Source of the DNA: Acidibrevibacterium fodinaquatile
GTDB lineage: Bacteria; Pseudomonadota; Alphaproteobacteria; Acetobacterales; Acetobacteraceae
DNA: 64,000 bases
Direction of reading: 5' to 3'
Assembly (NCBI RefSeq): GCF_003352165.1
Contig: NZ_CP029176.1
Coordinates: 1,612,001 to 1,676,000, forward strand
Shown: positions 1 to 64,000 of the stretch, in pieces
Layout of the letters: every line of letters starts with the position of its first letter
How positions within the stretch are numbered: position 1 is the stretch's first letter
Program-made: the position numbers and the translations under genes
Notes under the pieces: model-generated
Database searches by the model: none
Told to the model about the DNA's origin: nothing
What the model saw: only the letters and a program-made list of their open reading frames with translations

Positions 1-47
1 TCGTTCAGCGCGGCAATGATACCGGCAAGGGGGGCAGCGGTGCCGGA

Positions 48-2006
48 ATGCGGCGCTTTCTGTCGCTCGCCGAATTCTCTCTCGCGTGCATTCGGGTCGG
101 GCGGGCGCTGGCACGGCGCAACCGCGCTCTCGGCGCCGTGCTCCGGATGGTATGGCGGCCGGTGCGGCGCTTTTTCATGCCGGTCTTCGAACACAAAAAC
201 CCCAATGCCTACGAAAACTGGATCGCCAAATATGATCGGCTGTTGCCCACCGATCGGGCCGCGATCACCCACCATCTCGAGCAATTGCCGACCCATCCCG
301 ATTTCCTTCTTGTCATGCCCGCCGATGACGTTTCTCTCGCGGCCGTTCGCGCGACCCTCGCCGCCCTCGAGGCCCAGCTCTATCCTCACTGGCACATGGT
401 GATCGTCGCGCGCAGCAGCTCGGCGGGGCATGTGCAGCGCAGTCTCGAACGCATCGTTGCCGCCGATCGCCGGCTCCGCCTGATTACCACCGACGCCGAG
501 CGGTATGACGGCAGCGCCGAATTTTCAGAGTCATGCACGGCGTCGGCGGCGCGTTGGCTGGTGCCGGTTTTGGCTGGCGACATCCTGCCGCCGCAGGCGC
601 TCTATGAATGCGTGGCCGAGATCAACGCCCATCCCGCGGCCGAACTGCTCTATGCCGACGAGGACAGGATCGAGGCTGGCGGAAGGCGCGCGGCACCCTA
701 TTTCAAGCCGGATTTCGATCCCGATCTACTGCTTGCGCAGAATTATCTCTCCGGCCTCACGGCCTACCACGCCGGCCTGATCGCGCGCATCGGCGGCCTG
801 CCGACTGACGCCTGCGCGGCGGCTTGGCATGAAACGGTTCTGGACGCGGCTTTCGCCGCTGGTGCCGCACATATCCGCCATATTCCGAGCGTGCTTTGCC
901 ATCGCCGCGCGGCGGCGACGCGATCAGAGCGAGAGGCGGCGGAAGCGGCGGCGCATGATCGCGCCGCGGTTGCCCGCGTGCTCGCGCGAAACCATCTTCC
1001 GGCGCGGGTCGTTGAGATGCCGGGCGAGACCGGTTATCGCATCGCCTGGCCGCTGCCGAGCCCGGCGCCGCTGGTTTCGATCATTATTCCGACCCGTGAT
1101 CGGGCGGAATTGCTCGAACGCTGCCTCGATGGCGTGTTGCGGCGCACCGATTATCCGGCGATCGAGGTGATCATCGCCGATAACGATAGCCGCGAGCCGG
1201 CGACGGCGGCGCTTTATGCGCGCATGGCGCAGGATGCGCGGGTGCGCATTCTGCCGATGCCAGGCCCGTTCAACTACTCTCGCCTCAACAACCAGGCGGT
1301 TGCCGCGGCGCGCGGGGAAATTCTGCTGCTGCTCAACAATGATATCGACGTCATCGCGCCCGGCTGGCTGCGCGAGATGGTGTCACACGCACTGCGGCCG
1401 GAGATCGGCGCGGTCGGCGCCAAACTCCTCTATGCCGATGACACGATCCAGCATGCCGGCGTCATTCTCGGCATGGGCTGGCCGGAGGGTGTCGCCGGGC
1501 ACTATTACTGCAACGAGACGCGCGACGCGCCCGGGGCGTTCGATCTCCTGCGCCTCGTGCGCTCGACCTCGGCGGTCACCGCGGCCTGTCTTGCGGTGCG
1601 CACATCGGTGTTTCTCGAAGTCGGCGGCTTCGATGAGGAGAATCTCACGGTCGCGTTCAACGACGTCGATCTTTGCCTTCGCATCCAGGCGGCCGGATAC
1701 CGCAATCTCTGGACGCCGTTCGCCGAGCTCTACCATCTCGAATCGGCCAGTCGCGGCAAGGATCTCGGCGGTGACCGGGCGCGGCGCTATTATGCGGAAA
1801 TCGCTTATATGCGGGCGCGCTGGGGGGAAACCCTCGACCAGGATCCTTATTGGAACCCCAATCTTTCACTGAGTTCGGGTGCCCGTAATTTGGCGCCGTT
1901 TCCGCGCCGGCCCAAACCCTGGCTGACATTTCCGGCGATCGCGCGGCCCGGCCGTGCCGAAATCCGCCAGCAGGCACGAGAGAGCCTGCTTGCTGCGCAG
2001 GATTAG
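48..2006 (+). CDS. Two-domain family 2 glycosyltransferase
   Basis: The 652-residue product has two GT-A-like halves. The N-terminal half (about 85-330) keeps a DED-type acidic motif at 204-206. The C-terminal half (about 342-600) is a standard GT2 domain with VSIIIPTRDR at 343-352, the metal-binding NNDID at 430-434, a GPFNYSRLNN segment and FNDVDLCLR at 537-545. This arrangement is typical of O-antigen or exopolysaccharide transferases that use nucleotide-sugar donors at the inner face of the membrane. No membrane segment is evident. The reading frame stays open to the left edge of the window, so the true start may lie further upstream; the ATG at 48 is only the first in the window. The donor and acceptor cannot be inferred. 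The next gene is convergent. Confidence 0.85.
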   Translation: MRRFLSLAEFSLACIRVGRALARRNRALGAVLRMVWRPVRRFFMPVFEHKNPNAYENWIAKYDRLLPTDRAAITHHLEQLPTHPDFLLVMPADDVSLAAVRATLAALEAQLYPHWHMVIVARSSSAGHVQRSLERIVAADRRLRLITTDAERYDGSAEFSESCTASAARWLVPVLAGDILPPQALYECVAEINAHPAAELLYADEDRIEAGGRRAAPYFKPDFDPDLLLAQNYLSGLTAYHAGLIARIGGLPTDACAAAWHETVLDAAFAAGAAHIRHIPSVLCHRRAAATRSEREAAEAAAHDRAAVARVLARNHLPARVVEMPGETGYRIAWPLPSPAPLVSIIIPTRDRAELLERCLDGVLRRTDYPAIEVIIADNDSREPATAALYARMAQDARVRILPMPGPFNYSRLNNQAVAAARGEILLLLNNDIDVIAPGWLREMVSHALRPEIGAVGAKLLYADDTIQHAGVILGMGWPEGVAGHYYCNETRDAPGAFDLLRLVRSTSAVTAACLAVRTSVFLEVGGFDEENLTVAFNDVDLCLRIQAAGYRNLWTPFAELYHLESASRGKDLGGDRARRYYAEIAYMRARWGETLDQDPYWNPNLSLSSGARNLAPFPRRPKPWLTFPAIARPGRAEIRQQARESLLAAQD

Positions 2007-2024
2007 CGCCGCCGGATCAACCCA

Positions 2025-2051
2025 GCCCGAGACGCCGGCGGCGCCTCGGGC
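2025..2051. terminator. Hairpin between convergent genes
   Basis: GCCCGAG at 2025-2031 pairs with CTCGGGC at 2045-2051 around a GC-rich loop, between the stop codons of the glycosyltransferase and the permease. There is no U tract, so this is at best a weak or Rho-assisted terminator. Confidence 0.3.
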
Positions 2052-2064
2052 CATGAACATCCCG

Positions 2065-3132
2065 TTACCGCTGCCCGGCAGCGACGTCGATCTCGTCGAA
2101 CCCCTGGTAGCGATAGATCACCAAGGAGACGATCCAGGCGGCGATGAAGATGCCGATGATGATGAAGCCGAGGCTGCCGAAATTGTCGTTAAGGGCGCCG
2201 ATACCATCCCAAAACCAGCCGCCAAGGCCGAGCTGGTCGCCGATCAGGCCGAGCGCCTCGATCCCGCCGATCGCGACCGCGACCACCACCGAAACCAGGG
2301 TGATGGTGAGGTTATAGTAGAGCTTGCGCATCGGTTTGACGAAGGCCCAATTATAAGCGCCCAGCATCAGGACGCCATCGGTGGTGTCGATCAGCGACAT
2401 GCCAGCGGTGAACAAAGCCGGAAACACCATGATCGACCAGATCGAGAGGCCCTTGGCGGCTTCGGTTGCCGAAATGCCGAGCAGCGCCACTTCGGTTGCG
2501 GTATCGAAGCCGAGGCCGAACAGAAAGCCGAGCGGAAACATATGCCAGCCCTTGGTGATCAGCCGGAAGAGCGGGCGGAAGAAGCGCGCGAGCAGGCCGC
2601 GGCTGTTGAGCAGAAGATCGAAATCCTGTTCTTGAAACGCGGCGCCGCGCCGCACCGCTTGGAATGTCCGCCAGACCGCGAGCAGGATGAAAAAATTCAT
2701 CGCCGCGATCGCGAACAGAAATAGCGCCGAAACCAGCGTCCCGACCACCCCGCCGATGCTTTTTGCAAGGTCCATCTGTGACGCCAGCGCCTTCGCGGTG
2801 CCGGCAATGGCGGCGGCGGCGAGCAGGACGACGCTGGAATGGCCGAGCGCGAAGAAAAACCCGACACTGACCGGCCGCTTACCCTCCTGCATCAGCTTGC
2901 GGGTGACGTTGTCGATCGCCGCGATATGATCGGCATCGACGGCGTGACGGAGCCCGAAGCCATAAGCGAGAAATGCTGTGCCGAGCAGCACCGGTTGGGT
3001 GCGGAACAGCATCAGCGCCCACGCCCAAACCGCGAGGTTGACGCCGAGCAGCACGGTATAGATGCCGATGATCGGCCGGCGCAGCGATGGCGCGGCATGT
3101 GCGGCAGATGTTTCAGACGGATGGGAAGACAT
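2065..3132 (-). CDS. NiCoT-family cobalt/nickel permease
   Basis: A 355-residue polytopic inner-membrane protein with about eight hydrophobic segments. It carries the NiCoT signature RHAVDADHIAAIDN at 62-75 (the HX4DH motif that binds the metal in transmembrane segment 2), the FFFALGHSSVV motif and an LGFDTATEVALL motif. The family imports Ni2+ and/or Co2+. A cobalamin riboswitch lies directly upstream, so cobalt for B12 synthesis is the likely physiological substrate; this is inferred from regulation, since sequence alone does not separate Ni from Co transport. The gene is monocistronic here and convergent with the glycosyltransferase. Confidence 0.9.
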   Translation of the reverse strand: MSSHPSETSAAHAAPSLRRPIIGIYTVLLGVNLAVWAWALMLFRTQPVLLGTAFLAYGFGLRHAVDADHIAAIDNVTRKLMQEGKRPVSVGFFFALGHSSVVLLAAAAIAGTAKALASQMDLAKSIGGVVGTLVSALFLFAIAAMNFFILLAVWRTFQAVRRGAAFQEQDFDLLLNSRGLLARFFRPLFRLITKGWHMFPLGFLFGLGFDTATEVALLGISATEAAKGLSIWSIMVFPALFTAGMSLIDTTDGVLMLGAYNWAFVKPMRKLYYNLTITLVSVVVAVAIGGIEALGLIGDQLGLGGWFWDGIGALNDNFGSLGFIIIGIFIAAWIVSLVIYRYQGFDEIDVAAGQR

Positions 3133-3214
3133 GAGACCTCTCTCGGTGACGTCGCCTGTCTTCGGCGCGAGAAACAGAGGGACTCCCCGCCCCCTGCGGC
3201 ACCGTTGACGTCAG

Positions 3215-3402
3215 TGATGGCAGGTCTCCTGGCTTACGGCTCAAATGCCAACCACCACCTTCCCGGGATCCCGCCCCATTGTCACGGGCGGTTTCCCAGT
3301 GGCCTATCGGTGGCCGGCTCGCCGCTCACAGTTGCGGGGGCAGCCGCGGCTTAGGGGGCTTCCGCACCGCGTTCCCTTTTGATCCCCTCCCGGGGAACCA
3401 TC
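3215..3402 (-). promoter_or_regulatory. Cobalamin (B12) riboswitch
   Basis: On the minus strand the canonical elements appear in order. They are GGTGATGGTTCCCC and an AAAAGGGAAC segment near 3375-3402, then GGCTGCCCCCGCAACTGT near 3330-3350, then the B12 box AAGCCAGGAGACCTGCC near 3219-3235. The 3' side leads into about 80 nt of leader before the permease start codon. This arrangement fits adenosylcobalamin-dependent repression of the downstream NiCoT gene. Confidence 0.93.
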
Positions 3403-3467
3403 ACACGGAGGATAAACGCGCCGTTTCCGCCGCGTCAATCCATGCGTCAGCCGGCGTCATCACCCGC

Positions 3468-5189
3468 TCAGGCGGACAGCCGCATGGCCTCCGCAACCGC
3501 GACATCCTCCGCCGGCGCTTCCCAATACGACCCGGTGCCGGCAAGGACGACCTCAAGCCCTGTCGCATCGCCGAGCAAGCGCGCCGGGATCACGGCCTCG
3601 CCGTTGGTCCAGCGCCAGGCATCCTCGCCATGCCGTTCCAGAGGATAAAAACCGGTGCCAAGCGCGGGATCGTCAAGCGCGATCTCACGGCTTCCGGCGG
3701 GGCCGATCGCAACCAAGCGCCGCACCCGCACGCCAAGCCGGCGCATATCCTCGCTCTCGGCCGAAAGCCCGCCCGGCATCCAGACGCGCGAGCACAGATG
3801 GAGATCGCCGGCGAGGCGAGGCAGGGTGAAGCGGAAATGCGTCGCCCCGGCGGTTTCGGGCTCGCCCCGCCAGGCCCCGGCGGTGAGGTGAAGATCGGGC
3901 GCCTCGGTCACGCGATAGCCGTCCGCTTCGATCACCCCGATCAGCCGGGCGCGGATCGCGGCAAGGCGCGGCCCGCCGGTGAGCCATGGCCGGCAGGCGC
4001 CGACCGATTTGTCCTGCTGCGGCAAGAAATCGGGATGGAGCGCCACGACATTGCCGGCATTGGCGAATTGCCCGCGATTGCCGGTGTCGAGATAGGTTTC
4101 AGAGAACACCCCCTCGGCGAGCACGAGATCATGCTGGTCGAGTTCGATGTGGTAGTAGGTGACGCTGGTCGCCGCCATATCCTGGGTTACGGTGACGCCG
4201 TTCAAGAGCCGCTCGACATCGATCAGATGGTCGTCGATGCAGATGGCGTGGCCAGGCGAGAGCACGAGGTCGCGATGCGGCAGGCCGGGGGCGAGGGTGC
4301 CGGCGGCGAGCCGCACCGGGCGCACCTGCTCGGGGCTCGGGTGGGTGGTGAGATCGACATGGCGATAGCCGATCCAGCGCACCGGCTTGAGCGGCGCGCC
4401 GCCACCGGCGAAAGTGACGACGAGATCGCCAACCCGCAGATCCTCGACGGCCACCTCGCCACGCACCGTCAGGATCCGCGTCCCGGCGGCGTAGCAGGCG
4501 GTGACGCTGTCATTCGCGGTGTTGAAGACCGGTGTTGCGCCATCGATGGCGTTGATCGTCGCGATGGTGGAGGTGGTGCCGCCGATCGTGTCGGTGAGGT
4601 CGTAGACGTTATTCGCCAAATTGGTGAGATTGAAGCTGGTGCCTTGCGCGTAGCCGCTGAGGTCAATCGTGTCACCGGCGGCGAAATCGGCGAAGGTGCC
4701 AAGATTGGCGATGATGTCGTTGACGGTCGCGGTGCCGCCGGGGGTCGCGGTGCCGCCAGGGGTCGCATAATCGAAAAGACCGCCAAAGGCAGTGACGCCG
4801 GAGGAGAAGGCGAGATTGACCGAACTCGCCCCGACGATGTCGATGGTGCCGGGAGTCGCGGCGACGCCGTTGATGGTCGAAGTCGGGGAGGCGAGGTTCA
4901 AACTGGCCGAACCGCCGTTTTCGACTTCGATCACGCCCCCGACGACAGCGGTGCCAGTATTGTCGAGAACGCTGTTATCGACGACGATCGTGCCCGGAGA
5001 GTAATAGGTGGGTGGAAAACCACTCGAAAACCCGCCCTGCTGGACGGACAGATCGGCGACGGTGATGGTCGCCCCCGAGGTGATGTCGAGGGTTCCCTCC
5101 TGCTGCACCGCGATGATGCTATAGGTCTCCGAGGCGGAAAGAGTACCTACGGAACCGCCATTGACGATTTCGACATTGCTTCCGCTCAC
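3468..5189 (-). CDS. Hint-domain protein with repetitive N-terminal region
   Basis: The 573-residue product has two parts. Residues 1-230 are rich in Gly, Thr, Ser and Val and look like autotransporter-type beta-repeats, with PGGTATPGGTAT near 144-155. A Hint_2 (Hedgehog/intein-like) domain starts at Cys232 (CYAAGTRILTVRGEVAVEDL) and includes GDLVVTF, LSPGHAICIDDHLI and a C-terminal beta-rich extension to about 570. Cys232 is where the autoprocessing nucleophile sits in Hint domains. No Sec signal peptide is visible. The family is common in Acetobacteraceae and other alphaproteobacteria, but its function is not established; self-cleavage or attachment of the N-terminal passenger is an inference. 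A leader with a possible promoter lies upstream. Confidence 0.8.
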   Translation of the reverse strand: MSGSNVEIVNGGSVGTLSASETYSIIAVQQEGTLDITSGATITVADLSVQQGGFSSGFPPTYYSPGTIVVDNSVLDNTGTAVVGGVIEVENGGSASLNLASPTSTINGVAATPGTIDIVGASSVNLAFSSGVTAFGGLFDYATPGGTATPGGTATVNDIIANLGTFADFAAGDTIDLSGYAQGTSFNLTNLANNVYDLTDTIGGTTSTIATINAIDGATPVFNTANDSVTACYAAGTRILTVRGEVAVEDLRVGDLVVTFAGGGAPLKPVRWIGYRHVDLTTHPSPEQVRPVRLAAGTLAPGLPHRDLVLSPGHAICIDDHLIDVERLLNGVTVTQDMAATSVTYYHIELDQHDLVLAEGVFSETYLDTGNRGQFANAGNVVALHPDFLPQQDKSVGACRPWLTGGPRLAAIRARLIGVIEADGYRVTEAPDLHLTAGAWRGEPETAGATHFRFTLPRLAGDLHLCSRVWMPGGLSAESEDMRRLGVRVRRLVAIGPAGSREIALDDPALGTGFYPLERHGEDAWRWTNGEAVIPARLLGDATGLEVVLAGTGSYWEAPAEDVAVAEAMRLSA

Positions 5190-5332
5190 GGCTTCACTCC
5201 TTCTGTGTTCCTCGAGGCGACGGCGTCTGACCGCGACGTGATCGAACCAGCACCAACCTCAGCCGGAGCTGATCATGCGCAAAGCGTGGGAGGCACCGAG
5301 CGTCAGCCAAACTCACGCAACATACAAGGTAA

Positions 5333-5360
5333 ATGGTAACTTAAAAAATGACTCCGTCAA
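5333..5360 (-). promoter_or_regulatory. Possible sigma70-type promoter for the Hint-domain gene
   Basis: On the minus strand TTGACG (5360-5355) is followed after 16 nt by TACCAT (5338-5333). The rest of the 284-base gap 5190-5473 is AT-rich compared with its surroundings and holds no gene I can support. Confidence 0.4.
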
Positions 5361-5447
5361 CTAAAAATTAATCATTTGTTAAGGGGTCAAAGCACGCAAG
5401 CTGCCTCGAACGGTCGAATTTCTCAAAAAAGAAATTTGTCGAGCGAT

Positions 5448-5486
5448 CTAACCGGCGTTTCTAACCAGCGTTTCTAACCAGCGTTT
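5448..5486. repeat. Three tandem 13-bp repeats at the bpt 3' end
   Basis: The unit CTAACCAGCGTTT is present at 5448-5460 (one mismatch), 5461-5473 and 5474-5486. The third copy supplies the bpt stop codon. Because 13 is not a multiple of three, each unit presents a reverse-strand TAG in a different frame. Confidence 0.85.
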
Positions 5487-6313
5487 TCTGGGCGCAGTCG
5501 CGCGGCGAGAGGTAAGGAAGGGCCGTTATCGGCCGGCACGCCAGGGTCATGCGCGGCGAGGCTACGTGCCTCGGTGATGGGTGTATCGTGTTCGTGGCTG
5601 AGCGGCCGCCAAACGCCGCCGATAAGCACCTCGCTCGGCGCGAATTTCGCCTTATAGGCCATTTTCCGGCTCTCTGGCACCCAGTAGCCGAGATAGACAT
5701 AGGGCAGATCCAAATCCCGCGCCCGCTCGACAAGCCACAACACCATCAGCGTGCCGAGCGAGCGGCGGGCGAGGTCGGGCGCGAAGAAGCTATAGACCGC
5801 GGACAAGCCGTCGCTCAGCCGGTCGGTCAGGCAGGCGGCGACAAGCCGGTCATCGGGGTCACGAAATTCGACGATGAACGTCTCGATCGGGGTGTCCTCG
5901 ACCATCGCGCGGTAGTCGTAAAAACTCATCGTCGCCATATCGCCGTCGCCATGGCGGTGCTGCTGATAGCGCTGAAAGAGGTGAAATTGCTCGGCGGTGG
6001 CGCGCGCCGGCACCTCGAACCCTTCGGTCGCGGCATTTGCTCGCCAGATCCGCCGCGCTTGCCGCCCCTCGCGGAATGCCGCGGCATGGATGCGGATCGC
6101 AATGCAGGCCTGACAGCCCGGGCAGGCCGGCGCATAGGCGATGTTATGGCTGCGCCGGAAGCCGGCGCGCGAGAGCCGGTCATGGAGGGCCTCGGCGTCG
6201 GGGCCGGTGATTTCCGTGACCAGCTTCCGCTCCGTCCGCCCGGCCACATACGGGCAGGGCAGCGGCGCGGTGGTATAAAAAAACTGTGGTCGCCGCGGCG
6301 ATTTATAGCTCAT
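5474..6313 (-). CDS. bpt: Aspartate/glutamate leucyl(arginyl)-transferase (Bpt/Ate)
   Basis: This is an N-end-rule aminoacyl-tRNA-protein transferase. It moves Leu (or Arg) from tRNA to N-terminal Asp or Glu of proteins, marking them for ClpS/ClpAP. The 279-residue product begins MSYKSPRRPQFFYTTAPLPC and has the ATE N-domain with the PCPY and CPGCQACIAIRI cysteine motifs. The ATE C-domain carries QRYQQHRHGDGDM and YVYLGYWVPESRKMAYK. An ATG 13 codons upstream is in frame, but the internal Met matches the conserved family start. The stop codon lies inside a 13-bp tandem repeat, so the last residues may vary between strains. Confidence 0.92.
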   Translation of the reverse strand: MSYKSPRRPQFFYTTAPLPCPYVAGRTERKLVTEITGPDAEALHDRLSRAGFRRSHNIAYAPACPGCQACIAIRIHAAAFREGRQARRIWRANAATEGFEVPARATAEQFHLFQRYQQHRHGDGDMATMSFYDYRAMVEDTPIETFIVEFRDPDDRLVAACLTDRLSDGLSAVYSFFAPDLARRSLGTLMVLWLVERARDLDLPYVYLGYWVPESRKMAYKAKFAPSEVLIGGVWRPLSHEHDTPITEARSLAAHDPGVPADNGPSLPLAARLRPENAG

Positions 6314-6475
6314 GGCACGCCCAATGTTTCCGGAGCATGACACCGGGGTCAACCCCGTTTGGCAAGAGTCAACCCGATATGGCCGAAAATGTTATGTGGC
6401 GAGGCGCTCGGCGCCGACCGCCGCCAAGCCGGACCAGGAGCCGATGACAACGCTTTCGCCACCCATTGCCGGCGG

Positions 6476-7345
6476 TTAGGGCGAGGCGGTCTTGACGGAA
6501 CTGGCGATGGCAACGGGGTGGGCGCGATAGGCGTCGAGGCCGCGGCCGGGGATAGCGCCGAGCCTGGCCGGGGCCGAGGCGCTGGCGGCCGCCATGCCGC
6601 GCGCGATGACCCCGCCGCCGCCGCTGCCAGGTGCGGCCATCGGGATGATATGGGGTGGCGGCGCATGGCTCATCTGCAGTCTCGGCAGGGCGCCGCGCAG
6701 GCCACCGACCGGTCGCATCGCCGCGCCATCGGCAGCGGCGAGCAGCAGGTTCGCAGGCTGCACCGGCAGGCCCTGCTGCTCGCTGGTCCAGGCCGCCATC
6801 ACCTTGCGCTGATAGGCGAAGGCGAGCTCGGGTGTCATGGAGTGATATTGCGCTGCGGCGCGCGCCCAATCCCCGGTCTGGGCGTGGAGCTGGGTCAGGA
6901 ATTGCGCGGCATAATCGGCATTGGCGTTGGGATCGAAGGCCTGATCAAGGCTCGCGAAGGCATGCGGGTGATGCATCAAATTTACTTGCAGGCAGCCGAC
7001 ATCGATCGAGGTGACGCCGCGCGCCTGCAACGCGCGGACGGCGGCGATGGCCTCGGCTTTGCTCGCGTAGAAATGCCCTTCACCTTCGGCATTCACCGTC
7101 CACGGCCAGGGCGAGAAGCTGCCGGTTTCGGCATCCTTGCGGCCGCTTTCGACGAGGGCGATGGCGCTCAGAAGATGCGGCGGGATGGCGTGGGTGCGCT
7201 CAGCCTGGTCAACCGCCTGCCGGCAGAGGAGGCCGAGCGCCGGCGCGACCAAGGGCCGCAGCATCGGCGCCAGCATGTCGGCGCGCGCCGCCGGCGCCAA
7301 AAGCGCGCTCACCATGAGCCCCAACACCCAGATCCGCGGTCGCAT
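6476..7345 (-). CDS. Secreted SLT-type lytic transglycosylase
   Basis: The 289-residue precursor has a signal peptide (residues 1-22, ending ALLAPAARA). A lysozyme-like SLT domain spans about 40-190, with the catalytic-Glu context LLSAIALVESGR and the downstream SIDVGCLQVNL and WARAAAQYHS motifs. The C-terminal 100 residues are low-complexity, rich in Ala, Pro and Gly. Proteins of this kind cleave peptidoglycan glycan strands in the periplasm and often open the wall locally for secretion systems or flagella. No secretion genes are adjacent, so housekeeping wall turnover is equally possible. Confidence 0.82.
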   Translation of the reverse strand: MRPRIWVLGLMVSALLAPAARADMLAPMLRPLVAPALGLLCRQAVDQAERTHAIPPHLLSAIALVESGRKDAETGSFSPWPWTVNAEGEGHFYASKAEAIAAVRALQARGVTSIDVGCLQVNLMHHPHAFASLDQAFDPNANADYAAQFLTQLHAQTGDWARAAAQYHSMTPELAFAYQRKVMAAWTSEQQGLPVQPANLLLAAADGAAMRPVGGLRGALPRLQMSHAPPPHIIPMAAPGSGGGGVIARGMAAASASAPARLGAIPGRGLDAYRAHPVAIASSVKTASP

Positions 7346-7453
7346 GGCGGCGAAAATGGCGGAAAATCGTTAGGAAATCATTGAGACGCCACCGCCCGCC
7401 GTGCGCTTGCGGCAGGCGTGCGGGTGATGCGATGCTGCAATGCAAAAAAATAC

Positions 7454-7482
7454 TTGCGGCGGCGCTCGCGAATGGCTAGATT
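7454..7482 (+). promoter_or_regulatory. Sigma70-type promoter for a candidate sRNA
   Basis: TTGCGG at 7454-7459 and TAGATT at 7477-7482 are separated by exactly 17 bp. They lie in the intergenic gap and point toward the hairpin-terminated segment 7489-7574. No gene start follows on the plus strand. Confidence 0.6.
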
Positions 7483-7488
7483 GTGCAC

Positions 7489-7574
7489 CGCAGCAATGCG
7501 GCTTTGCCGCGCTGCTGCTTTCTTGGACGTTTCCTCCCTAAACTTGGCGGCGCCACAAGCGCCGCCATTTTTTT
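7489..7574 (+). ncRNA. Candidate trans-acting small RNA (AbcR/alpha-r15-like architecture)
   Basis: An orphan transcription unit of about 86 nt. Hairpin 1 is at 7490-7515 (GCAGC..GCGGC/GCCGC..GCTGC). A 30-nt unpaired stretch follows, with the pyrimidine-rich anti-Shine-Dalgarno sequence ACGTTTCCTCCCT. It ends in a perfect 8-bp terminator stem (7546-7553 with 7559-7566) and a 7-T tract at 7568-7574. A sigma70-type promoter is correctly placed upstream. From memory, the two-hairpin layout with a CU-rich linker resembles the rhizobial AbcR/alpha-r15 sRNAs, which use Hfq to block translation of transporter mRNAs. The family assignment is tentative; the transcription-unit structure is seen directly. 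Confidence 0.65.
7546..7574 (+). terminator. Intrinsic terminator of the candidate sRNA
   Basis: GGCGGCGC, loop CACAA, GCGCCGCC, then A and seven Ts. It points away from both flanking minus-strand genes, so it serves only the plus-strand unit. Confidence 0.8.
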
Positions 7575-7621
7575 GCCTGCGCGACGGTGCGGGCGGCCGC
7601 ATCAACCCGCGGGGAAAACCC

Positions 7622-8284
7622 TCAGAGCCCTTGCAGGAACGGGTTGCTGCGGCGTTCGGCGCCGATATGGGAGGCCGGCCCGTGGCCACAGATGAAATGC
7701 ACGTCGTCGCCGAGCGGGAGAATTTTTTCGGCGATCGCGGCGAGCAATTGCTGATGATCGCCATAGGGGAAATCGGTGCGGCCGATCGAGCCTTGAAACA
7801 GGACATCGCCGAGCACCGCGAAGCGGTTGGTGCGATCGACGAAGACGACATGGCCGGGCGTATGCCCGGGGCAGTGAAGAACCGCGAACGGCACACCGGC
7901 GATCTCGACCTCGTCCCCCTCGGTGAGGAAGCGGTCCGGCGCCACATCCTCCATGTCCGCGAGGCCGAACGCCGCCGCCTGGCGGGCGATGTTTTCGAGC
8001 AGGAAGCGATCCTGCGCCGCGGGCCCGACAATCGGCACCGTCCGGCCCGGTTGCGCCGTGGCCAGCGCCCGCGCCAGCGCGCTCGCCCCGCCGGCATGGT
8101 CGAGATGGCCATGCGTCAGCAGGATTTGCTCGATGGTGACGCCAAGCTTCTCGATCGCGGCGAGGATGCGCGGGACATCGCCGCCAGGGTCGATCACCGC
8201 GCCGCGGCGGCTTTCGGGGTCTGAGATCAGGGCGCAATTCTGCTGAAACGCGGTGACCGGGATCAGCGTGACCGAGAGTGTCAT
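7622..8284 (-). CDS. Metallo-beta-lactamase-fold hydrolase (glyoxalase II-like)
   Basis: A 220-residue single-domain protein with the di-metal motif THGHLDHAGG, the PGHTPGHVVF histidine, the GDVLFQGSIGRTDFP aspartate segment and a terminal CGHGP histidine. The last segments match the short glyoxalase II-like branch (YcbL type), whose members hydrolyse thioesters such as S-lactoylglutathione. The substrate-binding C-terminal helical domain of classical GloB is missing, so the substrate is uncertain. The next upstream gene encodes a second MBL-fold protein 13 nt away, so the two are probably cotranscribed. Confidence 0.85.
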   Translation of the reverse strand: MTLSVTLIPVTAFQQNCALISDPESRRGAVIDPGGDVPRILAAIEKLGVTIEQILLTHGHLDHAGGASALARALATAQPGRTVPIVGPAAQDRFLLENIARQAAAFGLADMEDVAPDRFLTEGDEVEIAGVPFAVLHCPGHTPGHVVFVDRTNRFAVLGDVLFQGSIGRTDFPYGDHQQLLAAIAEKILPLGDDVHFICGHGPASHIGAERRSNPFLQGL

Positions 8285-8297
8285 CGTGGTATCCTTG

Positions 8298-9146
8298 TTA
8301 CGCGCCGACCGTCGCTTTGGTCAGCCAGCGCTCGCCATCGCGAACAACCCGGCCCTCGCTTTCGAGCTTGAGCAAATGGGCGAGGACATTGCGTTCGGCG
8401 GCGCGGCGCAGCATGGGATCGAGCTTGGAATAGAGCGCCGTCATCAGCTCGTGGGTATTCGCCGGGCCGTTCTCGAGGGCAGCGGCGATGGCGTTTTCGC
8501 GCGCGATGCGATGGGCGAGAAGGTCGCGGACGTAAGGATGCGGCGCCGGCAAAGCGGGGCCATGGCCGGGAAGATAAACCCGGTCGGCGCGCCCGAGGAG
8601 CCGTTCGAGGCTCGCGAAATACGCCGCCATATCGCCGCCGGGCGGGCTTACGATGCTCGTCGACCAGCCCATCACGTGATCGGCGCTGAACAAAATGCCG
8701 TCTCGCCAGGCGAAACAGAGATGATCGGCGGCATGGCCGGGCGTGTAAACCGCGGTGAAGCCGGCCACCGCGTCGCCGTCATCGAGCGGAATATCGGGCG
8801 AAAAATCGGGGTGCGGGCTGGATTTGTAGGCTGCGACCGGGGCCCCGGTCGCAGCCCTGAGCGCCGCCGTCGCCCCGACATGGTCGATATGGGTGTGGCT
8901 CAACAGGATCATCGCCAGTTGGCCACCCTCGCGCATCGCCCGGATCGCCGCTAGCAGCGCCGCGACATGGGCGGCGTCATCGGGACCGGGATCGAGCAGC
9001 ACCACGCCGTCCGGCGTGTCGATGAGATAGGTGTTGGTGCCGTGATAGGTCATCGGCCCGGGATTGGCGGCGACGACGCGGCGAATGCCAGGAAGCACCG
9101 GTTCCGCCACGCCGCGGCGTGGCTCGGATTCGGTCAAAAATGCCAT
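8298..9146 (-). CDS. Metallo-beta-lactamase-fold hydrolase (LACTB2-like)
   Basis: A 282-residue protein with SHTHIDHVGA as the metal motif, YTPGHAADHLCFAW, ILFSADHVMGWS and LPGHGPAL. A C-terminal winged-helix-like segment (about 215-275) is typical of the LACTB2/RNase-type MBL branch. Relatives include endoribonucleases and thioesterase-like enzymes; which applies here cannot be decided from sequence. It shares a probable operon with the shorter MBL gene downstream. Confidence 0.82.
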   Translation of the reverse strand: MAFLTESEPRRGVAEPVLPGIRRVVAANPGPMTYHGTNTYLIDTPDGVVLLDPGPDDAAHVAALLAAIRAMREGGQLAMILLSHTHIDHVGATAALRAATGAPVAAYKSSPHPDFSPDIPLDDGDAVAGFTAVYTPGHAADHLCFAWRDGILFSADHVMGWSTSIVSPPGGDMAAYFASLERLLGRADRVYLPGHGPALPAPHPYVRDLLAHRIARENAIAAALENGPANTHELMTALYSKLDPMLRRAAERNVLAHLLKLESEGRVVRDGERWLTKATVGA

Positions 9147-9170
9147 GATCTCTCCTTAGCCAATCACTTT

Positions 9171-9196
9171 ACACATAATCGTCACACATAATCGTC
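9171..9196. repeat. Two tandem 13-bp repeats
   Basis: ACACATAATCGTC occurs twice without a gap between the MBL gene start and the MaoC-like gene stop. The same unit length is seen in the unrelated tandem repeat at 5448-5486. Confidence 0.85.
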
Positions 9197-9217
9197 CCAA
9201 TGGCTATCTGCCAATGA

Positions 9218-10057
9218 TCACGCCAATTCCGCTTCCGCGCGCATGCAGCATGCCCCCTCCGGGTCGCGTGATTCGAGGCGATAAACCTCGCCATCGCGCC
9301 AGCCAACGAGGGTCAACGGGCGGCCGCCAAAGGCGGGGCGCTGGCCGCGGAAGCTGATTTTGGCGAGTTTTGCCCCGGCCGGGGCATGGCGGCGGAGGAG
9401 ATCGGCGAGCAATGTCGCTTGCAGCGGCCCATGCACGACCAGGCCGGGATAGCCCTCCACTGTCGTCACATAATCGAGATCATAATGGATGCGATGGCCG
9501 TTGCCGGTGAGCGCCGAATAGCGGAACAGCATCACCGCGTCGGGCGTCACGGTGCGGCTGAAGGCGCCTTGCGGCGGCGGCGGCTCGGCGCTGGCGGCGC
9601 GGATCGCGGCCCCTTCCGCGCCGCGATAGACGATGTCCTGCTCCTCCTCGATCGCTGGCCCATCGCTGCCTTCGATGACGTGGCGGACGGTGACGAAAAC
9701 CAGCCGCCCGGAGCCGCCGCTTTTCTCACGGATCGCGAGGATGGTGCTGGTGCGCCGGATCGCGGTGCCGGCGGCGAGCGGGGCGCGCAACACCACCCGC
9801 CCGCCGGCCCACATCCGCCGTGTCAGCTCATGGATCGGGGGCAGGAAGCCGCCGCGCCGCGGATGCCCGTCCGGCCCCAGCGCCGCGGCCGGCACCCAGG
9901 TTTGAAACAGCATCCAATGCCAGAGCGGCGGCAGAAACCCGCCCGGCGCCACTTCCTCCGGCGCGAGATCGAGGGTCGCGGCGAGCCTGGCGATAGCGGC
10001 CGCCGAGACCTCGTCGCGGTGTTCTTCGCGGCGGCCGATGAATTCCTCATACGCCAT
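9218..10057 (-). CDS. MaoC-like acyl-CoA hydratase (mesaconyl/3-methylfumaryl-CoA hydratase type)
   Basis: The 279-residue product has a double hot-dog layout. The N-terminal half begins MAYEEFIGRREEHRDEV. The C-terminal half holds the hydratase motif, FRYSALTGNGHRIHYDLDY, followed by GLVVHGPLQATLLADLL. This pattern is characteristic of 3-methylfumaryl-CoA (mesaconyl-C4-CoA) hydratases and HTD2-like proteins. No partner gene for a 3-hydroxypropionate or itaconate pathway is next to it, so the substrate is open. I chose the ATG at 10057 because AAGGAC lies 8 nt upstream; another in-frame ATG sits six codons earlier. Confidence 0.78.
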   Translation of the reverse strand: MAYEEFIGRREEHRDEVSAAAIARLAATLDLAPEEVAPGGFLPPLWHWMLFQTWVPAAALGPDGHPRRGGFLPPIHELTRRMWAGGRVVLRAPLAAGTAIRRTSTILAIREKSGGSGRLVFVTVRHVIEGSDGPAIEEEQDIVYRGAEGAAIRAASAEPPPPQGAFSRTVTPDAVMLFRYSALTGNGHRIHYDLDYVTTVEGYPGLVVHGPLQATLLADLLRRHAPAGAKLAKISFRGQRPAFGGRPLTLVGWRDGEVYRLESRDPEGACCMRAEAELA

Positions 10058-10166
10058 GCTGTCCGTCCTTATCATTCTCGGTTGGCGCCGGCCGCGTCCG
10101 CCAGCACCATCCCCAAACGGGTAGCCGATGCCGCGCCTATTGACCAGAAGCCGCTCGCTCGCGGCC

Positions 10167-10200
10167 TAGAGCACGATCGGTTTAAGTCGATCGCGCTCTA
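10167..10200. repeat. Palindromic intergenic element, TAGAGC type
   Basis: TAGAGC-A-CGATCG, a short centre, then CGATCG-C-GCTCTA forms a near-perfect inverted repeat. From memory, TAGAGCAyGATC-type palindromes recur between genes in many alphaproteobacterial genomes as REP-like elements. No coding potential. Confidence 0.6.
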
Positions 10201-10226
10201 CACCTATTTTGGCGAGCAAGTTGGCC

Positions 10227-10260
10227 GGTTTTGATTGAACAGGATGGTTCAATCAAAACC
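10227..10260. repeat. Perfect 14-bp inverted repeat
   Basis: GGTTTTGATTGAAC (10227-10240) and its exact complement (10247-10260) flank AGGATG. It lies downstream of the lipoprotein gene (stop at 10270), so it could end that transcript, but it has no U tract. It lies only 26 bp from the TAGAGC palindrome. Confidence 0.7.
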
Positions 10261-10269
10261 TACCTTGCT

Positions 10270-10713
10270 CTAATGGTCGGTGGGTAGCGGGTTGAAATGG
10301 GCGGTCTTGTCGGCGTGGGAGAGGGCGGCGAGGGTGACCACGCCGCTGTGATCGACCACCACGGTGAGGACATCGCCGCCGATGCCGGTGCCGCCAGTGT
10401 CAAGCTCGTGCGGGGCGCGCGAGATCGGGCCGACATAATCGAGCGGGGTGCCGAGATCGGCGTCGAAATCGGCGGCGTCATAGAAGAAATAGCGCGCGAT
10501 GAAGCCTTCGGCGCCGGGGTCGATCGCCGATGGGGCGCCGAGGCGCGCCGTCACGTCGCGCCACGGGGTGTGGCCGGGGGTGATGAACGCGATATCGGCG
10601 GGGTGGATCGGCTGGTTCAGCGTCGTCCGCGTCCAGGTGATCGGCGAACAGCCAGCGGCGGTGAGGCCGGCGAGGCCAGCGAGGGCAAAGACGAGGCGCC
10701 GGGCGGAAACCAC
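10270..10713 (-). CDS. Outer-membrane lipoprotein, SmpA/OmlA-like, second of a pair
   Basis: A 147-residue precursor with a lipoprotein signal peptide and lipobox (LTAAGC, acylated Cys22). The mature part begins with an IAFITPGHTPWRDVTARLG segment, which matches the helix-turn of SmpA/BamE-like domains (IxPGxT.. V...LG.P). A beta-rich region follows. It starts 2 nt after the stop of a paralogous lipoprotein gene, so the two form an operon. Its role is unknown; assistance in outer-membrane assembly is only a family-based possibility. Confidence 0.68.
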   Translation of the reverse strand: MVSARRLVFALAGLAGLTAAGCSPITWTRTTLNQPIHPADIAFITPGHTPWRDVTARLGAPSAIDPGAEGFIARYFFYDAADFDADLGTPLDYVGPISRAPHELDTGGTGIGGDVLTVVVDHSGVVTLAALSHADKTAHFNPLPTDH

Positions 10714-10715
10714 GG

Positions 10716-11102
10716 CTAGTCCTTCCCGAAGGGCCAGAACTGGAATTTCAGCCCATCGGTGCGGTTGCCGGAGACGATGTTTTGCACGATCCCGGCCTTG
10801 TCGAAGAAGACGTAGATATCATCGCCCGCGATGTTCACGCGTGAGAACAGCAGAAACGTCTCGTGCTTGAGCGTGTAATGATAATAATGAAACAGCACTT
10901 GGCCATCGACCGCCTTGATCACTTGCGGCTGGCCGAGCAGGGCGATCACCTGCGCCTGCGTCGTCTGGCCGGGTTTGATCGCCGTCAGCGCATCGGCATG
11001 GAGCGGCGGGTCGAGATCGGCGCGTGAGGCGGCACAGCCCGCGAGGGCCAGCGTCGCCCAGATGATGGCGGCGTAAGACGCTATTCCCCGACGCTTGCGC
11101 AT
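10716..11102 (-). CDS. Outer-membrane lipoprotein, SmpA/OmlA-like, first of a pair
   Basis: A 128-residue precursor with signal peptide and lipobox LALAGC. The mature protein carries LTAIKPGQTTQAQVIALLGQ, the diagnostic segment of the SmpA/OmlA (BamE-like) fold, then beta strands ending KFQFWPFGKD. It is shorter than its downstream paralogue. It is not BamE by context, since no Bam or fur genes are adjacent. The tandem arrangement points to a local duplication followed by divergence. Confidence 0.7.
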   Translation of the reverse strand: MRKRRGIASYAAIIWATLALAGCAASRADLDPPLHADALTAIKPGQTTQAQVIALLGQPQVIKAVDGQVLFHYYHYTLKHETFLLFSRVNIAGDDIYVFFDKAGIVQNIVSGNRTDGLKFQFWPFGKD

Positions 11103-11194
11103 GCGGCTCGCTCCTGCTTCTTGCCTGCCAGGTTATATGGCGCGGCTTTGGCGGCGCGCCAGAGCGCCCCGGGGCAGTCGCGCGGCGAGACCAG

Positions 11195-12577
11195 TTAGCC
11201 TTGCTGCAACGCATCGAGGCAGCGAAGAACCTCGACCGAAGCCTCTTCCACCGCCGCGATCTCGGTGAGTGCCTCATCGATTTTGCCGGCCTCGAACAGG
11301 GCCGCCGCGCGCTTGCCGTGTTCATGAACCCGGCGATGCGGCGCCTCCAGCGTGGCGAAAGCGGGGTGGCCGCGATAGGGCAGGGATGCCTCGCTCTCGT
11401 ACCATTTGCCGAGCCGGCAACCATGATGATCGGCGAGTTCCGCGGCTTTCAGGTGCGCCCGGCCCGTGGCAATGGCGATTAGCCGGCGTTTCCAGATCAC
11501 GTGGTCGGCCTTGGCGAGGCGGATCACCTTGCCGTCAAACGCCGCCGCTGCGACCCTTCCCATCTGCTGCGAAATCGCTGCCTCCAGCCCGTCCGCCGCC
11601 TGCGCGACCGCTTCCATCGCCTCAAGATTGCGCGTGGCCATGTCCGCGACGCCGAGAACATGCAGCGAGCATTCCTGCATCGCGCTTATCTGTTGACTCA
11701 AGATGCTCGCATTGCTGGTCATCAACGCGCTGATGTTTTCGAGCTTGCCGCTGGCGGTCGCCATGCCTTGGTTCAAGGCGTCGATGGTGGCGCGGCCCTC
11801 GGCGGTGATCTCGTTGCCGCTCGCCATCACCGCGTTCACCCGTGTCACGCGGCCAAGCAGGCCATCGATGCGGGTGCGGATGTCCTCGGTCGCCTTCGCG
11901 GTTTGCTGCGAGAGGTTTTTCACCTCATTGGCGACGACGGTGAACCCCTTGCCGGCTTCGCCGGCGCGCGCCGCCTCGATCGTCGCGTTCAGCGCGAGAA
12001 GCTGGGTCTGGCTTGCGATCCGCTCGATCGCGTGGACGATACCGCCGATCTCACGCGAGGCATCGGCGAGTGCTGCGACATCGCGCGTGGCCTCCTGCAC
12101 CAGAGCCGCGAGAGCCTGAAACGCGCCGACCGCGCGCTCGGCATGGCCGAGGCTCTCCGACATCGCCGCGCGCGCATCCACGGTGCTCTCGGCGGTGTGG
12201 CCCGAGGCGCGGTCGATCTCGCGGATCGAAGCCACCATCTCCTCCACCGCCGCCGACATGGCTTGCGCGCTGACGTTGGTTTCACGCAAGGGGGTGAGCA
12301 GGCGGATAAGAAGAATGTTGAGTTCGGTCGCGTTTTGCGAGGTTGCTACCACCGCGTCGGCCTCGTCGCGGGCGCGCGCGGCGAGTTCTGCTTGCACTTC
12401 GCCGAGCGCGCGCCCGAGCGCGGTCGCGGGCGCCGGGACGGGATTGTCGAAACGCCCAGCGCCAAGTGCTGTGAGGAAAGCGGCGATCTCGGGCGCCACC
12501 GTCTCGGGGGTTGCGGGTATCGGCAAGGCGCGTGGGGGTGGGGAGGGATTGGTAAAGAGGCGGAACGGACGTGACAT
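11195..12577 (-). CDS. Soluble methyl-accepting chemotaxis protein with C-terminal CZB domain
   Basis: A 460-residue cytoplasmic chemoreceptor with no transmembrane segments. A coiled-coil signalling domain (about 90-330) contains the receptor-tip motif [20 protein letters not shown] followed by [21 protein letters not shown] (chemoreceptor zinc-binding) domain follows at about 345-450. It shows the expected ligands: the His of [10 protein letters not shown], the Cys of [11 protein letters not shown] and the His of [17 protein letters not shown] domains sense zinc and, in some receptors, hypochlorous acid. The start is set by AAGGA 7 nt before the ATG at 12577. No che genes are in the window, so it must work with an array encoded elsewhere. 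Confidence 0.85.
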
Positions 12578-12983
12578 GGCTATCCTTACAAGGAGACCCT
12601 TACGGCGAGACCGAAGCGGCCGCATGTGGCTGCGAACGCAACGATAACGCGAAAGAATAAACGGATTGTTGAGAGGTAACGCTGCTGCGGGTCGGCGCCC
12701 CGCTGTGGGCGCGATGCGGCTGGCCGCAAAAAATTCCGGCAATCTTGCTGCGCCGCCGTCTGGCCTTGCGATTGAAACCTGCGTTGCCCACGCGGCTCGC
12801 GCAATCTCCTGACCGCACGCGGGCGCGAAATCCCGGCGCGGCAAATGATTAACTTGATTTCGGTTAATTTTTCCTATCGCACTGCACCATAATGGGTTTT
12901 TGCCAGTTTGCGCTTGCCGCGAACCAGGGTCCGGGCTAGGTCTCCGGGGATTGCATAAACACGTCAAGGCAGGGGGTGCGGCG
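12578..12983. promoter_or_regulatory. Divergent control region between chemoreceptor and pdh operon
   Basis: This 406-base gap has no supported gene. Near 12848-12868 an AT-rich inverted repeat, ATTAAC with GTTAAT, surrounds TTGATTTC. TTGATT (12854-12859) and TATCGC (12875-12880) could be weak promoter boxes for pdhA, with a short 15-bp spacer. The palindrome could be a regulator-binding site; no regulator gene is adjacent. Confidence 0.35.
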
Positions 12984-14024
12984 ATGGCGCGATCGGCGAA
13001 AATCGCGGAACGCGGCGGCAAGGGAAGCGGCGGCACGGGAAGCAGCGGCAAAGCGGCGGCGGGGTTGGGGCGTGACGCTCTCCTTTCCGCCTATCACGAC
13101 ATGTTGCTGATCCGCCGCTTCGAGGAAAAAGCCGGCCAGCTTTATGGCATGGGTCTGATCGGCGGCTTTTGCCATCTCTATATCGGCCAGGAAGCGGTGG
13201 TGGTCGGGGTGCAGATGGCGCTCTCGGCGGGCGATCAGGTGATCACCAGCTATCGCGACCACGGCCACATGCTGGCGACCGGCATGGACCCGAGGGGCGT
13301 GATGGCCGAACTCACCGGGCGGCGCGACGGGTATTCGCACGGCAAGGGCGGCTCGATGCATATGTTCTCGCGCGAGAAGAATTTCTTTGGCGGCCATGGC
13401 ATCGTCGGCGCTCAGGTCAGCCTCGGCACCGGGCTCGCTTTCGCTAATCACTACCGCGGCAATGATCGCGTCGCCGTGACCTATTTCGGTGAGGGTGCCT
13501 CAAGCCAGGGCCAGGTCTATGAAAGCTTCAATCTCGCCGCGCTGATGAAACTGCCGGTGTTGTTCGTCATCGAGAACAATAAATACGGCATGGGGACCAG
13601 CGTCGAACGCTCCAGCGCCTCGCATGATCTCTCGAAAAATGGCACGCCCTGGGGGATTCCGGGCGCCCAGGTGGACGGGATGGATGTGACGGCCGTCCAT
13701 GCCGCCGCCAAGGCCGCCGTCGCCCATTGCCGCGCCGGTGAGGGGCCTTATCTCCTCGAGATGAAAACCTACCGCTATCGCGGCCATTCCATGTCCGATC
13801 CGGCGAAATACCGCTCGCGCGAGGAAGTTCAGAAAATGCGTAGCGAACGCGATTGCATCGATCACGCCCGCCAGCAACTCGCCGATCTCGGTGTCGAGGA
13901 GAGCGAACTCAAAGCGATCGATGACGCGGTGAAAAAGCAGATCCAGGAGGCGGCGGATTTCGCGCAAGCTTCGCCCGAGCCCGATCCCGCGGAACTCTGG
14001 ACCGACGTTCTGGCGGAGGCGTGA
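12984..14024 (+). CDS. pdhA: Pyruvate dehydrogenase E1 component, alpha subunit
   Basis: The 346-residue alpha chain of heterotetrameric E1 decarboxylates pyruvate with thiamine diphosphate. It shows [18 protein letters not shown], the HGHMLATG and GGSMHMF segments, and the ThDP/Mg2+ motif running from [11 protein letters not shown] to ENNKYGMG. The phosphorylation-loop-like [11 protein letters not shown] is also present. AGGGGG precedes the ATG at 12984; the open frame extends further upstream, but homology begins shortly after this Met. The first 28 residues are Gly/Ala/Lys-rich. It is the first gene of pdhA-pdhB-pdhC-lpd, with its stop 1 nt before pdhB. Confidence 0.95.
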
Positions 14025-14025
14025 C

Positions 14026-15384
14026 ATGGCAACGGAAATCCTCATGCCGGCACTGTCACCGACGATGACCGAAGGCAAGCTCGCCCGCTGGCTCAAGAAA
14101 GAAGGTGATGCGATCCGTGCCGGTGACGTGATCGCCGAGATCGAGACCGACAAGGCGACGATGGAGGTCGAAGCCGTCGATGAAGGCGTGCTCGGCAAAA
14201 TTCTTGTCCCCGAAGGCGCCGAGGGGGTTGCGGTGAATACGCCGATCGCTCTTCTCGGCAGCGATGGCGAAGCCGCCGACGCCGCGCCGAAAGCAGCGCC
14301 GGCCGCGAGGCCTTCCCCCCCATCCCCGGCTGCAGCCCAACCAACCCCCCCGGCCGCGGCGGCGCAACCCGCGGCGGAAGAGAAAGATTGGGGGCCTGTG
14401 CAGAAAATTACTGTTCGTGAGGCGCTCCGCGACGCCATGGCCGCCGAAATGCGAGCCGATCCGGATGTCTTCCTGCTCGGGGAAGAGGTCGCGCAGTATC
14501 AGGGCGCCTATAAAATCAGCCAAGGCCTGCTCGAGGAATTCGGCGAAAAGCGGGTGATCGATACGCCGATCACCGAGCACGGTTTCACCGGGCTTGCGGT
14601 CGGTGCGGCGATGGCCGGGTTGAAGCCGATCCTCGAATTCATGACTTTCAACTTCGCGATGCAGGCGATCGACCAGATCATCAATTCCGCCGCCAAGACA
14701 CGCTATATGTCGGGCGGGCAGATGAGCTGCCCGATCGTTTTTCGCGGCCCCAATGGGGCGGCGTCCCGGGTCGCAGCCCAGCACAGCCAATGCTATGCGA
14801 GCTGGTATGCGCATGTCCCCGGCCTCAAGGTCGTCGCCCCGTGGTCGGCGGCCGATGCCAAGGGTCTTTTGCGCGCCGCGATCCGTGATCCCAATCCGGT
14901 GATCTTCCTCGAAAACGAGATCCTTTATGGCCACAGCTTCGATTGCCCGACCGCCGAGGATTTCGTGCTGCCGCTCGGGCGGGCGAAAATCGAGCGGCCA
15001 GGCAAGCACGTCACCATCACCGGGTTTTCCATCACCGTCGGCACCGCGCTCGCCGCGGCCGAAGCGCTGGCTGGCGAAGGGATCGAGGCCGAGGTGATCA
15101 ATCTTCGCACGCTGCGCCCGCTTGATATCGAAACCATCGTTGCTAGCGTCAAAAAAACCAACCGTCTGGTGACCGTCGAAGAAGGCTGGCCCTTCGCCGG
15201 CATCGGCGCCGAGATCGCGATGCAGGTGATCGAACACTGTTTCGATTGGCTGGATGCGCAGCCGATGCGTGTCCATGGTGTCGATGTGCCGCTGCCCTAT
15301 GCCGCCAATCTCGAAAAACTGGCGCTGCCGCAGCCCGATTGGGTGATCGAGGCCGTGCGCAAAACCGTCCGCGGCATGGGCTGA
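14026..15384 (+). CDS. pdhB: Pyruvate dehydrogenase E1 component, beta subunit with N-terminal lipoyl domain
   Basis: A 452-residue protein. Residues 1-78 form a lipoyl domain (lipoyl Lys43 in [10 protein letters not shown]). A Pro/Ala linker covers about 83-120, and the transketolase-like E1-beta domain runs from about 125 to 450, with the [14 protein letters not shown] and [18 protein letters not shown] motifs. A lipoylated E1-beta is a known alphaproteobacterial variant. The lipoyl domain is nearly identical at DNA level to that of the following E2 gene. Confidence 0.95.
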
Positions 15385-15395
15385 GGGAGAAAATC

Positions 15396-16691
15396 ATGGC
15401 CACCAACATCCTGATGCCGGCCTTGTCACCGACCATGACCGAGGGCACGCTGGCGCGCTGGCTCAAAAAAGAAGGCGACGACATTCGCGCCGGTGACGTC
15501 ATCGCCGAAATCGAGACCGACAAGGCGACGATGGAGGTCGAAGCCGTCGATGAAGGCGTGCTCGGCAAGATTCTCGTCCCCGAAGGCAGCGCCGGGGTCA
15601 AGGTCAACGCGCCGATCGCGATCCTCGTCGCCGAGGGCGAAAAAGTACCGGCGCAAACTGATGCGCCGCCAGCGGCGCCCGGTAATGCGCCCGGTAATGC
15701 GAAAGAGACGCGCCAAGACGCCGCGCCGGCGCCCGCGCAGCCGGCCTCCCAATCCGCAAAACCAGCCGCGACAGTCAGCGCGGATCACGGCGAGCGGATT
15801 TTCGTCTCCCCCCTCGCGCGTCGTATGGCGCTGCAGGCTGGGATCGATCTTGCAACGCTTTCGGGCAGTGGCCCGAATGGGCGCATCGTCAAGGCCGATA
15901 TCGAAGCGGCTCTCCGTAAACCGAGCGCCGCAGCTTCCGATACCGCGCCGGCATCAGCGGCGCCTCCGCCGCCGCGCGCCGGCGCGATCACCGCGCCGCA
16001 CGAACTCGTGCCGCATTCCTCGATGCGCAAAATCATTGCCCGGCGCTTGAGTGAAGCGAAGCAGCAGATCCCGCATTTCTATCTCTCGCTCGATATCGGG
16101 CTCGATGCCTTGCTCGATCTCCGCGCCACGCTGAACGCGAAAGCGCCGAAAGAGGGGCCTGGCGCCTTCAAGCTTTCGGTCAATGACCTGATCATCAAAG
16201 CGGCGGCGATTGCGCTGCGGCGCGTCCCGCGTGTCAATGCGAGCTTCACCGAAGACGGTATTGCTTATTACCGCGACGTCGATATCAGCGTCGCGGTCGC
16301 GATTCCGGATGGCTTGATTACCCCAATCATTCGCGGCGCCGATCACAAAGGCCTTGCCGCGATCAGCAACGAGATGAAAGCCCTCGCCGGGCGGGCACGC
16401 GCCGGCAAGCTCAAGCCAGAGGAATACCAGGGCGGCGGCTTCTCGATTTCCAATCTCGGCATGTATGGTATCACGGCGTTTTCGGCGATCATCAACCCGC
16501 CGCAAAGCGCGATCCTCGCAATCGGCGCGGGAGAGAAGCGCGCGGTGGTTCGCGGTGATGCGATTGCCATCGCGACGATGATGACCTGCACGCTCAGCGT
16601 CGATCATCGCGTCGTCGATGGCGCGCTCGGCGCCGAATGGCTCGCAGCGTTCAAAGCGATCATCGAGGATCCGCTGAGCCTGATGCTTTGA
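15396..16691 (+). CDS. pdhC: Dihydrolipoyllysine acetyltransferase (PDH E2)
   Basis: A 431-residue E2 core subunit. Lipoyl domain 1-78 (Lys43), Ala/Pro linker, peripheral-subunit-binding domain around 130-165 ([20 protein letters not shown]), then the catalytic domain from about 200 with the active-site [18 protein letters not shown] near the end. It transfers the acetyl group from lipoamide to CoA. The ATG at 15396 follows GAGGGAG and matches the E1-beta N-terminus. There is one lipoyl domain here, compared with up to three in other bacteria; the E1-beta domain may compensate. Confidence 0.95.
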
Positions 16692-16712
16692 CACTCCGAA
16701 CGGGAGCCGAAA

Positions 16713-18113
16713 ATGGCTGACACCTCCTTTGATCTGATCGTGCTCGGCGGCGGGCCCGGCGGCTATGTCGCGGCGATCCGCGCAGCACAGCTCGGCATGA
16801 AAACCGCGGTGGTCGAGCGCGAGCATCTCGGCGGCATTTGTCTCAACTGGGGCTGCATCCCAACGAAAGCGCTGTTGCGTGCCGCCGAAATCAATCACAT
16901 CCTGCACCATCTTCCGGAATTCGGGTTCGCCGCCGATAATGTTCGCTTCGATCTCGGCAAAGTGGTTGCGCGCTCGCGCGCGGTCGCAAAGCAGCTTTCG
17001 TCCGGCGTCGCTCATCTGCTCAAAAAAAACAAAGTCACCGTCTTCGATGGTGCCGGCCGGCTGGCGGGCGCGGGAAAGCTCGCGGTCACCAAGAACGACA
17101 CGCCGGTCGCGACCCTCACGGCGCCGCATATCGTGCTCGCGACCGGGGCGCGGGCGCGCGAACTCCCTGGCTTGGAAGCCGATGGCAAGCTGATCTGGAC
17201 CTACAAGGATGCGATGGTGCCGAAGACGCTGCCCAAGCGGCTTCTGGTCGTCGGCTCGGGTGCCATCGGCATCGAATTTGCCTGTTTTTATCGTAGCCTT
17301 GGCGCCGAGGTGACGGTGGTTGAGGTGCTCGATCGCATTCTCCCGGTGGAAGACGCCGAAATCAGTGCATTCGCGCAAAAGGCCTTCGAGAAACAAGGCA
17401 TCACGATTCTCACCAAGGCGACGGTGAAGGGCGCGAAAAAGACGGCCGATAGCGTCAACGTCGAGATCGAGGCCGGCGGCAAGAGTTCGCAAATCACCGT
17501 CGATCGGGTGATCTCGGCGGTCGGCATCGTCGGCAATGTCGAGGCGATCGGGCTTGCCGAGGCCGGCGTACGGGTTGAGAAAACCCATGTCGTGATCGAT
17601 GAATTTTGCCGCACCAATGTTCCTGGTATCTATGCCATCGGCGACCTTGCCGGCCCGCCCTGGCTTGCTCACAAAGCGAGCCACGAGGGTATCGTTTGTG
17701 TCGAGAAAATCGCCGGCGTCAAAGGTGTCCATCCGCTCGATGCGAGCAATATCCCCGGCTGCACCTATTGCCGCCCGCAAATCGCCTCGGTGGGACTGAC
17801 CGAGGCCAAGGCCAAGGAGTCCGGGCGCGAGGTTCGCGTCGGGCGCTTCCCCTTCATTGGCAATGGCAAGGCGATTGCGCTCGGCGAGCCGGAGGGGATG
17901 GTGAAAACCGTGTTCGACGCCAAAACCGGCGAATTGCTCGGCGCCCACATGATCGGCGCGGAAGTGACGGAAATGATTCAGGGCTTCGCGATCGCCCGCA
18001 CCCTCGAAAGCACCGAGGCGGAACTGATGGCGACGGTGTTCCCGCACCCGACGGTGAGCGAGGCGATGGCGGAATCGGTGCTCGACGCCTATGGCCGAGC
18101 GATTCATTTCTAA
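16713..18113 (+). CDS. lpd: Dihydrolipoyl dehydrogenase (E3)
   Basis: A 466-residue flavoprotein that reoxidises dihydrolipoamide with NAD+. FAD-binding GGGPGGY near the N-terminus, redox-active disulphide in GGICLNWGCIPTK (about 37-49), NAD-binding GSGAIGIEF, second FAD motif YAIGDLAGPPWLAHKA and the interface catalytic pair HPTVSE. It ends the pdh operon and is followed by a strong hairpin. It can also serve the glycine cleavage system encoded at 51-55 kb, which has no own L-protein gene nearby. Confidence 0.95.
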   Translation: MADTSFDLIVLGGGPGGYVAAIRAAQLGMKTAVVEREHLGGICLNWGCIPTKALLRAAEINHILHHLPEFGFAADNVRFDLGKVVARSRAVAKQLSSGVAHLLKKNKVTVFDGAGRLAGAGKLAVTKNDTPVATLTAPHIVLATGARARELPGLEADGKLIWTYKDAMVPKTLPKRLLVVGSGAIGIEFACFYRSLGAEVTVVEVLDRILPVEDAEISAFAQKAFEKQGITILTKATVKGAKKTADSVNVEIEAGGKSSQITVDRVISAVGIVGNVEAIGLAEAGVRVEKTHVVIDEFCRTNVPGIYAIGDLAGPPWLAHKASHEGIVCVEKIAGVKGVHPLDASNIPGCTYCRPQIASVGLTEAKAKESGREVRVGRFPFIGNGKAIALGEPEGMVKTVFDAKTGELLGAHMIGAEVTEMIQGFAIARTLESTEAELMATVFPHPTVSEAMAESVLDAYGRAIHF

Positions 18114-18129
18114 CGCGGAAAATTTTTTT

Positions 18130-18155
18130 GCTTCTTTTTTTATAAAAAAAGAAGC
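18130..18155. terminator. T/A-rich hairpin, GCTTC subfamily
   Basis: GCTTC, seven Ts, then seven As and GAAGC form a long stem between convergent lpd and the flavin oxidoreductase gene, with a T tract on the lpd side. It is one copy of the dispersed hairpin family also seen at 31435, 32816, 32929, 49238, 49350 and 60648. Confidence 0.75.
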
Positions 18156-18173
18156 GCTTGACTTCGTTCTTTT

Positions 18174-19586
18174 TTAGCGCCCCGTCAGAATCCGCGCGAC
18201 CAGTTCCTTCACCGTCGGGATAAAGCCGTTCGAATAGAACGGGTCGGTCGCGAAGCGGAAGCCGTTATGGCCGCTGAACATCAGGTTGTTTTCGACCGAG
18301 TTCGGATCGTCGCGATCATGGGCGATGGCTTGCAGCGTCTTTTGGATGCAGAAGCTGCGCGGGTCGGCCTTTTTGCCGGTGCTGTAATCGGGCTCGTGCT
18401 CGCTCCAGTTGGAAAACCGGCACTGGCTCAAGCACCCCATGCAGGCGATCTGATCGGCGGTGATTTCGCGGGCCTTTTCCGGGGCGACGAAAATCAGCGT
18501 ATTGTCGGGCGTGCGCAACGCTTCGGTGAACCCCTCGCGCTCCCATTCATGGGCGCGGGCGAGATCGGGGGGGGTGAGATAGACACTGCGCCGGCGCGGC
18601 CCGACGCCGTATTCCGCGACATGCTCGCCCACCGGCTCGGTGGTGTAGGCGACCTGACGCTCGTTGCGTTCGCGTAATTCGCGAATGAAGGCGTTATTGA
18701 CGGCGCTGGAGTAAAAGCCGGTCGGGCTGAAGTGGTTGAGAAAAACGTCGCCCTCGGCCAGCGTCAGCAATTTCTTCTTCCACGCATCGCTGATCGGGCT
18801 TTCGCGCGTCAGCATCGGACGCGTGCCGAACTGAAACGCAATCGGACCGAGTTCGGGATTATCGATCCAGTCCCGCCATTCATCGAGCCACCAGACGCCG
18901 CCGGCCATGATGATCGGCGTCTCGCCCAGGCCGAAACTCCGCAGCAGCTTGCGCAAGGCGACGACCCGAGGGTAGGGATCCTCCGGCCGGGTCGGGTCCT
19001 CGCTGTTGGAGAGCCCGTTATGGCCGCCGGCTCGCCACGGGTCTTCATAGACGACGCCGCCGAGCAACTCCGCGGCCTTGCTGTAGGCGCGCCGCCAAAG
19101 GGCATTGAAGGCCCGCGCCGAAGAGACGATCGGGTAGTAATAGACGCCGAACCGGGCGGCGATGTCGGACAGGCGATAGGGCATGCCGGCGCCGCAGGTG
19201 ATGCCGTTGATCAGCCCGCGCGCGCCCTCCAGCACCCCGGTGATGACCCGTTCTGCGCCGGCCATCTCCCAGAGGATATTGGCGTGGATGCGCCCGGCGC
19301 CGCCGGCCAGCTCATGCGCCTCGCGCGCCTGATGGATGCCGCCACGGATCGCGAAATCGACCAGCTCCTCGTGCCGCTCGCGCCGGGTGCGGCCACGATA
19401 AACCTCGAGAATCGGCGCGCCGCTCGCATCGTGCGCGTCGGCGTTGACGGCGCTGAACGTGCCGACGCCGCCGCTCGCCGCCCAATGGCCCGAGGTTTTG
19501 CCGTTGGACACCGAAATGCCTTTGCCGCCCTCGACCAAGGGCAGCACTTCGACCCCGCCCATCCTTATCGCATTGATCGCTGTCAT
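18174..19586 (-). CDS. Nitronate monooxygenase/NPD-family flavin oxidoreductase
   Basis: A 470-residue TIM-barrel FMN protein beginning MTAINAIRMGGVEVLPLVEG. It has GKGISVSNGKTSGHWAASGG, GITCGAGMPYRLSD, IIMAGGVWWLDEW and FGTRPMLTRESPIS, which correspond to the flavin-binding loops of 2-nitropropane dioxygenase-like enzymes. It is about 100 residues longer than typical members and carries a C-terminal cysteine cluster, CMGCLSQCRFSNW, plus a later FCIQ. GGAGAGG precedes the ATG at 19586. The substrate cannot be named; an enoyl-reductase-like or Fe-S-containing oxidoreductase is possible. Confidence 0.8.
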   Translation of the reverse strand: MTAINAIRMGGVEVLPLVEGGKGISVSNGKTSGHWAASGGVGTFSAVNADAHDASGAPILEVYRGRTRRERHEELVDFAIRGGIHQAREAHELAGGAGRIHANILWEMAGAERVITGVLEGARGLINGITCGAGMPYRLSDIAARFGVYYYPIVSSARAFNALWRRAYSKAAELLGGVVYEDPWRAGGHNGLSNSEDPTRPEDPYPRVVALRKLLRSFGLGETPIIMAGGVWWLDEWRDWIDNPELGPIAFQFGTRPMLTRESPISDAWKKKLLTLAEGDVFLNHFSPTGFYSSAVNNAFIRELRERNERQVAYTTEPVGEHVAEYGVGPRRRSVYLTPPDLARAHEWEREGFTEALRTPDNTLIFVAPEKAREITADQIACMGCLSQCRFSNWSEHEPDYSTGKKADPRSFCIQKTLQAIAHDRDDPNSVENNLMFSGHNGFRFATDPFYSNGFIPTVKELVARILTGR

Positions 19587-19681
19587 GATCGTCCGGCCTC
19601 TCCGTCTCCTCTGCCGCACGCGCCGCTGGCGGGGTTCTGCCCGGGATTTTCGTCCCGGGCAAGAAAAACGCGCGCCCCGGC

Positions 19682-21838
19682 CTATTCGCCGTCCGCCCGC
19701 TCGCGCCGCCCCCCCTTGGGGCCGACCTTGTCGGTGATATCCTCGCCCGTTACCTGGTCGACGACCCGCATCGAGAGCTTGACCTTGCCGCGCTCGTCAA
19801 AGCCAATCACCTTGACCTTCACCGCGTCGCCGACATTGACGACGTCGCCCGTCTTGGCGACCCGCCCGGTGGAAAGCTCGCTGATATGGACGAGCCCGTC
19901 GCGCGAGCCGAGAAAGTTCACGAACGCACCGAAATCGGCGATCTTGACCACCTTGCCGGTATAGATCACCCCGAGTTCGGGTTCGGCGACGATGCCGCGG
20001 ATCCAATCGATCGCCGCCTGCGCTTGCGCCGGGTCGGTCGCCGCGATCTTGATCGTGCCGTCATCCTCGATATCGATCTTGGTGCCGGTCTGCTCGACGA
20101 TCTCGCGGATCACCTTGCCGCCGGTGCCGATCACCTCGCGAATTTTTTCCTTCGGCACGTTGATCACGGTAATGCGCGGCGCGTTCGCCGCGACATCGTG
20201 GCGCGCCCCGGCAATCGCTTTGGCCATCTCGCCGAGAATATGCATCCGGCCCTCGCGCGCCTGATCGAGGGCTATGCGCATGATCTCGGGCGTGATCGAG
20301 GCGATCTTGAGGTCCATTTGCAGGCTGGTGACGCCCTGTTCCGTGCCGGCGACCTTGAAATCCATGTCGCCGAGATGATCCTCGTCGCCGAGGATATCAG
20401 AAAGAACCGCGAATTTATGCGCCTCTTTGATCAGCCCCATGGCGATCCCGGCGACCGGCCGGGCGAGCGGCACGCCGGCATCCATCAGCGCGAGCGAGCT
20501 GCCGCACACCGTCGCCATCGAGGAGCTGCCGTTGCTTTCGGTGATTTCGCTCACCACGCGCAAGGTGTAGGGAAATTTGTCCTTGGCCGGGAGCAGGGGA
20601 TGGATCGCGCGCCAGGCGAGCTTGCCATGGCCGACTTCGCGCCGCCCGGGGCTCCCCATGCGCCCGGTCTCGCCGACCGAATAGGGCGGGAAATTGTAAT
20701 GGAGCAGGAAATGCTCGCGATAATCCCCTTCCAAAGCGTCGATGAACTGCTCGTCCTGGCCGGTGCCGAGCGTTGCAACGCAGAGAGCCTGGGTTTCGCC
20801 GCGGGTGAAGAGCGCGCTGCCATGGGCGCGTGGCAGAACCCCGACCTCGGCGACGATCGGGCGGACGGTCTTGGTGTCGCGGCCATCGATGCGAATGCCG
20901 GTATCGAGCACGGCGTTGCGCACGATATCGGCCTCGAGATCCTTGAACAACGCCTTGACGCGCTCGGGATCGACCCCGCTCTCTTCGGCCTCGAGGGTCG
21001 CGAGCACGGATTTCTTCACCGCCGCGACCTTGTCCTGACGCGCCTGTTTGATCTTTTCCTGATAGGCCTCGGTGAGCGGCGCGCGGGCCAGCGCATCGAT
21101 GCGAGCGGCGAGCGCGCGCGCCCCTTCATCGGCCGCCGGCAGTTCCCAGGGCTCACGCGCCGCCTGTTCGGCAAGCTCGATGATCGCCGCGATCACCGGC
21201 TGGAACGCGGCGTGGCCGAACGTGACCGCGCCGAGCATGATTTCTTCGGACAATTCATGCGCCTCGCTCTCGACCATCAGCACCCCTTCGGCGGTGCCGG
21301 CGACGATGAGATCGAGGACCGAAGTCTCGCGCTCGGCGAGCGTCGGGTTGAGCAGGTATTGGCCATCGGCATAGCCGACCCGCGCCGCCCCGACGGGGCC
21401 GAAAAACGGAATCCCCGAGAGTGTCAGCGCCGCCGAGCAGCCGACCATGGCGACGATATCGGGATCGTTCTCGAGATCATGGCTGAGGACGGTCGCGATC
21501 ACCTGAACCTCGTTCCTGAACCCCTCGGGAAATAGCGGCCGGATCGGGCGGTCGATGAGGCGGCTGGTCAGGGTCTCGCGCTCGGAGGGGCGGCCTTCGC
21601 GCTTGAAATGCCCGCCCGGGATGCGCCCAGCGGCGAAGGATTTCTCCTGATAATTGACGGTCAGGGGAAAGAAATCCTGCCCCGGCCGCGCCGATTTGGC
21701 GCCGACCACGGTGCAGAGCACGATCGTGTCGCCATAGCGTGCCATCACCGCGCCATCGGCCTGGCGCGCGATCTTGCCGGTCTCCAGCACCAGGGGACGT
21801 CCACCCCAGGAAATCTCCTTGCGGAAATGCTTGAACAT
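19682..21838 (-). CDS. pnp: Polyribonucleotide nucleotidyltransferase (PNPase)
   Basis: A 718-residue 3'-5' phosphorolytic exoribonuclease of full family length. Two RNase PH domains (about 10-230 and 310-540) are joined by an alpha-helical domain. The KH domain is at about 555-610 ([17 protein letters not shown]) and the S1 domain at about 620-690 ([17 protein letters not shown]). The tail is basic and Gly-rich. The gene lies downstream of rpsO, the usual order, with a long structured leader between them. Autoregulation through RNase III cleavage of such a leader is known for E. coli pnp and is only inferred here. Confidence 0.96.
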
Positions 21839-22220
21839 TGTTTTCGTCGTCCTTCAAAACCAAGGCGCGACGCGGCGAGGAGGCCGGCGAAAGATCCCAA
21901 CCTAAGATGCAGGCCGGCGTCTCGGGTCGCATGGGGCGGACTCTTCGCAGGGAACAAGGTGCGGGCAAAGATCCCTGGAGAGCCGCGAGCCACGCGGCCG
22001 GAGGCGCCGCTTCGAACCTACATCCCGGTTCGCACCCGGGGTGCGTCGATCAATCCACCGGAATTCCACCGCGATCGCGGCGGCCGGGGTTCTCCCGGCC
22101 CATTGCTCCGCACCCCCATGGCGCGGAGTCGGCACCGATGACCGCTATATAAGAGAAGTCACCGGCAACACCATACTATCATGACCCTCTCGCTGTTTCG
22201 CGACATCGCCACCACGCGCC
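21839..22220 (-). promoter_or_regulatory. Structured rpsO-pnp intergenic leader
   Basis: A 382-base gap without a supported gene. On the minus strand a TATATA box lies near 22146-22151. It is followed by hairpins CTCCGC/GCGGAG (22106-22128), GGCCGGG/CCCGGCC (22082-22100), the self-complementary CCGCGATCGCGG (22069-22080) and GCACCC/GGGTGC near 22032-22044. This series of stems fits a pnp leader processed by RNase III. No good -35 box is seen. Confidence 0.5.
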
Positions 22221-22490
22221 TCAGCGGCGGAGGTTGAGCCGGCGAATCAGCCCCTCATAGCGTTGCACGTTCTTGCGCTTGAGGTAATCGAGCAGGCCAC
22301 GGCGCTGGCCGACCAGCATCAAAAGCCCGCGCCGGCTGTGAAAATCCTTGGCGTGGGTTTTGAGATGTTCGGTGAGATTGCTGATCCGCTCGGACAGCAG
22401 CGCCACCTGAACTTCCGGGCTGCCGGTATCGCCGGGATGGGTCGCATATTCGGAAACCAGCGCCGTGCGGCGCTCGGGCGTAATCGACAT
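22221..22490 (-). CDS. rpsO: 30S ribosomal protein uS15
   Basis: The 89-residue protein begins [20 protein letters not shown] and shows the family features [34 protein letters not shown] and [12 protein letters not shown]. It binds 16S rRNA early in assembly of the platform. It lies 24 nt downstream of truB and upstream of pnp in the classical truB-rpsO-pnp order. Confidence 0.97.
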
Positions 22491-22514
22491 CAGGATTTCT
22501 CTCCAGATGAGGGG

Positions 22515-23453
22515 TTACAACAGGCGTTCGGGGCAGAGCCAGCCATCTTCCAGCCGGCAGAGCCCGATCACGCGCTTCCCCGCCATCGCCCGCACCAACC
22601 CGCCTTGCGGGTCGGCCTGGGCAGGAATACGGCCCATCAGGGTCACCAGACTGATCGCCTGGCCGTTCTGAAGGCCGCTGGTCTCCACGTCCGTCAAGGC
22701 CAGCGCCGGGATGTCGGCCAGCGCGGTCGCGACCGGAAGCAGGAGATCCGGAGAAGCGGGCTCCGTATCGCCGCTTCCTGCGAGCTTGTCCAGCGAAATC
22801 GCCATCGTCTCGTCGAACGGCCCGACGCAGAGGCGCCTCAGCGCCGCGACATGGCCGAGGGTGCCACAGGCGAGCGCGAGATCGCGGGCCAGGCTCCGCA
22901 TATAAACGCCCTTGCCGGACGCGACCTCGAACACCGCCGTTTCGGAATCGGGGCGGGCGATGAGTTCGAAACGGTCAACCCGCGCCGGGCGCGGCGGCAA
23001 ATCCGGCGCGCGCCCCTCGCGGGCCATGTCATAGGCACGCTCGCCGGCGATCTTCACCGCCGAAAACACCGGCGGCACCTGCATGATGGCGCCACGAAAC
23101 GCGGGCAGCGCCGCCCGGATCGTCGCATCATCGGGCCGCACCGCCGAGGTTGCGATCACCTGCCCATCGGCGTCGTCGGTATCGCGTGCCTCGCCGAAGC
23201 GGAGCGTGAAACGATAGAGCTTGGTGCCGTCCATCACATAGGGCACGGTCTTGGTCGCGGCGCCGAACGCCACCGGCAAGAGCCCGGTCGCCAGCGGATC
23301 GAGAGTGCCGCCATGCCCCGCCTTCTGCGCCGCGAAAGCGCGGCGAACCCGGTTGACGACATCGGTGCTGGTCATGCCGGCGGGCTTGTCGACCACCAGC
23401 CAGCCATCGAGCGCCCGCCCGCGACGTTTACGCATCCCTGCTTTCCTCACCAT
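22515..23453 (-). CDS. truB: tRNA pseudouridine(55) synthase
   Basis: A 312-residue enzyme that makes pseudouridine 55 in the tRNA T loop. It contains GWLVVDKPAGMTSTDVVNRV, the catalytic-Asp motif HGGTLDPLATGLLPV (Asp near residue 53) and the ERAYDMAREG segment. The C-terminal PUA-like region ends WLCPERLL. The stop of rbfA lies 2 nt upstream. Confidence 0.95.
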   Translation of the reverse strand: MVRKAGMRKRRGRALDGWLVVDKPAGMTSTDVVNRVRRAFAAQKAGHGGTLDPLATGLLPVAFGAATKTVPYVMDGTKLYRFTLRFGEARDTDDADGQVIATSAVRPDDATIRAALPAFRGAIMQVPPVFSAVKIAGERAYDMAREGRAPDLPPRPARVDRFELIARPDSETAVFEVASGKGVYMRSLARDLALACGTLGHVAALRRLCVGPFDETMAISLDKLAGSGDTEPASPDLLLPVATALADIPALALTDVETSGLQNGQAISLVTLMGRIPAQADPQGGLVRAMAGKRVIGLCRLEDGWLCPERLL

Positions 23454-23455
23454 TG

Positions 23456-23830
23456 TCAGCCGAGATCGCGGGCCACCGCGGGCGAGTGGAGGAGAGCGTT
23501 GATCTCCGCCGCGTAATCGAGCGAGGTATCGACCTCGAAATGCAGCCTCGGCGCGAATTTGAGCCGCATGGCGTTCGCAACCTGGGCGCGCAGGAAAGGC
23601 TGGACATGCGCCAGAGCCGGCAGCAGGGCGGCGCCGTCGGCGCGGCCGAGGCGCGCGAAGAACACTCTCGCCGCTTTGAGATCAGGGGTGATGCGCACTT
23701 CGGTGATGGTGATCCGCGCGGCGGCGAGCTCGGGGTCGCGAAACTCGCCGCGCGCGAAGAGAGCCGCGAGCACGTGGCGGATCTCTTCCGCCACCCGCAA
23801 TTGCCGCGGGCTGGATCCGGCGCGCTTCAT
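23456..23830 (-). CDS. rbfA: 30S ribosome-binding factor A
   Basis: A 124-residue KH-like protein that helps 16S rRNA 5'-end maturation. It has [39 protein letters not shown] and [19 protein letters not shown]. Its ATG overlaps the infB stop codon as ATGA, so I chose 23830 rather than the longer frame; the coupling suggests translational reinitiation. Confidence 0.94.
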
Positions 23831-26487
23831 GCCGCGACCAGCTCGGTCTCGAAGCATTCGACGATGTCGCCTTCGCGAAGATCATTGAATCCGGCAAAAG
23901 AAAGGCCGCATTCATAGCCGCGCGCGACCTCGCGGACATCGTCCTTGAAGCGCTTGAGCTGCGACAATTCGCCCTGATGGATGACGACGCCATCGCGCAG
24001 CAGCCGCACGCCGGCGCCCCGCTTGACCACGCCCTCGGTGATCATGCAGCCGGCGACCTTGCCGACCTTGGTGATATCAAACACCTTGCGGATTTCGGCG
24101 TAGCCCAGGAATTTCTCGCGGGCTTTCGGCGCTGTCTTGCCGCGCACCAGCTTCTCGACGTCGTCGGCGACCTCATAGATGATGCTGTAATAGCGGATAT
24201 CGACGCCATCCCGCTGCGCGAGTTCGCGGGCCTGCGCGGTCGCGCGGACATTGAAGGCGACGACGACCGCCTCCGAGGCCTTGGCGAGCTGAATATCGCT
24301 TTCGGTGATCTGGCCGACGCCGGCATGAAGGACGCGAACCTTGACCTCCTCGCTGCCGAGCTTGCTGACGGTGACCGCCAGCGCCTCCGCCGAGCCTTGG
24401 ACGTCGGCCTTGATCAGGACCGCGACCTCTTTCTGCTCGCCGGCCTGGATGCGCGCCAGCATCTGATCGAGGGTGCCGCGCCCGGCGGCAACGCCGGCAT
24501 TGACCCGCTCGCGCGCTTTGCGTTGGCGGAATTCGGAAATCTCGCGCGCCCGCGCTTCGTTCTCGACCGCGACCAGCGGCTCGCCAGCCCCGGGCACCCC
24601 GGCGAGACCGAGAATCTCGACCGGCGCGGACGGCAGCGCCTCGCGTAGCGGCTGACCGCGATCATCGAGCATCGCCCGCACCCGCCCCCATTCGGCCCCG
24701 GCGACGACGATATCGCCTTGCCGCAGCGTGCCTTTCTGGACGAGGACGGTCGCGACCGGGCCGCGCCCGCGATCGAGCCGGCTTTCGATGACCGTGCCTT
24801 CGGCGGCGCGCTGAGGATTGGCACGGAGATCGAGGATCTCGGCCTGCAGCAAAATGGCCTCCTCGAGCTTGTCGAGGCCGGTGCGCTTGAGCGCCGAGAC
24901 CTCGACCTCCTGGGTGTCGCCGCCCAATGACTCGACCACGATGTCGTGGCTGAGGAGATCGTTCCTGACCCGGTCTGGCTTGGCGCCGGGCTTGTCCATC
25001 TTGTTGATGGCGACGATGATCGGCGCGCCGGCGGCTTTCGCGTGACGGATCGCCTCGATGGTCTGCGGCATCACCCCGTCATCGGCGGCGACCACCAGGA
25101 CGACGATATCGGTGACACTGGCGCCGCGCGCGCGCATCGCGGTGAACGCCTCGTGCCCGGGCGTGTCGATGAAGGTGATCCGCTCGCCCGAGCCAAGCCG
25201 CACCTGATAGGCGCCGATATGCTGGGTGATCCCCCCCGCTTCGCCGGCGGCGACATCGGTCGCGCGGAGCGCATCGAGGAGCGAGGTCTTGCCGTGATCG
25301 ACATGGCCCATGACGGTGACGACCGGCGGGCGCTTGATCATCGCCGCATCGTCGTCGCTGGCACCGGCGAGACCGATCTCGACATCCGAGTCAGAGACCC
25401 GCTTGGCGCGGTGCCCGAATTCCTGGACCACGAGTTCGGCGGTATCGGCGTCGATGGTCTGGGTGATGGTTGCCATCACCCCGAGCTTCATCAGCGTCTT
25501 GATCACCTCCGGCGCCCGCGCCGCCATCCGGTTGGCCAATTCCTGCACCGAAATGCTTTCCGGCAATACGACGTCGCGCACAACTTTCACCTGGTCCGAA
25601 CGTAGCCGGTCGAGTTCCGCCTGACGCCGCTCGCGGTCGCGCTGGCGGCGCATGGAGGCAAGCGAGCGCACGCGCTCATCCTCGTCTTCGAGCGCCGCCT
25701 GGACATCGATGCGGCTGCCGCGACGGCGATCCTCGGCGGTTTTCTTGACCGCCGGCACTTGCGGCTTGCGCGCCGGCGGGGCGCCGCCAGGACGGCGGGC
25801 AGGGCGGGCATCCTCGTCGTCCTCGCCACGCGCGCCACGCAGACGCAGGGTCTCGGTCGGTGCCGCGGGCTTGCTCGCCGGTGCCGCCGCCGGCGCGCGC
25901 GGCGCGGCGCGTGGCGCGGCTTCCTCGCCACTCGTGGCGGCGGCCGGCGCGGCCGCCGGCGCGGATGGGGCGGCGGCGCGACGGGCAGCCTCCGCCTCGG
26001 CGGCGCGGCGGGCGGCTTCCTCCTCGGCGGCGCGACGCGCTTCCTCCTCGGCGGCCCGGCGCGCTTCTTCCTCGCGCCGACGCGCTTCCTCGGCGGCGGA
26101 GAGAATGGAGATTTTTTCCTGCTCGCGGCGTTCGGCTTCGCGCCGCGCCGCTTCGCGCTGCTGTTCGACGAGGGCGCGCTGACGGGCGGCGAGTTCAGCC
26201 GCGGTCAAAGCCCGGCCGCTGCCGGCGACGCCGCTGCTCGCGGCGCGGCTCGCCGGTTCGCTGCGGCCGGAACCGCTCCCCGCGGCGGGCGCCGGCGCGG
26301 CGGCCGGATTAGCCACGGGGGCGGCGCTCCGCTTCTTGCGGACTTCGACCTGCACCACTTTCGAGCGGCCGTGGCTGAAACTCTGGCGCACAGAGCCGGC
26401 ATCGACGGTGCGTCCGCCCTCGAGCCGCCCACTCGGCCGCAGCGAAAGCCGCCCCTTGCCGCTGTCCTGATCGTTACCTTCAGTCAT
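23827..26487 (-). CDS. infB: Translation initiation factor IF-2
   Basis: An 886-residue GTPase. The N-terminal 300 residues hold an IF2-associated segment and a long Arg/Ala/Glu-rich helical stretch. The G domain follows with [15 protein letters not shown] (G1), [15 protein letters not shown] (G3) and NKMDKPGA (G4), then domains II, III and the fMet-tRNA-binding C-terminal domain (GYECGLSF near the end). The start [16 protein letters not shown] is taken at 26487; 42 upstream in-frame codons are not family-like. It ends with an ATGA overlap into rbfA. Confidence 0.95.
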
Positions 26488-26616
26488 TGACCCGTCCGTA
26501 TCCCGTGCCCTGCCATCTGTCGCCCATTCCTGCGTCACGCCCTCGCGCCCTATCCGGCGCCCGCCAAGCGACCTCGCGCCACCGCCGCGCATCAATGGAC
26601 CGCTTGCGCTCAATCC

Positions 26617-27348
26617 TCAAGCCGCATCTCCCGATGACGCCACATCCCTGCCCTCGATTCCGGCGAGGCGCGCGGTATCGGCGGCAATCATGGCCGCGAG
26701 CCGCCCCGCAACGAGTGCTACATGCACGACCCGCTCACGGGCGAAAACGCGCCCCAATTCCGCGCCAGAGAGCGGATCGACCACCGCGACCATGCCTCTC
26801 GGCTTCATCGCCGCGAGAAACCGGGCCCGTTCTTCGGCGCTGCCATCATGCGCTTCGACGACGAGACCGGCGCGGCCGGAGAGCAGCCATTCCCGCGCTT
26901 TATCGAAACCGGCGACGGCTTGCCCAGCCCGCCGGGCGAGCCCGAGGGTTTCGCCGATCCGTGCTCGCAATCCGACAGCGATATTAGCGGCGAGATCCGA
27001 AGGCACGCTCACCGGCCGCTTCGCCGCATGCGCGAACACTCCCCGCGTCGCCGCAGCTTTTAACACATCCTGCCGGGCGCTCAACCACATTCCCCGCCCC
27101 GGCAGCCGGAGCGCGAGGTCGGCGACGATCGCGCCCTCCGGTCCGACGACGAAGCGAATCATCGCCGCCTTCTCGGCGCGCACGCGGGTGACCAAACACC
27201 GCCGCAGCGGCCCACGCTCGCGCGCATCGTCGGCATCGTCCTCGGCATCGTCCTCTGCGCCATCCGCGCGCAACGCCTCGGGCGCGTCGTGCGGCGACCG
27301 CGGATCAGGTGTGCGCTCAGGCGTCTTTCTGTTCCTTCTCTTCGTCAT
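26617..27348 (-). CDS. YlxR/L7Ae-type RNA-binding protein of the nusA operon
   Basis: A 243-residue protein. An acidic, low-complexity N-terminus (1-45) is followed by a YlxR (DUF448) domain with [18 protein letters not shown] and [11 protein letters not shown]. An L7Ae-like domain (about 130-220) holds [17 protein letters not shown]. The position between nusA and infB is the conserved place for ylxR genes in alphaproteobacteria, where the two domains are fused. Its start overlaps the end of nusA by about 32 nt. A role in RNA binding during transcription or translation is family-based. Confidence 0.88.
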
Positions 27349-28855
27349 CGGCGAACCAATGCGCCCGCGCGGTCATGATGATGGCGCTCGCCCAGGCGGT
27401 GGCGGTCTCGTCGTCCATCTCGCCTTTGCCGACGATTTCGAGCAATTCGTCAGCGGCGAGATCGGCGAGATCATCGAGCGTCTTCACGCCCTTTTCGCCG
27501 AGCGCGACCAGCATCGCCGGGGTCAGTTCGGCGATCGCCGCGACATCGTCGCTGACCCCAAGCGAGACCCGCTTTTCGTTGAGTTCGGCGTCGCGACGGG
27601 CGAGGAATGCCTCGGCGCGGCGGATCAGCTCGGCGGCGACGGCCTCATCGAACCCCTCGATCTCGGCCAACTCCTCGGGCGGCGAGAAAGCCAGCTCCTC
27701 GATGGTGTTGAACCCTTCCGCGACGAGCAGGCCAGCGATCACGTCATCGACATCGAGCGCTTCGACGAAAAGCCCGGTGCGGCGGCGGAATTCCTCCTGC
27801 CGGCGCTCGCTTTCCTCGGCTTCGGTGAGGATGTCGATGTCCCAGCGGGTGAGCTGGCTCGCGAGGCGGACATTCTGGCCGCGCCGGCCGATGGCGAGCG
27901 AGAGCTGGTCGTCGGGCACCACCACCTCGACGCGCCCGGCCTCCTCGTCGATCACCACCTTGGTCACCTCCGCCGGGGCGAGCGCATTGACGACGAAGGT
28001 CGCCGCCTGCGGGCTCCAGGGAATGATGTCGATCTTCTCGCCTTGCAGTTCCTGCACCACCGCCTGGACGCGCGAGCCGCGCATGCCAACGCAAGCGCCG
28101 ACCGGATCGATCGAGGAATCGCGCGAGATCACCGCCATTTTCGCGCGCGAGCCAGGATCCCGCGCAACCGCCTTGATCTCGATGATGCCGTCATAGATCT
28201 CCGGCACTTCCTGGGCGAAAAGCTTGGCGAGGAAATTGGGATGGGTGCGCGAGAGAAAGATTTGTGGCCCGCGCGGCTCCTCGCGCACGTCATAGATATA
28301 GGCGCGCACGCGGTCGCCATTCCGGAAACTCTCGCGCGGGATCAGCTCGTCGCGCCGCAGCAGCGCCTCGGCGCGGCCGAGATCGACCATGAGATTGCCG
28401 TATTCGGTGCGCTTGACGGTGCCGTTGATGATTTCGCCAACGCGATCCTTATATTCCTCGTATTGGCGCTTGCGCTCGTATTCGCGCACACGTTGCACGA
28501 TCACCTGTTTCGCGGTTTGCGCCGCGATGCGGCCGAAATCGATCGGTGGCAGCGGATCGACGAGATGCTCGCCGAGCTGGATATCGGGCTTGAACTTGCG
28601 CGCGATGGCGATCGGGATCTGGGTCTCCTCGTTCTCCACCGTCTCCACCGCCTCGGTCCAGCGCGAGAGATGGACCTCGCCGGTTTTCCTGTCGATGCGG
28701 GCGCGAATATCCTTTTCATGGCCATATTTGGCGCGGCCGGCCTTCTGGATGGCTTGTTCCATCGCCTCCAGCACCTCGTCGCGCTCGATCGATTTCTCGC
28801 GCGCGACGGCGTCGGCCACCAATAGCAATTCCGGGCGGGCGATCGCGGTATCCAT
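27317..28855 (-). CDS. nusA: Transcription termination/antitermination protein NusA
   Basis: A 512-residue protein with an N-terminal RNA-polymerase-binding domain ([18 protein letters not shown]), an S1 domain (about 135-200, [17 protein letters not shown]) and two KH domains ([15 protein letters not shown] and [15 protein letters not shown]). Two C-terminal acidic repeats contain helix-hairpin-helix-like segments. I use the ATG at 28855, which has AAAGG 9 nt upstream. The operon order rimP-nusA-ylxR-infB-rbfA-truB-rpsO-pnp is canonical. Confidence 0.95.
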
Positions 28856-28915
28856 GGCATGAGACCTTTCGATTGACGTTTCGGACGCGTTCATGGGCGG
28901 TTTCTTGTGATGGGA

Positions 28916-29464
28916 TCAGTTGAGCGGTTTTTCGTTGAACGGCGGGGCGGCATCGGCGGCGAGCAGCGCCTCCGTCAGCACCAGCTTGGCGCGGCGAATC
29001 TCAGTGCGCGGCAGCGCGATTTCGCTGCCGTCATCGAGGCGAAGGCGCGCCGTCGCACGATCGGCGCCAAGCACGATGCCGACGAAGCGCTTGCGCCCCT
29101 CCTGCGCCACCACCATCTCGACGCGGGCGAGGTGGCCGGCGAAGCGGTTCCAGTCCTTCGCGCGGGTCAGCGGCCGGTCGATCCCTGGCGAACTGACTTC
29201 GAGCGTCCAGGCGCCGGGCAGCGGATCCTCGACATCGAGCACCGCGCCGAGCGTGCGGCTCAGCGCCTCGCAATCTTCGATGCCAAAGCGCGCGCCATCG
29301 GCCCGGTCGGCCATGATCTGCACCACCGGCCGCTCGCGCCCGGTCACCGCAACGCGCACCAGCTCATAGTCGAGGGCTTCCAGCGTCGGCGTGATGCGCG
29401 CGGCGATCTTGGCTTCGAGGCCGGTATGATGCGGGCGATCCTCGTCCAAAACAAATCCATCCAA
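28916..29464 (-). CDS. rimP: Ribosome maturation factor RimP
   Basis: A 182-residue 30S assembly factor with the family core [48 protein letters not shown] and a C-terminal SH3-like domain. The first 14 residues ([14 protein letters not shown]) are not family-like. The ATG lies only a few nucleotides after the U tract of a hairpin, so an internal start nearer the [11 protein letters not shown] segment is possible. The 5' end and leader are duplicated at 29933-30000. Confidence 0.92.
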
Positions 29465-29479
29465 AACAAAAAAGGCGGC
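29411..29479. repeat. Direct repeat copy A (rimP leader and 5' end)
   Basis: About 68 bp that recur at 29933-30000 with roughly five differences. The repeat spans the first rimP codons, the U tract and one arm of the leader hairpin. Confidence 0.9.
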
Positions 29480-29493
29480 CCGCGAAGGCCACC
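29468..29493 (-). terminator. Attenuator-like terminator upstream of rimP
   Basis: On the minus strand GGTGGCC, loop TTCGCG, GGCCGCC and six Ts form an intrinsic terminator that ends just before the rimP ATG at 29464. It would act on transcripts entering the nusA operon, as leader terminators do in E. coli metY-rimP-nusA; NusA feedback is an inference. Confidence 0.65.
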
Positions 29494-29572
29494 CCCCGTA
29501 ACATCGCGGAGAATGTGTATGGCCCGCACATAGCGCCCCTCGCCGGGTTTCGCAAGGGGATCGGGGGCGGGG

Positions 29573-29930
29573 TCAGTGAAATAGACGTTCGCCATGCGCG
29601 GGGTTCGCGGGCGTCGTCCCTGCGGCGTGCGTGCTGATCCACCCGCCGGGCGGGGTGCTTTGGTTGGATGCCGAACCGTAAAGGGACCGGATATTGGCGA
29701 TATCCGCTGCGTCGAAGGTTCTGTTGGTCGATCCCAGATTGGCGAACATCACGGAATTCCCGTCGGCGCGGTCCGCGAGCCCCCCTGCAGCAGAGGCCCC
29801 AGCATAACTCGGGGCGGCATCCATTCCCGTGCTCACTGCGATCTGGGTGAAGGATTGCTGGCCGATGATTCCTGCCATGACATCGAATGCCACGCCGGAT
29901 GCGATGCCAAGCTTGGAGACCGCGCCGAAG
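29573..29930 (-). pseudogene. Remnant of an unidentified secreted-protein gene
   Basis: The open frame encodes a Gly/Ala-rich stretch ending RTFDAADIANIRSLYGS and PPGGWISTHAAG, with no plausible start of its own. Its 5' side runs directly into the duplicated rimP leader. The DIANIRSLYG segment resembles the C-terminal edge of matrixin/serralysin-type catalytic domains (DIaaIraLYG). The zinc motif HExxH is absent, so if related it is a fragment. It may be transcribed but is unlikely to be functional. Confidence 0.4.
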
Positions 29931-29932
29931 CC

Positions 29933-30000
29933 GGCTTCAAGGCCGGTATGATGCGGGCAATCCTCGTCCAAAACACATCCATCCAACACAAAAAGGCGGC
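29933..30000. repeat. Direct repeat copy B (rimP leader and 5' end)
   Basis: The second copy of the segment at 29411-29479. It still encodes a version of the rimP N-terminus ([14 protein letters not shown]) on the minus strand before the frame runs into unrelated sequence. Confidence 0.9.
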
Positions 30001-30026
30001 GCGCGGGGCTTTTGCGCCATGCCGCC
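29990..30026 (-). terminator. Intrinsic terminator in repeat copy B
   Basis: On the minus strand GGCGGC-bulge-GCGC pairs with GCGC-GCCGCC and is followed by five Ts. It differs in loop sequence from the copy A hairpin but keeps the hairpin-plus-U-tract form. Confidence 0.55.
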
Positions 30027-30112
30027 GCCGCGCGCCCTCGCTGTAAGAATCGCTGGTGGATCAGCGCCGCTTGCGGCCCTGCCGGCGCTTCGCTATAGCC
30101 TCTCGCCACGGC

Positions 30113-30189
30113 CGGAGTGTAGCTCAGCCTGGTAGAGCACTGTGTTCGGGACGCAGGGGCCGGAGGTTCGAATCCTCTCACTCCGACCA
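30113..30189 (+). tRNA. tRNA-Pro (anticodon CGG)
   Basis: A 77-nt cloverleaf. Acceptor CGGAGTG pairs with CACTCCG, the D loop contains AGCCTGGTAGA, the anticodon loop is TTCGGGA with anticodon CGG, the T arm is GGAGG-TTCGAAT-CCTCT-like, then discriminator A and an encoded CCA. It lies alone between the lrgB gene and the duplicated rimP leader. Confidence 0.96.
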
Positions 30190-30302
30190 GTTTCGGCACC
30201 CTGACCTTGGCGGCCGGGGCGGTGCCGCTGTTCCTCCCGTCCCGCCGCCCTGATGTCTATCTAATCGCACTGCGTTAGCGCTCAGCGCAAAGCCCTCGTT
30301 CT

Positions 30303-31025
30303 TCAAGCCGGGCCGAGCCAGGCGGCGAGCGGGGGCACGATGATCGCGGTGAGGATACCGTTGAGCCCGATCGCAAGGCCGCCGAAGGCGCCGGCGGTTT
30401 CGGAGTGGAGGAGGATTTGCGCCGTCGCCAGACCGTGGCCGGCGGTGCCGGCGGCAAGCCCCATCGCCCGCCAGTCGCTGACTCCCACGCGGCGCAGCAG
30501 CGGCACCGCAAGGATGCTGGCGATGAGCCCGGTGAGCAGGACGAACACCGCGGCAAGCGAGGGTTGGCCGCCGATCTGTTCGGCGATGCCCATCGCGATC
30601 GGCGTGGTGACGCTTTTCGGGGCGAGTGACAGCACGACGAGGCGCGGCGCGCCGAGGAGGCGCGCGATCAGGATCGCGCTGATTGCCGAGACCAGCGAGC
30701 CCGCGATCAGCGCCGGCAGGATGGCGCCGGCGGCGGCGCGGATGCGGCGGAGATTGGCGTACATCGGCACGGCGAGGGCGACCGTTGCCGGCCCAAGGAG
30801 AAAATGGACATATTGCGCGCCCTGGAAATAAGCGGCGTAGGGAACATGCGTTGCTTCGAGCAGCATCGCGAGCAGCAAAATTGCGACCAGCACCGGATTG
30901 GCGAGGGGGTGAAAGCGCAGCCGCCGGGCAATCGCGACGGCGAGCGTGTAGATCGTGAGTGTCGCCGTGAGGCCGAGCAGCGGCGAGGTCCGCAGATAAA
31001 CCCAGAGATGAAAGAGATGCGGCAT
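30303..31025 (-). CDS. lrgB: LrgB/CidB-family inner-membrane protein
   Basis: A 240-residue protein with about seven membrane segments and the family motifs LSLAPKSVTTPIAMGIAEQIGG and AAGTAGHGLATAQ. The ATG at 31025 begins one base after the lrgA stop, consistent with translational coupling. LrgAB/CidAB-type pairs influence autolysis and, in plants and some bacteria, export glycolate or pyruvate. The substrate here is unknown. Confidence 0.88.
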   Translation of the reverse strand: MPHLFHLWVYLRTSPLLGLTATLTIYTLAVAIARRLRFHPLANPVLVAILLLAMLLEATHVPYAAYFQGAQYVHFLLGPATVALAVPMYANLRRIRAAAGAILPALIAGSLVSAISAILIARLLGAPRLVVLSLAPKSVTTPIAMGIAEQIGGQPSLAAVFVLLTGLIASILAVPLLRRVGVSDWRAMGLAAGTAGHGLATAQILLHSETAGAFGGLAIGLNGILTAIIVPPLAAWLGPA

Positions 31026-31026
31026 C

Positions 31027-31380
31027 TCACGCGTCCGGTCGCGCAAGGCGCTGCATCACCACGCCGGTAACGATCAGCCCGGCCATGGTCGAGCCGAACA
31101 AGGTCAGCACCACCGCGAGCCAGTTGGCGCCGAGCACATCGAGTTCGGTGATCACCCCAACCCCGGCCGGGACGAATAGCAGACCGAGATGCGAAAGCAG
31201 GCCCTCGGCCGCGCGTTTTATCTCCGGCGCTGATTTGCCTGCTCGCCCACGAAGCGCAAGACCCACGAGCAGGAGGAGCATCCCCAACACCGGCCCCGGC
31301 ACCGGCAGGGCGAGTGCCCGCGTGAGAACTTCGCCGATGAATTGGCAGATCAACAAAACCGTCAATCCCTGCACCATCAC
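31027..31380 (-). CDS. lrgA: LrgA/CidA-family holin-like protein
   Basis: A 117-residue protein with four membrane segments and the characteristic GLTVLLICQFIGEVL, PVPGPVLGMLLLL and GLLSHLGLLFVPAGVGVI motifs. It is the partner of LrgB and is encoded immediately upstream of it. No LytTR-type regulator gene is adjacent. Confidence 0.88.
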   Translation of the reverse strand: MMVQGLTVLLICQFIGEVLTRALALPVPGPVLGMLLLLVGLALRGRAGKSAPEIKRAAEGLLSHLGLLFVPAGVGVITELDVLGANWLAVVLTLFGSTMAGLIVTGVVMQRLARPDA

Positions 31381-31434
31381 GCCGCCTCCTCACGACAGCG
31401 CCGCAGGCACTGCCTCATGGATAAACGTTTTTTG

Positions 31435-31456
31435 GTTCTTTTTTTCAAAAAAGAAC
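31435..31456. terminator. Hairpin, GGTTC subfamily, downstream of argG
   Basis: GTTCTTTTTTTCAAAAAAGAAC, flanked by T tracts on both strands, lies between the argG stop and lrgA start. A partial GC motif (CGCAGGCACTGCC) precedes it, as in the composite copies at 32816-32880 and 49309-49373. Confidence 0.7.
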
Positions 31457-31518
31457 TTTTTTCTCACCCTCGTCTATACCCCGGCGCGCCCACCACTCAG
31501 CGATCGCGCATGTCGCGC

Positions 31519-32748
31519 TTACAACGCCCCGCCGCGCCGTCCCGCCGCCGCGCCGAGGCGGAGGCGCAACGCATTGAGCTTGATGAAGCCCTGCGCATCG
31601 GCCTGATTATAGGCGCCCTGGTCGTCCTCGAATGTCACCATACGCATCGAATAGAGGCTGTTTTCGCTCTCGCGGCCAATCACCGTCGCGTTGCCCTTGT
31701 AAAGCTTGAGCCGCACCCGCCCGCTCACCGATTTCTGGCTCTCATCGATCAGCGCCTGCAGCATTCGCCGCTCCGGGCTGAACCAAAAACCGTTATAAAT
31801 CAGCTCGGCATAGCGCGGCATCAAACTGTCCTTGAGATGCGCCGCCTCGCGATCAAGGGTGATGCTCTCGATGCCGCGATGGGCGGCGAGCAGGATGGTG
31901 CCGCCGGGGGTTTCATAAACGCCGCGCGATTTCATGCCGACGAAGCGGTTCTCGACGAGATCGAGCCGGCCGATGCCGTTCGCCCGCCCAAGCTCATTGA
32001 GCCGGGTGAGAAGCGACGCCGGCGACAGCGCCTCGCCATCGATCGCGACCGGGTCGCCGGCGACGAAATCAATGGTGATGATGGTCGCGCGGTCAGGTGC
32101 GTCTTCGGGGCGGATGGTCCGCTGATAGACGATCTCGTCCGGCTCGATCGCCGGGTCTTCGAGGATTTTCCCCTCGGACGAGGAGTGCAGGAGATTGGCA
32201 TCGACCGAGAACGGCGCTTCGCCGCGCTTGTCCTTGGCAATCGGGATCTGATGCGCTTCTGCGAACTCGAGCAGCTTCGCGCGCGAGGTGAGCGACCATT
32301 CCCGCCACGGCGCGATCACCGTGACATCGGGTTTGAGGGCGTAATAGGCGAGTTCGAAGCGCACTTGGTCGTTGCCCTTGCCGGTCGCGCCGTGGGCGAC
32401 GGCGTCCGCCCCCACCGCTTCGGCGATCTCGATCTGGCGCGCTGCAATCAGCGGGCGGGCGATCGAGGTGCCGAGGAGATACTGCCCCTCATAGAGCGCG
32501 TTCGCCCGGAACATCGGAAAAACGTAGTCACGGACGAAGGTTTCGCGGAGATCCTCGACGAAAATCTCTTTTACGCCGAACATCTCGGCCTTGCGGCGCG
32601 CCGGCGCCAATTCCTCACCCTGGCCGAGATCAGCGGTGAACGTCACGACCTCACAGCCATAGGTCTCCTGCAGCCAGCGCAGAATGACGCTGGTATCGAG
32701 CCCGCCGGAATAAGCCAGCACCACTTTTTTCACGCTTTTCGCCGCCAT
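31519..32748 (-). CDS. argG: Argininosuccinate synthase
   Basis: A 409-residue enzyme joining citrulline and aspartate with ATP in arginine synthesis. The P-loop [15 protein letters not shown] is at the N-terminus; [13 protein letters not shown] and the citrulline/aspartate-binding segments follow. GGAGG lies 7 nt before the ATG at 32748; longer in-frame extensions run into a hairpin repeat and are not coding. The C-terminus is Gly/Arg-rich. Confidence 0.96.
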
Positions 32749-32815
32749 CTTCGCCTCCATGCGATCGCACCGCCGCCTCATAGCGGCAATGCGGCGTGCC
32801 GAGAACAAGGAGGAA

Positions 32816-32880
32816 GGTTCTTTTTTGAAAAAAAGAACCAAAAAACTTTTCCCCGTTGGGCAGTGCCGCAGGCACTGCCC
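32816..32880. repeat. Composite hairpin repeat (A/T hairpin plus GC palindrome)
   Basis: An A/T-rich hairpin with GGTTC/GAACC arms (32816-32839) is followed by an AAAAAACTTTTCCCC spacer and the palindrome GGGCAGTGCC-GCA-GGCACTGCCC (32858-32880). The same composite, in the opposite orientation, lies at 49309-49373. It sits in the argG leader, just upstream of the argG start. Confidence 0.8.
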
Positions 32881-32928
32881 GCGCCGAGGCATTGGCCGCT
32901 CCGAGAAACCGGAGAAAAAGTCTTTTTG

Positions 32929-32953
32929 CTTCTTTTTCTTCAGAAAAAGAAGA
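32929..32953. terminator. T/A-rich hairpin, GCTTC subfamily
   Basis: CTTCTTTTTCT and its complement around a short loop, 16 bases from the stop codon of the next minus-strand gene at 32969. Probably ends the ppk-ppx-panE-like transcript. Confidence 0.7.
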
Positions 32954-32968
32954 GTCTTGCTCTGCGTT

Positions 32969-33961
32969 TTACTCTAAAGCGCGCCGATAAAGCCCGGCAG
33001 CCTCGGCGCGGAGCCGCACCAGCGTCGCCAGCAAATCAAGAACTGGGGTTTCGACGCCGGCGAGGCGCGCGAGATCGAGCGGCGCCATCAGCAGCGCGTC
33101 GATCTCCATCGCTCGGCCAAGCTCGAGGTCTTGAAGGATGCTCGGCTTGTGGCTCATGCCGAGATATTGGCGGACCTGCGCCTCGGCATCGATCTCAACG
33201 GTGCAGCCAAGCGCCGCGGCGATCGCCTGGCCTTCGGCGAGGATCGCGCGCCCGGTCGCGGCGATCACTGGATCGGTGTAGAGATCACGGGGCGCAAGGC
33301 CGGTGAGCACGCTGAACGGGCCGGACGTGAGGTTGAGGAGAAGCTTCGACCAGATCGCATCCCGGATCCGCGCCGTCACCTCGACCGCGAGGCCAGGCGA
33401 GGCGAGGAGAGCGGCAAGCGCTTCGATGCGCGGCGTGATCGCGCCGTCGGGCTCGCCGAGAATGAGGCGGCTCTGTCGGTTCTCGACGGCAACGAGGCCA
33501 GGGCGAAGCACGGTGCAGGCGGAATAGATCACGCCGCCGATCGCGCGCTCAGGCGCGATCGCGCGCGCGATCACGCCGCCGGGATCGACGCCGGAGAGCG
33601 CCGAGCCGGCGCGTTCACCATCGATCCCGCGCAGAAAATACCACCACGGAATGCCGTTCATGGCGAAGACCACGGCGGTCTGCGGCCCGAGCAGTGGCGC
33701 GATCGCTTGGGCGGCGTCGGGGAGCGAAGGCGCCTTGACCGCCATCACCACGACATCCTGCGGCCCGAGGGCGGCGGGATCGCTCTCGGCGCGCACCCGT
33801 ACCGTGAAGGTGCCGTCTTTCGCGTCCAGGGTCAGGCCGCTTTCGCGGATCGCAGCCAGGGTCGCGCCGCGTGCGACGACGCTGGTTTCCGCCCCGGCGC
33901 GTGCCAGCCGCACCGCGAGATGGCCGCCGATCGCGCCAGCTCCGAACACGCAGATTTTCAT
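32969..33961 (-). CDS. 2-Dehydropantoate 2-reductase (ketopantoate reductase) family protein
   Basis: The 330-residue product begins [20 protein letters not shown], an NADP-binding Rossmann motif. The ApbA C-domain carries [20 protein letters not shown] and the conserved [19 protein letters not shown] stretch (KxSMxxDxxxGRxxEID pattern, with Ile in place of Met). Such enzymes make pantoate for CoA, but the family has many paralogues of other function, so panE is not certain. GGAGAGGTG precedes the ATG, which overlaps the ppx stop as ATGA. A long in-frame extension upstream is antisense-like noise over ppx. Confidence 0.85.
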
Positions 33962-35463
33962 GTCACCTCTCCATCCCGGTTTTCCACCGCCGCGACCAAA
34001 GTGTGCGCTTCGGCGAGACGTTCGAGCCGGCGCAGCACGCTCTCGCCGGCAAACGTGCCGCTTGCCCGCGCGAGACGCAGCACCAGCCGCCTGCCCGCGA
34101 CGCTGAGCGCGGTCGCGGCCAGCAAATCGGGCGTGCCGGCCGAAAGCGTGTAAGCGAGACGGAGTGCCAAGCCCAGCCGCTCCGCCCGCGCCGCCGCCGC
34201 TGGGCTGAGCAATTGCCGCGCCGGCAGCAGAAAGGGCGCGGCGCTGTCGGCCTCGTAGCGGATGGCGATGACGAGCGCGAGATAGGCGCGGGCGTGATGG
34301 TCGATGCTGACGCCGGGTTGGCGGAGAATGCGCAGAAACGCCTGCTCCGGCCGGTATTCCGGATGGTCGTGGCTGCCGATGTCGGAAACCCAGCAGGCGG
34401 CGGCGCGGAGCAGCCGCTCGGGCGCGGTATCGTCGGCGAAAAGCGGCTCGGTCCAGGTGAATAACGCCGGCGGCAGGCCGGGATCGCGCCCGAAGCGGCG
34501 GCCTTGTTCGCGCGCCGCGGCGAGCAGCGGCTCTTCGGCGCGGATCTCTGGTGGCATCTGTGAGAGATACCAGCCCTCGCGCAGGCCATTGGCGCTGAAC
34601 ACGACGCGCGCCGCGCCGGTTGCGCGGAGCAAACGGCGAAGCACCACGGCGGCGAACGGCAGATCGTCGATCCGCCGGCGCGGAACCCCCGGCAGACGCT
34701 CCAAAACGCGCCGGCTCGCGCCACCGATCAGGGCGGCGAGATCGCGCGCCTCCTCGCGTCCGATCGCGTAATGATGGACGATGTTGAGCGGATAGCCGGT
34801 CTGCGCGATGTGGATGCGTGCCAGCGCCCGCCACGCGCCGCCGACGAGATAGAGATCGCGCCCGCCGGCCTCGGCGAGATCGGGGACGGTGGCGATATCG
34901 GTCTCGACGATGGCGCGCGCCCGCGCCGGCTCGCCGCCCGCGCGCTCGGCGAGCCGGATCACCCCGAGTTTCAGCGTCGTGGCCGGCCCCACCGCGCCCG
35001 CCCGCAGCGACACCAGTTCGAGCGAGCCGCCGCCGATATCGGCAAGCAAGCCATCCGCATTGGGAATCCCGCAAAGCACCCCGGCGGCGGACAATGCCGC
35101 TTCCTCGGCGCCGGAAAGCACGCGGATCGGCACCTCGGGCAAGCGGGCGCGGATGTCTTCGACGAACGCGCCCCCGTTGGTCGCATCCCGCACCGCGGCG
35201 GTCGCGAGAATTTCGAACGGCGCGGCGCCCATGGCGCGGGCAATCGCGTGATAGCGGCGCAGCACGAGCAGCGCCTGCGCCATGCCTTCCTCGTGCAAGG
35301 CTCCGCTCGCCTGCAGCCCGCGGCCGAGCCGGAGCACCGCTTTTTCGTTGAATATGGCGAGTGGGTTGCGCGCCCGGCCTTCGAACACCACGAGGCGGAC
35401 GGAATTCGAGCCGAGATCGACCACCGCAAGGCGCGGCACATCGGCGGGAGGGGAAAACGGCAT
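33958..35463 (-). CDS. ppx: Ppx/GppA exopolyphosphatase
   Basis: A 501-residue member of the actin-like Ppx/GppA family. It carries LAVVDLGSNSVRLVVFEG, TAAVRDATNGGAF, the catalytic-Glu region VLSGAEEAAL and LADIGGGSLELV. A C-terminal HD-like helical region follows. It removes terminal phosphate from polyphosphate (or pppGpp). It starts 10 nt after the ppk stop, forming a ppk-ppx operon. Confidence 0.9.
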   Translation of the reverse strand: MPFSPPADVPRLAVVDLGSNSVRLVVFEGRARNPLAIFNEKAVLRLGRGLQASGALHEEGMAQALLVLRRYHAIARAMGAAPFEILATAAVRDATNGGAFVEDIRARLPEVPIRVLSGAEEAALSAAGVLCGIPNADGLLADIGGGSLELVSLRAGAVGPATTLKLGVIRLAERAGGEPARARAIVETDIATVPDLAEAGGRDLYLVGGAWRALARIHIAQTGYPLNIVHHYAIGREEARDLAALIGGASRRVLERLPGVPRRRIDDLPFAAVVLRRLLRATGAARVVFSANGLREGWYLSQMPPEIRAEEPLLAAAREQGRRFGRDPGLPPALFTWTEPLFADDTAPERLLRAAACWVSDIGSHDHPEYRPEQAFLRILRQPGVSIDHHARAYLALVIAIRYEADSAAPFLLPARQLLSPAAAARAERLGLALRLAYTLSAGTPDLLAATALSVAGRRLVLRLARASGTFAGESVLRRLERLAEAHTLVAAVENRDGEVT

Positions 35464-35473
35464 GCCGCCCGCC

Positions 35474-37687
35474 TCAATCCTCGGTCAGGCGTGGGGCGCG
35501 GCGGAGCGGCGTCATCGCGGCGCCGTGGAGTGCTGAGCCGCGTCCCGAAAGCGAGGGGTTGGTGGTGAAATAGTCATGCGCCGAGACGGGTTTTCGCCCC
35601 GGCGCCACCCGCCGCCAAGCGCCATCGGCGGCGAGTTCCCACGATTGCACCGAATCCTTGAGATTGATCACCATGATCTGGTCGAGCACCTGGGCATGGA
35701 CAGTCGGGTTATGGATCGGCACCAAGGTTTCGACGCGCCAATCCATGTTGCGCTCCATCCAATCGGCGCTGCTGATATAGACCCGCGCCGCCGGGCTCGG
35801 CAGTTTGTGGCCGTTGCCAAAGACGCAGATGCGGCTGTGTTCGAGAAACCGCCCGACGATCGATTTCACCCGGATATTGTCCGAAAGTCCCGCAACACCC
35901 GGGCGCAGGCAGCAGATGCCGCGCACCACCGCCATCACCTTGACCCCGCCCTGCGACGCCGCATAGAGCGCATCGATCAGACGCTGATCGACGAGGGCGT
36001 TCATCTTGAGCCAGATCGCCGCCGGCCGGCCGGCGCGCGCGAAGCTAATCTCGCGTTCGATCAGCTCGAGCAGAACCGGGCGCAGCGTCAACGGGCTGAA
36101 AGCCAGCGCCTCCATCCGCGCCGGACGGGCATAGCCGGTGAGATAGTTGAAGAGGCGGGCGGCGTCGCGGGTCAGCGGCGGGTCACAGGTGAAGAAGGAG
36201 AGATCGGTGTAAATGCGCGCCGTGATCGGGTGGTAATTGCCGGTGCCGAAATGGGCATAGGAACGCATCACATTGCCCTCACGGCGCACGACGAGCGACA
36301 GCTTGGCATGGGTTTTCAGCTCGACGAAACCATACACCACCTGCACGCCGGCCGCTTCCAGGGTGCGCGCCAAGCGGATATTGGCCTCCTCGTCGAAGCG
36401 GGCGCGGAGTTCGACCAGCGCCGTGACCGATTTCCCCGCCTCCGCCGCCTCGATCAGCGCCTTGACGATCGGGCTGTCGCGCGAGGTGCGATAGAGTGTC
36501 TGCTTGATCGCAACGACATGCGGATCGAGCGCCGCCTGGCGGAGAAACTGCACGACGACATCGAAGCTCTCGAACGGGTGATGGACGATGATGTCTTTCG
36601 CGCGGATGGCGGCGAAGCAATCGCCGCCGAAATCGCGGATGCGCTCGGGAAAGCGTGGCGCGACCGGCGGGAACAGAAGATCGGGGCGGTCCTCGGCGAT
36701 GAGCTGGCGAAGATCGGCAAGCCCGAGCAGCCCGTCTTGCACCACCACCTCCTCGGCCGGCACATCGAGTTCGTCGCTGACCAGGGCGCGGAGATCGTCG
36801 GGCATCCCGGCATTGACCGCGAGATGGATCGCAATCCCGCGCCGGCGACGCTTCAGCGCCGTCTCGTAGGAGCGCACCAGATCCTCGGCCTCTTCCTCGA
36901 ACTCGACGTCGGTGTCGCGAATGACGCGAAAAAACCCGAGTCCCTCGACGCGATAGCCGGGGAATAGCCGGTCCATGAACAAAACCGTGATATCATCGAG
37001 CATCACGAAGCGGATCGCCTCGCCTGGCGCTGCCTGGGGCAGGCGGATGAAGCGCTCGATCTGCGCCGGCAGCGGGATGAGCGCGCGCATGCCATGCCCA
37101 TCGGCCTCGCGCACGAGGCGAAGCGCCATCACCAGGCCCATATTGGGGATGAACGGAAACGGATGCGCGGGGTCGATCGCGAGCGGCGAGAGCACCGGGA
37201 AAATCCGTTCCATGAACCAGGTATCGAGCCAGCGCCGGTCCTCGACACTGAGCGCGCCCACGAGAGAGGCGGGATCGCTGAGGAGATCGAGCCCGACGCG
37301 GCTAAGGGCTGCGCGAAGATCGTGCCAGACACGCAATTGCTCGGCCATCACGCGCCCGGCAAGCGCCCTGATCTCGGCCAATTGCTGCGCCGGGGTGCGG
37401 CCATCGGGGGACGGGGTGACGATCCCGGCGCGGGCCTGGCCGATCAGCCCGGCGACGCGGACAGAATAGAATTCATCGAGATTGGAGGCGCTGATCGAGA
37501 GAAACCGCACCCGTTCGAGCAGCGGGTGGTTGGGATTTTCCGCCTCTTCGACGACGCGAAGGTTGAAGTCGAGCCAGGAGAGTTCGCGGTTCAAGAACCG
37601 CTCCGGCCCAAGCGAGACCACTGGCGGCGTGGCCTCGACCGTCTCTCTCTCGGCGGCAAGCGTGTCGGCGGGGCTGGTGTCCGGCAT
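35474..37687 (-). CDS. ppk: Polyphosphate kinase 1
   Basis: A 737-residue enzyme that builds polyphosphate reversibly from ATP. It begins its conserved N-domain with [19 protein letters not shown] and [19 protein letters not shown]. It carries the phospho-histidine motif [13 protein letters not shown] in the first catalytic domain and the second PLD-like HxK region ([16 protein letters not shown] context). Upstream hdaA and downstream ppx are in the conserved alphaproteobacterial order. Confidence 0.95.
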
Positions 37688-37745
37688 CGTTGGGCATGCT
37701 AGAGCACAAACGCCGGCGGGGAAAGCGGCGCCGGCGCCGCCCGCG

Positions 37746-38411
37746 CTAATCCTCCGCGATCTCGGCCGCGACCTCGGCGGCGAGGGCGCGGGTGATGCGC
37801 CCGCCGAGCGCCAGCGCCCGCCGGTCGAGCCGCGCCGCCGCCTCGCGCAGCGCCGCTGGGGTGCGCGGCAGGCGGGCCAGCAGAAAATCCTGCACCGCCG
37901 CGCTCACCCGCAATTGCCGCTCGGCGAACAGGCGGGCGAGCAGGGCGGCGAGCAGATCATCCTCGGCGGCGCCGATCATGACGGTGGTGACCGCGCGCAG
38001 CCGGCTCGCGAGATCGGGAAGCGCCACCCGCCAGCGCGCCGGCGGCGTGCGCCCGGCGAGCAGCAGGCGGACGCCGCTTTCGCGGGCATGATTGAGGAGA
38101 TGGAGGAGGGCGGCTTCATCGGCGCAGGAATCGGCATCGTCGAGGGCGAGGCGCGGCCCTGAAAACACCGGCAGGTCGCGGAGAAACGGCCCCGCCGCGA
38201 CCTCGCCCGGGCCAGCCCAGAGTGTCAGAAGATGGGTCTTGCCGCAGCCCGCCGCCCCGACGAGGGCAAGCCGCCCGTCCGGCCAGCTCTCGGCGCGCGC
38301 GAGCCAGGCGCGAGCCTCGGCGTTGGAGGCGGCGGCGATGAAATCGTCGGCGCGATAATCGGGTGTGCGCGCGAACGGCAAAGCGAGCTGGCGCATATGG
38401 GTTGCCGTCAT
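37746..38411 (-). CDS. hdaA: HdaA-like DnaA-related replication regulator
   Basis: A 221-residue AAA+ protein. The N-terminal QLALPF at 8-13 is a sliding-clamp-binding motif, and Walker A GAAGCGKT is at 52-59 followed by LALDDADS (Walker B). There is no DNA-binding helix-turn-helix of full DnaA. HdaA, with the beta clamp, stimulates hydrolysis of DnaA-ATP to prevent re-initiation. Its ATG overlaps the stop of the upstream permease gene. Confidence 0.85.
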
Positions 38412-39535
38412 CAGGCGGCGGCGGGCGGCGGTGGATCACGATAGAGCGGGCTTGCGAGGTAGCGCCGGAGCCAAAACCGCGCGAGCACGCCGATCGTCGC
38501 CGTCACCGGCACCGCGAGCAGGATGCCAACGAAGCCGAACGCGGCACCGCCGGCAAAGAGGGCGAAAATCACCCAGACCGCCGGCAATTCCACCCGATCG
38601 CCGAGAAACCGCGGATAGATCACGTAGCCCTCCAGGGTCTGGCCGAGCAGAAACACCGCCGCGACCTTGGCGACGCCAAACCAGGTCGGGAATTGCGCGA
38701 GCGCGAGCCCGAGCGCCGTCAGCAGCCCGACGATCGAACCGACATAGGGAATGAACGACAGGATCCCCGAGGCGAGCCCGACGATCAGCCCGAGATCGAG
38801 CCCGGCGACGGTCAGCGTCACCGCATAATAAAGCGCGAGCACGGCGCAGCAGAGCGCCTGGCCGCGCACCCAGGCCGAGAGGATGCGGTTGACCTCGCGC
38901 GCCTGGGCGCGGATCAGCGCCTCATAGCGGCGCGGCAGCCAGTCATCGAGCTTGGCGATCACGCGCGGCCAGTCGCGCAGCAGGTAAAAGGAGACCACCG
39001 GCGTTACGATCAGCAGCGACAGCGCGTTGAAAATCGCAAAGCCACCGCCGACCAGGCGGGAGGCAGCGGATGCGAGGAAGGAGAGCATGTTGCCGGCTTG
39101 GCTGCCGACCAGCTCACGAAGCCGGGCATCGACGAAATCGGCGCCGAGGCGGGCTTGCAATTTGGCCATCACCTGCATCGCCGACTCGCGCGCCATCCCG
39201 GCATAGGCCGGAAGCCGGGTGATCAGGAGGCCAAGCTGCGCCAAAATCAGCGGATAAAGCAGCAGTAGGAACAGGAAAATGGCGGCGAGCAGCAGCAGCA
39301 CGAGAAGAAGCGCCGCCAAGCCGCGCGGCATGCCGGCACGCACCAGCCTTGATGCCAGCGGGTCGAGAAAATAGGCGACCCCTGCGGCGGCGACGAAGGG
39401 CAGCAGGATGGTCGCGAAAAGCTGCAAGGCGAGCCATGCGACGATGACGATGGCGGCGAGCAGAATGAGCCGCTGGCGGCGTATCGCCGGCGAGTTGGTG
39501 GCGGCGGGCGGGAGCAATGCGGGTTGGTCTGCCAT
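38411..39535 (-). CDS. AI-2E/PerM-family transporter
   Basis: A 374-residue membrane protein with about eight hydrophobic segments and the family pattern FLDPLASRLVRAG, then ISFIPYVGSIVG-like GILSFIPYVGSIVGLLTALG and GYVIYPRFLGDRVELPAVWV. Members include AI-2 exporters and Na+/H+ antiporters; this one sits in the conserved perM-hdaA pair, whose transport substrate is unknown. It is divergent from purM. Confidence 0.86.
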   Translation of the reverse strand: MADQPALLPPAATNSPAIRRQRLILLAAIVIVAWLALQLFATILLPFVAAAGVAYFLDPLASRLVRAGMPRGLAALLLVLLLLAAIFLFLLLLYPLILAQLGLLITRLPAYAGMARESAMQVMAKLQARLGADFVDARLRELVGSQAGNMLSFLASAASRLVGGGFAIFNALSLLIVTPVVSFYLLRDWPRVIAKLDDWLPRRYEALIRAQAREVNRILSAWVRGQALCCAVLALYYAVTLTVAGLDLGLIVGLASGILSFIPYVGSIVGLLTALGLALAQFPTWFGVAKVAAVFLLGQTLEGYVIYPRFLGDRVELPAVWVIFALFAGGAAFGFVGILLAVPVTATIGVLARFWLRRYLASPLYRDPPPPAAA

Positions 39536-39636
39536 GCCCGGCAGTTTCGCCGATCGCGGCGTTGCGCGCCACTGCCGCGTGTGGTTCTCTCCGCCCGCGC
39601 ATGCGGTGTCTTCAGCGACAATGAGCGGAGAGAGTG

Positions 39637-40698
39637 ATGGCCAGCCTGACCTATCGCGCCGCCGGGGTGGATATCGCCGCCGGCGAGGCGCTGGTGGATG
39701 CGATCAAACCGGCGGCGGCGGCGACCAGGCGCGCCGGCGTGCTTGGCGGCCTCGGCGGTTTTGGCGCGCTGTTTGACCTCAAGGCGGCGGGCTTTCACGA
39801 CCCTATTCTGGTTTCCAGCACCGATGGCGTCGGCACCAAGCTCACGCTCGCGATCGAGACCGGGCGACAGGATGGGATCGGCATCGACCTCGTTGCGATG
39901 TGCGTCAATGATCTCGTCGTCCAGGGCGCCGAGCCGCTGTTTTTTCTCGATTATTTCGCAACCGGCCGGCTCGAGACGAAGGCCGCCGCGCGCCTCATCG
40001 CCGGCATCGCGCGCGGCTGCGCGGAGAGCGGCTGCGCCCTCGTCGGCGGCGAGACGGCGGAGATGCCGGGGCTTTACGCGCCGGGCGATTATGATCTCGC
40101 CGGCTTTGCGGTCGGCGCCGCCGAGCGCGGCCATTTGCTCCCGGCCGGTGTTGCGGTGGGGGATACGGTGATCGGCCTTGCGGCGAGCGGTGTTCATGCC
40201 AACGGCTTCTCTCTCGTGCGGCGGATCATTGCGGAAAGCGGCACCCGGCTCGAGGCGCCGCCGCCTTTTGCTGCCGAGGCGGCAACGTTCGGCGAGGCGT
40301 TGCTCACCCCGACCCGGCTTTACGTCAAACCGGTTCTGGCGCTGCATCGCGCCGGCCTCCTCAAGGCGGCGGCGCATATCACCGGCGGCGGCTTGCCCGG
40401 CAATCTGCCGCGGGTTCTCCCGGCCGGCACGGTTGCCGCGCTCGATGCCGGGGCGTGGTCGGTGCCGGCGGTATTCCGCTGGCTCCAAGCTGCGGGCTCG
40501 GTATCGACCGAGGAAATGCTGCGCGTGTTCAATTGCGGTATCGGCATGGCGCTCGTCGTCGCCGATGCCGCGGCGGCGCTCGAGCGGCTCGAAACCCTCG
40601 GCGAGGCCGCGCGCGTGATCGGCCGGATCGAAGCAGCGTCAGAGGCGACGGCGCCGGCCGCGCTCGCGATCGACCCGCCGCCCGACTGGCTCGCATGA
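39637..40698 (+). CDS. purM: Phosphoribosylformylglycinamidine cyclo-ligase (AIR synthetase)
   Basis: A 353-residue enzyme for the fifth step of purine synthesis. It shows [59 protein letters not shown] and [22 protein letters not shown] precedes ATG 39637; a GTG one codon upstream is also in frame. The stop overlaps the purN start as ATGA. No purine riboswitch is visible in the 101-base divergent gap. Confidence 0.96.
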
Positions 40699-41345
40699 GC
40701 GCGGCCAGGCGGCACCGGGTCGGGGTGCTGATCAGCGGCCGCGGCTCCAACATGATGGCGCTGCTCACGGCGGCGCGGGCCGCGGATTACCCTGCCGAGA
40801 TCGCCGTCGTCCTTGCCAATCGCGAAGACGCCGCCGGCCTCGCGCTCGCCCGCGCCGAAGGGGTGCCGGCGTTTGCCGTGCCAACCGCGCCGTTTGGGCG
40901 CGACCGCGCGGCGCACGAAGCCGCGCTCGCCGCCGCACTCGATCGCCACGAGGTCGAACTGGTTTGTCTCGCCGGCTATCTCCGCTTGCTCACGCCGTGG
41001 TTCGTCGGCCGCTATCGGGGGCGAATGCTGAACATCCACCCGAGCCTTTTGCCTGCTTTTCCCGGGCTCGATACCCATGCGCGGGCGCTTGCCGCCGGCG
41101 TCAAACTGCATGGCTGCAGCGTCCATCTGGTCACCGAGGGGATGGATGAGGGGCCGATTTTGGCGCAAGGCGCGGTGCCGGTGCTGCCTGGTGACGATGA
41201 AGTGCGGCTCGCGGCGCGGGTGCTTGCCCTCGAACATCGGCTCTATCCGGCGGCACTCCGCGCCTTTCTTACCGCGGCGCCGCATCTGCCGGCGGCCGGC
41301 GCGGTGTTCTGCAACCCCTTGCCGACGCCGGGGCTCGCGCCTTAG
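40695..41345 (+). CDS. purN: Phosphoribosylglycinamide formyltransferase 1
   Basis: A 216-residue folate-dependent GAR transformylase. [16 protein letters not shown] at the N-terminus, the catalytic [16 protein letters not shown] and [17 protein letters not shown] (catalytic Asn, His and Asp). It is translationally coupled to purM by a 4-nt overlap. A longer in-frame extension lies inside purM and is not used. Confidence 0.95.
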
Positions 41346-41381
41346 AAAGAGCGCCAAACCACGTGATAATGAGGCACTGCC

Positions 41382-41534
41382 ATGGCCACTTCCTCCTCCT
41401 CGGCGCCGGCCGTCAGCGAAAGCGATTTTCTCGCCGACCGGCAGCGTTTTTGGACCGGCTTCACCCATTTCACCGTCATTGCCGCGAGCGGGGTTGCGCT
41501 TTTGCTCATCCTGATGGCGATTTTCCTGCTCTGA
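41382..41534 (+). CDS. Aa3-type cytochrome c oxidase subunit IV-like peptide
   Basis: A 50-residue single-span membrane peptide, MATSSSSAPAVSESDFLADR then FWTGFTHFTVIAASGV and a hydrophobic tail ending LLLILMAIFLL. The pattern (charged N-tail, Trp/Phe-rich junction, one transmembrane helix ending in AIFL) is that of the bacterial COX4_pro_2 family. That subunit is associated with aa3-type oxidases. No other oxidase gene is nearby, which is common for this subunit. The function rests on family resemblance of a very short protein. Confidence 0.7.
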   Translation: MATSSSSAPAVSESDFLADRQRFWTGFTHFTVIAASGVALLLILMAIFLL

Positions 41535-41573
41535 TCGCCACGCGTCTTACGCTCTGATCACCACGCGTATTAC
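41528..41573. repeat. Two tandem 23-bp repeats spanning two stop codons
   Basis: The unit begins GCTCTGATC and recurs at 41528-41550 and 41551-41573 with two mismatches. It includes the stop of the CoxIV peptide gene in copy 1 and the reverse-strand stop of the convergent oxidoreductase at the end of copy 2. Confidence 0.85.
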
Positions 41574-42574
41574 GCGATGAAGGCCTCGGCGAGCAGGGTG
41601 TAGGAAAGCCGCCGCGCGGCGGGCTCGGCGATGGTCGAGAGGATGACGATCTCGTCCACCGCGTGGCTTTCGGCGAGCGCGCGGATGCGCAACGCCGTAT
41701 CGTCCCGTGTGCCGTAGATCGCGCGCGCCTTGATCGCGGCGATATGGGCGCGTTCGGCGTCGCTATAGGGATAGGCGAGGGCTTCTTCGGGGGTTGGCAG
41801 CGGCGCGAAGACCCCACGATCGCGCCCGAGCCGCCAGAGCGCGCGCGAGGCGAAGCCGTATTCGGCGGCCTCTGCGGTCTCGGCCGCGAACGCCCAAATA
41901 CCGAGGGCCGGATGCGGCGCCGGATGGCGGGCACTCGGGCGATACAAGTCCCGGTAGATCGCCAGCGCCTCCGCGGTGCCGCGGCCATCGGTGATGAAAT
42001 GGGCAAAGCAGAAGGGAAGGCCGAAATACGCCGCGACCTCGGCGCCGTAATTCGAGCTCCCGAGCACCCAGACCTCCGGCGCGCCGGGGCCGGCGGGCTG
42101 CGCCGCAACGCTCCGGAAAGGATGATTTTCGATCAGCGGCTCGCCCCTGACCCAGGCGAGAAGATCACGGACCTGGGCCGGGAAATGCTCGGCCGCGGTC
42201 TCGGCGAGCGGATTGAGGGCAAAAGCGGTGCGCCCGTCCGAGCCCGGCGCGCGCCCGACCCCGAGATCGATCCGCCCGGGCGCGATCGCTTCGAGCACGC
42301 GGAACTGCTCGGCGACCTTGAGCGCCGAATAATGCGGCAGCATCACCCCGGCGCTGCCGACGCGAATGCGCGCGGTGGTCGCGGCGATGGCGGCGATCAG
42401 GATTTCCGGCGCGGTGCCGGCCTGGCTCTGGGAATTGTGGTGCTCGGCTAGCCAATAGCGGGCGTAGCCGAGCGCTTCGCAATGCCGCGCGAGCGCCAGG
42501 GTTTCGGCGATCGCGGCAGCGGGCGCGCGCCCGGAAACCACCGTCGATTGGTCGAGCACGGATAATTTTATCAT
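41570..42574 (-). CDS. Luciferase-like (LLM) flavin-dependent oxidoreductase
   Basis: A 334-residue TIM-barrel protein beginning MIKLSVLDQSTVV. It has the family signatures YARYWLAEHHN, IRVGSAGVMLPHYSALKVAEQF and RIDLGVGRAPGSDGRTA. This matches the MsnO8-type branch of FMN-dependent monooxygenases encoded in many bacteria. The substrate is unknown. The 42574 start is preferred over a longer frame because family homology begins there. Confidence 0.87.
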   Translation of the reverse strand: MIKLSVLDQSTVVSGRAPAAAIAETLALARHCEALGYARYWLAEHHNSQSQAGTAPEILIAAIAATTARIRVGSAGVMLPHYSALKVAEQFRVLEAIAPGRIDLGVGRAPGSDGRTAFALNPLAETAAEHFPAQVRDLLAWVRGEPLIENHPFRSVAAQPAGPGAPEVWVLGSSNYGAEVAAYFGLPFCFAHFITDGRGTAEALAIYRDLYRPSARHPAPHPALGIWAFAAETAEAAEYGFASRALWRLGRDRGVFAPLPTPEEALAYPYSDAERAHIAAIKARAIYGTRDDTALRIRALAESHAVDEIVILSTIAEPAARRLSYTLLAEAFIA

Positions 42575-42578
42575 AATA

Positions 42579-43838
42579 TCAATGACCTTTGAATAAATAC
42601 TGGAGCACGAGATGAAGCGCGCCGCCGGCCAGGAAGCCGACGAGAGTGCCATTGATACGAATATATTGCAGATCCTTGCCGATGCGGAGTTCGAGCCGCG
42701 CCGTCAGCGTCGCGCTATCCCAGCCGCCGACGACGGCGGCGATGAAGCGGGCAAGCTCGATGCGCGCCGATGGCAGGAGGGCCGCGACCGTGCGCTCGGC
42801 GGCGCGGTTGACGGCGGCGCGGCTTTTCGGATCGGCGGCGAGCTGAGCGCCGAGGGAGGCGAGCTGCTCGGCGAGGAAGCTCGCGGTGCGGCCTTGCGGG
42901 TTGGCGGCGTCGGCTTCGAGCGCGAGGCGAAGCCGCGCCCAAATGTCCCAGAGCCAGGCCCGCACCGTCGCATGGGTGAGGACGCGGCGGAACACGGCGG
43001 CGATTTCGCCGGCGCGCGCCGGATCCTCCTCGAGGCGCTCGATTTCGCGGCGGATCCATTCATCGAAGGCGAGGCGGAGTTCCGAGCCATCCGGCCCCAT
43101 TTTGTCGAGTTCGGCATTCATCGCCGAGAGCACCCGGCGCGCGATCGAAGCGCCGAGCGCCCAGCCGATCAGCCGCCCGCCCTGTTCGCGCACCCGCTCC
43201 TCGATCGCTTGGCGAAGCTGTTCCTCCTTGGCGTTGATCGTCTCCTTGAACTGTGTGAGCACGAAGCCGAACACTTCCTGATGCCGTCCCCCCTCGACCA
43301 GGGCGCGCAGCACGCGGGCGAGCAGCCCCGGCCCGCTGCCGGCAAGGAGACGCGGCGCGAGGCGGGCGAGAAGACGGCGCGCCCGGCCATCCTCGACGGT
43401 CGCGAGCAGACGCGGCAGCATCGCGGCAAGCCCCTGCGCGGCTGGCCGTGCGGCGTCGGGATCGGCGAGGAAGCGGGCGAGAATGCCAGGAACATCGAGG
43501 CGGTGAAGGGTGCGGGCAACCTCTGCCTCGGTGAACACGTGATTGGCGACGAAATTGCCGAGCGCCTGGCCGAGCCGTGCTTTCTCGTTGGGTAAAATTG
43601 CCGTGTGCGGGATCGGAAGGCCGAGCGGGCGGCGAAACAGCGCCGTCACCGCGAACCAATCCGCGAGCCCGCCGACCAGCCCGGCGCTCGCCGCCGCCGT
43701 CAGCAGCCGGCTCGCCGGCGTGTCCGCGAGCATGCGGCTGGCGAGCACGAGGGCCGCCATGAACGCGAGAAGGAGGCTGGCGGCGGCGCGGTGGCGCGAA
43801 AGCACCCGCCGGGCCTTGGCATCGGGATCCGGGGTCAT
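42579..43838 (-). CDS. DUF445 membrane protein
   Basis: A 419-residue protein. An N-terminal membrane anchor (ASLLLAFMAALVLASRML) is followed by GLVGGLADWFAVTALFRRPL and PHTAILPNEKARLGQALGNFV, both DUF445 hallmarks, then a long charged helical region. It ends with a second hydrophobic anchor, GFLAGGALHLVLQYLF. AAGGGGTGAG precedes the ATG at 43838. The function of the family (YjiN-like) is not known. It is encoded 4 nt upstream of the LLM gene, probably in one transcript. Confidence 0.85.
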   Translation of the reverse strand: MTPDPDAKARRVLSRHRAAASLLLAFMAALVLASRMLADTPASRLLTAAASAGLVGGLADWFAVTALFRRPLGLPIPHTAILPNEKARLGQALGNFVANHVFTEAEVARTLHRLDVPGILARFLADPDAARPAAQGLAAMLPRLLATVEDGRARRLLARLAPRLLAGSGPGLLARVLRALVEGGRHQEVFGFVLTQFKETINAKEEQLRQAIEERVREQGGRLIGWALGASIARRVLSAMNAELDKMGPDGSELRLAFDEWIRREIERLEEDPARAGEIAAVFRRVLTHATVRAWLWDIWARLRLALEADAANPQGRTASFLAEQLASLGAQLAADPKSRAAVNRAAERTVAALLPSARIELARFIAAVVGGWDSATLTARLELRIGKDLQYIRINGTLVGFLAGGALHLVLQYLFKGH

Positions 43839-44107
43839 GAAGGGCTCACCCCTTAGCACGGGCGCGCCGGCTTGGCACGCGCCGCCGGCGGCGCGCCTTG
43901 GGTAGCGAATTCTTCACCAATCCCCGCGATAGTAGCGAGACAAACCCGCTGGGTAAGTTCCTGCAAGGCACGTCACATGCTGTTGTCTGCCCTGTCTTTC
44001 GAGTCGGACCTTTGAAAAAGCCGCGCGCTTTGCCTTCGTCGGCGCGGCGGGTGGCGCCGGTCGCCGGTCGTGTCACGAAAGCGGCGTCACGGCGCGAGGG
44101 CGATGAC

Positions 44108-45790
44108 ATGGCGCTCCGCGCCGCGCTTCTCCGCATCGCCGAAGGGGTCATCCTGCTCGATCGCGATTTGCATGTGATCCTTTGCAACGCAGCGGCGCGG
44201 CGGCGGCTCGGCTGGATCGGCGCGCCACCGCGGCACGGCCTCGCGCTCGCGACCGTGCTGGAGCACGCTGGCGCGCTCGATGCCGCCGAGCGCATGACGA
44301 TCCGCGACCATTGTGCCGCCATGCTCGCCGGAGACGCAGCGCCGGCGAACGGGCATGACAGCGCCGCGGCGGAGAAGGAACTCGTTTTCGGCGATTTTGC
44401 GATGCGGCTTTCGCGTCTCGACGGGCAGGGGATCATCCTTTCGATCCCGACGCGGGGCGATGATGGGGAGGCGGCGCTCCGCGATCCGCTCACTGGGCTC
44501 GGCAATCGCCGCGCGTTCCAAGCGGCGCTGGCGGCGGTGCTGGCGCGGGCCGAGGCCGAAGCCGCGCTGCTTCTCCTCGATCTCGATCGCTTCAAACATG
44601 TCAATGACTCGCTCGGCCATCCGATCGGCGATGCGCTGCTCCGCCTGGTCGCGCAGCGGCTCCGCGGCAGTCTGCGCAGCGGCGATACGCTGGTTCGCCT
44701 CGGCGGCGATGAATTCGCCATTTTGCTGCCGCGCGCCGAGGGCGCCGAGAAGCTGGCGGAGCGGCTGGTCGATCTCCTGAGCCGCCCCTACTTGGTCGAT
44801 GGCCATCTCGCCAATATCGGGGTCAGCATCGGGATTGCGCGCGCGCCGGCGGACGCCAGCGAAGGCGGGATGCTGCTGCGCCGCGCCGATCTCGCGCTCT
44901 ACGCCGCCAAGGCGGCCGGGCGGCGGCAATTCGCCATGTTCCGGCCGGAGATGGATGCCCGCGCGCAGGCCCGGCAGGCGCTCGAGACCGATCTTCGCCG
45001 CGCCGTCGCCCTTGGTCAGTTCCATTTGCACTACCAGCCGCTGCTCGAGGTTGCCTCGGGCGCGGTGGTCGGGTTCGAGGCTCTGCTGCGTTGGCAGCAT
45101 CCGGAGCGGGGGATGGTCTCGCCGGCGGAATTCATCCCGCTGGCCGAGGAGGTCGGCCTCATCGTGCCGATCGGGGAATGGGTGCTGCGCCAGGCGTGCC
45201 GCACCGCCGCGAGCTGGCCGGAGGCGGTTTTGGTCGCGGTCAATGTCTCGCCGGTGCAATTCGCCGATGGCGCGCGGCTGCTCCGCGCCGTCGATGAGGC
45301 GCTGGCGAGCGCCGGCCTGCCGGGCGCGCGGCTCGAAATCGAAATCACCGAGAGTGTTCTGCTCCGCGATGCCGCCGAGACGCTCGCCATTCTGCATGAG
45401 CTGCGCGGCCGTGGCGTGCGCATCGCCATGGACGATTTCGGCACCGGCTACTCCTCGCTCAGCCAGCTGCGGAGCTTTCCCTTCGACAAAATCAAGATCG
45501 ACCGCTCTTTCGTCAGCGAAATCGAGACTCAAAACGGCGGCAAAGCGGTGGTGCGCGCGATCGCGGCACTCGGCGCCAGCCTCGGCATGACCGTTACCGT
45601 CGAAGGGGTCGAAACCGAGGCGCAGGCGCATTTCGTCGCCGCCAGCGGCGGCCATCAGATGCAGGGCTATCTGATCAGCCGTCCGGTGCCGGCGGAGGCC
45701 GTCGGGGCGTTGCTCGCCGGCCGACGGGCGTTTCCCGGCGCCGGCCGCGCCCGAACCATTTCGCCCGAGAGAGCCCGAGACGGAGCCTAA
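44108..45790 (+). CDS. PAS-GGDEF-EAL cyclic-di-GMP enzyme
   Basis: A 560-residue soluble protein. A PAS-like domain (about 1-115) precedes a GGDEF domain with intact GGDEF at 199-203 and an intact RSGD product-inhibition site at 190-193. An EAL domain (about 300-550) follows, with EAL at 324-326 and a complete DDFGTGYSSL loop. Both diguanylate cyclase and phosphodiesterase activities are therefore possible. The start at 44108 follows a GAGGG-containing Shine-Dalgarno. A BLUF photoreceptor gene begins 4 nt after its stop, so the pair probably forms a light-linked c-di-GMP module. Confidence 0.88.
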   Translation: MALRAALLRIAEGVILLDRDLHVILCNAAARRRLGWIGAPPRHGLALATVLEHAGALDAAERMTIRDHCAAMLAGDAAPANGHDSAAAEKELVFGDFAMRLSRLDGQGIILSIPTRGDDGEAALRDPLTGLGNRRAFQAALAAVLARAEAEAALLLLDLDRFKHVNDSLGHPIGDALLRLVAQRLRGSLRSGDTLVRLGGDEFAILLPRAEGAEKLAERLVDLLSRPYLVDGHLANIGVSIGIARAPADASEGGMLLRRADLALYAAKAAGRRQFAMFRPEMDARAQARQALETDLRRAVALGQFHLHYQPLLEVASGAVVGFEALLRWQHPERGMVSPAEFIPLAEEVGLIVPIGEWVLRQACRTAASWPEAVLVAVNVSPVQFADGARLLRAVDEALASAGLPGARLEIEITESVLLRDAAETLAILHELRGRGVRIAMDDFGTGYSSLSQLRSFPFDKIKIDRSFVSEIETQNGGKAVVRAIAALGASLGMTVTVEGVETEAQAHFVAASGGHQMQGYLISRPVPAEAVGALLAGRRAFPGAGRARTISPERARDGA

Positions 45791-45794
45791 CGTG

Positions 45795-46244
45795 ATGACG
45801 AAACAGGAACTCTATCGCGTCGTCTATTGCAGCCGGATGCGGATTTCCGGCCCGCCTGCCAGCATCGCGCGGGAATTGCGCGATATTCTCGCGACCTCGC
45901 GGCGCAACAACGCCCGCGCCGATCTCAGCGGCGCGCTCTTGTTCGCCAATAATTGCTTTGCCCAGACGCTCGAAGGCCCACGCGTCGCGCTCGAGCAATG
46001 TTTCGAGCGGATTCAGAACGACCAACGTCATTCCGATGTCACCGTGCTCGAATTTGGCCTCGCTGCGGCGCGTGAATTCCCGAAATGGTCGATGGGCTTC
46101 GCCGGTGAGCCCGGGGCGCATGATCCCTTGGCCTTTGTCGTCTTTGAAGGCGCGTTCGCCAACGAGCGGCCGGAATCGAGTTCGGCGGTGCTCGGCCTGC
46201 TGCATGGCCTCGTGCGCCGCGAGGAGGCCTGGGCACTCGCCTGA
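45795..46244 (+). CDS. BLUF-domain blue-light photoreceptor
   Basis: A 149-residue single-domain protein with the FAD-binding BLUF fold (about 5-100). It has Tyr11 in YRVVYCSR, Asn39 in SRRNNARADLSG, Gln57 in FAQTLEG and Trp98/Met100 in FPKWSMGF. These are the residues of the BLUF hydrogen-bond switch. There is no output domain, so it must signal through a partner. The adjacent PAS-GGDEF-EAL gene is the obvious candidate, as in two-gene versions of BLUF-EAL proteins. A GTG start one codon upstream is also possible. Confidence 0.88.
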   Translation: MTKQELYRVVYCSRMRISGPPASIARELRDILATSRRNNARADLSGALLFANNCFAQTLEGPRVALEQCFERIQNDQRHSDVTVLEFGLAAAREFPKWSMGFAGEPGAHDPLAFVVFEGAFANERPESSSAVLGLLHGLVRREEAWALA

Positions 46245-46298
46245 GGTCAGGGCAGGAAAGCATTGCGGGATGTCGTTCGCACATGCACAATCCTCCGC

Positions 46299-49103
46299 AT
46301 GGACGAGCTTCCATCCCGCCCCGAGCGAGCGGACGCTGATGATCTGGCCGATGAGCTGGCGGCGACGCTGGCCGAAATCCGCGCCCGCGCGGCGGATGAG
46401 CCGTTCGGCAACCCGATTCTCGCGCTGGCGCTCGCAATCAGCCGGCGCATCGATCAGGGCAAGCTCGATCTCGCCGCGATCGCCGCCCTGGTGCGCGCGC
46501 TTCGCGATGCCGCCTTCGCCGATCGCGCACGGCGCCTTGCCGCCTATGTCGGCGGCACCGAGGCCGAGGCCGCCGCCGCGTTCGTGCGCCTCGCCGCGCG
46601 GCTGATTCGCCCCGATCCGGCCGACAGCCCGCTCCCTTTCGCGCAGTTTCAGGCCGCGATCACCCGCCCGCGCTTTGCCGCCGTTTTCACCGCGCACCCC
46701 ACTTTCGTGCTTCCGCCGGCGGTCGCGAAAGCGCTCGCGGAGCGGGCCTGCGGCCGGAGCACTGCGGATTTCGAGAGCCATCGCGCGAGTGCGCCGCCGA
46801 CGCTGGCCGAGGAATTCGATCAGGCAGTGGCGGCGATCGGTCATGCCCGCGACGCGTTGGATGCGCTCAATGCGGCGTTGCTCGAAGCCGCCCGGGCGAC
46901 CTGGCCGGATCGCTGGGCGGCGCTGATCCCGGCGCCGATCGTGGTCGCAAGCTGGGTCGGCTACGACACCGACGGCCGCACCGATATCCAGTGGTGGGAC
47001 ACATTCCGCTTGCGTCTCGCGATGAAGCGGTTGCAGCTTGCCCGCCTCGCCGGCCAGCTCGCCCCGCTCGATGTGCCGGCGCTCGCCGCCCGCGTCATCG
47101 AGGCGGAAGCGACGGTCGCGGCGCAGATCGCGCTCTGCCCCAATGCCGCCGATCCTGATCAGGTGAGCCGCTTCGCGCATGCGCTGGTCGATGGGCGCAC
47201 GACCGCGCTGACGACACCGGCGCCACTCCTTGACGCTTTTGCCCAGGCGATCGCCGCCGCCCCATCCGAGCAGGCCCTCGCCCTGGCGGTTGCGCGCGCC
47301 GGGCTGGTGTCGCACGGCCTTGCGCTCGCTCACACCCATCTTCGCCTGAACGCAGCCCAGATCCATAATGTTGCACGCCTGCGCCTTGGCCTTGCCGATC
47401 CGCCCAATGATCCTTCGCGCCGGCGGGTTCTGCTCGCTGCGATCAATGGTGCGCTCGATCAGGTCGTCGCCGAACGGGTCGATTTCGGCGGCCTACTTGC
47501 CGAGCGCGCTTCGGCGGCGCGGCTGATGATGGTGGCGGCGCAGATCATCAAGCATATCGACGGCGCGGTGCCGATCCGTTTCCTGATCGCCGAAACCGAG
47601 AGCGGCTATACGCTGCTCGCAGCACTTTGGCTCGCGCGCTTGCATGGCGTTGCCGAACGGATCGAGATCTGCCCGCTGTTTGAGACCGCGGAAGCGCTGG
47701 AGCGTGGTGTCAGGGTGCTCGAGGAGGCGCTGCGCAGCCCGCATTGGCGCGCCTATCTCGGGGCGATGGGGCGGATTTGCCTGCAATTCGGCTATTCCGA
47801 TTCGGGGCGCTTCGTCGGCCAGCTCGCGGCGAGTTATCTGATCGAGCGGCTGCGCCTCAAAATCGCCGAAACCCTGGCTCGGCATGGGCTTGCCGATCTC
47901 GAGGTCGTGCTGTTTGACACTCATGGTGAGAGTATCGGCCGCGGCGCCCATCCCGGCTCGCTCGCCGAGCGGTTCGACTATCTCTCGCCGCCGGCAAGCC
48001 GCCAGGCGCTCGCCGCCGCCGGGTTCCGCTTGCGCCAGGAGACTTCGTTTCAAGGCGGCGATGGCTATCTTTTGTTCGCAACCCCGGAACTCGCCCGCGC
48101 AAGCATTGCCCGGATCGCCGAGCACACGCTCGCCCCGGTTCCGGAGACGGATGATCCTGTCTACGCCGAGGCTGATTTCACCGCCGATTTTTTCGCGACC
48201 ATTCGCGCCGCGATGGCGGAACTGCTCGAGGATCCGGGCTATGCGACGCTGCTCGGCATGTTCGGCCCGGCGCTGATCGAGCCGAGCGGTTCGCGCCCGG
48301 CGGCGCGGGCGGAAGATGGGCTCGCGGGGCCGGCGCGCATTCGCCATCCGCGCGAGCTGCGCGCCATTCCGAATAACGCGATCCTTCAGCAAGTCGGCTG
48401 GTGCGCCAATACGCTCCACGGTCTCGGGGCGGCGCTGGCGCGGCATCCCGAGACGGCGGAGGATCTGCGCGCCGCGAGCCCGCGGTTTCGCCGCGCCCTC
48501 GATCTCGCGCGCCACGCGCTTGCCCATTCCGATATCGATGTGCTGCGCGCGGTCGCGGCGCTCTTCGATTCTGGCGCTTGGCTCGATCGCGCCGCGCGCG
48601 CGCGATCTCCGGCTGGGCGGCGGGCGACATTGCTCAGCGTTGCGCGCGCTGTCGAGCGGCTTGGCCAGACCGCGCCGGTGCAGCGGCTGTTCCGCCGCCT
48701 CCAAGCCGATCATCTGGCGCTGCTCGGGGTATGGCCGGAGGCGCCGCGCATGGCCGAGCGCGAGGTTCTGTTGCACGCGCTGCGGCTCGCGCTGATCAGC
48801 CGGCTGTGGCTGCTCGCGACCGAAATCCCGGATTTCGCACCCCGCGACGGGGTTACCCGCGCCGCGATCGAGGCGCGTATCCTACGGCTCGACATTCCGG
48901 CCTCGGTCGCGCTTTTGACGCAGATTTTTCCCCCGAGCGCCGATCCCGCCGATGAGCGCGATTTCGCCGAGCCCCATGATCGCCACACACCTGGCGGCTA
49001 TGCCCGCGAGCACGCCGAGATTTTCGCGCCGATGGCGACCCTGTTTGCGCTGATCCGCGAAATTGGGCTCGCGCTCGGCCATGAAATCGGCGCTTTCGGG
49101 TAA
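46299..49103 (+). CDS. Divergent phosphoenolpyruvate carboxylase homologue
   Basis: A 934-residue protein of PEPC length and fold. FTAHPTF (130-136) corresponds to the catalytic-His TAHPT motif, GYDTDGRTDI (221-230) to the GGDRDGNP loop, CPLFETAEALERG to the conserved PLFETI.DL, and GYSDSGRFVG (498-507) to GYSDSGKDAG. The catalytic loop FHGRGGxxGRGG is replaced by FDTHGESIGRG (539-549), so the key Arg is His and the motif Lys is Arg. It may be an inactive or repurposed PEPC; annotation as ordinary ppc would be unsafe. The start is uncertain: a TTG at 46263 has a better Shine-Dalgarno (AGGAAAG) than this ATG. Confidence 0.75.
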   Translation: MDELPSRPERADADDLADELAATLAEIRARAADEPFGNPILALALAISRRIDQGKLDLAAIAALVRALRDAAFADRARRLAAYVGGTEAEAAAAFVRLAARLIRPDPADSPLPFAQFQAAITRPRFAAVFTAHPTFVLPPAVAKALAERACGRSTADFESHRASAPPTLAEEFDQAVAAIGHARDALDALNAALLEAARATWPDRWAALIPAPIVVASWVGYDTDGRTDIQWWDTFRLRLAMKRLQLARLAGQLAPLDVPALAARVIEAEATVAAQIALCPNAADPDQVSRFAHALVDGRTTALTTPAPLLDAFAQAIAAAPSEQALALAVARAGLVSHGLALAHTHLRLNAAQIHNVARLRLGLADPPNDPSRRRVLLAAINGALDQVVAERVDFGGLLAERASAARLMMVAAQIIKHIDGAVPIRFLIAETESGYTLLAALWLARLHGVAERIEICPLFETAEALERGVRVLEEALRSPHWRAYLGAMGRICLQFGYSDSGRFVGQLAASYLIERLRLKIAETLARHGLADLEVVLFDTHGESIGRGAHPGSLAERFDYLSPPASRQALAAAGFRLRQETSFQGGDGYLLFATPELARASIARIAEHTLAPVPETDDPVYAEADFTADFFATIRAAMAELLEDPGYATLLGMFGPALIEPSGSRPAARAEDGLAGPARIRHPRELRAIPNNAILQQVGWCANTLHGLGAALARHPETAEDLRAASPRFRRALDLARHALAHSDIDVLRAVAALFDSGAWLDRAARARSPAGRRATLLSVARAVERLGQTAPVQRLFRRLQADHLALLGVWPEAPRMAEREVLLHALRLALISRLWLLATEIPDFAPRDGVTRAAIEARILRLDIPASVALLTQIFPPSADPADERDFAEPHDRHTPGGYAREHAEIFAPMATLFALIREIGLALGHEIGAFG

Positions 49104-49237
49104 GTAATACCGGTCAGCGAAATCGCTGACCGGTATGCGCGCAGGGTTGGTGTGGCGGCTGCGCGCAACATCAAAAAGATACCAGCCAACCGTCTTCAAG
49201 CGACGTGTCATTCTTTCGGCTGGCTGGTATAAAATCC

Positions 49238-49261
49238 TTCTTTTTCTGAAGAAAAAGAAGC
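49238..49261. terminator. T/A-rich hairpin after the PEPC-like gene
   Basis: CTTCTTTTTC, short loop, GAAAAAGAAG. It lies in the gap 49104-49419, which holds no gene. That gap contains this hairpin, the composite repeat at 49309-49373 and the orphaned end of gcvP at 49378-49419. Confidence 0.65.
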
Positions 49262-49308
49262 AAAAAGACTTTTATCCTGTTGTCTCGGAGCGGCAGCTTC
49301 CTCGCAGT

Positions 49309-49373
49309 GGTCAGTGCCGTCGGCACTGACCAGCGGGGAAAAGTTTTTTGGTTCTTTTTTTCAAAAAAGAACC
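49309..49373. repeat. Composite hairpin repeat (GC palindrome plus A/T hairpin)
   Basis: GGTCAGTGCCG-T-CGGCACTGACC (49309-49331), a GGGGAAAAG spacer, then an A/T-rich hairpin with GGTTC/GAACC arms (49350-49373). It matches the inverted copy at 32816-32880. It lies 4 nt downstream of the original gcvP stop codon, so it was probably the gcv operon terminator before the IS inserted. Confidence 0.8.
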
Positions 49374-49377
49374 TTTC

Positions 49378-49419
49378 TTACTCCGCCGCCTGCGCGTAAT
49401 CGGCCAGCGGCGCGCAGGT
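49378..49419 (-). pseudogene. Severed 3' end of gcvP
   Basis: On the minus strand these 42 bases read TCAPLADYAQAAE and a TAA stop. That is the family-like C-terminal tail that the IS separated from gcvP. Its first 10 bases are the left target-site duplication. Confidence 0.9.
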
Positions 49420-50704
49420 CAAGGCTGTTCAACGCTCTCTCGTTGGCTGGACTGAGCCCGATTTGTAACATCTGATGGGTGAAATGCATTCATGGAGACG
49501 AAGGGGATTCCCCAATCGGGAAATGTCTGACTCATAGGGCGGCAACCGAAGTGGAGGTTGCCGTGGCTATATTCTCACCGTTGCTGGACGTGCTGGCGGA
49601 GATTCCTGATCCGCGCCGGGCGGAAGGAAAGCTCTACCAACTGCCTTACGTGCTGCTGTTCGCCATCCTGGCCATCGTCAGCGGCTGCAATTCGTATCGC
49701 GGCATCATCACCTTCATCGACGTCCATCGTCACCGGCTGAACGCCATCTTTGCGCTGAAATGGCGTCGCGCGCCGGCGCACACGGCCATCCGCTACATCC
49801 TCCAGGGGCTTGATCCGGCTGCGGTGGAGGCGGTCTTCCGCCGCCATGCCGCCTTGCTGCAGGCCGCGCGCGCGACGCCCGGACAGGGCAGCATCGCGCT
49901 GGATGGCAAGACGCTCCGCGGCAGTTTCGACAACTTTCACGACCGCGCCGCCGCCCAGGTGCTGAGCGCGTTCGCCACCGACACCGCCCTCGTGCTCGCC
50001 CATGTTGAGATCGCCGAGAAATCCAACGAAATCCCGGCAGCGCAGGCGCTGCTTGCCGAACTCGGCGTCCCGGCCGGCGCCGTCGTCACCCTCGATGCGC
50101 TGCACTGCCAAAAAAAACCTTCGAGGCCGCTGCGCAGGCCAACCTCGCCCTGATCGTCCAGGTCAAGGACAACCAGCCCACCCTGCTGCGCCAGATCACC
50201 GAATTCTCCACCACCACGCCACCGCTCGGATCCGCCCACAGCCACGATATCGGGCGCAATCGCGACGAGCGCCGCACCGTCACCGTCCTTGATCCCGCCA
50301 ACATACTCGCCAACACCGACTGGCATCCACACGTCGCCGCCATCATCCGCGTCGAGCGCGAGGTGTTCACCCGCAGCAGCAAGACCGGGCTGCTGCGCCA
50401 CTCCGCCGAGACCGCCTTCTATGTCTCCAACACGCCGATCTCCGCACGCCGCGCCGCCGATGCCATCCGCGCACACTGGCGGATCGAAACCACCTCCCAC
50501 TACAGCCGCGACGTCACCTTCGGCGAAGACCGCTCGCGCATCCGCACCAACCCCGGCGTGTTCGCACGCTTGCGCAGTTTCGGTTTCAACATCCTTACCG
50601 CACATCGTACCAACACACTCGCCCAGGACCGCTACCGAGCCGCCCTCGCCGGTATCGATAATATGCTCGCGCTGCTCGCTATCTCATAGCATTGAACAGC
50701 CTTG
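49420..50704 (+). mobile_element. ISAs1-family insertion sequence, 1285 bp, with 10-bp target duplication
   Basis: The ends are inverted repeats starting CAAGGCTGTTCAA (left 49420, right ending 50704). Both are flanked by the identical 10-bp direct repeat GCGCGCAGGT at 49410-49419 and 50705-50714. A 10-bp duplication is within the usual range for this family. The perfect duplication suggests a fairly recent insertion. It carries one transposase gene, which is frameshifted, and it interrupts the extreme 3' end of gcvP. Confidence 0.93.
49563..50689 (+). pseudogene. ISAs1-family transposase, frameshifted at an A8 run
   Basis: The reading frame from GTG 49563 (GGAGG 6 nt upstream) starts VAIFSPLLDVLAEIPDPR and includes YVLLFAILAIVSGCNSYRG and the first DDE aspartate in ALDGKTLRGS. 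It reaches the second aspartate in LDALHCQKK, then shifts. After eight As at 50110-50117 the homologous frame continues -1 (TFEAAAQANLALIVQVKDNQ) through HWRIETTSHYSRDVTFGEDR to a stop at 50689. Reading one A twice gives a full-length protein of about 375 residues. Either the element is dead or slippage on the A8 run makes a little transposase. Confidence 0.88.
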
Positions 50705-53510
50705 GCGCGCAGGTGCAGACCAGGTTGCGGTCGCCATAGGCGTTATCGACGCGCGCGACCGGCGGCCAGTATTTCGCCGCGGCGACGAAGGGTAGCGGAA
50801 ACGCCGCCTGCTTGCGCGAATAGGGATGCGTCCAGTCATCCGCGGTCACCCGGGCGGCGGTGTGCGGGGCGTTTTTCAGCGGATTGTCGGCGCGGTCGAG
50901 GCGGCCGGCGGCGATCGCCGCGATCTCGCCGCGGATCGCGATCATGGCGGCGCAGAAGCGGTCGATTTCCTCTTTCGGCTCGCTCTCCGTCGGCTCGACC
51001 ATCAGCGTGCCGGCGACCGGCCAGGACATGGTCGGCGCATGGAAGCCGAAATCCTGCAAGCGTTTGGCGATGTCCTCGACCGTAACCCCGGCTTCCGCCT
51101 GAAAGGCGCGGCAGTCGAGGATGCATTCATGCGCGACGCGCCCGCGCTCGCCGCGATAGAGGATCGGATAATGCAGGCCGAGGCGGGCTGCGACGTAATT
51201 CGCATTGAGGATTGCGATCTCGCTCGCGTGTTTGAGGCCGGCGGCGCCCATCATGCGGATATAGGCGTAGGCGATGGTGAGGATCAGGGCGCTGCCGAAA
51301 GGCGCGGCGGCGACCGGGCCGTAGCCGGATGCCGGCCCGGCATCGACTGACAAAGGGTGGTTTGGCAGATGTGGCGCGAGGTGGGCGGCGACCGCGATCG
51401 GCCCGACCCCGGGGCCGCCGCCGCCATGCGGGATGGTGAACGTCTTGTGGAGATTGAGGTGGCAGACATCGGCGCCGATCGCGCCCGGGCTGGTCAGGCC
51501 AAGCTGGGCGTTGAGATTGGCGCCGTCCATGTAAACCTGCCCGCCGGCCTCGTGCACGCGGGCGCAGATCTCGCGAATGCCGGCCTCGAACACGCCATGG
51601 GTGCTCGGGTAGGTGACCATCAGCGCGGCCAGGCGCGGGCCGTGCGCTGCGATCTTGGCGCGAAGATCGCCGAGATCGATATTGCCATGGGCGTCGCAGC
51701 CGACGACGACGACGCGATAGCCGGCCATCACCGCGCTCGCCGGGTTGGTGCCGTGGGCGCTCGCCGGGATCAAGCAGACATCGCGCCCGCCCTCGCCGCG
51801 CGCCGCGTGATAGGCGCGGATGGCGAGAAGCCCCGCGAACTCGCCCTGCGCCCCGGAATTGGGCTGGAGCGAGACCGCTTCCATGCCGGTCGCGGCGGCG
51901 AGCCAGGCGGCGAGGCGGCGGATCAGGATGAGATAGCCGATGCTCTGGTCCTCGGGCTGGAAGGGGTGGATATCGGCGAAGCCGGGCCAGGACAGGGCCA
52001 TCATCTCGGCGGCGGCATTCAATTTCATGGTGCAGGAGCCGAGCGGGATCATGCCGCGATCGAGGGCGATATCCTTGTCGGCGAGGCGGCGGAGATAGCG
52101 CAGCATCGCATGCTCGCTCTGGTGGTGATGGAACACCGGATGGGTGAGGATCGGCGTTCGCGGGGGGAACGCAGGCGCGGGCGTGGGCCCGAGCGTTGCC
52201 CCGAAGGCGTCGGCGAGGCGGGCAAGTTCCCCCTCCGTCACCGTCTCATCGAGCGCGATCGCGACGCCATCGGCGAGCGGGCGGAGATCGAAACCCGCCT
52301 CGCACCCGCGCGCGAGCAAGGCGCGGGCATCGCCGGTGATCGCGATGGTATCGAAGAACGCGGGATGGCGGGGGGGAAAGCCCGCGCGCGCGAGCGCCTC
52401 GGCGAGGCGGCGGGCCATGCCGTGGACGCGGCCGGCGATCCGGCGCAGCCCCTCCGGCCCGTGCCACATCGCATAGAAAGCCGCGATATTGGCGAGCAGA
52501 ACCTGCGCCGTGCAGATGTTCGAGGTCGCTTTCTCGCGCCGGATATGCTGCTCGCGGGTCTGAAGCGCGAGGCGGAGCGCGGGCTGCCCTTCCGCATCGA
52601 CCGAGACCCCGACCAAGCGGCCAGGCATCTGGCGGCGGAAAGCGGCGCGGGTCGCGAAGAAGGCGGCATGCGGGCCGCCGAACCCCATCGGCACGCCAAA
52701 GCGCTGCGCCGAGCCGACGACGACATCCGCTCCCATCTCGCCCGGCGGGGTGAGAAGGACGAGGGCCAGCGGGTCGGCGGCAACGATGGCGAGCGCGCCG
52801 GCGGCGTGGGCGGCGGCGATCTCGGGGGCGAGATCGCGGAGCGCCCCGGTGGTGCCGGGATATTGCAAGACCACGGCGAATGGCCGCGCCGCTTTGATCG
52901 CCGCGGCATCGCCGGGGGCGACATCGATCAGCGTCCAGCCATGGGGTGCGGCGCGCGTTGCCAGCACGGCGCGGGTCTGGGGGTGGAGATCGGCGGCGAC
53001 AGCGATCGCGGCCGCGTCTTTCGCTTGCGCGACGGCATGCGCCATCGCGACCGCTTCCGCCGCCGCCGTCGCCTCGTCGAGCAGCGAAGCGTTGGCGATC
53101 TCCATCCCCGTGAGATCGATGATCATCGTCTGAAAGGCGAGCAGCGCTTCCAGCCGGCCTTGCGAAATTTCCGGCTGGTAAGGGGTGTAGGCGGTGTACC
53201 AAGCGGGATTTTCGAGCACGTTGCGCTGGATCACCGGCGGCATGTGCGTCCCGTGATAGCCCTGGCCGATCAGGGGTTTGCGCCCGCCGTTGCGGGCGGC
53301 GAGGGCGGCGAGTTCGGCGAGCACGCCGGCCTCGTCGAGCGGCGCGGGAAGCCCTTGCCCGCTTTCTCTCCGGATCTCGCCGGGGATGGTCTCGGCGATC
53401 AGATCATCGAGGGTCGCGACACTGATGGCCGCCAGCATCGCGGCCTGATCCGCGGCATTGGTCGCGATATGGCGGCGGGCGAAATCGGAGTCGGAAATCG
53501 GCTTGGGCAT
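50679..53510 (-). CDS. gcvP: Glycine dehydrogenase (decarboxylating), P-protein
   Basis: A 943-residue PLP enzyme, single-chain type, that decarboxylates glycine and passes the aminomethyl group to GcvH. The PLP lysine sits in [18 protein letters not shown], with the Gly-rich region [17 protein letters not shown] upstream. The N-terminal half begins [16 protein letters not shown]. The last seven residues (RLFNAMR) are encoded by an IS end and replace the family-like LADYAQAAE tail, which survives beyond the IS. The enzyme is probably still active because the change is at the extreme C-terminus. Confidence 0.95.
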
Positions 53511-53524
53511 GGGCGCCTCTGTCG

Positions 53525-53899
53525 TCAGAGTGTTGCGACCAAGGCGCTATAGGCGGCCTCGTCGAGGAGGGTTGCGAAATCATCCGGGTTGGCCGGGGTG
53601 AGGCGGAAGAACCAGCCTTCACCCTCGGGCGCGCGGTTGACCAGTGTCGGATCCTCGACGATGGCGCCATTCACCGCGGCGATGGTGCCCGCGAGCGGGG
53701 CATAGACGTCGGACGCCGCTTTGACGCTTTCGACGACGGCACAAGCCTCGCCGGCGGCAACCGCGCGGCCGGGTTCGGGGAGTTCGATGAACACGAGATC
53801 GCCGAGCGCGGTTTGCGCATGGTCGGTGATGCCGATGGTGAGGGCGTCACCATCACGGCGCACCCATTCATGATCCTTGGTATAGCGGGTCTCGGTCAT
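53525..53899 (-). CDS. gcvH: Glycine cleavage system H protein
   Basis: A 124-residue lipoyl carrier: [32 protein letters not shown] and the lipoyl lysine in [17 protein letters not shown]. It shuttles aminomethyl between P, T and L proteins. It starts 7 nt after the gcvT stop and ends 14 nt before gcvP. Confidence 0.96.
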
Positions 53900-53906
53900 G
53901 GTTTCC

Positions 53907-55016
53907 TCAACTGGCGTAACGATGGGGAAGGAAGGGGAGGGGGACGACGCTGGCCGCCAGGGCGCGCTCGCGCACCGAGACGGCGAGCGCAGTGCCGGGT
54001 GTCGCGAAGGCGGCGGCGACATAGCCCATGGCGATCGGTGCAGAGAGCGTCGGACTAAAACTGCCGGAGGTGACGCGGCCGATCTCGCGCCCGTCGGCGA
54101 GGATCGCAGCCCCACTCCGCGCCGGCGCCCGGCCTTCGAGGCGGAGGCCGATGCGCTTGCGCGCCGGGCCGGCTTGCCACTCGGCCGCGATCGCGGTGCC
54201 GCCGGGAAAATCCCAAGCCTCGCGCCGGCGCTTGGCGATCGTCCAGGCCAGGTTTGCTGCGATCGGCGTCGTGGTCTCGTCGATATCCTGGCCGTAAAGG
54301 CAGAGCCCGGCTTCGAGCCTGAGCAGATCGCGCGCGCCGAGCCCGGCCGGCAGCACGCCGGGCAGCGCGAGGAGCGTCCGCGCCAATCCCTCCGCCGCCG
54401 CCGCCGGGAGCGAAATCTCGACCCCATCCTCGCCGGTATAGCCCGAGCGTGAGACAAGGCAGGGGATGCCGGCGACCCCGCATTCCCTGACCGCCATAAA
54501 GCGCAGATCGGCGAGAGCGGGGGCGAGGGGGGCGAGCAGCGTCATTGCTTTCGGCCCCTGGAAAGCGAGCAGCGCGCGTTCGGGATGCGGGGTGAGCGTG
54601 ACCTCGGGCGGCAGATGGGCGGTGATGTGGGCAAAATCGGCCGCTTTGCGTGCCGCGTTAACGATCAGGAACAGATGATCCTCGGCGAGCCGCGCGACCA
54701 TCAGATCATCGAGAATGCCGCCCGCCGCATTGGTCAGCAGCGTATAGCGTTGCCGCCCGGGCGCGAGGCCGGCGATATCACCCGGCACCAGCCGCTCGAG
54801 GGCCGCCGCCGCCGCCATGCCGCGCAAGCCCGCCTGGCCCATATGCGAGACATCGAACAACGCGGCTTCCTCGCGGCAGGCGCGGTGCTCGGCGAGGATG
54901 CCGGCCGGGTAGGAGACCGGCATGGCATAGCCGGCGAACCCGACCATGCGGGCGCCGAGGGCGCGATGCAGCCCATCGAGCGGACTCACATGCAAGGCTT
55001 CGGACTCTTCGGTCAT
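53907..55016 (-). CDS. gcvT: Glycine cleavage system T protein (aminomethyltransferase)
   Basis: A 369-residue tetrahydrofolate-dependent enzyme beginning MTEESEALHVSPLDGLHRAL. Motifs are PAGILAEHRACREEAALFDV-SHMGQ, GGILDDLMVARL and SGYTGEDGVEISLP. GGAG precedes the ATG at 55016. It is the first gene of gcvT-gcvH-gcvP and lies behind a glycine riboswitch; the open frame upstream overlaps the riboswitch and is not coding. Confidence 0.95.
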   Translation of the reverse strand: MTEESEALHVSPLDGLHRALGARMVGFAGYAMPVSYPAGILAEHRACREEAALFDVSHMGQAGLRGMAAAAALERLVPGDIAGLAPGRQRYTLLTNAAGGILDDLMVARLAEDHLFLIVNAARKAADFAHITAHLPPEVTLTPHPERALLAFQGPKAMTLLAPLAPALADLRFMAVRECGVAGIPCLVSRSGYTGEDGVEISLPAAAAEGLARTLLALPGVLPAGLGARDLLRLEAGLCLYGQDIDETTTPIAANLAWTIAKRRREAWDFPGGTAIAAEWQAGPARKRIGLRLEGRAPARSGAAILADGREIGRVTSGSFSPTLSAPIAMGYVAAAFATPGTALAVSVRERALAASVVPLPFLPHRYAS

Positions 55017-55062
55017 CTCAGGCTCCGCTGACGGTCGCGCCGACGCGCTGCCGGCATTTCGA

Positions 55063-55270
55063 CCCCCCTCTGTCGCGGAACCTGAGAGATTGGGCCGCGT
55101 GCGGGCGGCCTTACCCCGTCGGTGCGGCGGGCGAGATCCCGCCGGCTTTCCAGAGATCCGAATTCCCGCGCGGCCCTTTTGCCTGAGCGTTTCCGGGGGC
55201 CGGTTGCGCCTTCGGCGGCGAGGCCCGGCGCGCGAACAGGTTGGCGGCCGGCCCCACTCTCTCCCGCGCG
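55063..55270 (-). promoter_or_regulatory. Tandem glycine riboswitch
   Basis: On the minus strand aptamer 1 runs from GCGGGAGAGAG (about 55268) through GCCGAAGGCGCAA to CTCAGGCAAAAGG (about 55178). Aptamer 2 follows, with CACCGACGGGGTAA (about 55110-55123) and CTCTCAGGTTCCGCGACAGAGG (about 55066-55087). The two-aptamer layout directly upstream of gcvT is the classical glycine ON switch. Confidence 0.93.
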
Positions 55271-55473
55271 GGTGGCGCGGACGGCGCCACCATGGCCGAT
55301 GGCTCGGCAAAGAGCAATCGGCAAATCGAATTTCGCTATCACAAACGCCGCCCCAGGCTTCACGCGAGGCACTGCTCTCTTATCAGACCAAGTTGAATAT
55401 TTATTGACCGCATCGGATTTTAATGATATATTTCAAAACAAACGAAAAAGAAAAATAAAATAGGGGAATATAC

Positions 55474-55866
55474 GTGCAAGAATCAAAAATACATAATAGC
55501 GATACAAAAACCTTGATGCGTTACGACGCTAACAAACGCTCTGCGGTTGTAGCTTATTTACTTTGGTTTTTTGTGGGTTATTTGGGGGCGCACCGATTTT
55601 ATTTAAATCATGTTGGCTCTGGCGTTGTGATGTTAATATTTTTTTTTCTTTCTATTTTCTTTCTGATTTTCGGTGGAATAGGGAGCATTGGAATGGCTGC
55701 GGCCGGAATGGCTGCAGCCGGAGTGGTTGGAACCGGAATGGTAGGCCTAGTGGTTGGCGTGCTTGGAATGGCCATCCTCGTGCTATGGCATTTATTTGAT
55801 GCTTTTCTCATCCCTGGGATGACTCGGGAATATAATAATCGTTTGATCGCGGAAATCAGCAATTAA
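55474..55866 (+). CDS. TM2-domain membrane protein in AT-rich islet
   Basis: A 130-residue protein starting at GTG (AGGGGA 7 nt upstream). The TM2 domain has AYLLWFFVGYLGAHRFYLNHVGSG followed by a second span, then a Gly/Ala stretch with two MAAAG units and a final hydrophobic span ending WHLFDAFLIPGM. TM2 proteins occur widely in bacteria and eukaryotes; their function is unclear. The gene and its 5' flank (about 55380-55870) are far more AT-rich than the surroundings and use many A/T-ending codons, which points to recent transfer. Confidence 0.8.
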   Translation: MQESKIHNSDTKTLMRYDANKRSAVVAYLLWFFVGYLGAHRFYLNHVGSGVVMLIFFFLSIFFLIFGGIGSIGMAAAGMAAAGVVGTGMVGLVVGVLGMAILVLWHLFDAFLIPGMTREYNNRLIAEISN

Positions 55867-56146
55867 AGCGGGTTATGCGCGGCCGGGATCGGATCGCCGA
55901 AAGCGCAGGCGATACATCTGGTTCATTAATCGTTGCGTTGCCTACGCGGGAAATGGCGCCTAACGCCAAAAGTGAGCTATTTCAACGTATTGCTAAAGAC
56001 CCTTCGCTGCTCGCGCATAATGCGGGTCAGAGTGAGCTAAGATTCTGAGTTGGTGCATCTTGCTGTGTCCTCTCTTATGTCGGCACAAAGCCCCATACCG
56101 TGCCCAATGATCACGGGACAACCACGAGAGAGAGATCGCACCGCTG
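55867..56146. other. Intergenic gap upstream of thrB
   Basis: About 280 bases without a convincing gene, hairpin terminator or known RNA. Base composition returns to the window's normal level midway through. Confidence 0.5.
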
Positions 56147-57106
56147 ATGGCAGTCTACACCGAGGTTTCCGACGAAGCATTGGTCGCGTTTCTCGCGGAC
56201 TACGCGATCGGCGGGCTGGTCGCGTTTCGTGGCATCGCCGAGGGGGTGGAGAACAGCAATTACGCGCTCCGCACCGAGGCCGGCGATTTCATCCTCACCC
56301 TTTATGAAAAACGCGTCGAGCGGGGCGATCTGCCGTGGTTTCTCGGCCTCATGGCGCATCTCGCCGGGCACGGAATCCCCTGTCCGCTGCCGGTCCATGG
56401 GCGGGACGGAGTCGCCTTGCGCGAACTTTGTGGCCGGCCGGCGGCGATCACCACGTTTCTCCCCGGGGTCTGGCCGCGCCGGGTCGATATCGCCCATTGC
56501 GGCCCGCTCGGGGCGGCGCTGGCGCGGCTGCATCTCGCCGGCGAAGACTATGCGCCGCGCCGCGCCAATGCCCTCGGCCCGGCGAGCTGGGCCGCACTTC
56601 TCGCGCGTGCCGCTGATGACGCCGATGGCGTCCGTCCCGGCTTGCGCGCCGAGCTGGAAGGGGCACTCGCGTCCATTCTCGCCGCCTGGCCGGAGCGGCT
56701 GCCTTCCGGGCACATCCACGCCGATCTTTTCCCCGATAATGTCTTTTTTCTCGACCGCCGCATCTCCGGCCTGATCGATTTCTACTTCGCCGCGACCGAC
56801 CTTCTCGCCTATGACCTCGCGGTTTGCCTCAATGCCTGGTGTTTCGAGACCGATTACAGTTTCAACGTCACCAAGGCGCGGGCATTGCTCGCCGCCTATG
56901 GCGCGGTGCGGCCGCTTGCTGAGGCCGAGATCGCGGCTTTGCCGGTTTTGTGCCAGGGGGCGGCGCTCCGCTTCGCCCTCACTCGGCTTTATGACTGGAT
57001 CAACACCCCGGCGGGCGCGCTGGTGACGCGCAAGGACCCGCTCGATTACGTCCGTCGTCTCCGTTTTCACCTCGCAGCGAAAGACGCCAGCGCCTATGGA
57101 CTCTGA
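56147..57106 (+). CDS. thrB: Homoserine kinase (APH-fold, ThrB II)
   Basis: A 319-residue phosphotransferase of the aminoglycoside-kinase-like ThrB type found in alphaproteobacteria. It begins [20 protein letters not shown] and has [22 protein letters not shown] and the catalytic loop [34 protein letters not shown] follows. It makes O-phosphohomoserine for threonine. Its last 11 bases overlap rnhA, which is the usual neighbour. Confidence 0.93.
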
Positions 57107-57557
57107 GCCGAAGACCGTCGAGATCTGGACCGATGGCGGCTGCAAGCCCAATCCCGGGCCGGGCGGCTGGGCGGCGATTTTGCGCTTTGGCGCGCATGAG
57201 CGGGTGCTTTCCGGCGCCGAAGCCGCGACCACGAACAACCGCATGGAATTGACCGCGGCGGCGGCGGCGCTCGAGGCGTTGTCTCGCCCCTGCCGGGTTG
57301 CCCTCTATACCGACAGCGAATACCTGAAAAACGGCATCACCCGCTGGAAAGAGGGCTGGGTGCGGCGCAACTGGCGCAACGCGGCCGGCGATCCGGTGGC
57401 CAATATGGATCTCTGGCGGCGGGTGCTTGATGCGGCCGCCCGCCACGAGATCGCTTGGCATTGGGTGCGTGGGCATGCCGGGCATGCGCTGAACGAACGC
57501 GCCGATCAGCTCGCGACCGCGGCGCGCGAGCGGCTTATCGCCGGGGACGGCGGTTAG
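57096..57557 (+). CDS. rnhA: Ribonuclease HI
   Basis: A 153-residue enzyme that degrades RNA in RNA-DNA hybrids. The DEDD residues lie in [44 protein letters not shown] and [12 protein letters not shown]. The active-site loop histidine is in VRGHAGHAL. It overlaps thrB and is probably translated with it. Confidence 0.95.
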
Positions 57558-57634
57558 GTCTTGGGGATGGGTTGGCGGGCAATCTTTCCTCCGTCTATGT
57601 TTGTCGCCTCTTTTGTCTCTGGCGGAGGCCGTCC

Positions 57635-58063
57635 ATGCTCTCGGGTGATTCCCTGATGTCGCTGCTTTGCCGCCGCGCCGGCGCGCTGGCCGCCGTGTTT
57701 GCGCTCGGCGCTTGCACGATCCCGTTCGGCGGCCCTAACCTGCCGCCGGCGCCACATCAGCCGAGTGCGGTGAGCCTTTTTGACGGCAGCTACCAGGGTA
57801 AGGTCCGAGCGGTCGGCGCCAATGCCGCCGATTGTCCGAAGAGTGGCTATGGCGTTGCCGAAATCGGCGATGCGACGCTCACCCTCCCCTATCGCCCGGG
57901 GGTGATCTTCACCGTTCCCGTCGCTGCCGACGGCACGCTGCATCAAACCGTCGAGGGTACCCGGATCGAAGGAAGGGCGGCGCAGAATCAACTCACTCTG
58001 CTGGTCTCCTCCGGCGCCTGCCAGACGCGCTATCGCCTGAGCTATGTCTGGAACCATTCATGA
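57635..58063 (+). CDS. Hypothetical lipoprotein
   Basis: A 142-residue precursor. The start follows GGCGGAGG with 6-nt spacing. The signal region ends in the lipobox FALGAC, then a Pro-rich stretch and a beta-rich domain with two cysteines (NAADCPKSG and SSGACQTRY) that could form a disulphide. No family is recognised. Its stop overlaps the next start as ATGA, so the two are translationally coupled, but the functions look unrelated. Confidence 0.7.
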   Translation: MLSGDSLMSLLCRRAGALAAVFALGACTIPFGGPNLPPAPHQPSAVSLFDGSYQGKVRAVGANAADCPKSGYGVAEIGDATLTLPYRPGVIFTVPVAADGTLHQTVEGTRIEGRAAQNQLTLLVSSGACQTRYRLSYVWNHS

Positions 58064-58818
58064 GCCCGGCGGGTAAGGCCGAAGCCGAACCCGGGTCCGC
58101 GGGATCAGGGGCGGCCGGCGGGCCATTCACGCTCGCCATCGATATTGGCGGCACCGGGCTCAAGGCTTCGGTGCTCGACCATCGCGGTGAGATGGTGGCG
58201 CCGCGCCGCCATGTCCCGACACCACAGCCATGCCCACCGCCCGTTTTGCTCGCGTCCGTCGCCGACATGGTACGAACCCTTCCCGCTTTTCATCGCATCT
58301 CGGCCGGCTTCCCCGGCGCCGTGCGCGGCGGCAGGGTGTTGACCGCCCCCAATCTCGGCACCGAAGCCTGGGCCGGATTCCCGCTCGAGGCCGAGCTCGC
58401 CAAACGCTTCGACCGACCCGCGCGGGTCTTGAACGATGCCGAGGTGCAAGGGCTCGGGGTGATCAGCGGCGCCGGCATGGAAATGATCCTGACGCTCGGC
58501 ACCGGCGCCGGGATCGGGATTTTCTTCAACGGCAAGGTCTCGCCGCATATCGAGCTGTCGCAGCACCCGGTGCATAAGAAGCTGACCTACGACATGTTTC
58601 TCGGCAAGGAGGCGTTCGAGGCCGTCGGCGTCAAGCGCTGGAACAAGCGGGTGCGCGTGGCGATCGAGATTCTCGCCCGCGTGGTGCTGTTTGACCGGCT
58701 TTATATCGGCGGCGGCAACGCCGTTCATATCAAGGGCGATCTGCCCGCCAACGTCACCATCGTCGCCAACGAGGCCGGCATCACTGGCGGCATCGCCCTC
58801 TGGCGCGACCCCGCCTGA
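58060..58818 (+). CDS. ROK-family polyphosphate-glucokinase-like kinase
   Basis: A 252-residue sugar kinase with FTLAIDIGGTGLKASVLDH, SAGFPGAVRGGRVLTAPNLGT, VLNDAEVQGLGVISG and MILTLGTGAGIGIFF. These segments match strictly polyphosphate-dependent glucokinases (PPGK) of the ROK superfamily. It lacks the extended zinc cluster of typical ROK repressors. In this window ppk and ppx are also present, so use of polyphosphate as phosphoryl donor is plausible; glucose as substrate is family-based. Confidence 0.78.
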   Translation: MSPAGKAEAEPGSAGSGAAGGPFTLAIDIGGTGLKASVLDHRGEMVAPRRHVPTPQPCPPPVLLASVADMVRTLPAFHRISAGFPGAVRGGRVLTAPNLGTEAWAGFPLEAELAKRFDRPARVLNDAEVQGLGVISGAGMEMILTLGTGAGIGIFFNGKVSPHIELSQHPVHKKLTYDMFLGKEAFEAVGVKRWNKRVRVAIEILARVVLFDRLYIGGGNAVHIKGDLPANVTIVANEAGITGGIALWRDPA

Positions 58819-58851
58819 CCCACACGACATCCGAGGAAAGATCACGCCCCC

Positions 58852-59487
58852 ATGCTGTTCGATTTCGCCACCCTCGACGCCAATAACCGCTACAAGCTGC
58901 TGGTCTCGACCATCGTCCCGCGCCCGATCGCCTGGGTCGTGACGCTCGATCCCGAAGGTCGGCGCAACGCCGCGCCCTATTCGTTCTTCAACGCCTTTTC
59001 CGGCGATCCCCCGGTGGTCTGCATCGGCATCGGCGGCCGCGGCACCGGCAACATCAAGGATACTGGCAACAACATCCGCACCAGCGGCGAATTCGTGGTC
59101 AACCTCGTCGCCGCCGAGAACGCCGAGCAGATGAACATCACCGCGATCGAGTTCGGCCGCGAGGTCGACGAGCTGACCGAGGCCGGGCTGACGACGCTGC
59201 CTTCGGTCAAGGTCAAGCCGCCACGCATCAAGGAAAGCCCGGTCGCGCTCGAGTGCGAACGCTTCACCACCCTCGAGATCGGCCATGAGCGCGCGCTCGT
59301 CCTCGGCCGGGTGCTCGCGATGCATATCCGCGACGACGCCGTGCTCGATGCGCAGAAATGCTACATCGATACCCCGAAGCTCGACCTCATCGGCCGCATG
59401 CATGGCCGTGGCTGGTACGCCCGCACCAGCGATCGCTTCGAAATGCCGCGCATCAACGAGACGGATTGGACGCGGCGGGGGGGATGA
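58852..59487 (+). CDS. Flavin reductase-like FMN-binding split-barrel protein
   Basis: A 211-residue protein with the split-barrel motif YKLLVSTIVPRPIAWV, RRNAAPYSFFNAFSGDPPVV, DTGNNIRTSGEFVVNLV and ALVLGRVLAMHIRDDAVL. Family members use FMN in flavin reductase or oxidoreductase reactions, often with a partner oxygenase. No oxygenase is adjacent. Its last 35 bases overlap the convergent EamA gene. Confidence 0.85.
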   Translation: MLFDFATLDANNRYKLLVSTIVPRPIAWVVTLDPEGRRNAAPYSFFNAFSGDPPVVCIGIGGRGTGNIKDTGNNIRTSGEFVVNLVAAENAEQMNITAIEFGREVDELTEAGLTTLPSVKVKPPRIKESPVALECERFTTLEIGHERALVLGRVLAMHIRDDAVLDAQKCYIDTPKLDLIGRMHGRGWYARTSDRFEMPRINETDWTRRGG

Positions 59488-60352
59488 AGCGCGGCAGGCC
59501 GACCGAAACCGCGGCGCCACCGACGATGAGGGCGGCGGCCAGCACCAGCGCCGCGCCGGCCCGCGCCTCGCCGCAGACGATCAAAAGCCCGGTCGACAGC
59601 AGCGGTGTCGCGTAAGACAGCGTCCCCAGCGCCGCGAGGTCACCGTGCTTGGTCGCGTGATCCCAAAAGAAAAACGCGAGCCCGACCGGGCCGAGCCCGA
59701 GCCCGAGAAGCGCCATCCATTCGCCCCCGCGCGGCGCGATGCTGGGCTCGACGGCGAGATGCACCAGCGCCGCGGCGAGTGCGACCAGACCGCTGACCCC
59801 GGCGATGAGATCACTCGGCACGGCGCGCAGGCGGCGATTGGCAACCGAATACGCCGCCCAGGTGAGCGCCGCGGCAAACGCGCAGGCATAGCCAAGCGCA
59901 CTGCCGCGCCCGGCCGCTCCCACGCCTGCGAGAACGATCAGCGCCGTCCCGGTAAGCCCGATCGTCGCCCCCGCGACATGCCGCGCCCGCAGCCTCTCGC
60001 CGGGCAGGAGGGCGGAAAACAGCACGATGAGCAGCGGCCAGAGATAGTTGATCAGGCTCGCCTCCGCCGCCGGCGCTTGATCGAGGGCGATGAAATAGAA
60101 CGCGTGATAGGCAAAAATCCCGGCGAATCCGAGCGCCCAGGCCCGCCAGTCCTGGCGCAATCGCGCGAGCCGCCGGCGCGCGGCCAGCATGACTAAGCCT
60201 GCCGCAAACGCGATGGCGAAGCTGAGCGCCAGCGTCTCGAACGGCGGCAGGCGCCGCGTTACCACCGCGAGCGCGGCGAGGCTCGACCACAGCAGGATGG
60301 CGAGGCCGCCGGTTGCCGTCGCCCGGCTCACCGGCAACCCACAGAGCCGCAC
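59453..60352 (-). CDS. EamA-family (DMT) exporter
   Basis: A 299-residue protein with ten hydrophobic segments in two EamA repeats. The first contains FETLALSFAIAFAAGLVML and ALDQAPAAEASLINYLWPLL; the second contains ALTWAAYSVANRRLRA and GLGLGPVGLAFFFWDHATKHG. The latter motif fits the YddG-like aromatic amino-acid exporter branch. The substrate is not proven. It is convergent with, and overlaps, the flavin reductase gene. Confidence 0.85.
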   Translation of the reverse strand: MRLCGLPVSRATATGGLAILLWSSLAALAVVTRRLPPFETLALSFAIAFAAGLVMLAARRRLARLRQDWRAWALGFAGIFAYHAFYFIALDQAPAAEASLINYLWPLLIVLFSALLPGERLRARHVAGATIGLTGTALIVLAGVGAAGRGSALGYACAFAAALTWAAYSVANRRLRAVPSDLIAGVSGLVALAAALVHLAVEPSIAPRGGEWMALLGLGLGPVGLAFFFWDHATKHGDLAALGTLSYATPLLSTGLLIVCGEARAGAALVLAAALIVGGAAVSVGLPRFIPPAASNPSR

Positions 60353-60428
60353 TTGATCGCCATGCTGGACGCTCCTAACAACGCCTATGGGACTCGCGAG
60401 ACGCTACCGCGACCGGAGGAAACCCGCC

Positions 60429-60638
60429 ATGCTCGATGACGAAGACCTGCCCAAGCCGCCGCGCCAGCGGCTCGCCCCCCTTTCTCTCGATTCCCTCGGA
60501 ATCGCCGAACTGCGTGCCTATATCGCCGAACTCCAGGGGGAAATCGCCCGCACTGAGGCCGAAATCAGCCGCAAGGAACGCCATCGTGACGCCGTCGAGG
60601 GGTTGTTCCGGACGAGAGGGCACCGCCCAACGGAATAA
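60429..60638 (+). CDS. DUF1192 small protein
   Basis: A 69-residue protein, MLDDEDLPKPPRQRLAPLSL then LGIAELRAYIAELQGEIART and a charged helix. This is the typical DUF1192 pattern of alphaproteobacteria: acidic N-tail, LSxxxxEL segment and a C-terminal coiled coil. GGAGGAAA precedes the ATG at 60429. The function is unknown. Confidence 0.8.
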   Translation: MLDDEDLPKPPRQRLAPLSLDSLGIAELRAYIAELQGEIARTEAEISRKERHRDAVEGLFRTRGHRPTE

Positions 60639-60647
60639 AAGTTTTTT

Positions 60648-60671
60648 GGTTCTTTTTTTCAAAAAAGAACC
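60648..60671. terminator. Hairpin, GGTTC subfamily, between convergent DUF1192 and hpf
   Basis: GGTTC, seven Ts, C, six As and GAACC with flanking T tracts. A decayed GC motif (GGGCACCGCCC at about 60618-60628) precedes it, as in the composite copies. It can stop both converging transcripts. Confidence 0.75.
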
Positions 60672-60684
60672 TTTTTTCCTTTTT

Positions 60685-61278
60685 CTATCGCGGCGCTGCG
60701 GTCGGGTCGATCCAGCCGACATGGCCATCCTCGCGGCGATAGACGACGTTGAGTTCGCCGCTGGCGCTGTTGCGGAACATCAAGACCGGCTGATCCTCGA
60801 GATCCATGCGCATGACCGCCTCGCCGACCGAGAGCAGGTTGATTTCCGCCGGCGTCTCGGCGATCACCGTCGCATAGGCGCCGCTCACGGCATCGCTGGC
60901 CTCGCCATTGCCCTCCATCTCCTCTTCCTCGCGCAGCACATAGCGCCGCGCCGCTTCCGGGCGGGCGCGATTGGCGAGATCGCGGGCGTGTTCGTTGACC
61001 CGCCGGCGATAGCGGCGCAGCCGCTTGGCGATGTGCTCGGCGGCATCGTCGAAGGCGGCATGCGCGTCCGCCGCTTCGCCCTCGGCGCGCAAGAGCAGGC
61101 CGCGTCCGGCATGAAGATTGATATCACAGGTGAAGAAGCTCCGCGCCCGGCCGAACGTCACATGCGCCTCGAGCGCCCGGTCGAAATATTTCCCGACGAT
61201 GGTGCCGAGCTGCTCCGATACCCGCAGACGCAACGCATCCGACAACTCGACCTGCTTGCCCGAAACCGTGATCTCCAT
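60685..61278 (-). CDS. hpf: Long-form ribosome hibernation promoting factor
   Basis: A 197-residue protein. An S30AE domain (1-100) starts MEITVSGKQVELSDALRLRV with FTCDINLHAGRGLLLRAEGE. An acidic linker follows, then the C-terminal dimerisation domain (about 135-190) with EAVMRMDLEDQPVLMFRNS. Long HPF both inactivates and dimerises 70S ribosomes in stationary phase. AAAGG precedes the ATG at 61278. Its position downstream of rpoN is conserved in alphaproteobacteria. Confidence 0.94.
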   Translation of the reverse strand: MEITVSGKQVELSDALRLRVSEQLGTIVGKYFDRALEAHVTFGRARSFFTCDINLHAGRGLLLRAEGEAADAHAAFDDAAEHIAKRLRRYRRRVNEHARDLANRARPEAARRYVLREEEEMEGNGEASDAVSGAYATVIAETPAEINLLSVGEAVMRMDLEDQPVLMFRNSASGELNVVYRREDGHVGWIDPTAAPR

Positions 61279-61350
61279 CGCTTTCACCCTTTCACCAGGT
61301 TATTGCCCCAGGATATAATGAGATTGCGCCGGCGATATCCGAAATTTTAC

Positions 61351-62880
61351 CTATACCAACTCCGCTTTCTCGCGCCGGCGCTGCACGGAACCTGGGATTT
61401 TCAGCGCTTCGCGGTATTTGGCCACGGTTCGGCGGGCAATGTCCACGCCTTCGCTGCGTAACGCCGCCACCAGCGCGTCGTCGGAGAGAACGGCCCCCGG
61501 CGCCTCGGCATCGATCAGCGCCCGGATGCGGTGGCGGATCGCCTCGGCGCTGTGGCTTTCGCCGGTGGTGCCGGCGATCGCCGTCGTGAAAAAATATTTC
61601 AGTTCGAACGTCCCGCGCGGGGTTGCGATGTATTTATTGGCGGTGACGCGGCTCACCGTGCTCTCGTGCAGTTCGACGGCGGTCGCGATATCGCGCAGAA
61701 TGAGCGGCCGGAGATGGGTAATGCCGTGGCGGAAGAAGCCATCCTGCTGGCGCACGATCTCGGCCGCGACCTTGAGGATGGTCTGGGCGCGTTGGTGGAG
61801 GGATTTGACCAGCCAGTTCGCGGTCTGCAGTTTTTCGGCGAGAAAGCCGCGCGCCTCCTCGCCGCGCTTGGTATGGGCGATGATCCGCGCGTGCAGCCCC
61901 TGATTGACCAGAACCCGCGGCATGGTGTCGGGGTTGAGTTCGAGCAGCCAACTGCCATCCGGTGCCGGCCGCATCAGGATGTCGGGCAGGATCGGCGTCG
62001 CCGGCGCCTCATCGAAGCCGGCGCCGGGTTTGGGATCGAGCGCGCGGATCTCGGCGATCATGTCGGCAAGATCCTCGGAATCCACGCCGCAAATCTCCAT
62101 CAGCCGCCGCAGATCGCGCCGCGCCAGCAATTCGAGATTGTCGAGCAGCGCCGCCATCGCCGGATCGAGCCGGTTGCGCTCGGCCAGTTGCACGGCGAGG
62201 CATTCGGCGAGCGAGACCGAGAATAACCCCGTCGGGTCAAAGCGCTGCATGCGCGCGCGAACATTCTCGAGCCGCTCGAGCGCGATCCCGAGGGCCGCGG
62301 CGATCGCCGGCGGCGGCAGCGAAAGCCGCCCGGCGGGATCGAGAAGCGCAATCAGATGGGCGCCGATCAGCCGCTCGGCGGGATCATGGAAAGAAAGCCG
62401 CAATTGCTCGCCGAGATGCTCGCGTAGGCTGCGTGGCCCGGCGGCGAGGCTCTCGATGCCGCGCTCGTCCTCCGAAAAATCGAGCGCGCCCCCCCGCGAA
62501 GCCGCCCCGATGCCGCGATAGGTGTCGCCATAGCCATCGGCTGGGCCGCCGCGATCGAACCATTCCGCCGCCTCGGCATCGAGCGGCGCCGCCGCCTCGC
62601 TCGGGAGGGTGCCGGTTGCGTTGATCGCCTCGGCGAGATGCGCGACATCGGCGCCGTCATGGCCCCCGGGCGAGACCACCTGATCCGGCGCCGGCCGCTC
62701 GCCAAGCAATGCCTCGCCACCTTCCGCGCGCTCGAGTAGCGGATTGCGCTCCAGCTCCTCGGCAACGAAGGCGTTCACTTCGAGATTGGAAAATTGCAAA
62801 AGCTTGATCGCCTGCCGCAATTGCGGCGTCATCACCAGCGATTGCGATTGTCGCAGATCGAGACGCGGGCCGATCCCCAT
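61351..62880 (-). CDS. rpoN: RNA polymerase sigma-54 factor
   Basis: A 509-residue sigma factor. Region I has LDLRQSQSLVMTPQLRQAIK, region II is acidic, the core-binding domain spans the middle, and the helix-turn-helix lies before the RpoN box ARRTVAKYRE near the C-terminus. It directs transcription from -24/-12 promoters activated by enhancer-binding proteins. It sits 11 nt downstream of lptB in the canonical lptA-lptB-rpoN-hpf order. Confidence 0.96.
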   Translation of the reverse strand: MGIGPRLDLRQSQSLVMTPQLRQAIKLLQFSNLEVNAFVAEELERNPLLERAEGGEALLGERPAPDQVVSPGGHDGADVAHLAEAINATGTLPSEAAAPLDAEAAEWFDRGGPADGYGDTYRGIGAASRGGALDFSEDERGIESLAAGPRSLREHLGEQLRLSFHDPAERLIGAHLIALLDPAGRLSLPPPAIAAALGIALERLENVRARMQRFDPTGLFSVSLAECLAVQLAERNRLDPAMAALLDNLELLARRDLRRLMEICGVDSEDLADMIAEIRALDPKPGAGFDEAPATPILPDILMRPAPDGSWLLELNPDTMPRVLVNQGLHARIIAHTKRGEEARGFLAEKLQTANWLVKSLHQRAQTILKVAAEIVRQQDGFFRHGITHLRPLILRDIATAVELHESTVSRVTANKYIATPRGTFELKYFFTTAIAGTTGESHSAEAIRHRIRALIDAEAPGAVLSDDALVAALRSEGVDIARRTVAKYREALKIPGSVQRRREKAELV

Positions 62881-62891
62881 GCGCCCGGATC

Positions 62892-63641
62892 CTAGAGGCT
62901 AAACCTTTCGCCGAGGTATACGCGCCGCACATCCTCATGCGCCACCACCTCCTGCGGCTGGCCTTCCATCAACACCTGCCCGTCATGCATGATATAGGCG
63001 CGGTCGATCACCTCTAGCGTTTCGCGGACATTGTGATCGGTGATCAAGACGCCGATGCCGCGGTCCTTGAGATGCGAGACGAGATCACGGATTTCACCGA
63101 CCGCGATGGGATCGATGCCGGCCAGTGGCTCATCGAGCAGGATGTAGCTCGGCTGGGTTGCGAGCGCGCGGGCGATTTCGAGCCGGCGCCGCTCGCCGCC
63201 CGAAAGCGCGAGCGAGGGGGTGCGGCGGAGATGGCCGATGCCGAACTCGGCGAGCAATTCGTCGAGCATTTGGTCGCGCCGGTCCTTGAGCGGCTCGACC
63301 ACCTCGAGCGCCGACATGATGTTCTGCTCGACATTGAGGCCACGGAAAATGCTCGCTTCCTGCGGCAGATAGCCGATGCCAAGGCGCGCCCGGCGATACA
63401 TCGGCAATCCGGTGATCTCGTTGCCATCGAGCCGGATGGCGCCGGTATCGGGCTGGACCAGGCCGACGATCATATAGAACGTCGTCGTCTTGCCCGCGCC
63501 GTTGGGCCCAAGCAGGCCGACCGCTTCGCCACGCCGGACAGAGATCGAGACATTCCTGACCACCGGGCGCTTTTTGTAGGTTTTGCCGAGGCCGCTCGCG
63601 GTGAGACCGAGCTGCCCCTGCACCACACGCAGCTCGGTCAT
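62892..63641 (-). CDS. lptB: LPS export ABC transporter ATP-binding protein LptB
   Basis: A 249-residue ATPase of the LptBFGC complex that extracts lipopolysaccharide from the inner membrane. Walker A GPNGAGKTT, Q-loop YLPQEASIFRGLNVEQN, signature ALSGGERRRLEIARAL, Walker B YILLDEPLAGIDP and H-loop TDHNVRETL are all intact. Its ATG overlaps the lptA stop as ATGA. Confidence 0.96.
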   Translation of the reverse strand: MTELRVVQGQLGLTASGLGKTYKKRPVVRNVSISVRRGEAVGLLGPNGAGKTTTFYMIVGLVQPDTGAIRLDGNEITGLPMYRRARLGIGYLPQEASIFRGLNVEQNIMSALEVVEPLKDRRDQMLDELLAEFGIGHLRRTPSLALSGGERRRLEIARALATQPSYILLDEPLAGIDPIAVGEIRDLVSHLKDRGIGVLITDHNVRETLEVIDRAYIMHDGQVLMEGQPQEVVAHEDVRRVYLGERFSL

Positions 63642-64000
63642 GGCGTCGTCGCCTTCGCCGGGGCGGTTGCCGATGTCGTGGCGGCGCCCGACGTCGGCGC
63701 CTTGTCACCCTCCTTGCCGGCGGCATTCTTGTCGCCCGCCTTCTTGCCAGCAGCGGTTTTGGCGGCGCCGTTTTCGTTCTGATTGGGCATGATCAGACCG
63801 TGGACGCGCTGATCGGTGCTGGAAAGCATCGTGGACACCCCGGTTTTCATATCGACGTCGGCCGCCACGCCATTGAGCTGATTATCCCCGCGCGTCACCC
63901 GCACATTGCCGATAACACGGGCCTTGCCGGTATCGGGCACATAGACGCCGCGATCACCATAGACGATTTCGGTCGCGGTGCGGAGATCGACATTGCCATA
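63638..64000 (-). CDS. lptA: LptA periplasmic LPS-transport protein, C-terminal part
   Basis: The frame is open to the right edge, so the N-terminus lies outside the window. The visible 120 residues show beta-jellyroll repeats of the OstA fold (VDLRTATEIVYGDRGVYVP, RVIGNVRVTRGDNQLNGVAA). An unusually long low-complexity tail of about 45 residues follows, rich in Ala, Lys and Thr. LptA bridges the periplasm to carry LPS to LptDE. It is coupled to lptB by a 4-nt overlap. Confidence 0.88.
   Translation of the reverse strand, partial: YGNVDLRTATEIVYGDRGVYVPDTGKARVIGNVRVTRGDNQLNGVAADVDMKTGVSTMLSSTDQRVHGLIMPNQNENGAAKTAAGKKAGDKNAAGKEGDKAPTSGAATTSATAPAKATTP

Follow-up and report, generated by a model that had tools for sequence, protein, structure and literature searches.

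An alpha-r8 (MmgR-family) small RNA gene with PhaR-type promoter boxes, and its additional copies, in Acidibrevibacterium fodinaquatile

Analysis of a 64,000-nucleotide stretch of the Acidibrevibacterium fodinaquatile genome (contig NZ_CP029176.1, positions 1,612,001 to 1,676,000; here termed the window) identified positions 7490-7574, on sequence criteria, as a genuine gene for a small regulatory RNA of the alpha-r8/MmgR family and not, as the original prediction had it, of the AbcR type. The family is a known one, to which this locus adds a new member. Our preferred reading, which we hold with a probability of roughly 80%, is that this chromosomal gene would encode a trans-acting RNA of the MmgR/SisA type which is repressed by PhaR and silences uptake functions in connection with carbon storage. 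The features of the locus are as follows, with positions counted within the window.

6476-7345, minus strand: neighbouring lytic transglycosylase (SLT) gene, which adjoins the small RNA in many family members
7435-7447, no strand: Box 1, CTGCAATGCAAAA, PhaR/AniA-type palindrome with core TGCAATGCA at 7436-7444, just upstream of the -35 hexamer
7454-7459, plus strand: -35 hexamer TTGCGG, by direct reading and conservation in 23 aligned rows
7477-7482, plus strand: -10 hexamer TAGATT, 17-bp spacer from the -35, by direct reading and conservation
7480-7495, no strand: Box 2, ATTGTGCACCGCAGCA, with core TGCACCGCA at 7484-7492, 16 bases identical to the Sinorhizobium meliloti mmgR operator
7490-7574, plus strand: alpha-r8/MmgR-family small RNA gene, about 85 nt, RF00519 match at 7510-7581 with 55.7 bits
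7490-7518, plus strand: first hairpin, predicted fold
7527-7539, plus strand: anti-Shine-Dalgarno stretch ACGTTTCCTCCCT, direct reading
7530-7539, plus strand: seed UUUCCUCCCU, the common alpha-R8 10-mer, exact, within the near-invariant linker 7519-7546
7545-7574, plus strand: Rho-independent terminator, stem 7545-7567 and T run 7568-7574 (seven T)
7622-8284, minus strand: neighbouring metallo-beta-lactamase-fold hydrolase gene, which adjoins the small RNA at four out of five same-genus loci examined

Much of the architecture described in the original prediction could be read again directly, namely the promoter with its 17-bp spacing and the orientation of the RNA opposite to both flanking genes, while other details had to be adjusted. 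The first hairpin is present and ends at 7518 rather than 7515; the terminator has its stem and seven T, with nine pairs (eight of them G-C) in place of eight; and the linker described as exposed is there, with the first bases of the 10-mer UUUCCUCCCU placed in a weak 3-pair stem by both the minimum-energy and the consensus fold. Transcription would start near 7489-7490, given the promoter spacing and the conserved first stem. A plain sigma-70 scan did not pick up the TTGCGG/TAGATT promoter, which we accept because both hexamers are conserved across the 23 rows (column identity 0.82 for the -35 and 0.85 for the -10, with 0.48 in the spacer).

Family membership was determined by comparison with Rfam. 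The RF00519 model (suhB/MmgR, alpha-r8) matched 7510-7581 with 55.7 bits against a gathering score of 41 (E 9.4e-9 in the window), and was the sole match over the small RNA stretch at curated thresholds. Models for alpha-r15 (AbcR) and alpha-r14 belong to the covariance-model library; a lenient comparison of 261 bases gave 14 matches up to E 10, in which neither family was represented and RF00519 alone exceeded its gathering score; the covariance search proposed in the original prediction for alpha-r families thus pointed to alpha-r8 instead. A match to CcsR1 was below threshold (16.1 bits, 65.3 needed), and one to the rpsL_pseudo leader (30.4 bits against 70) was taken as chance, like the other sub-threshold matches. 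In PMC12559287 the alpha-R8 family is described by its terminator and by the single-stranded 10-mer UUUCCUCCCU; here the 10-mer is exact and lies downstream of the hairpin, the Rho-independent terminator follows at 7545-7574, and a PhaR/AniA operator is present by sequence at the promoter, with 16 bases in common with S. meliloti. The N-formylglutamate amidohydrolase gene is not a neighbour of 7490-7574, which is flanked by the SLT and metallo-beta-lactamase-fold genes; according to the same text this linkage is usual in most (single-copy) species and not defining, and among the Caulobacter siblings it holds for sisA only. Elsewhere in the window we noted a Cobalamin riboswitch (3202-3417, minus strand, 122.9 bits) preceding a gene for a NicO-family metal transporter (2065-3132, minus), a Glycine riboswitch (55060-55163, minus) upstream of glycine-cleavage genes (50679-55016, minus), and, at 44051-46244 (plus), a GGDEF-EAL protein gene directly followed by a gene for a BLUF blue-light sensor.

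The predicted fold of the RNA has an energy of -41.9 kcal/mol, compared with -25.7 (sd 2.75) in 200 shuffles; this z of -5.9, together with the E value of the covariance-model match, indicates more structure than chance would give. The segment TTCTTGGACGTTTCCTCCCTAAACT is invariant across a 17-row alignment (17 of 20 rows, three with unlike first stems having been left out), and eight of the 20 predicted pairs show at least one two-sided change in these rows, with such changes in both stems. On this point the original prediction is supported: the locus is a conserved small RNA gene that lies outside the Rhizobiales and has a promoter, a terminator and an anti-Shine-Dalgarno linker.

The promoter is bracketed by two PhaR/AniA-type palindromes, Box 1 and Box 2. 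In S. meliloti the mmgR operator CAATTGTGCACCGCAGCATTA is bound efficiently by PhaR, and the shift is abolished once the palindromes are removed or mutated (PMC12542648, Table 3 and accompanying text); Box 2 corresponds to 16 consecutive bases of this operator. Mean column identity in the 23 rows was 0.93 for Box 1 and 0.94 for Box 2, against 0.48 in the spacer and 0.43 farther upstream, values which are favoured high because the rows were picked partly for visible boxes and which for Box 2 are not owed to the box alone, since it shares bases with both the -10 hexamer and the first stem. Less biased counts come from 21 SLT-linked loci and from a set of 85 matches. Among 47 public loci found via the SLT protein, 21 had the seed on the opposite strand less than 900 bases from the SLT match; at least one TGCRNYGCA box lay 20-125 bases before the seed in 20 of these, and both boxes were at their usual places in 12 of the 21, as counted by hand. 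Of the 85 matches, 13 had no exact TTTCCTCCC around the position where it should lie and were excluded. A strict box preceded 33 of 40 Acetobacteraceae copies outside the C subtype (missing in seven) compared with 2 of 18 inside it (Fisher p 3e-7), and was found before 6 of 14 copies from other families. These 18 copies make up a second alpha-r8 subtype, marked by GTGTGACTGGYGTTTCCTCCC, with one copy per genome, namely a locus of this genome adjoining a zwf-like gene (C1:2627810-2627885, minus strand) and those of 17 relatives.

Within the genome the boxes are tightly associated with alpha-r8. In the 64-kb window TGCRNYGCA has 10 sites (0.016 per 100 bases), of which, on our own gene calls, just two are intergenic, namely Box 1 and Box 2. 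The stringent form CTGCANTGCANAA has eight sites in the 4.04-Mb genome and none for the reversed control; seven of the eight are upstream of alpha-r8 loci and the eighth, C1:3129313, belongs to a promoter remnant whose upstream sequence is as in the alpha-r8 copies, with no RNA part after it and a Mutator-family transposase gene downstream. The relaxed S. meliloti PhaR consensus YGCRNYGCRNHHWNW was discarded as non-discriminating in this GC-rich genome (532 sites, 579 for the control).

The genome encodes PhaR and two PhaC proteins, together with two phasins that score over the cut-off. Across 100 Acetobacteraceae genomes, this one included, PhaR and RF00519 occurred together in 75, neither in 17, PhaR only in two and RF00519 only in six (p 2e-12), and three of these last six are less than 90% complete. 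In a set of 40 genomes (this one and 39 relatives) PhaR (PF07879) and RF00519 were both present in 30 and both absent in six, with two cases each of PhaR only and RF00519 only, one of the latter a weak 30.7-bit match (p 2e-4). These p values ignore kinship between genomes, which are not independent, and the 17 joint absences may reflect few losses. The pattern of box plus seed was found in 34 of the 100 genomes, with none for the control, and PhaR was present in 31 of these 34 compared with 46 of the 66 without the pattern (p 0.02); of the three box-plus-seed genomes that lack PhaR, one has no RF00519 match and its pattern is probably due to chance.

The main competing explanation accepts the alpha-r8 RNA and assigns the boxes to a regulator other than PhaR, which we consider rather improbable. 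In this genome neither the phasin genes nor phaR has a strict TGCRNYGCA in the 120 bases upstream, phaR having a relaxed match only (C1:1164783), and no TGCRNYGCR is found within 150 bases of the two phaC genes; as these classic PhaR targets are without the motif, another protein might own the boxes. Two genomes (G060 and G085), moreover, keep a stringent box and alpha-r8 with no PhaR detected, and are either counter-examples to the PhaR link or assembly gaps. Set against this are the 16 bases shared with an S. meliloti operator which PhaR no longer shifts without its palindrome, the presence or absence of PhaR and alpha-r8 together in 92 of the 100 genomes, and a further genome (G014) with no PhaR detected, whose alpha-r8 copy has no box.

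It is very unlikely that the boxes act on the divergent transglycosylase gene and that the hairpins are only a terminator. Box 1 does lie 90 bases upstream of the longest SLT start; however, boxes occur at six other alpha-r8 loci of the genome and accompany alpha-r8 plasmid copies next to other genes, and an invariant linker and a covarying first hairpin argue against a mere terminator. AbcR1 and AbcR2 (alpha-r15) follow an anti-Shine-Dalgarno logic and have transport genes as targets, a likeness shared by the linker of our RNA and by its seed matches at the start sites of solute-binding-protein genes, but with RF00519 at 55.7 bits and no Rfam match to alpha-r15 or alpha-r14 up to E 10 we regard membership of either as extremely improbable. 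A PhaR-controlled alpha-r8 RNA is the reading retained below.

The predicted targets would lie in carbon uptake and catabolism. The motif GGGAGGAA is found 2-10 bases before an ATG at 39 places and at four for the reversed control, an excess which strong ribosome-binding sites would give anyway. Open frames of 100 codons or more follow at 30 of the 39 places, and eight of these 30 genes, whose seed match is perfect over 8 bases, encode solute-binding proteins (ABC or TRAP type); the others include two MFS transporters, short-chain and aldehyde dehydrogenases, acyl-CoA-ligase-type enzymes and a PQQ dehydrogenase. No solute-binding protein was identified by Pfam among the 46 window genes scanned (of 50 scored), although the window is no proper background, and control of nutrient uptake by the RNA, as suggested in the original prediction, is plausible, the 8 of 30 being a weak prediction without a proper background. 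Of 120 genes sampled, the PQQ dehydrogenase had the strongest duplex at its start region (-25.4 kcal/mol). The sample was not random, being drawn from the window and from 13 loci, some of which had been chosen for a seed match or for polyhydroxybutyrate (PHB) genes. A lower value still (-29.0) was given by a short-chain dehydrogenase gene, one of the seed-match candidates. Phasins were rejected as seed targets, not being among the best 12 of the 120 start regions. A search for a sponge RNA through the exact seed complement AGGGAGGAAA established no candidate: of 12 sites seven are antisense to copies of the small RNA, two are in start regions (a hydrolase/carboxymuconolactone-decarboxylase gene and the PQQ dehydrogenase) and three are elsewhere.

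These elements suggest a model in which PHB is made under carbon surplus. PhaR, as the PHB sensor, would repress the small RNA via the two operators bracketing its promoter until PHB granules titrate it away, upon which the operators would be freed and the RNA would accumulate. The CCUCCC seed, possibly with the help of Hfq, would then pair with the Shine-Dalgarno regions of carbon-uptake and catabolic mRNAs, and their silencing would slow the inflow of carbon when storage is full. According to PMC12542648 and PMC12559287, in S. meliloti PHB granules sequester PhaR, MmgR rises when PhaR is lost, and PHB rises when MmgR lacks its 10-mer, while in Caulobacter SisA represses an mRNA by base-pairing, with further seed pairings predicted, and the sponge CrfA antagonises the alpha-R8 siblings, sponging SisA with the help of Hfq.

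The gene is not alone in its genome, which has eight RF00519 matches at E below 1e-3, six of them over the cut-off, and so exceeds all 39 relatives (0 to 5). Five loci (C1:1515342, 2760390, 3325114 and two on C3) are in duplicated mosaic blocks, in regions which carry MobA/MobL relaxase-helicase, serine recombinase and transposase genes. The plasmid-like 45.8-kb contig C3, which holds two of the alpha-r8 copies, also encodes Tn3-type transposases, a relaxase-helicase and a radical-SAM protein which may be PqqE. A repeat of about 107 bp in the window (about 10167-10273) is 94-97% identical to copies less than 4 kb from two other alpha-r8 loci. By eye we also noted CTAAACTTTCCTCCCTCC, a rearranged alpha-r8-like core word, between glnA- and glnB-like genes (locus L062, about 2245-2270, minus strand). 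The window RNA matched 21 plasmid records (Roseomonas nine, Acidiphilium three, Methylobacterium three, others six) and a plasmid copy gave no match in phage records. In eight plasmid regions read, all seven Acetobacteraceae-type copies, on Acidiphilium and Roseomonas plasmids among others, had a box and the Methylorubrum copy had none. One of the seven is labelled Acidithiobacillus ferrooxidans and reads identically to the Acidiphilium copies over the 190 bases compared, which is either contamination or transfer. On both pACRY03 and pACMV1 the RNA is flanked by a MobF relaxase gene on one side and a gene for a RecD-like helicase on the other. Because RNA genes are absent from the plasmid gene tables, these do not tell whether the copies had been annotated. 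We tentatively propose, as a possibility with the odds somewhat against it, that alpha-r8 in the Acetobacteraceae may form a multicopy, partly mobile storage-sensing module, in which cassettes of PhaR operator plus small RNA on plasmids and integrated elements, all with the same seed, would tap the PHB signal of the host and raise the dose of its own uptake-silencing RNA. The alpha-r8 family phylogeny of Lagares et al. 2016 may, reportedly, cover plasmid copies.

The closest known systems are MmgR of S. meliloti (RF00519), with which our locus shares the family model, the seed and a PhaR-type promoter operator over 16 bases, and SisA to SisD of Caulobacter crescentus (alpha-R8), which have the same 10-mer seed and also comprise several siblings at separate loci. 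In contrast to these, two boxes bracket the promoter here and there are eight loci, where S. meliloti has one alpha-R8 small RNA, and a box is found at seven of the eight, where the Caulobacter siblings have no conserved upstream motif (both by PMC12559287). PhaR control of an alpha-r8 RNA is documented for S. meliloti in PMC12542648. The portions of the literature covered here, including PMC12559287, PMC12542648 and PMC7143759, mention neither alpha-r8 on Acetobacteraceae plasmids nor PhaR control in that family, and neither a conserved Acetobacteraceae double operator, a stringent box nearly exclusive to alpha-r8, nor boxed plasmid copies. If the boxes work as proposed, the chain that leads from the storage granule via the repressor to the small RNA would be conserved in another order, alpha-r8 RNAs would act as a feedback from storage to uptake, and why plasmids carry alpha-r8 would become a question in its own right.
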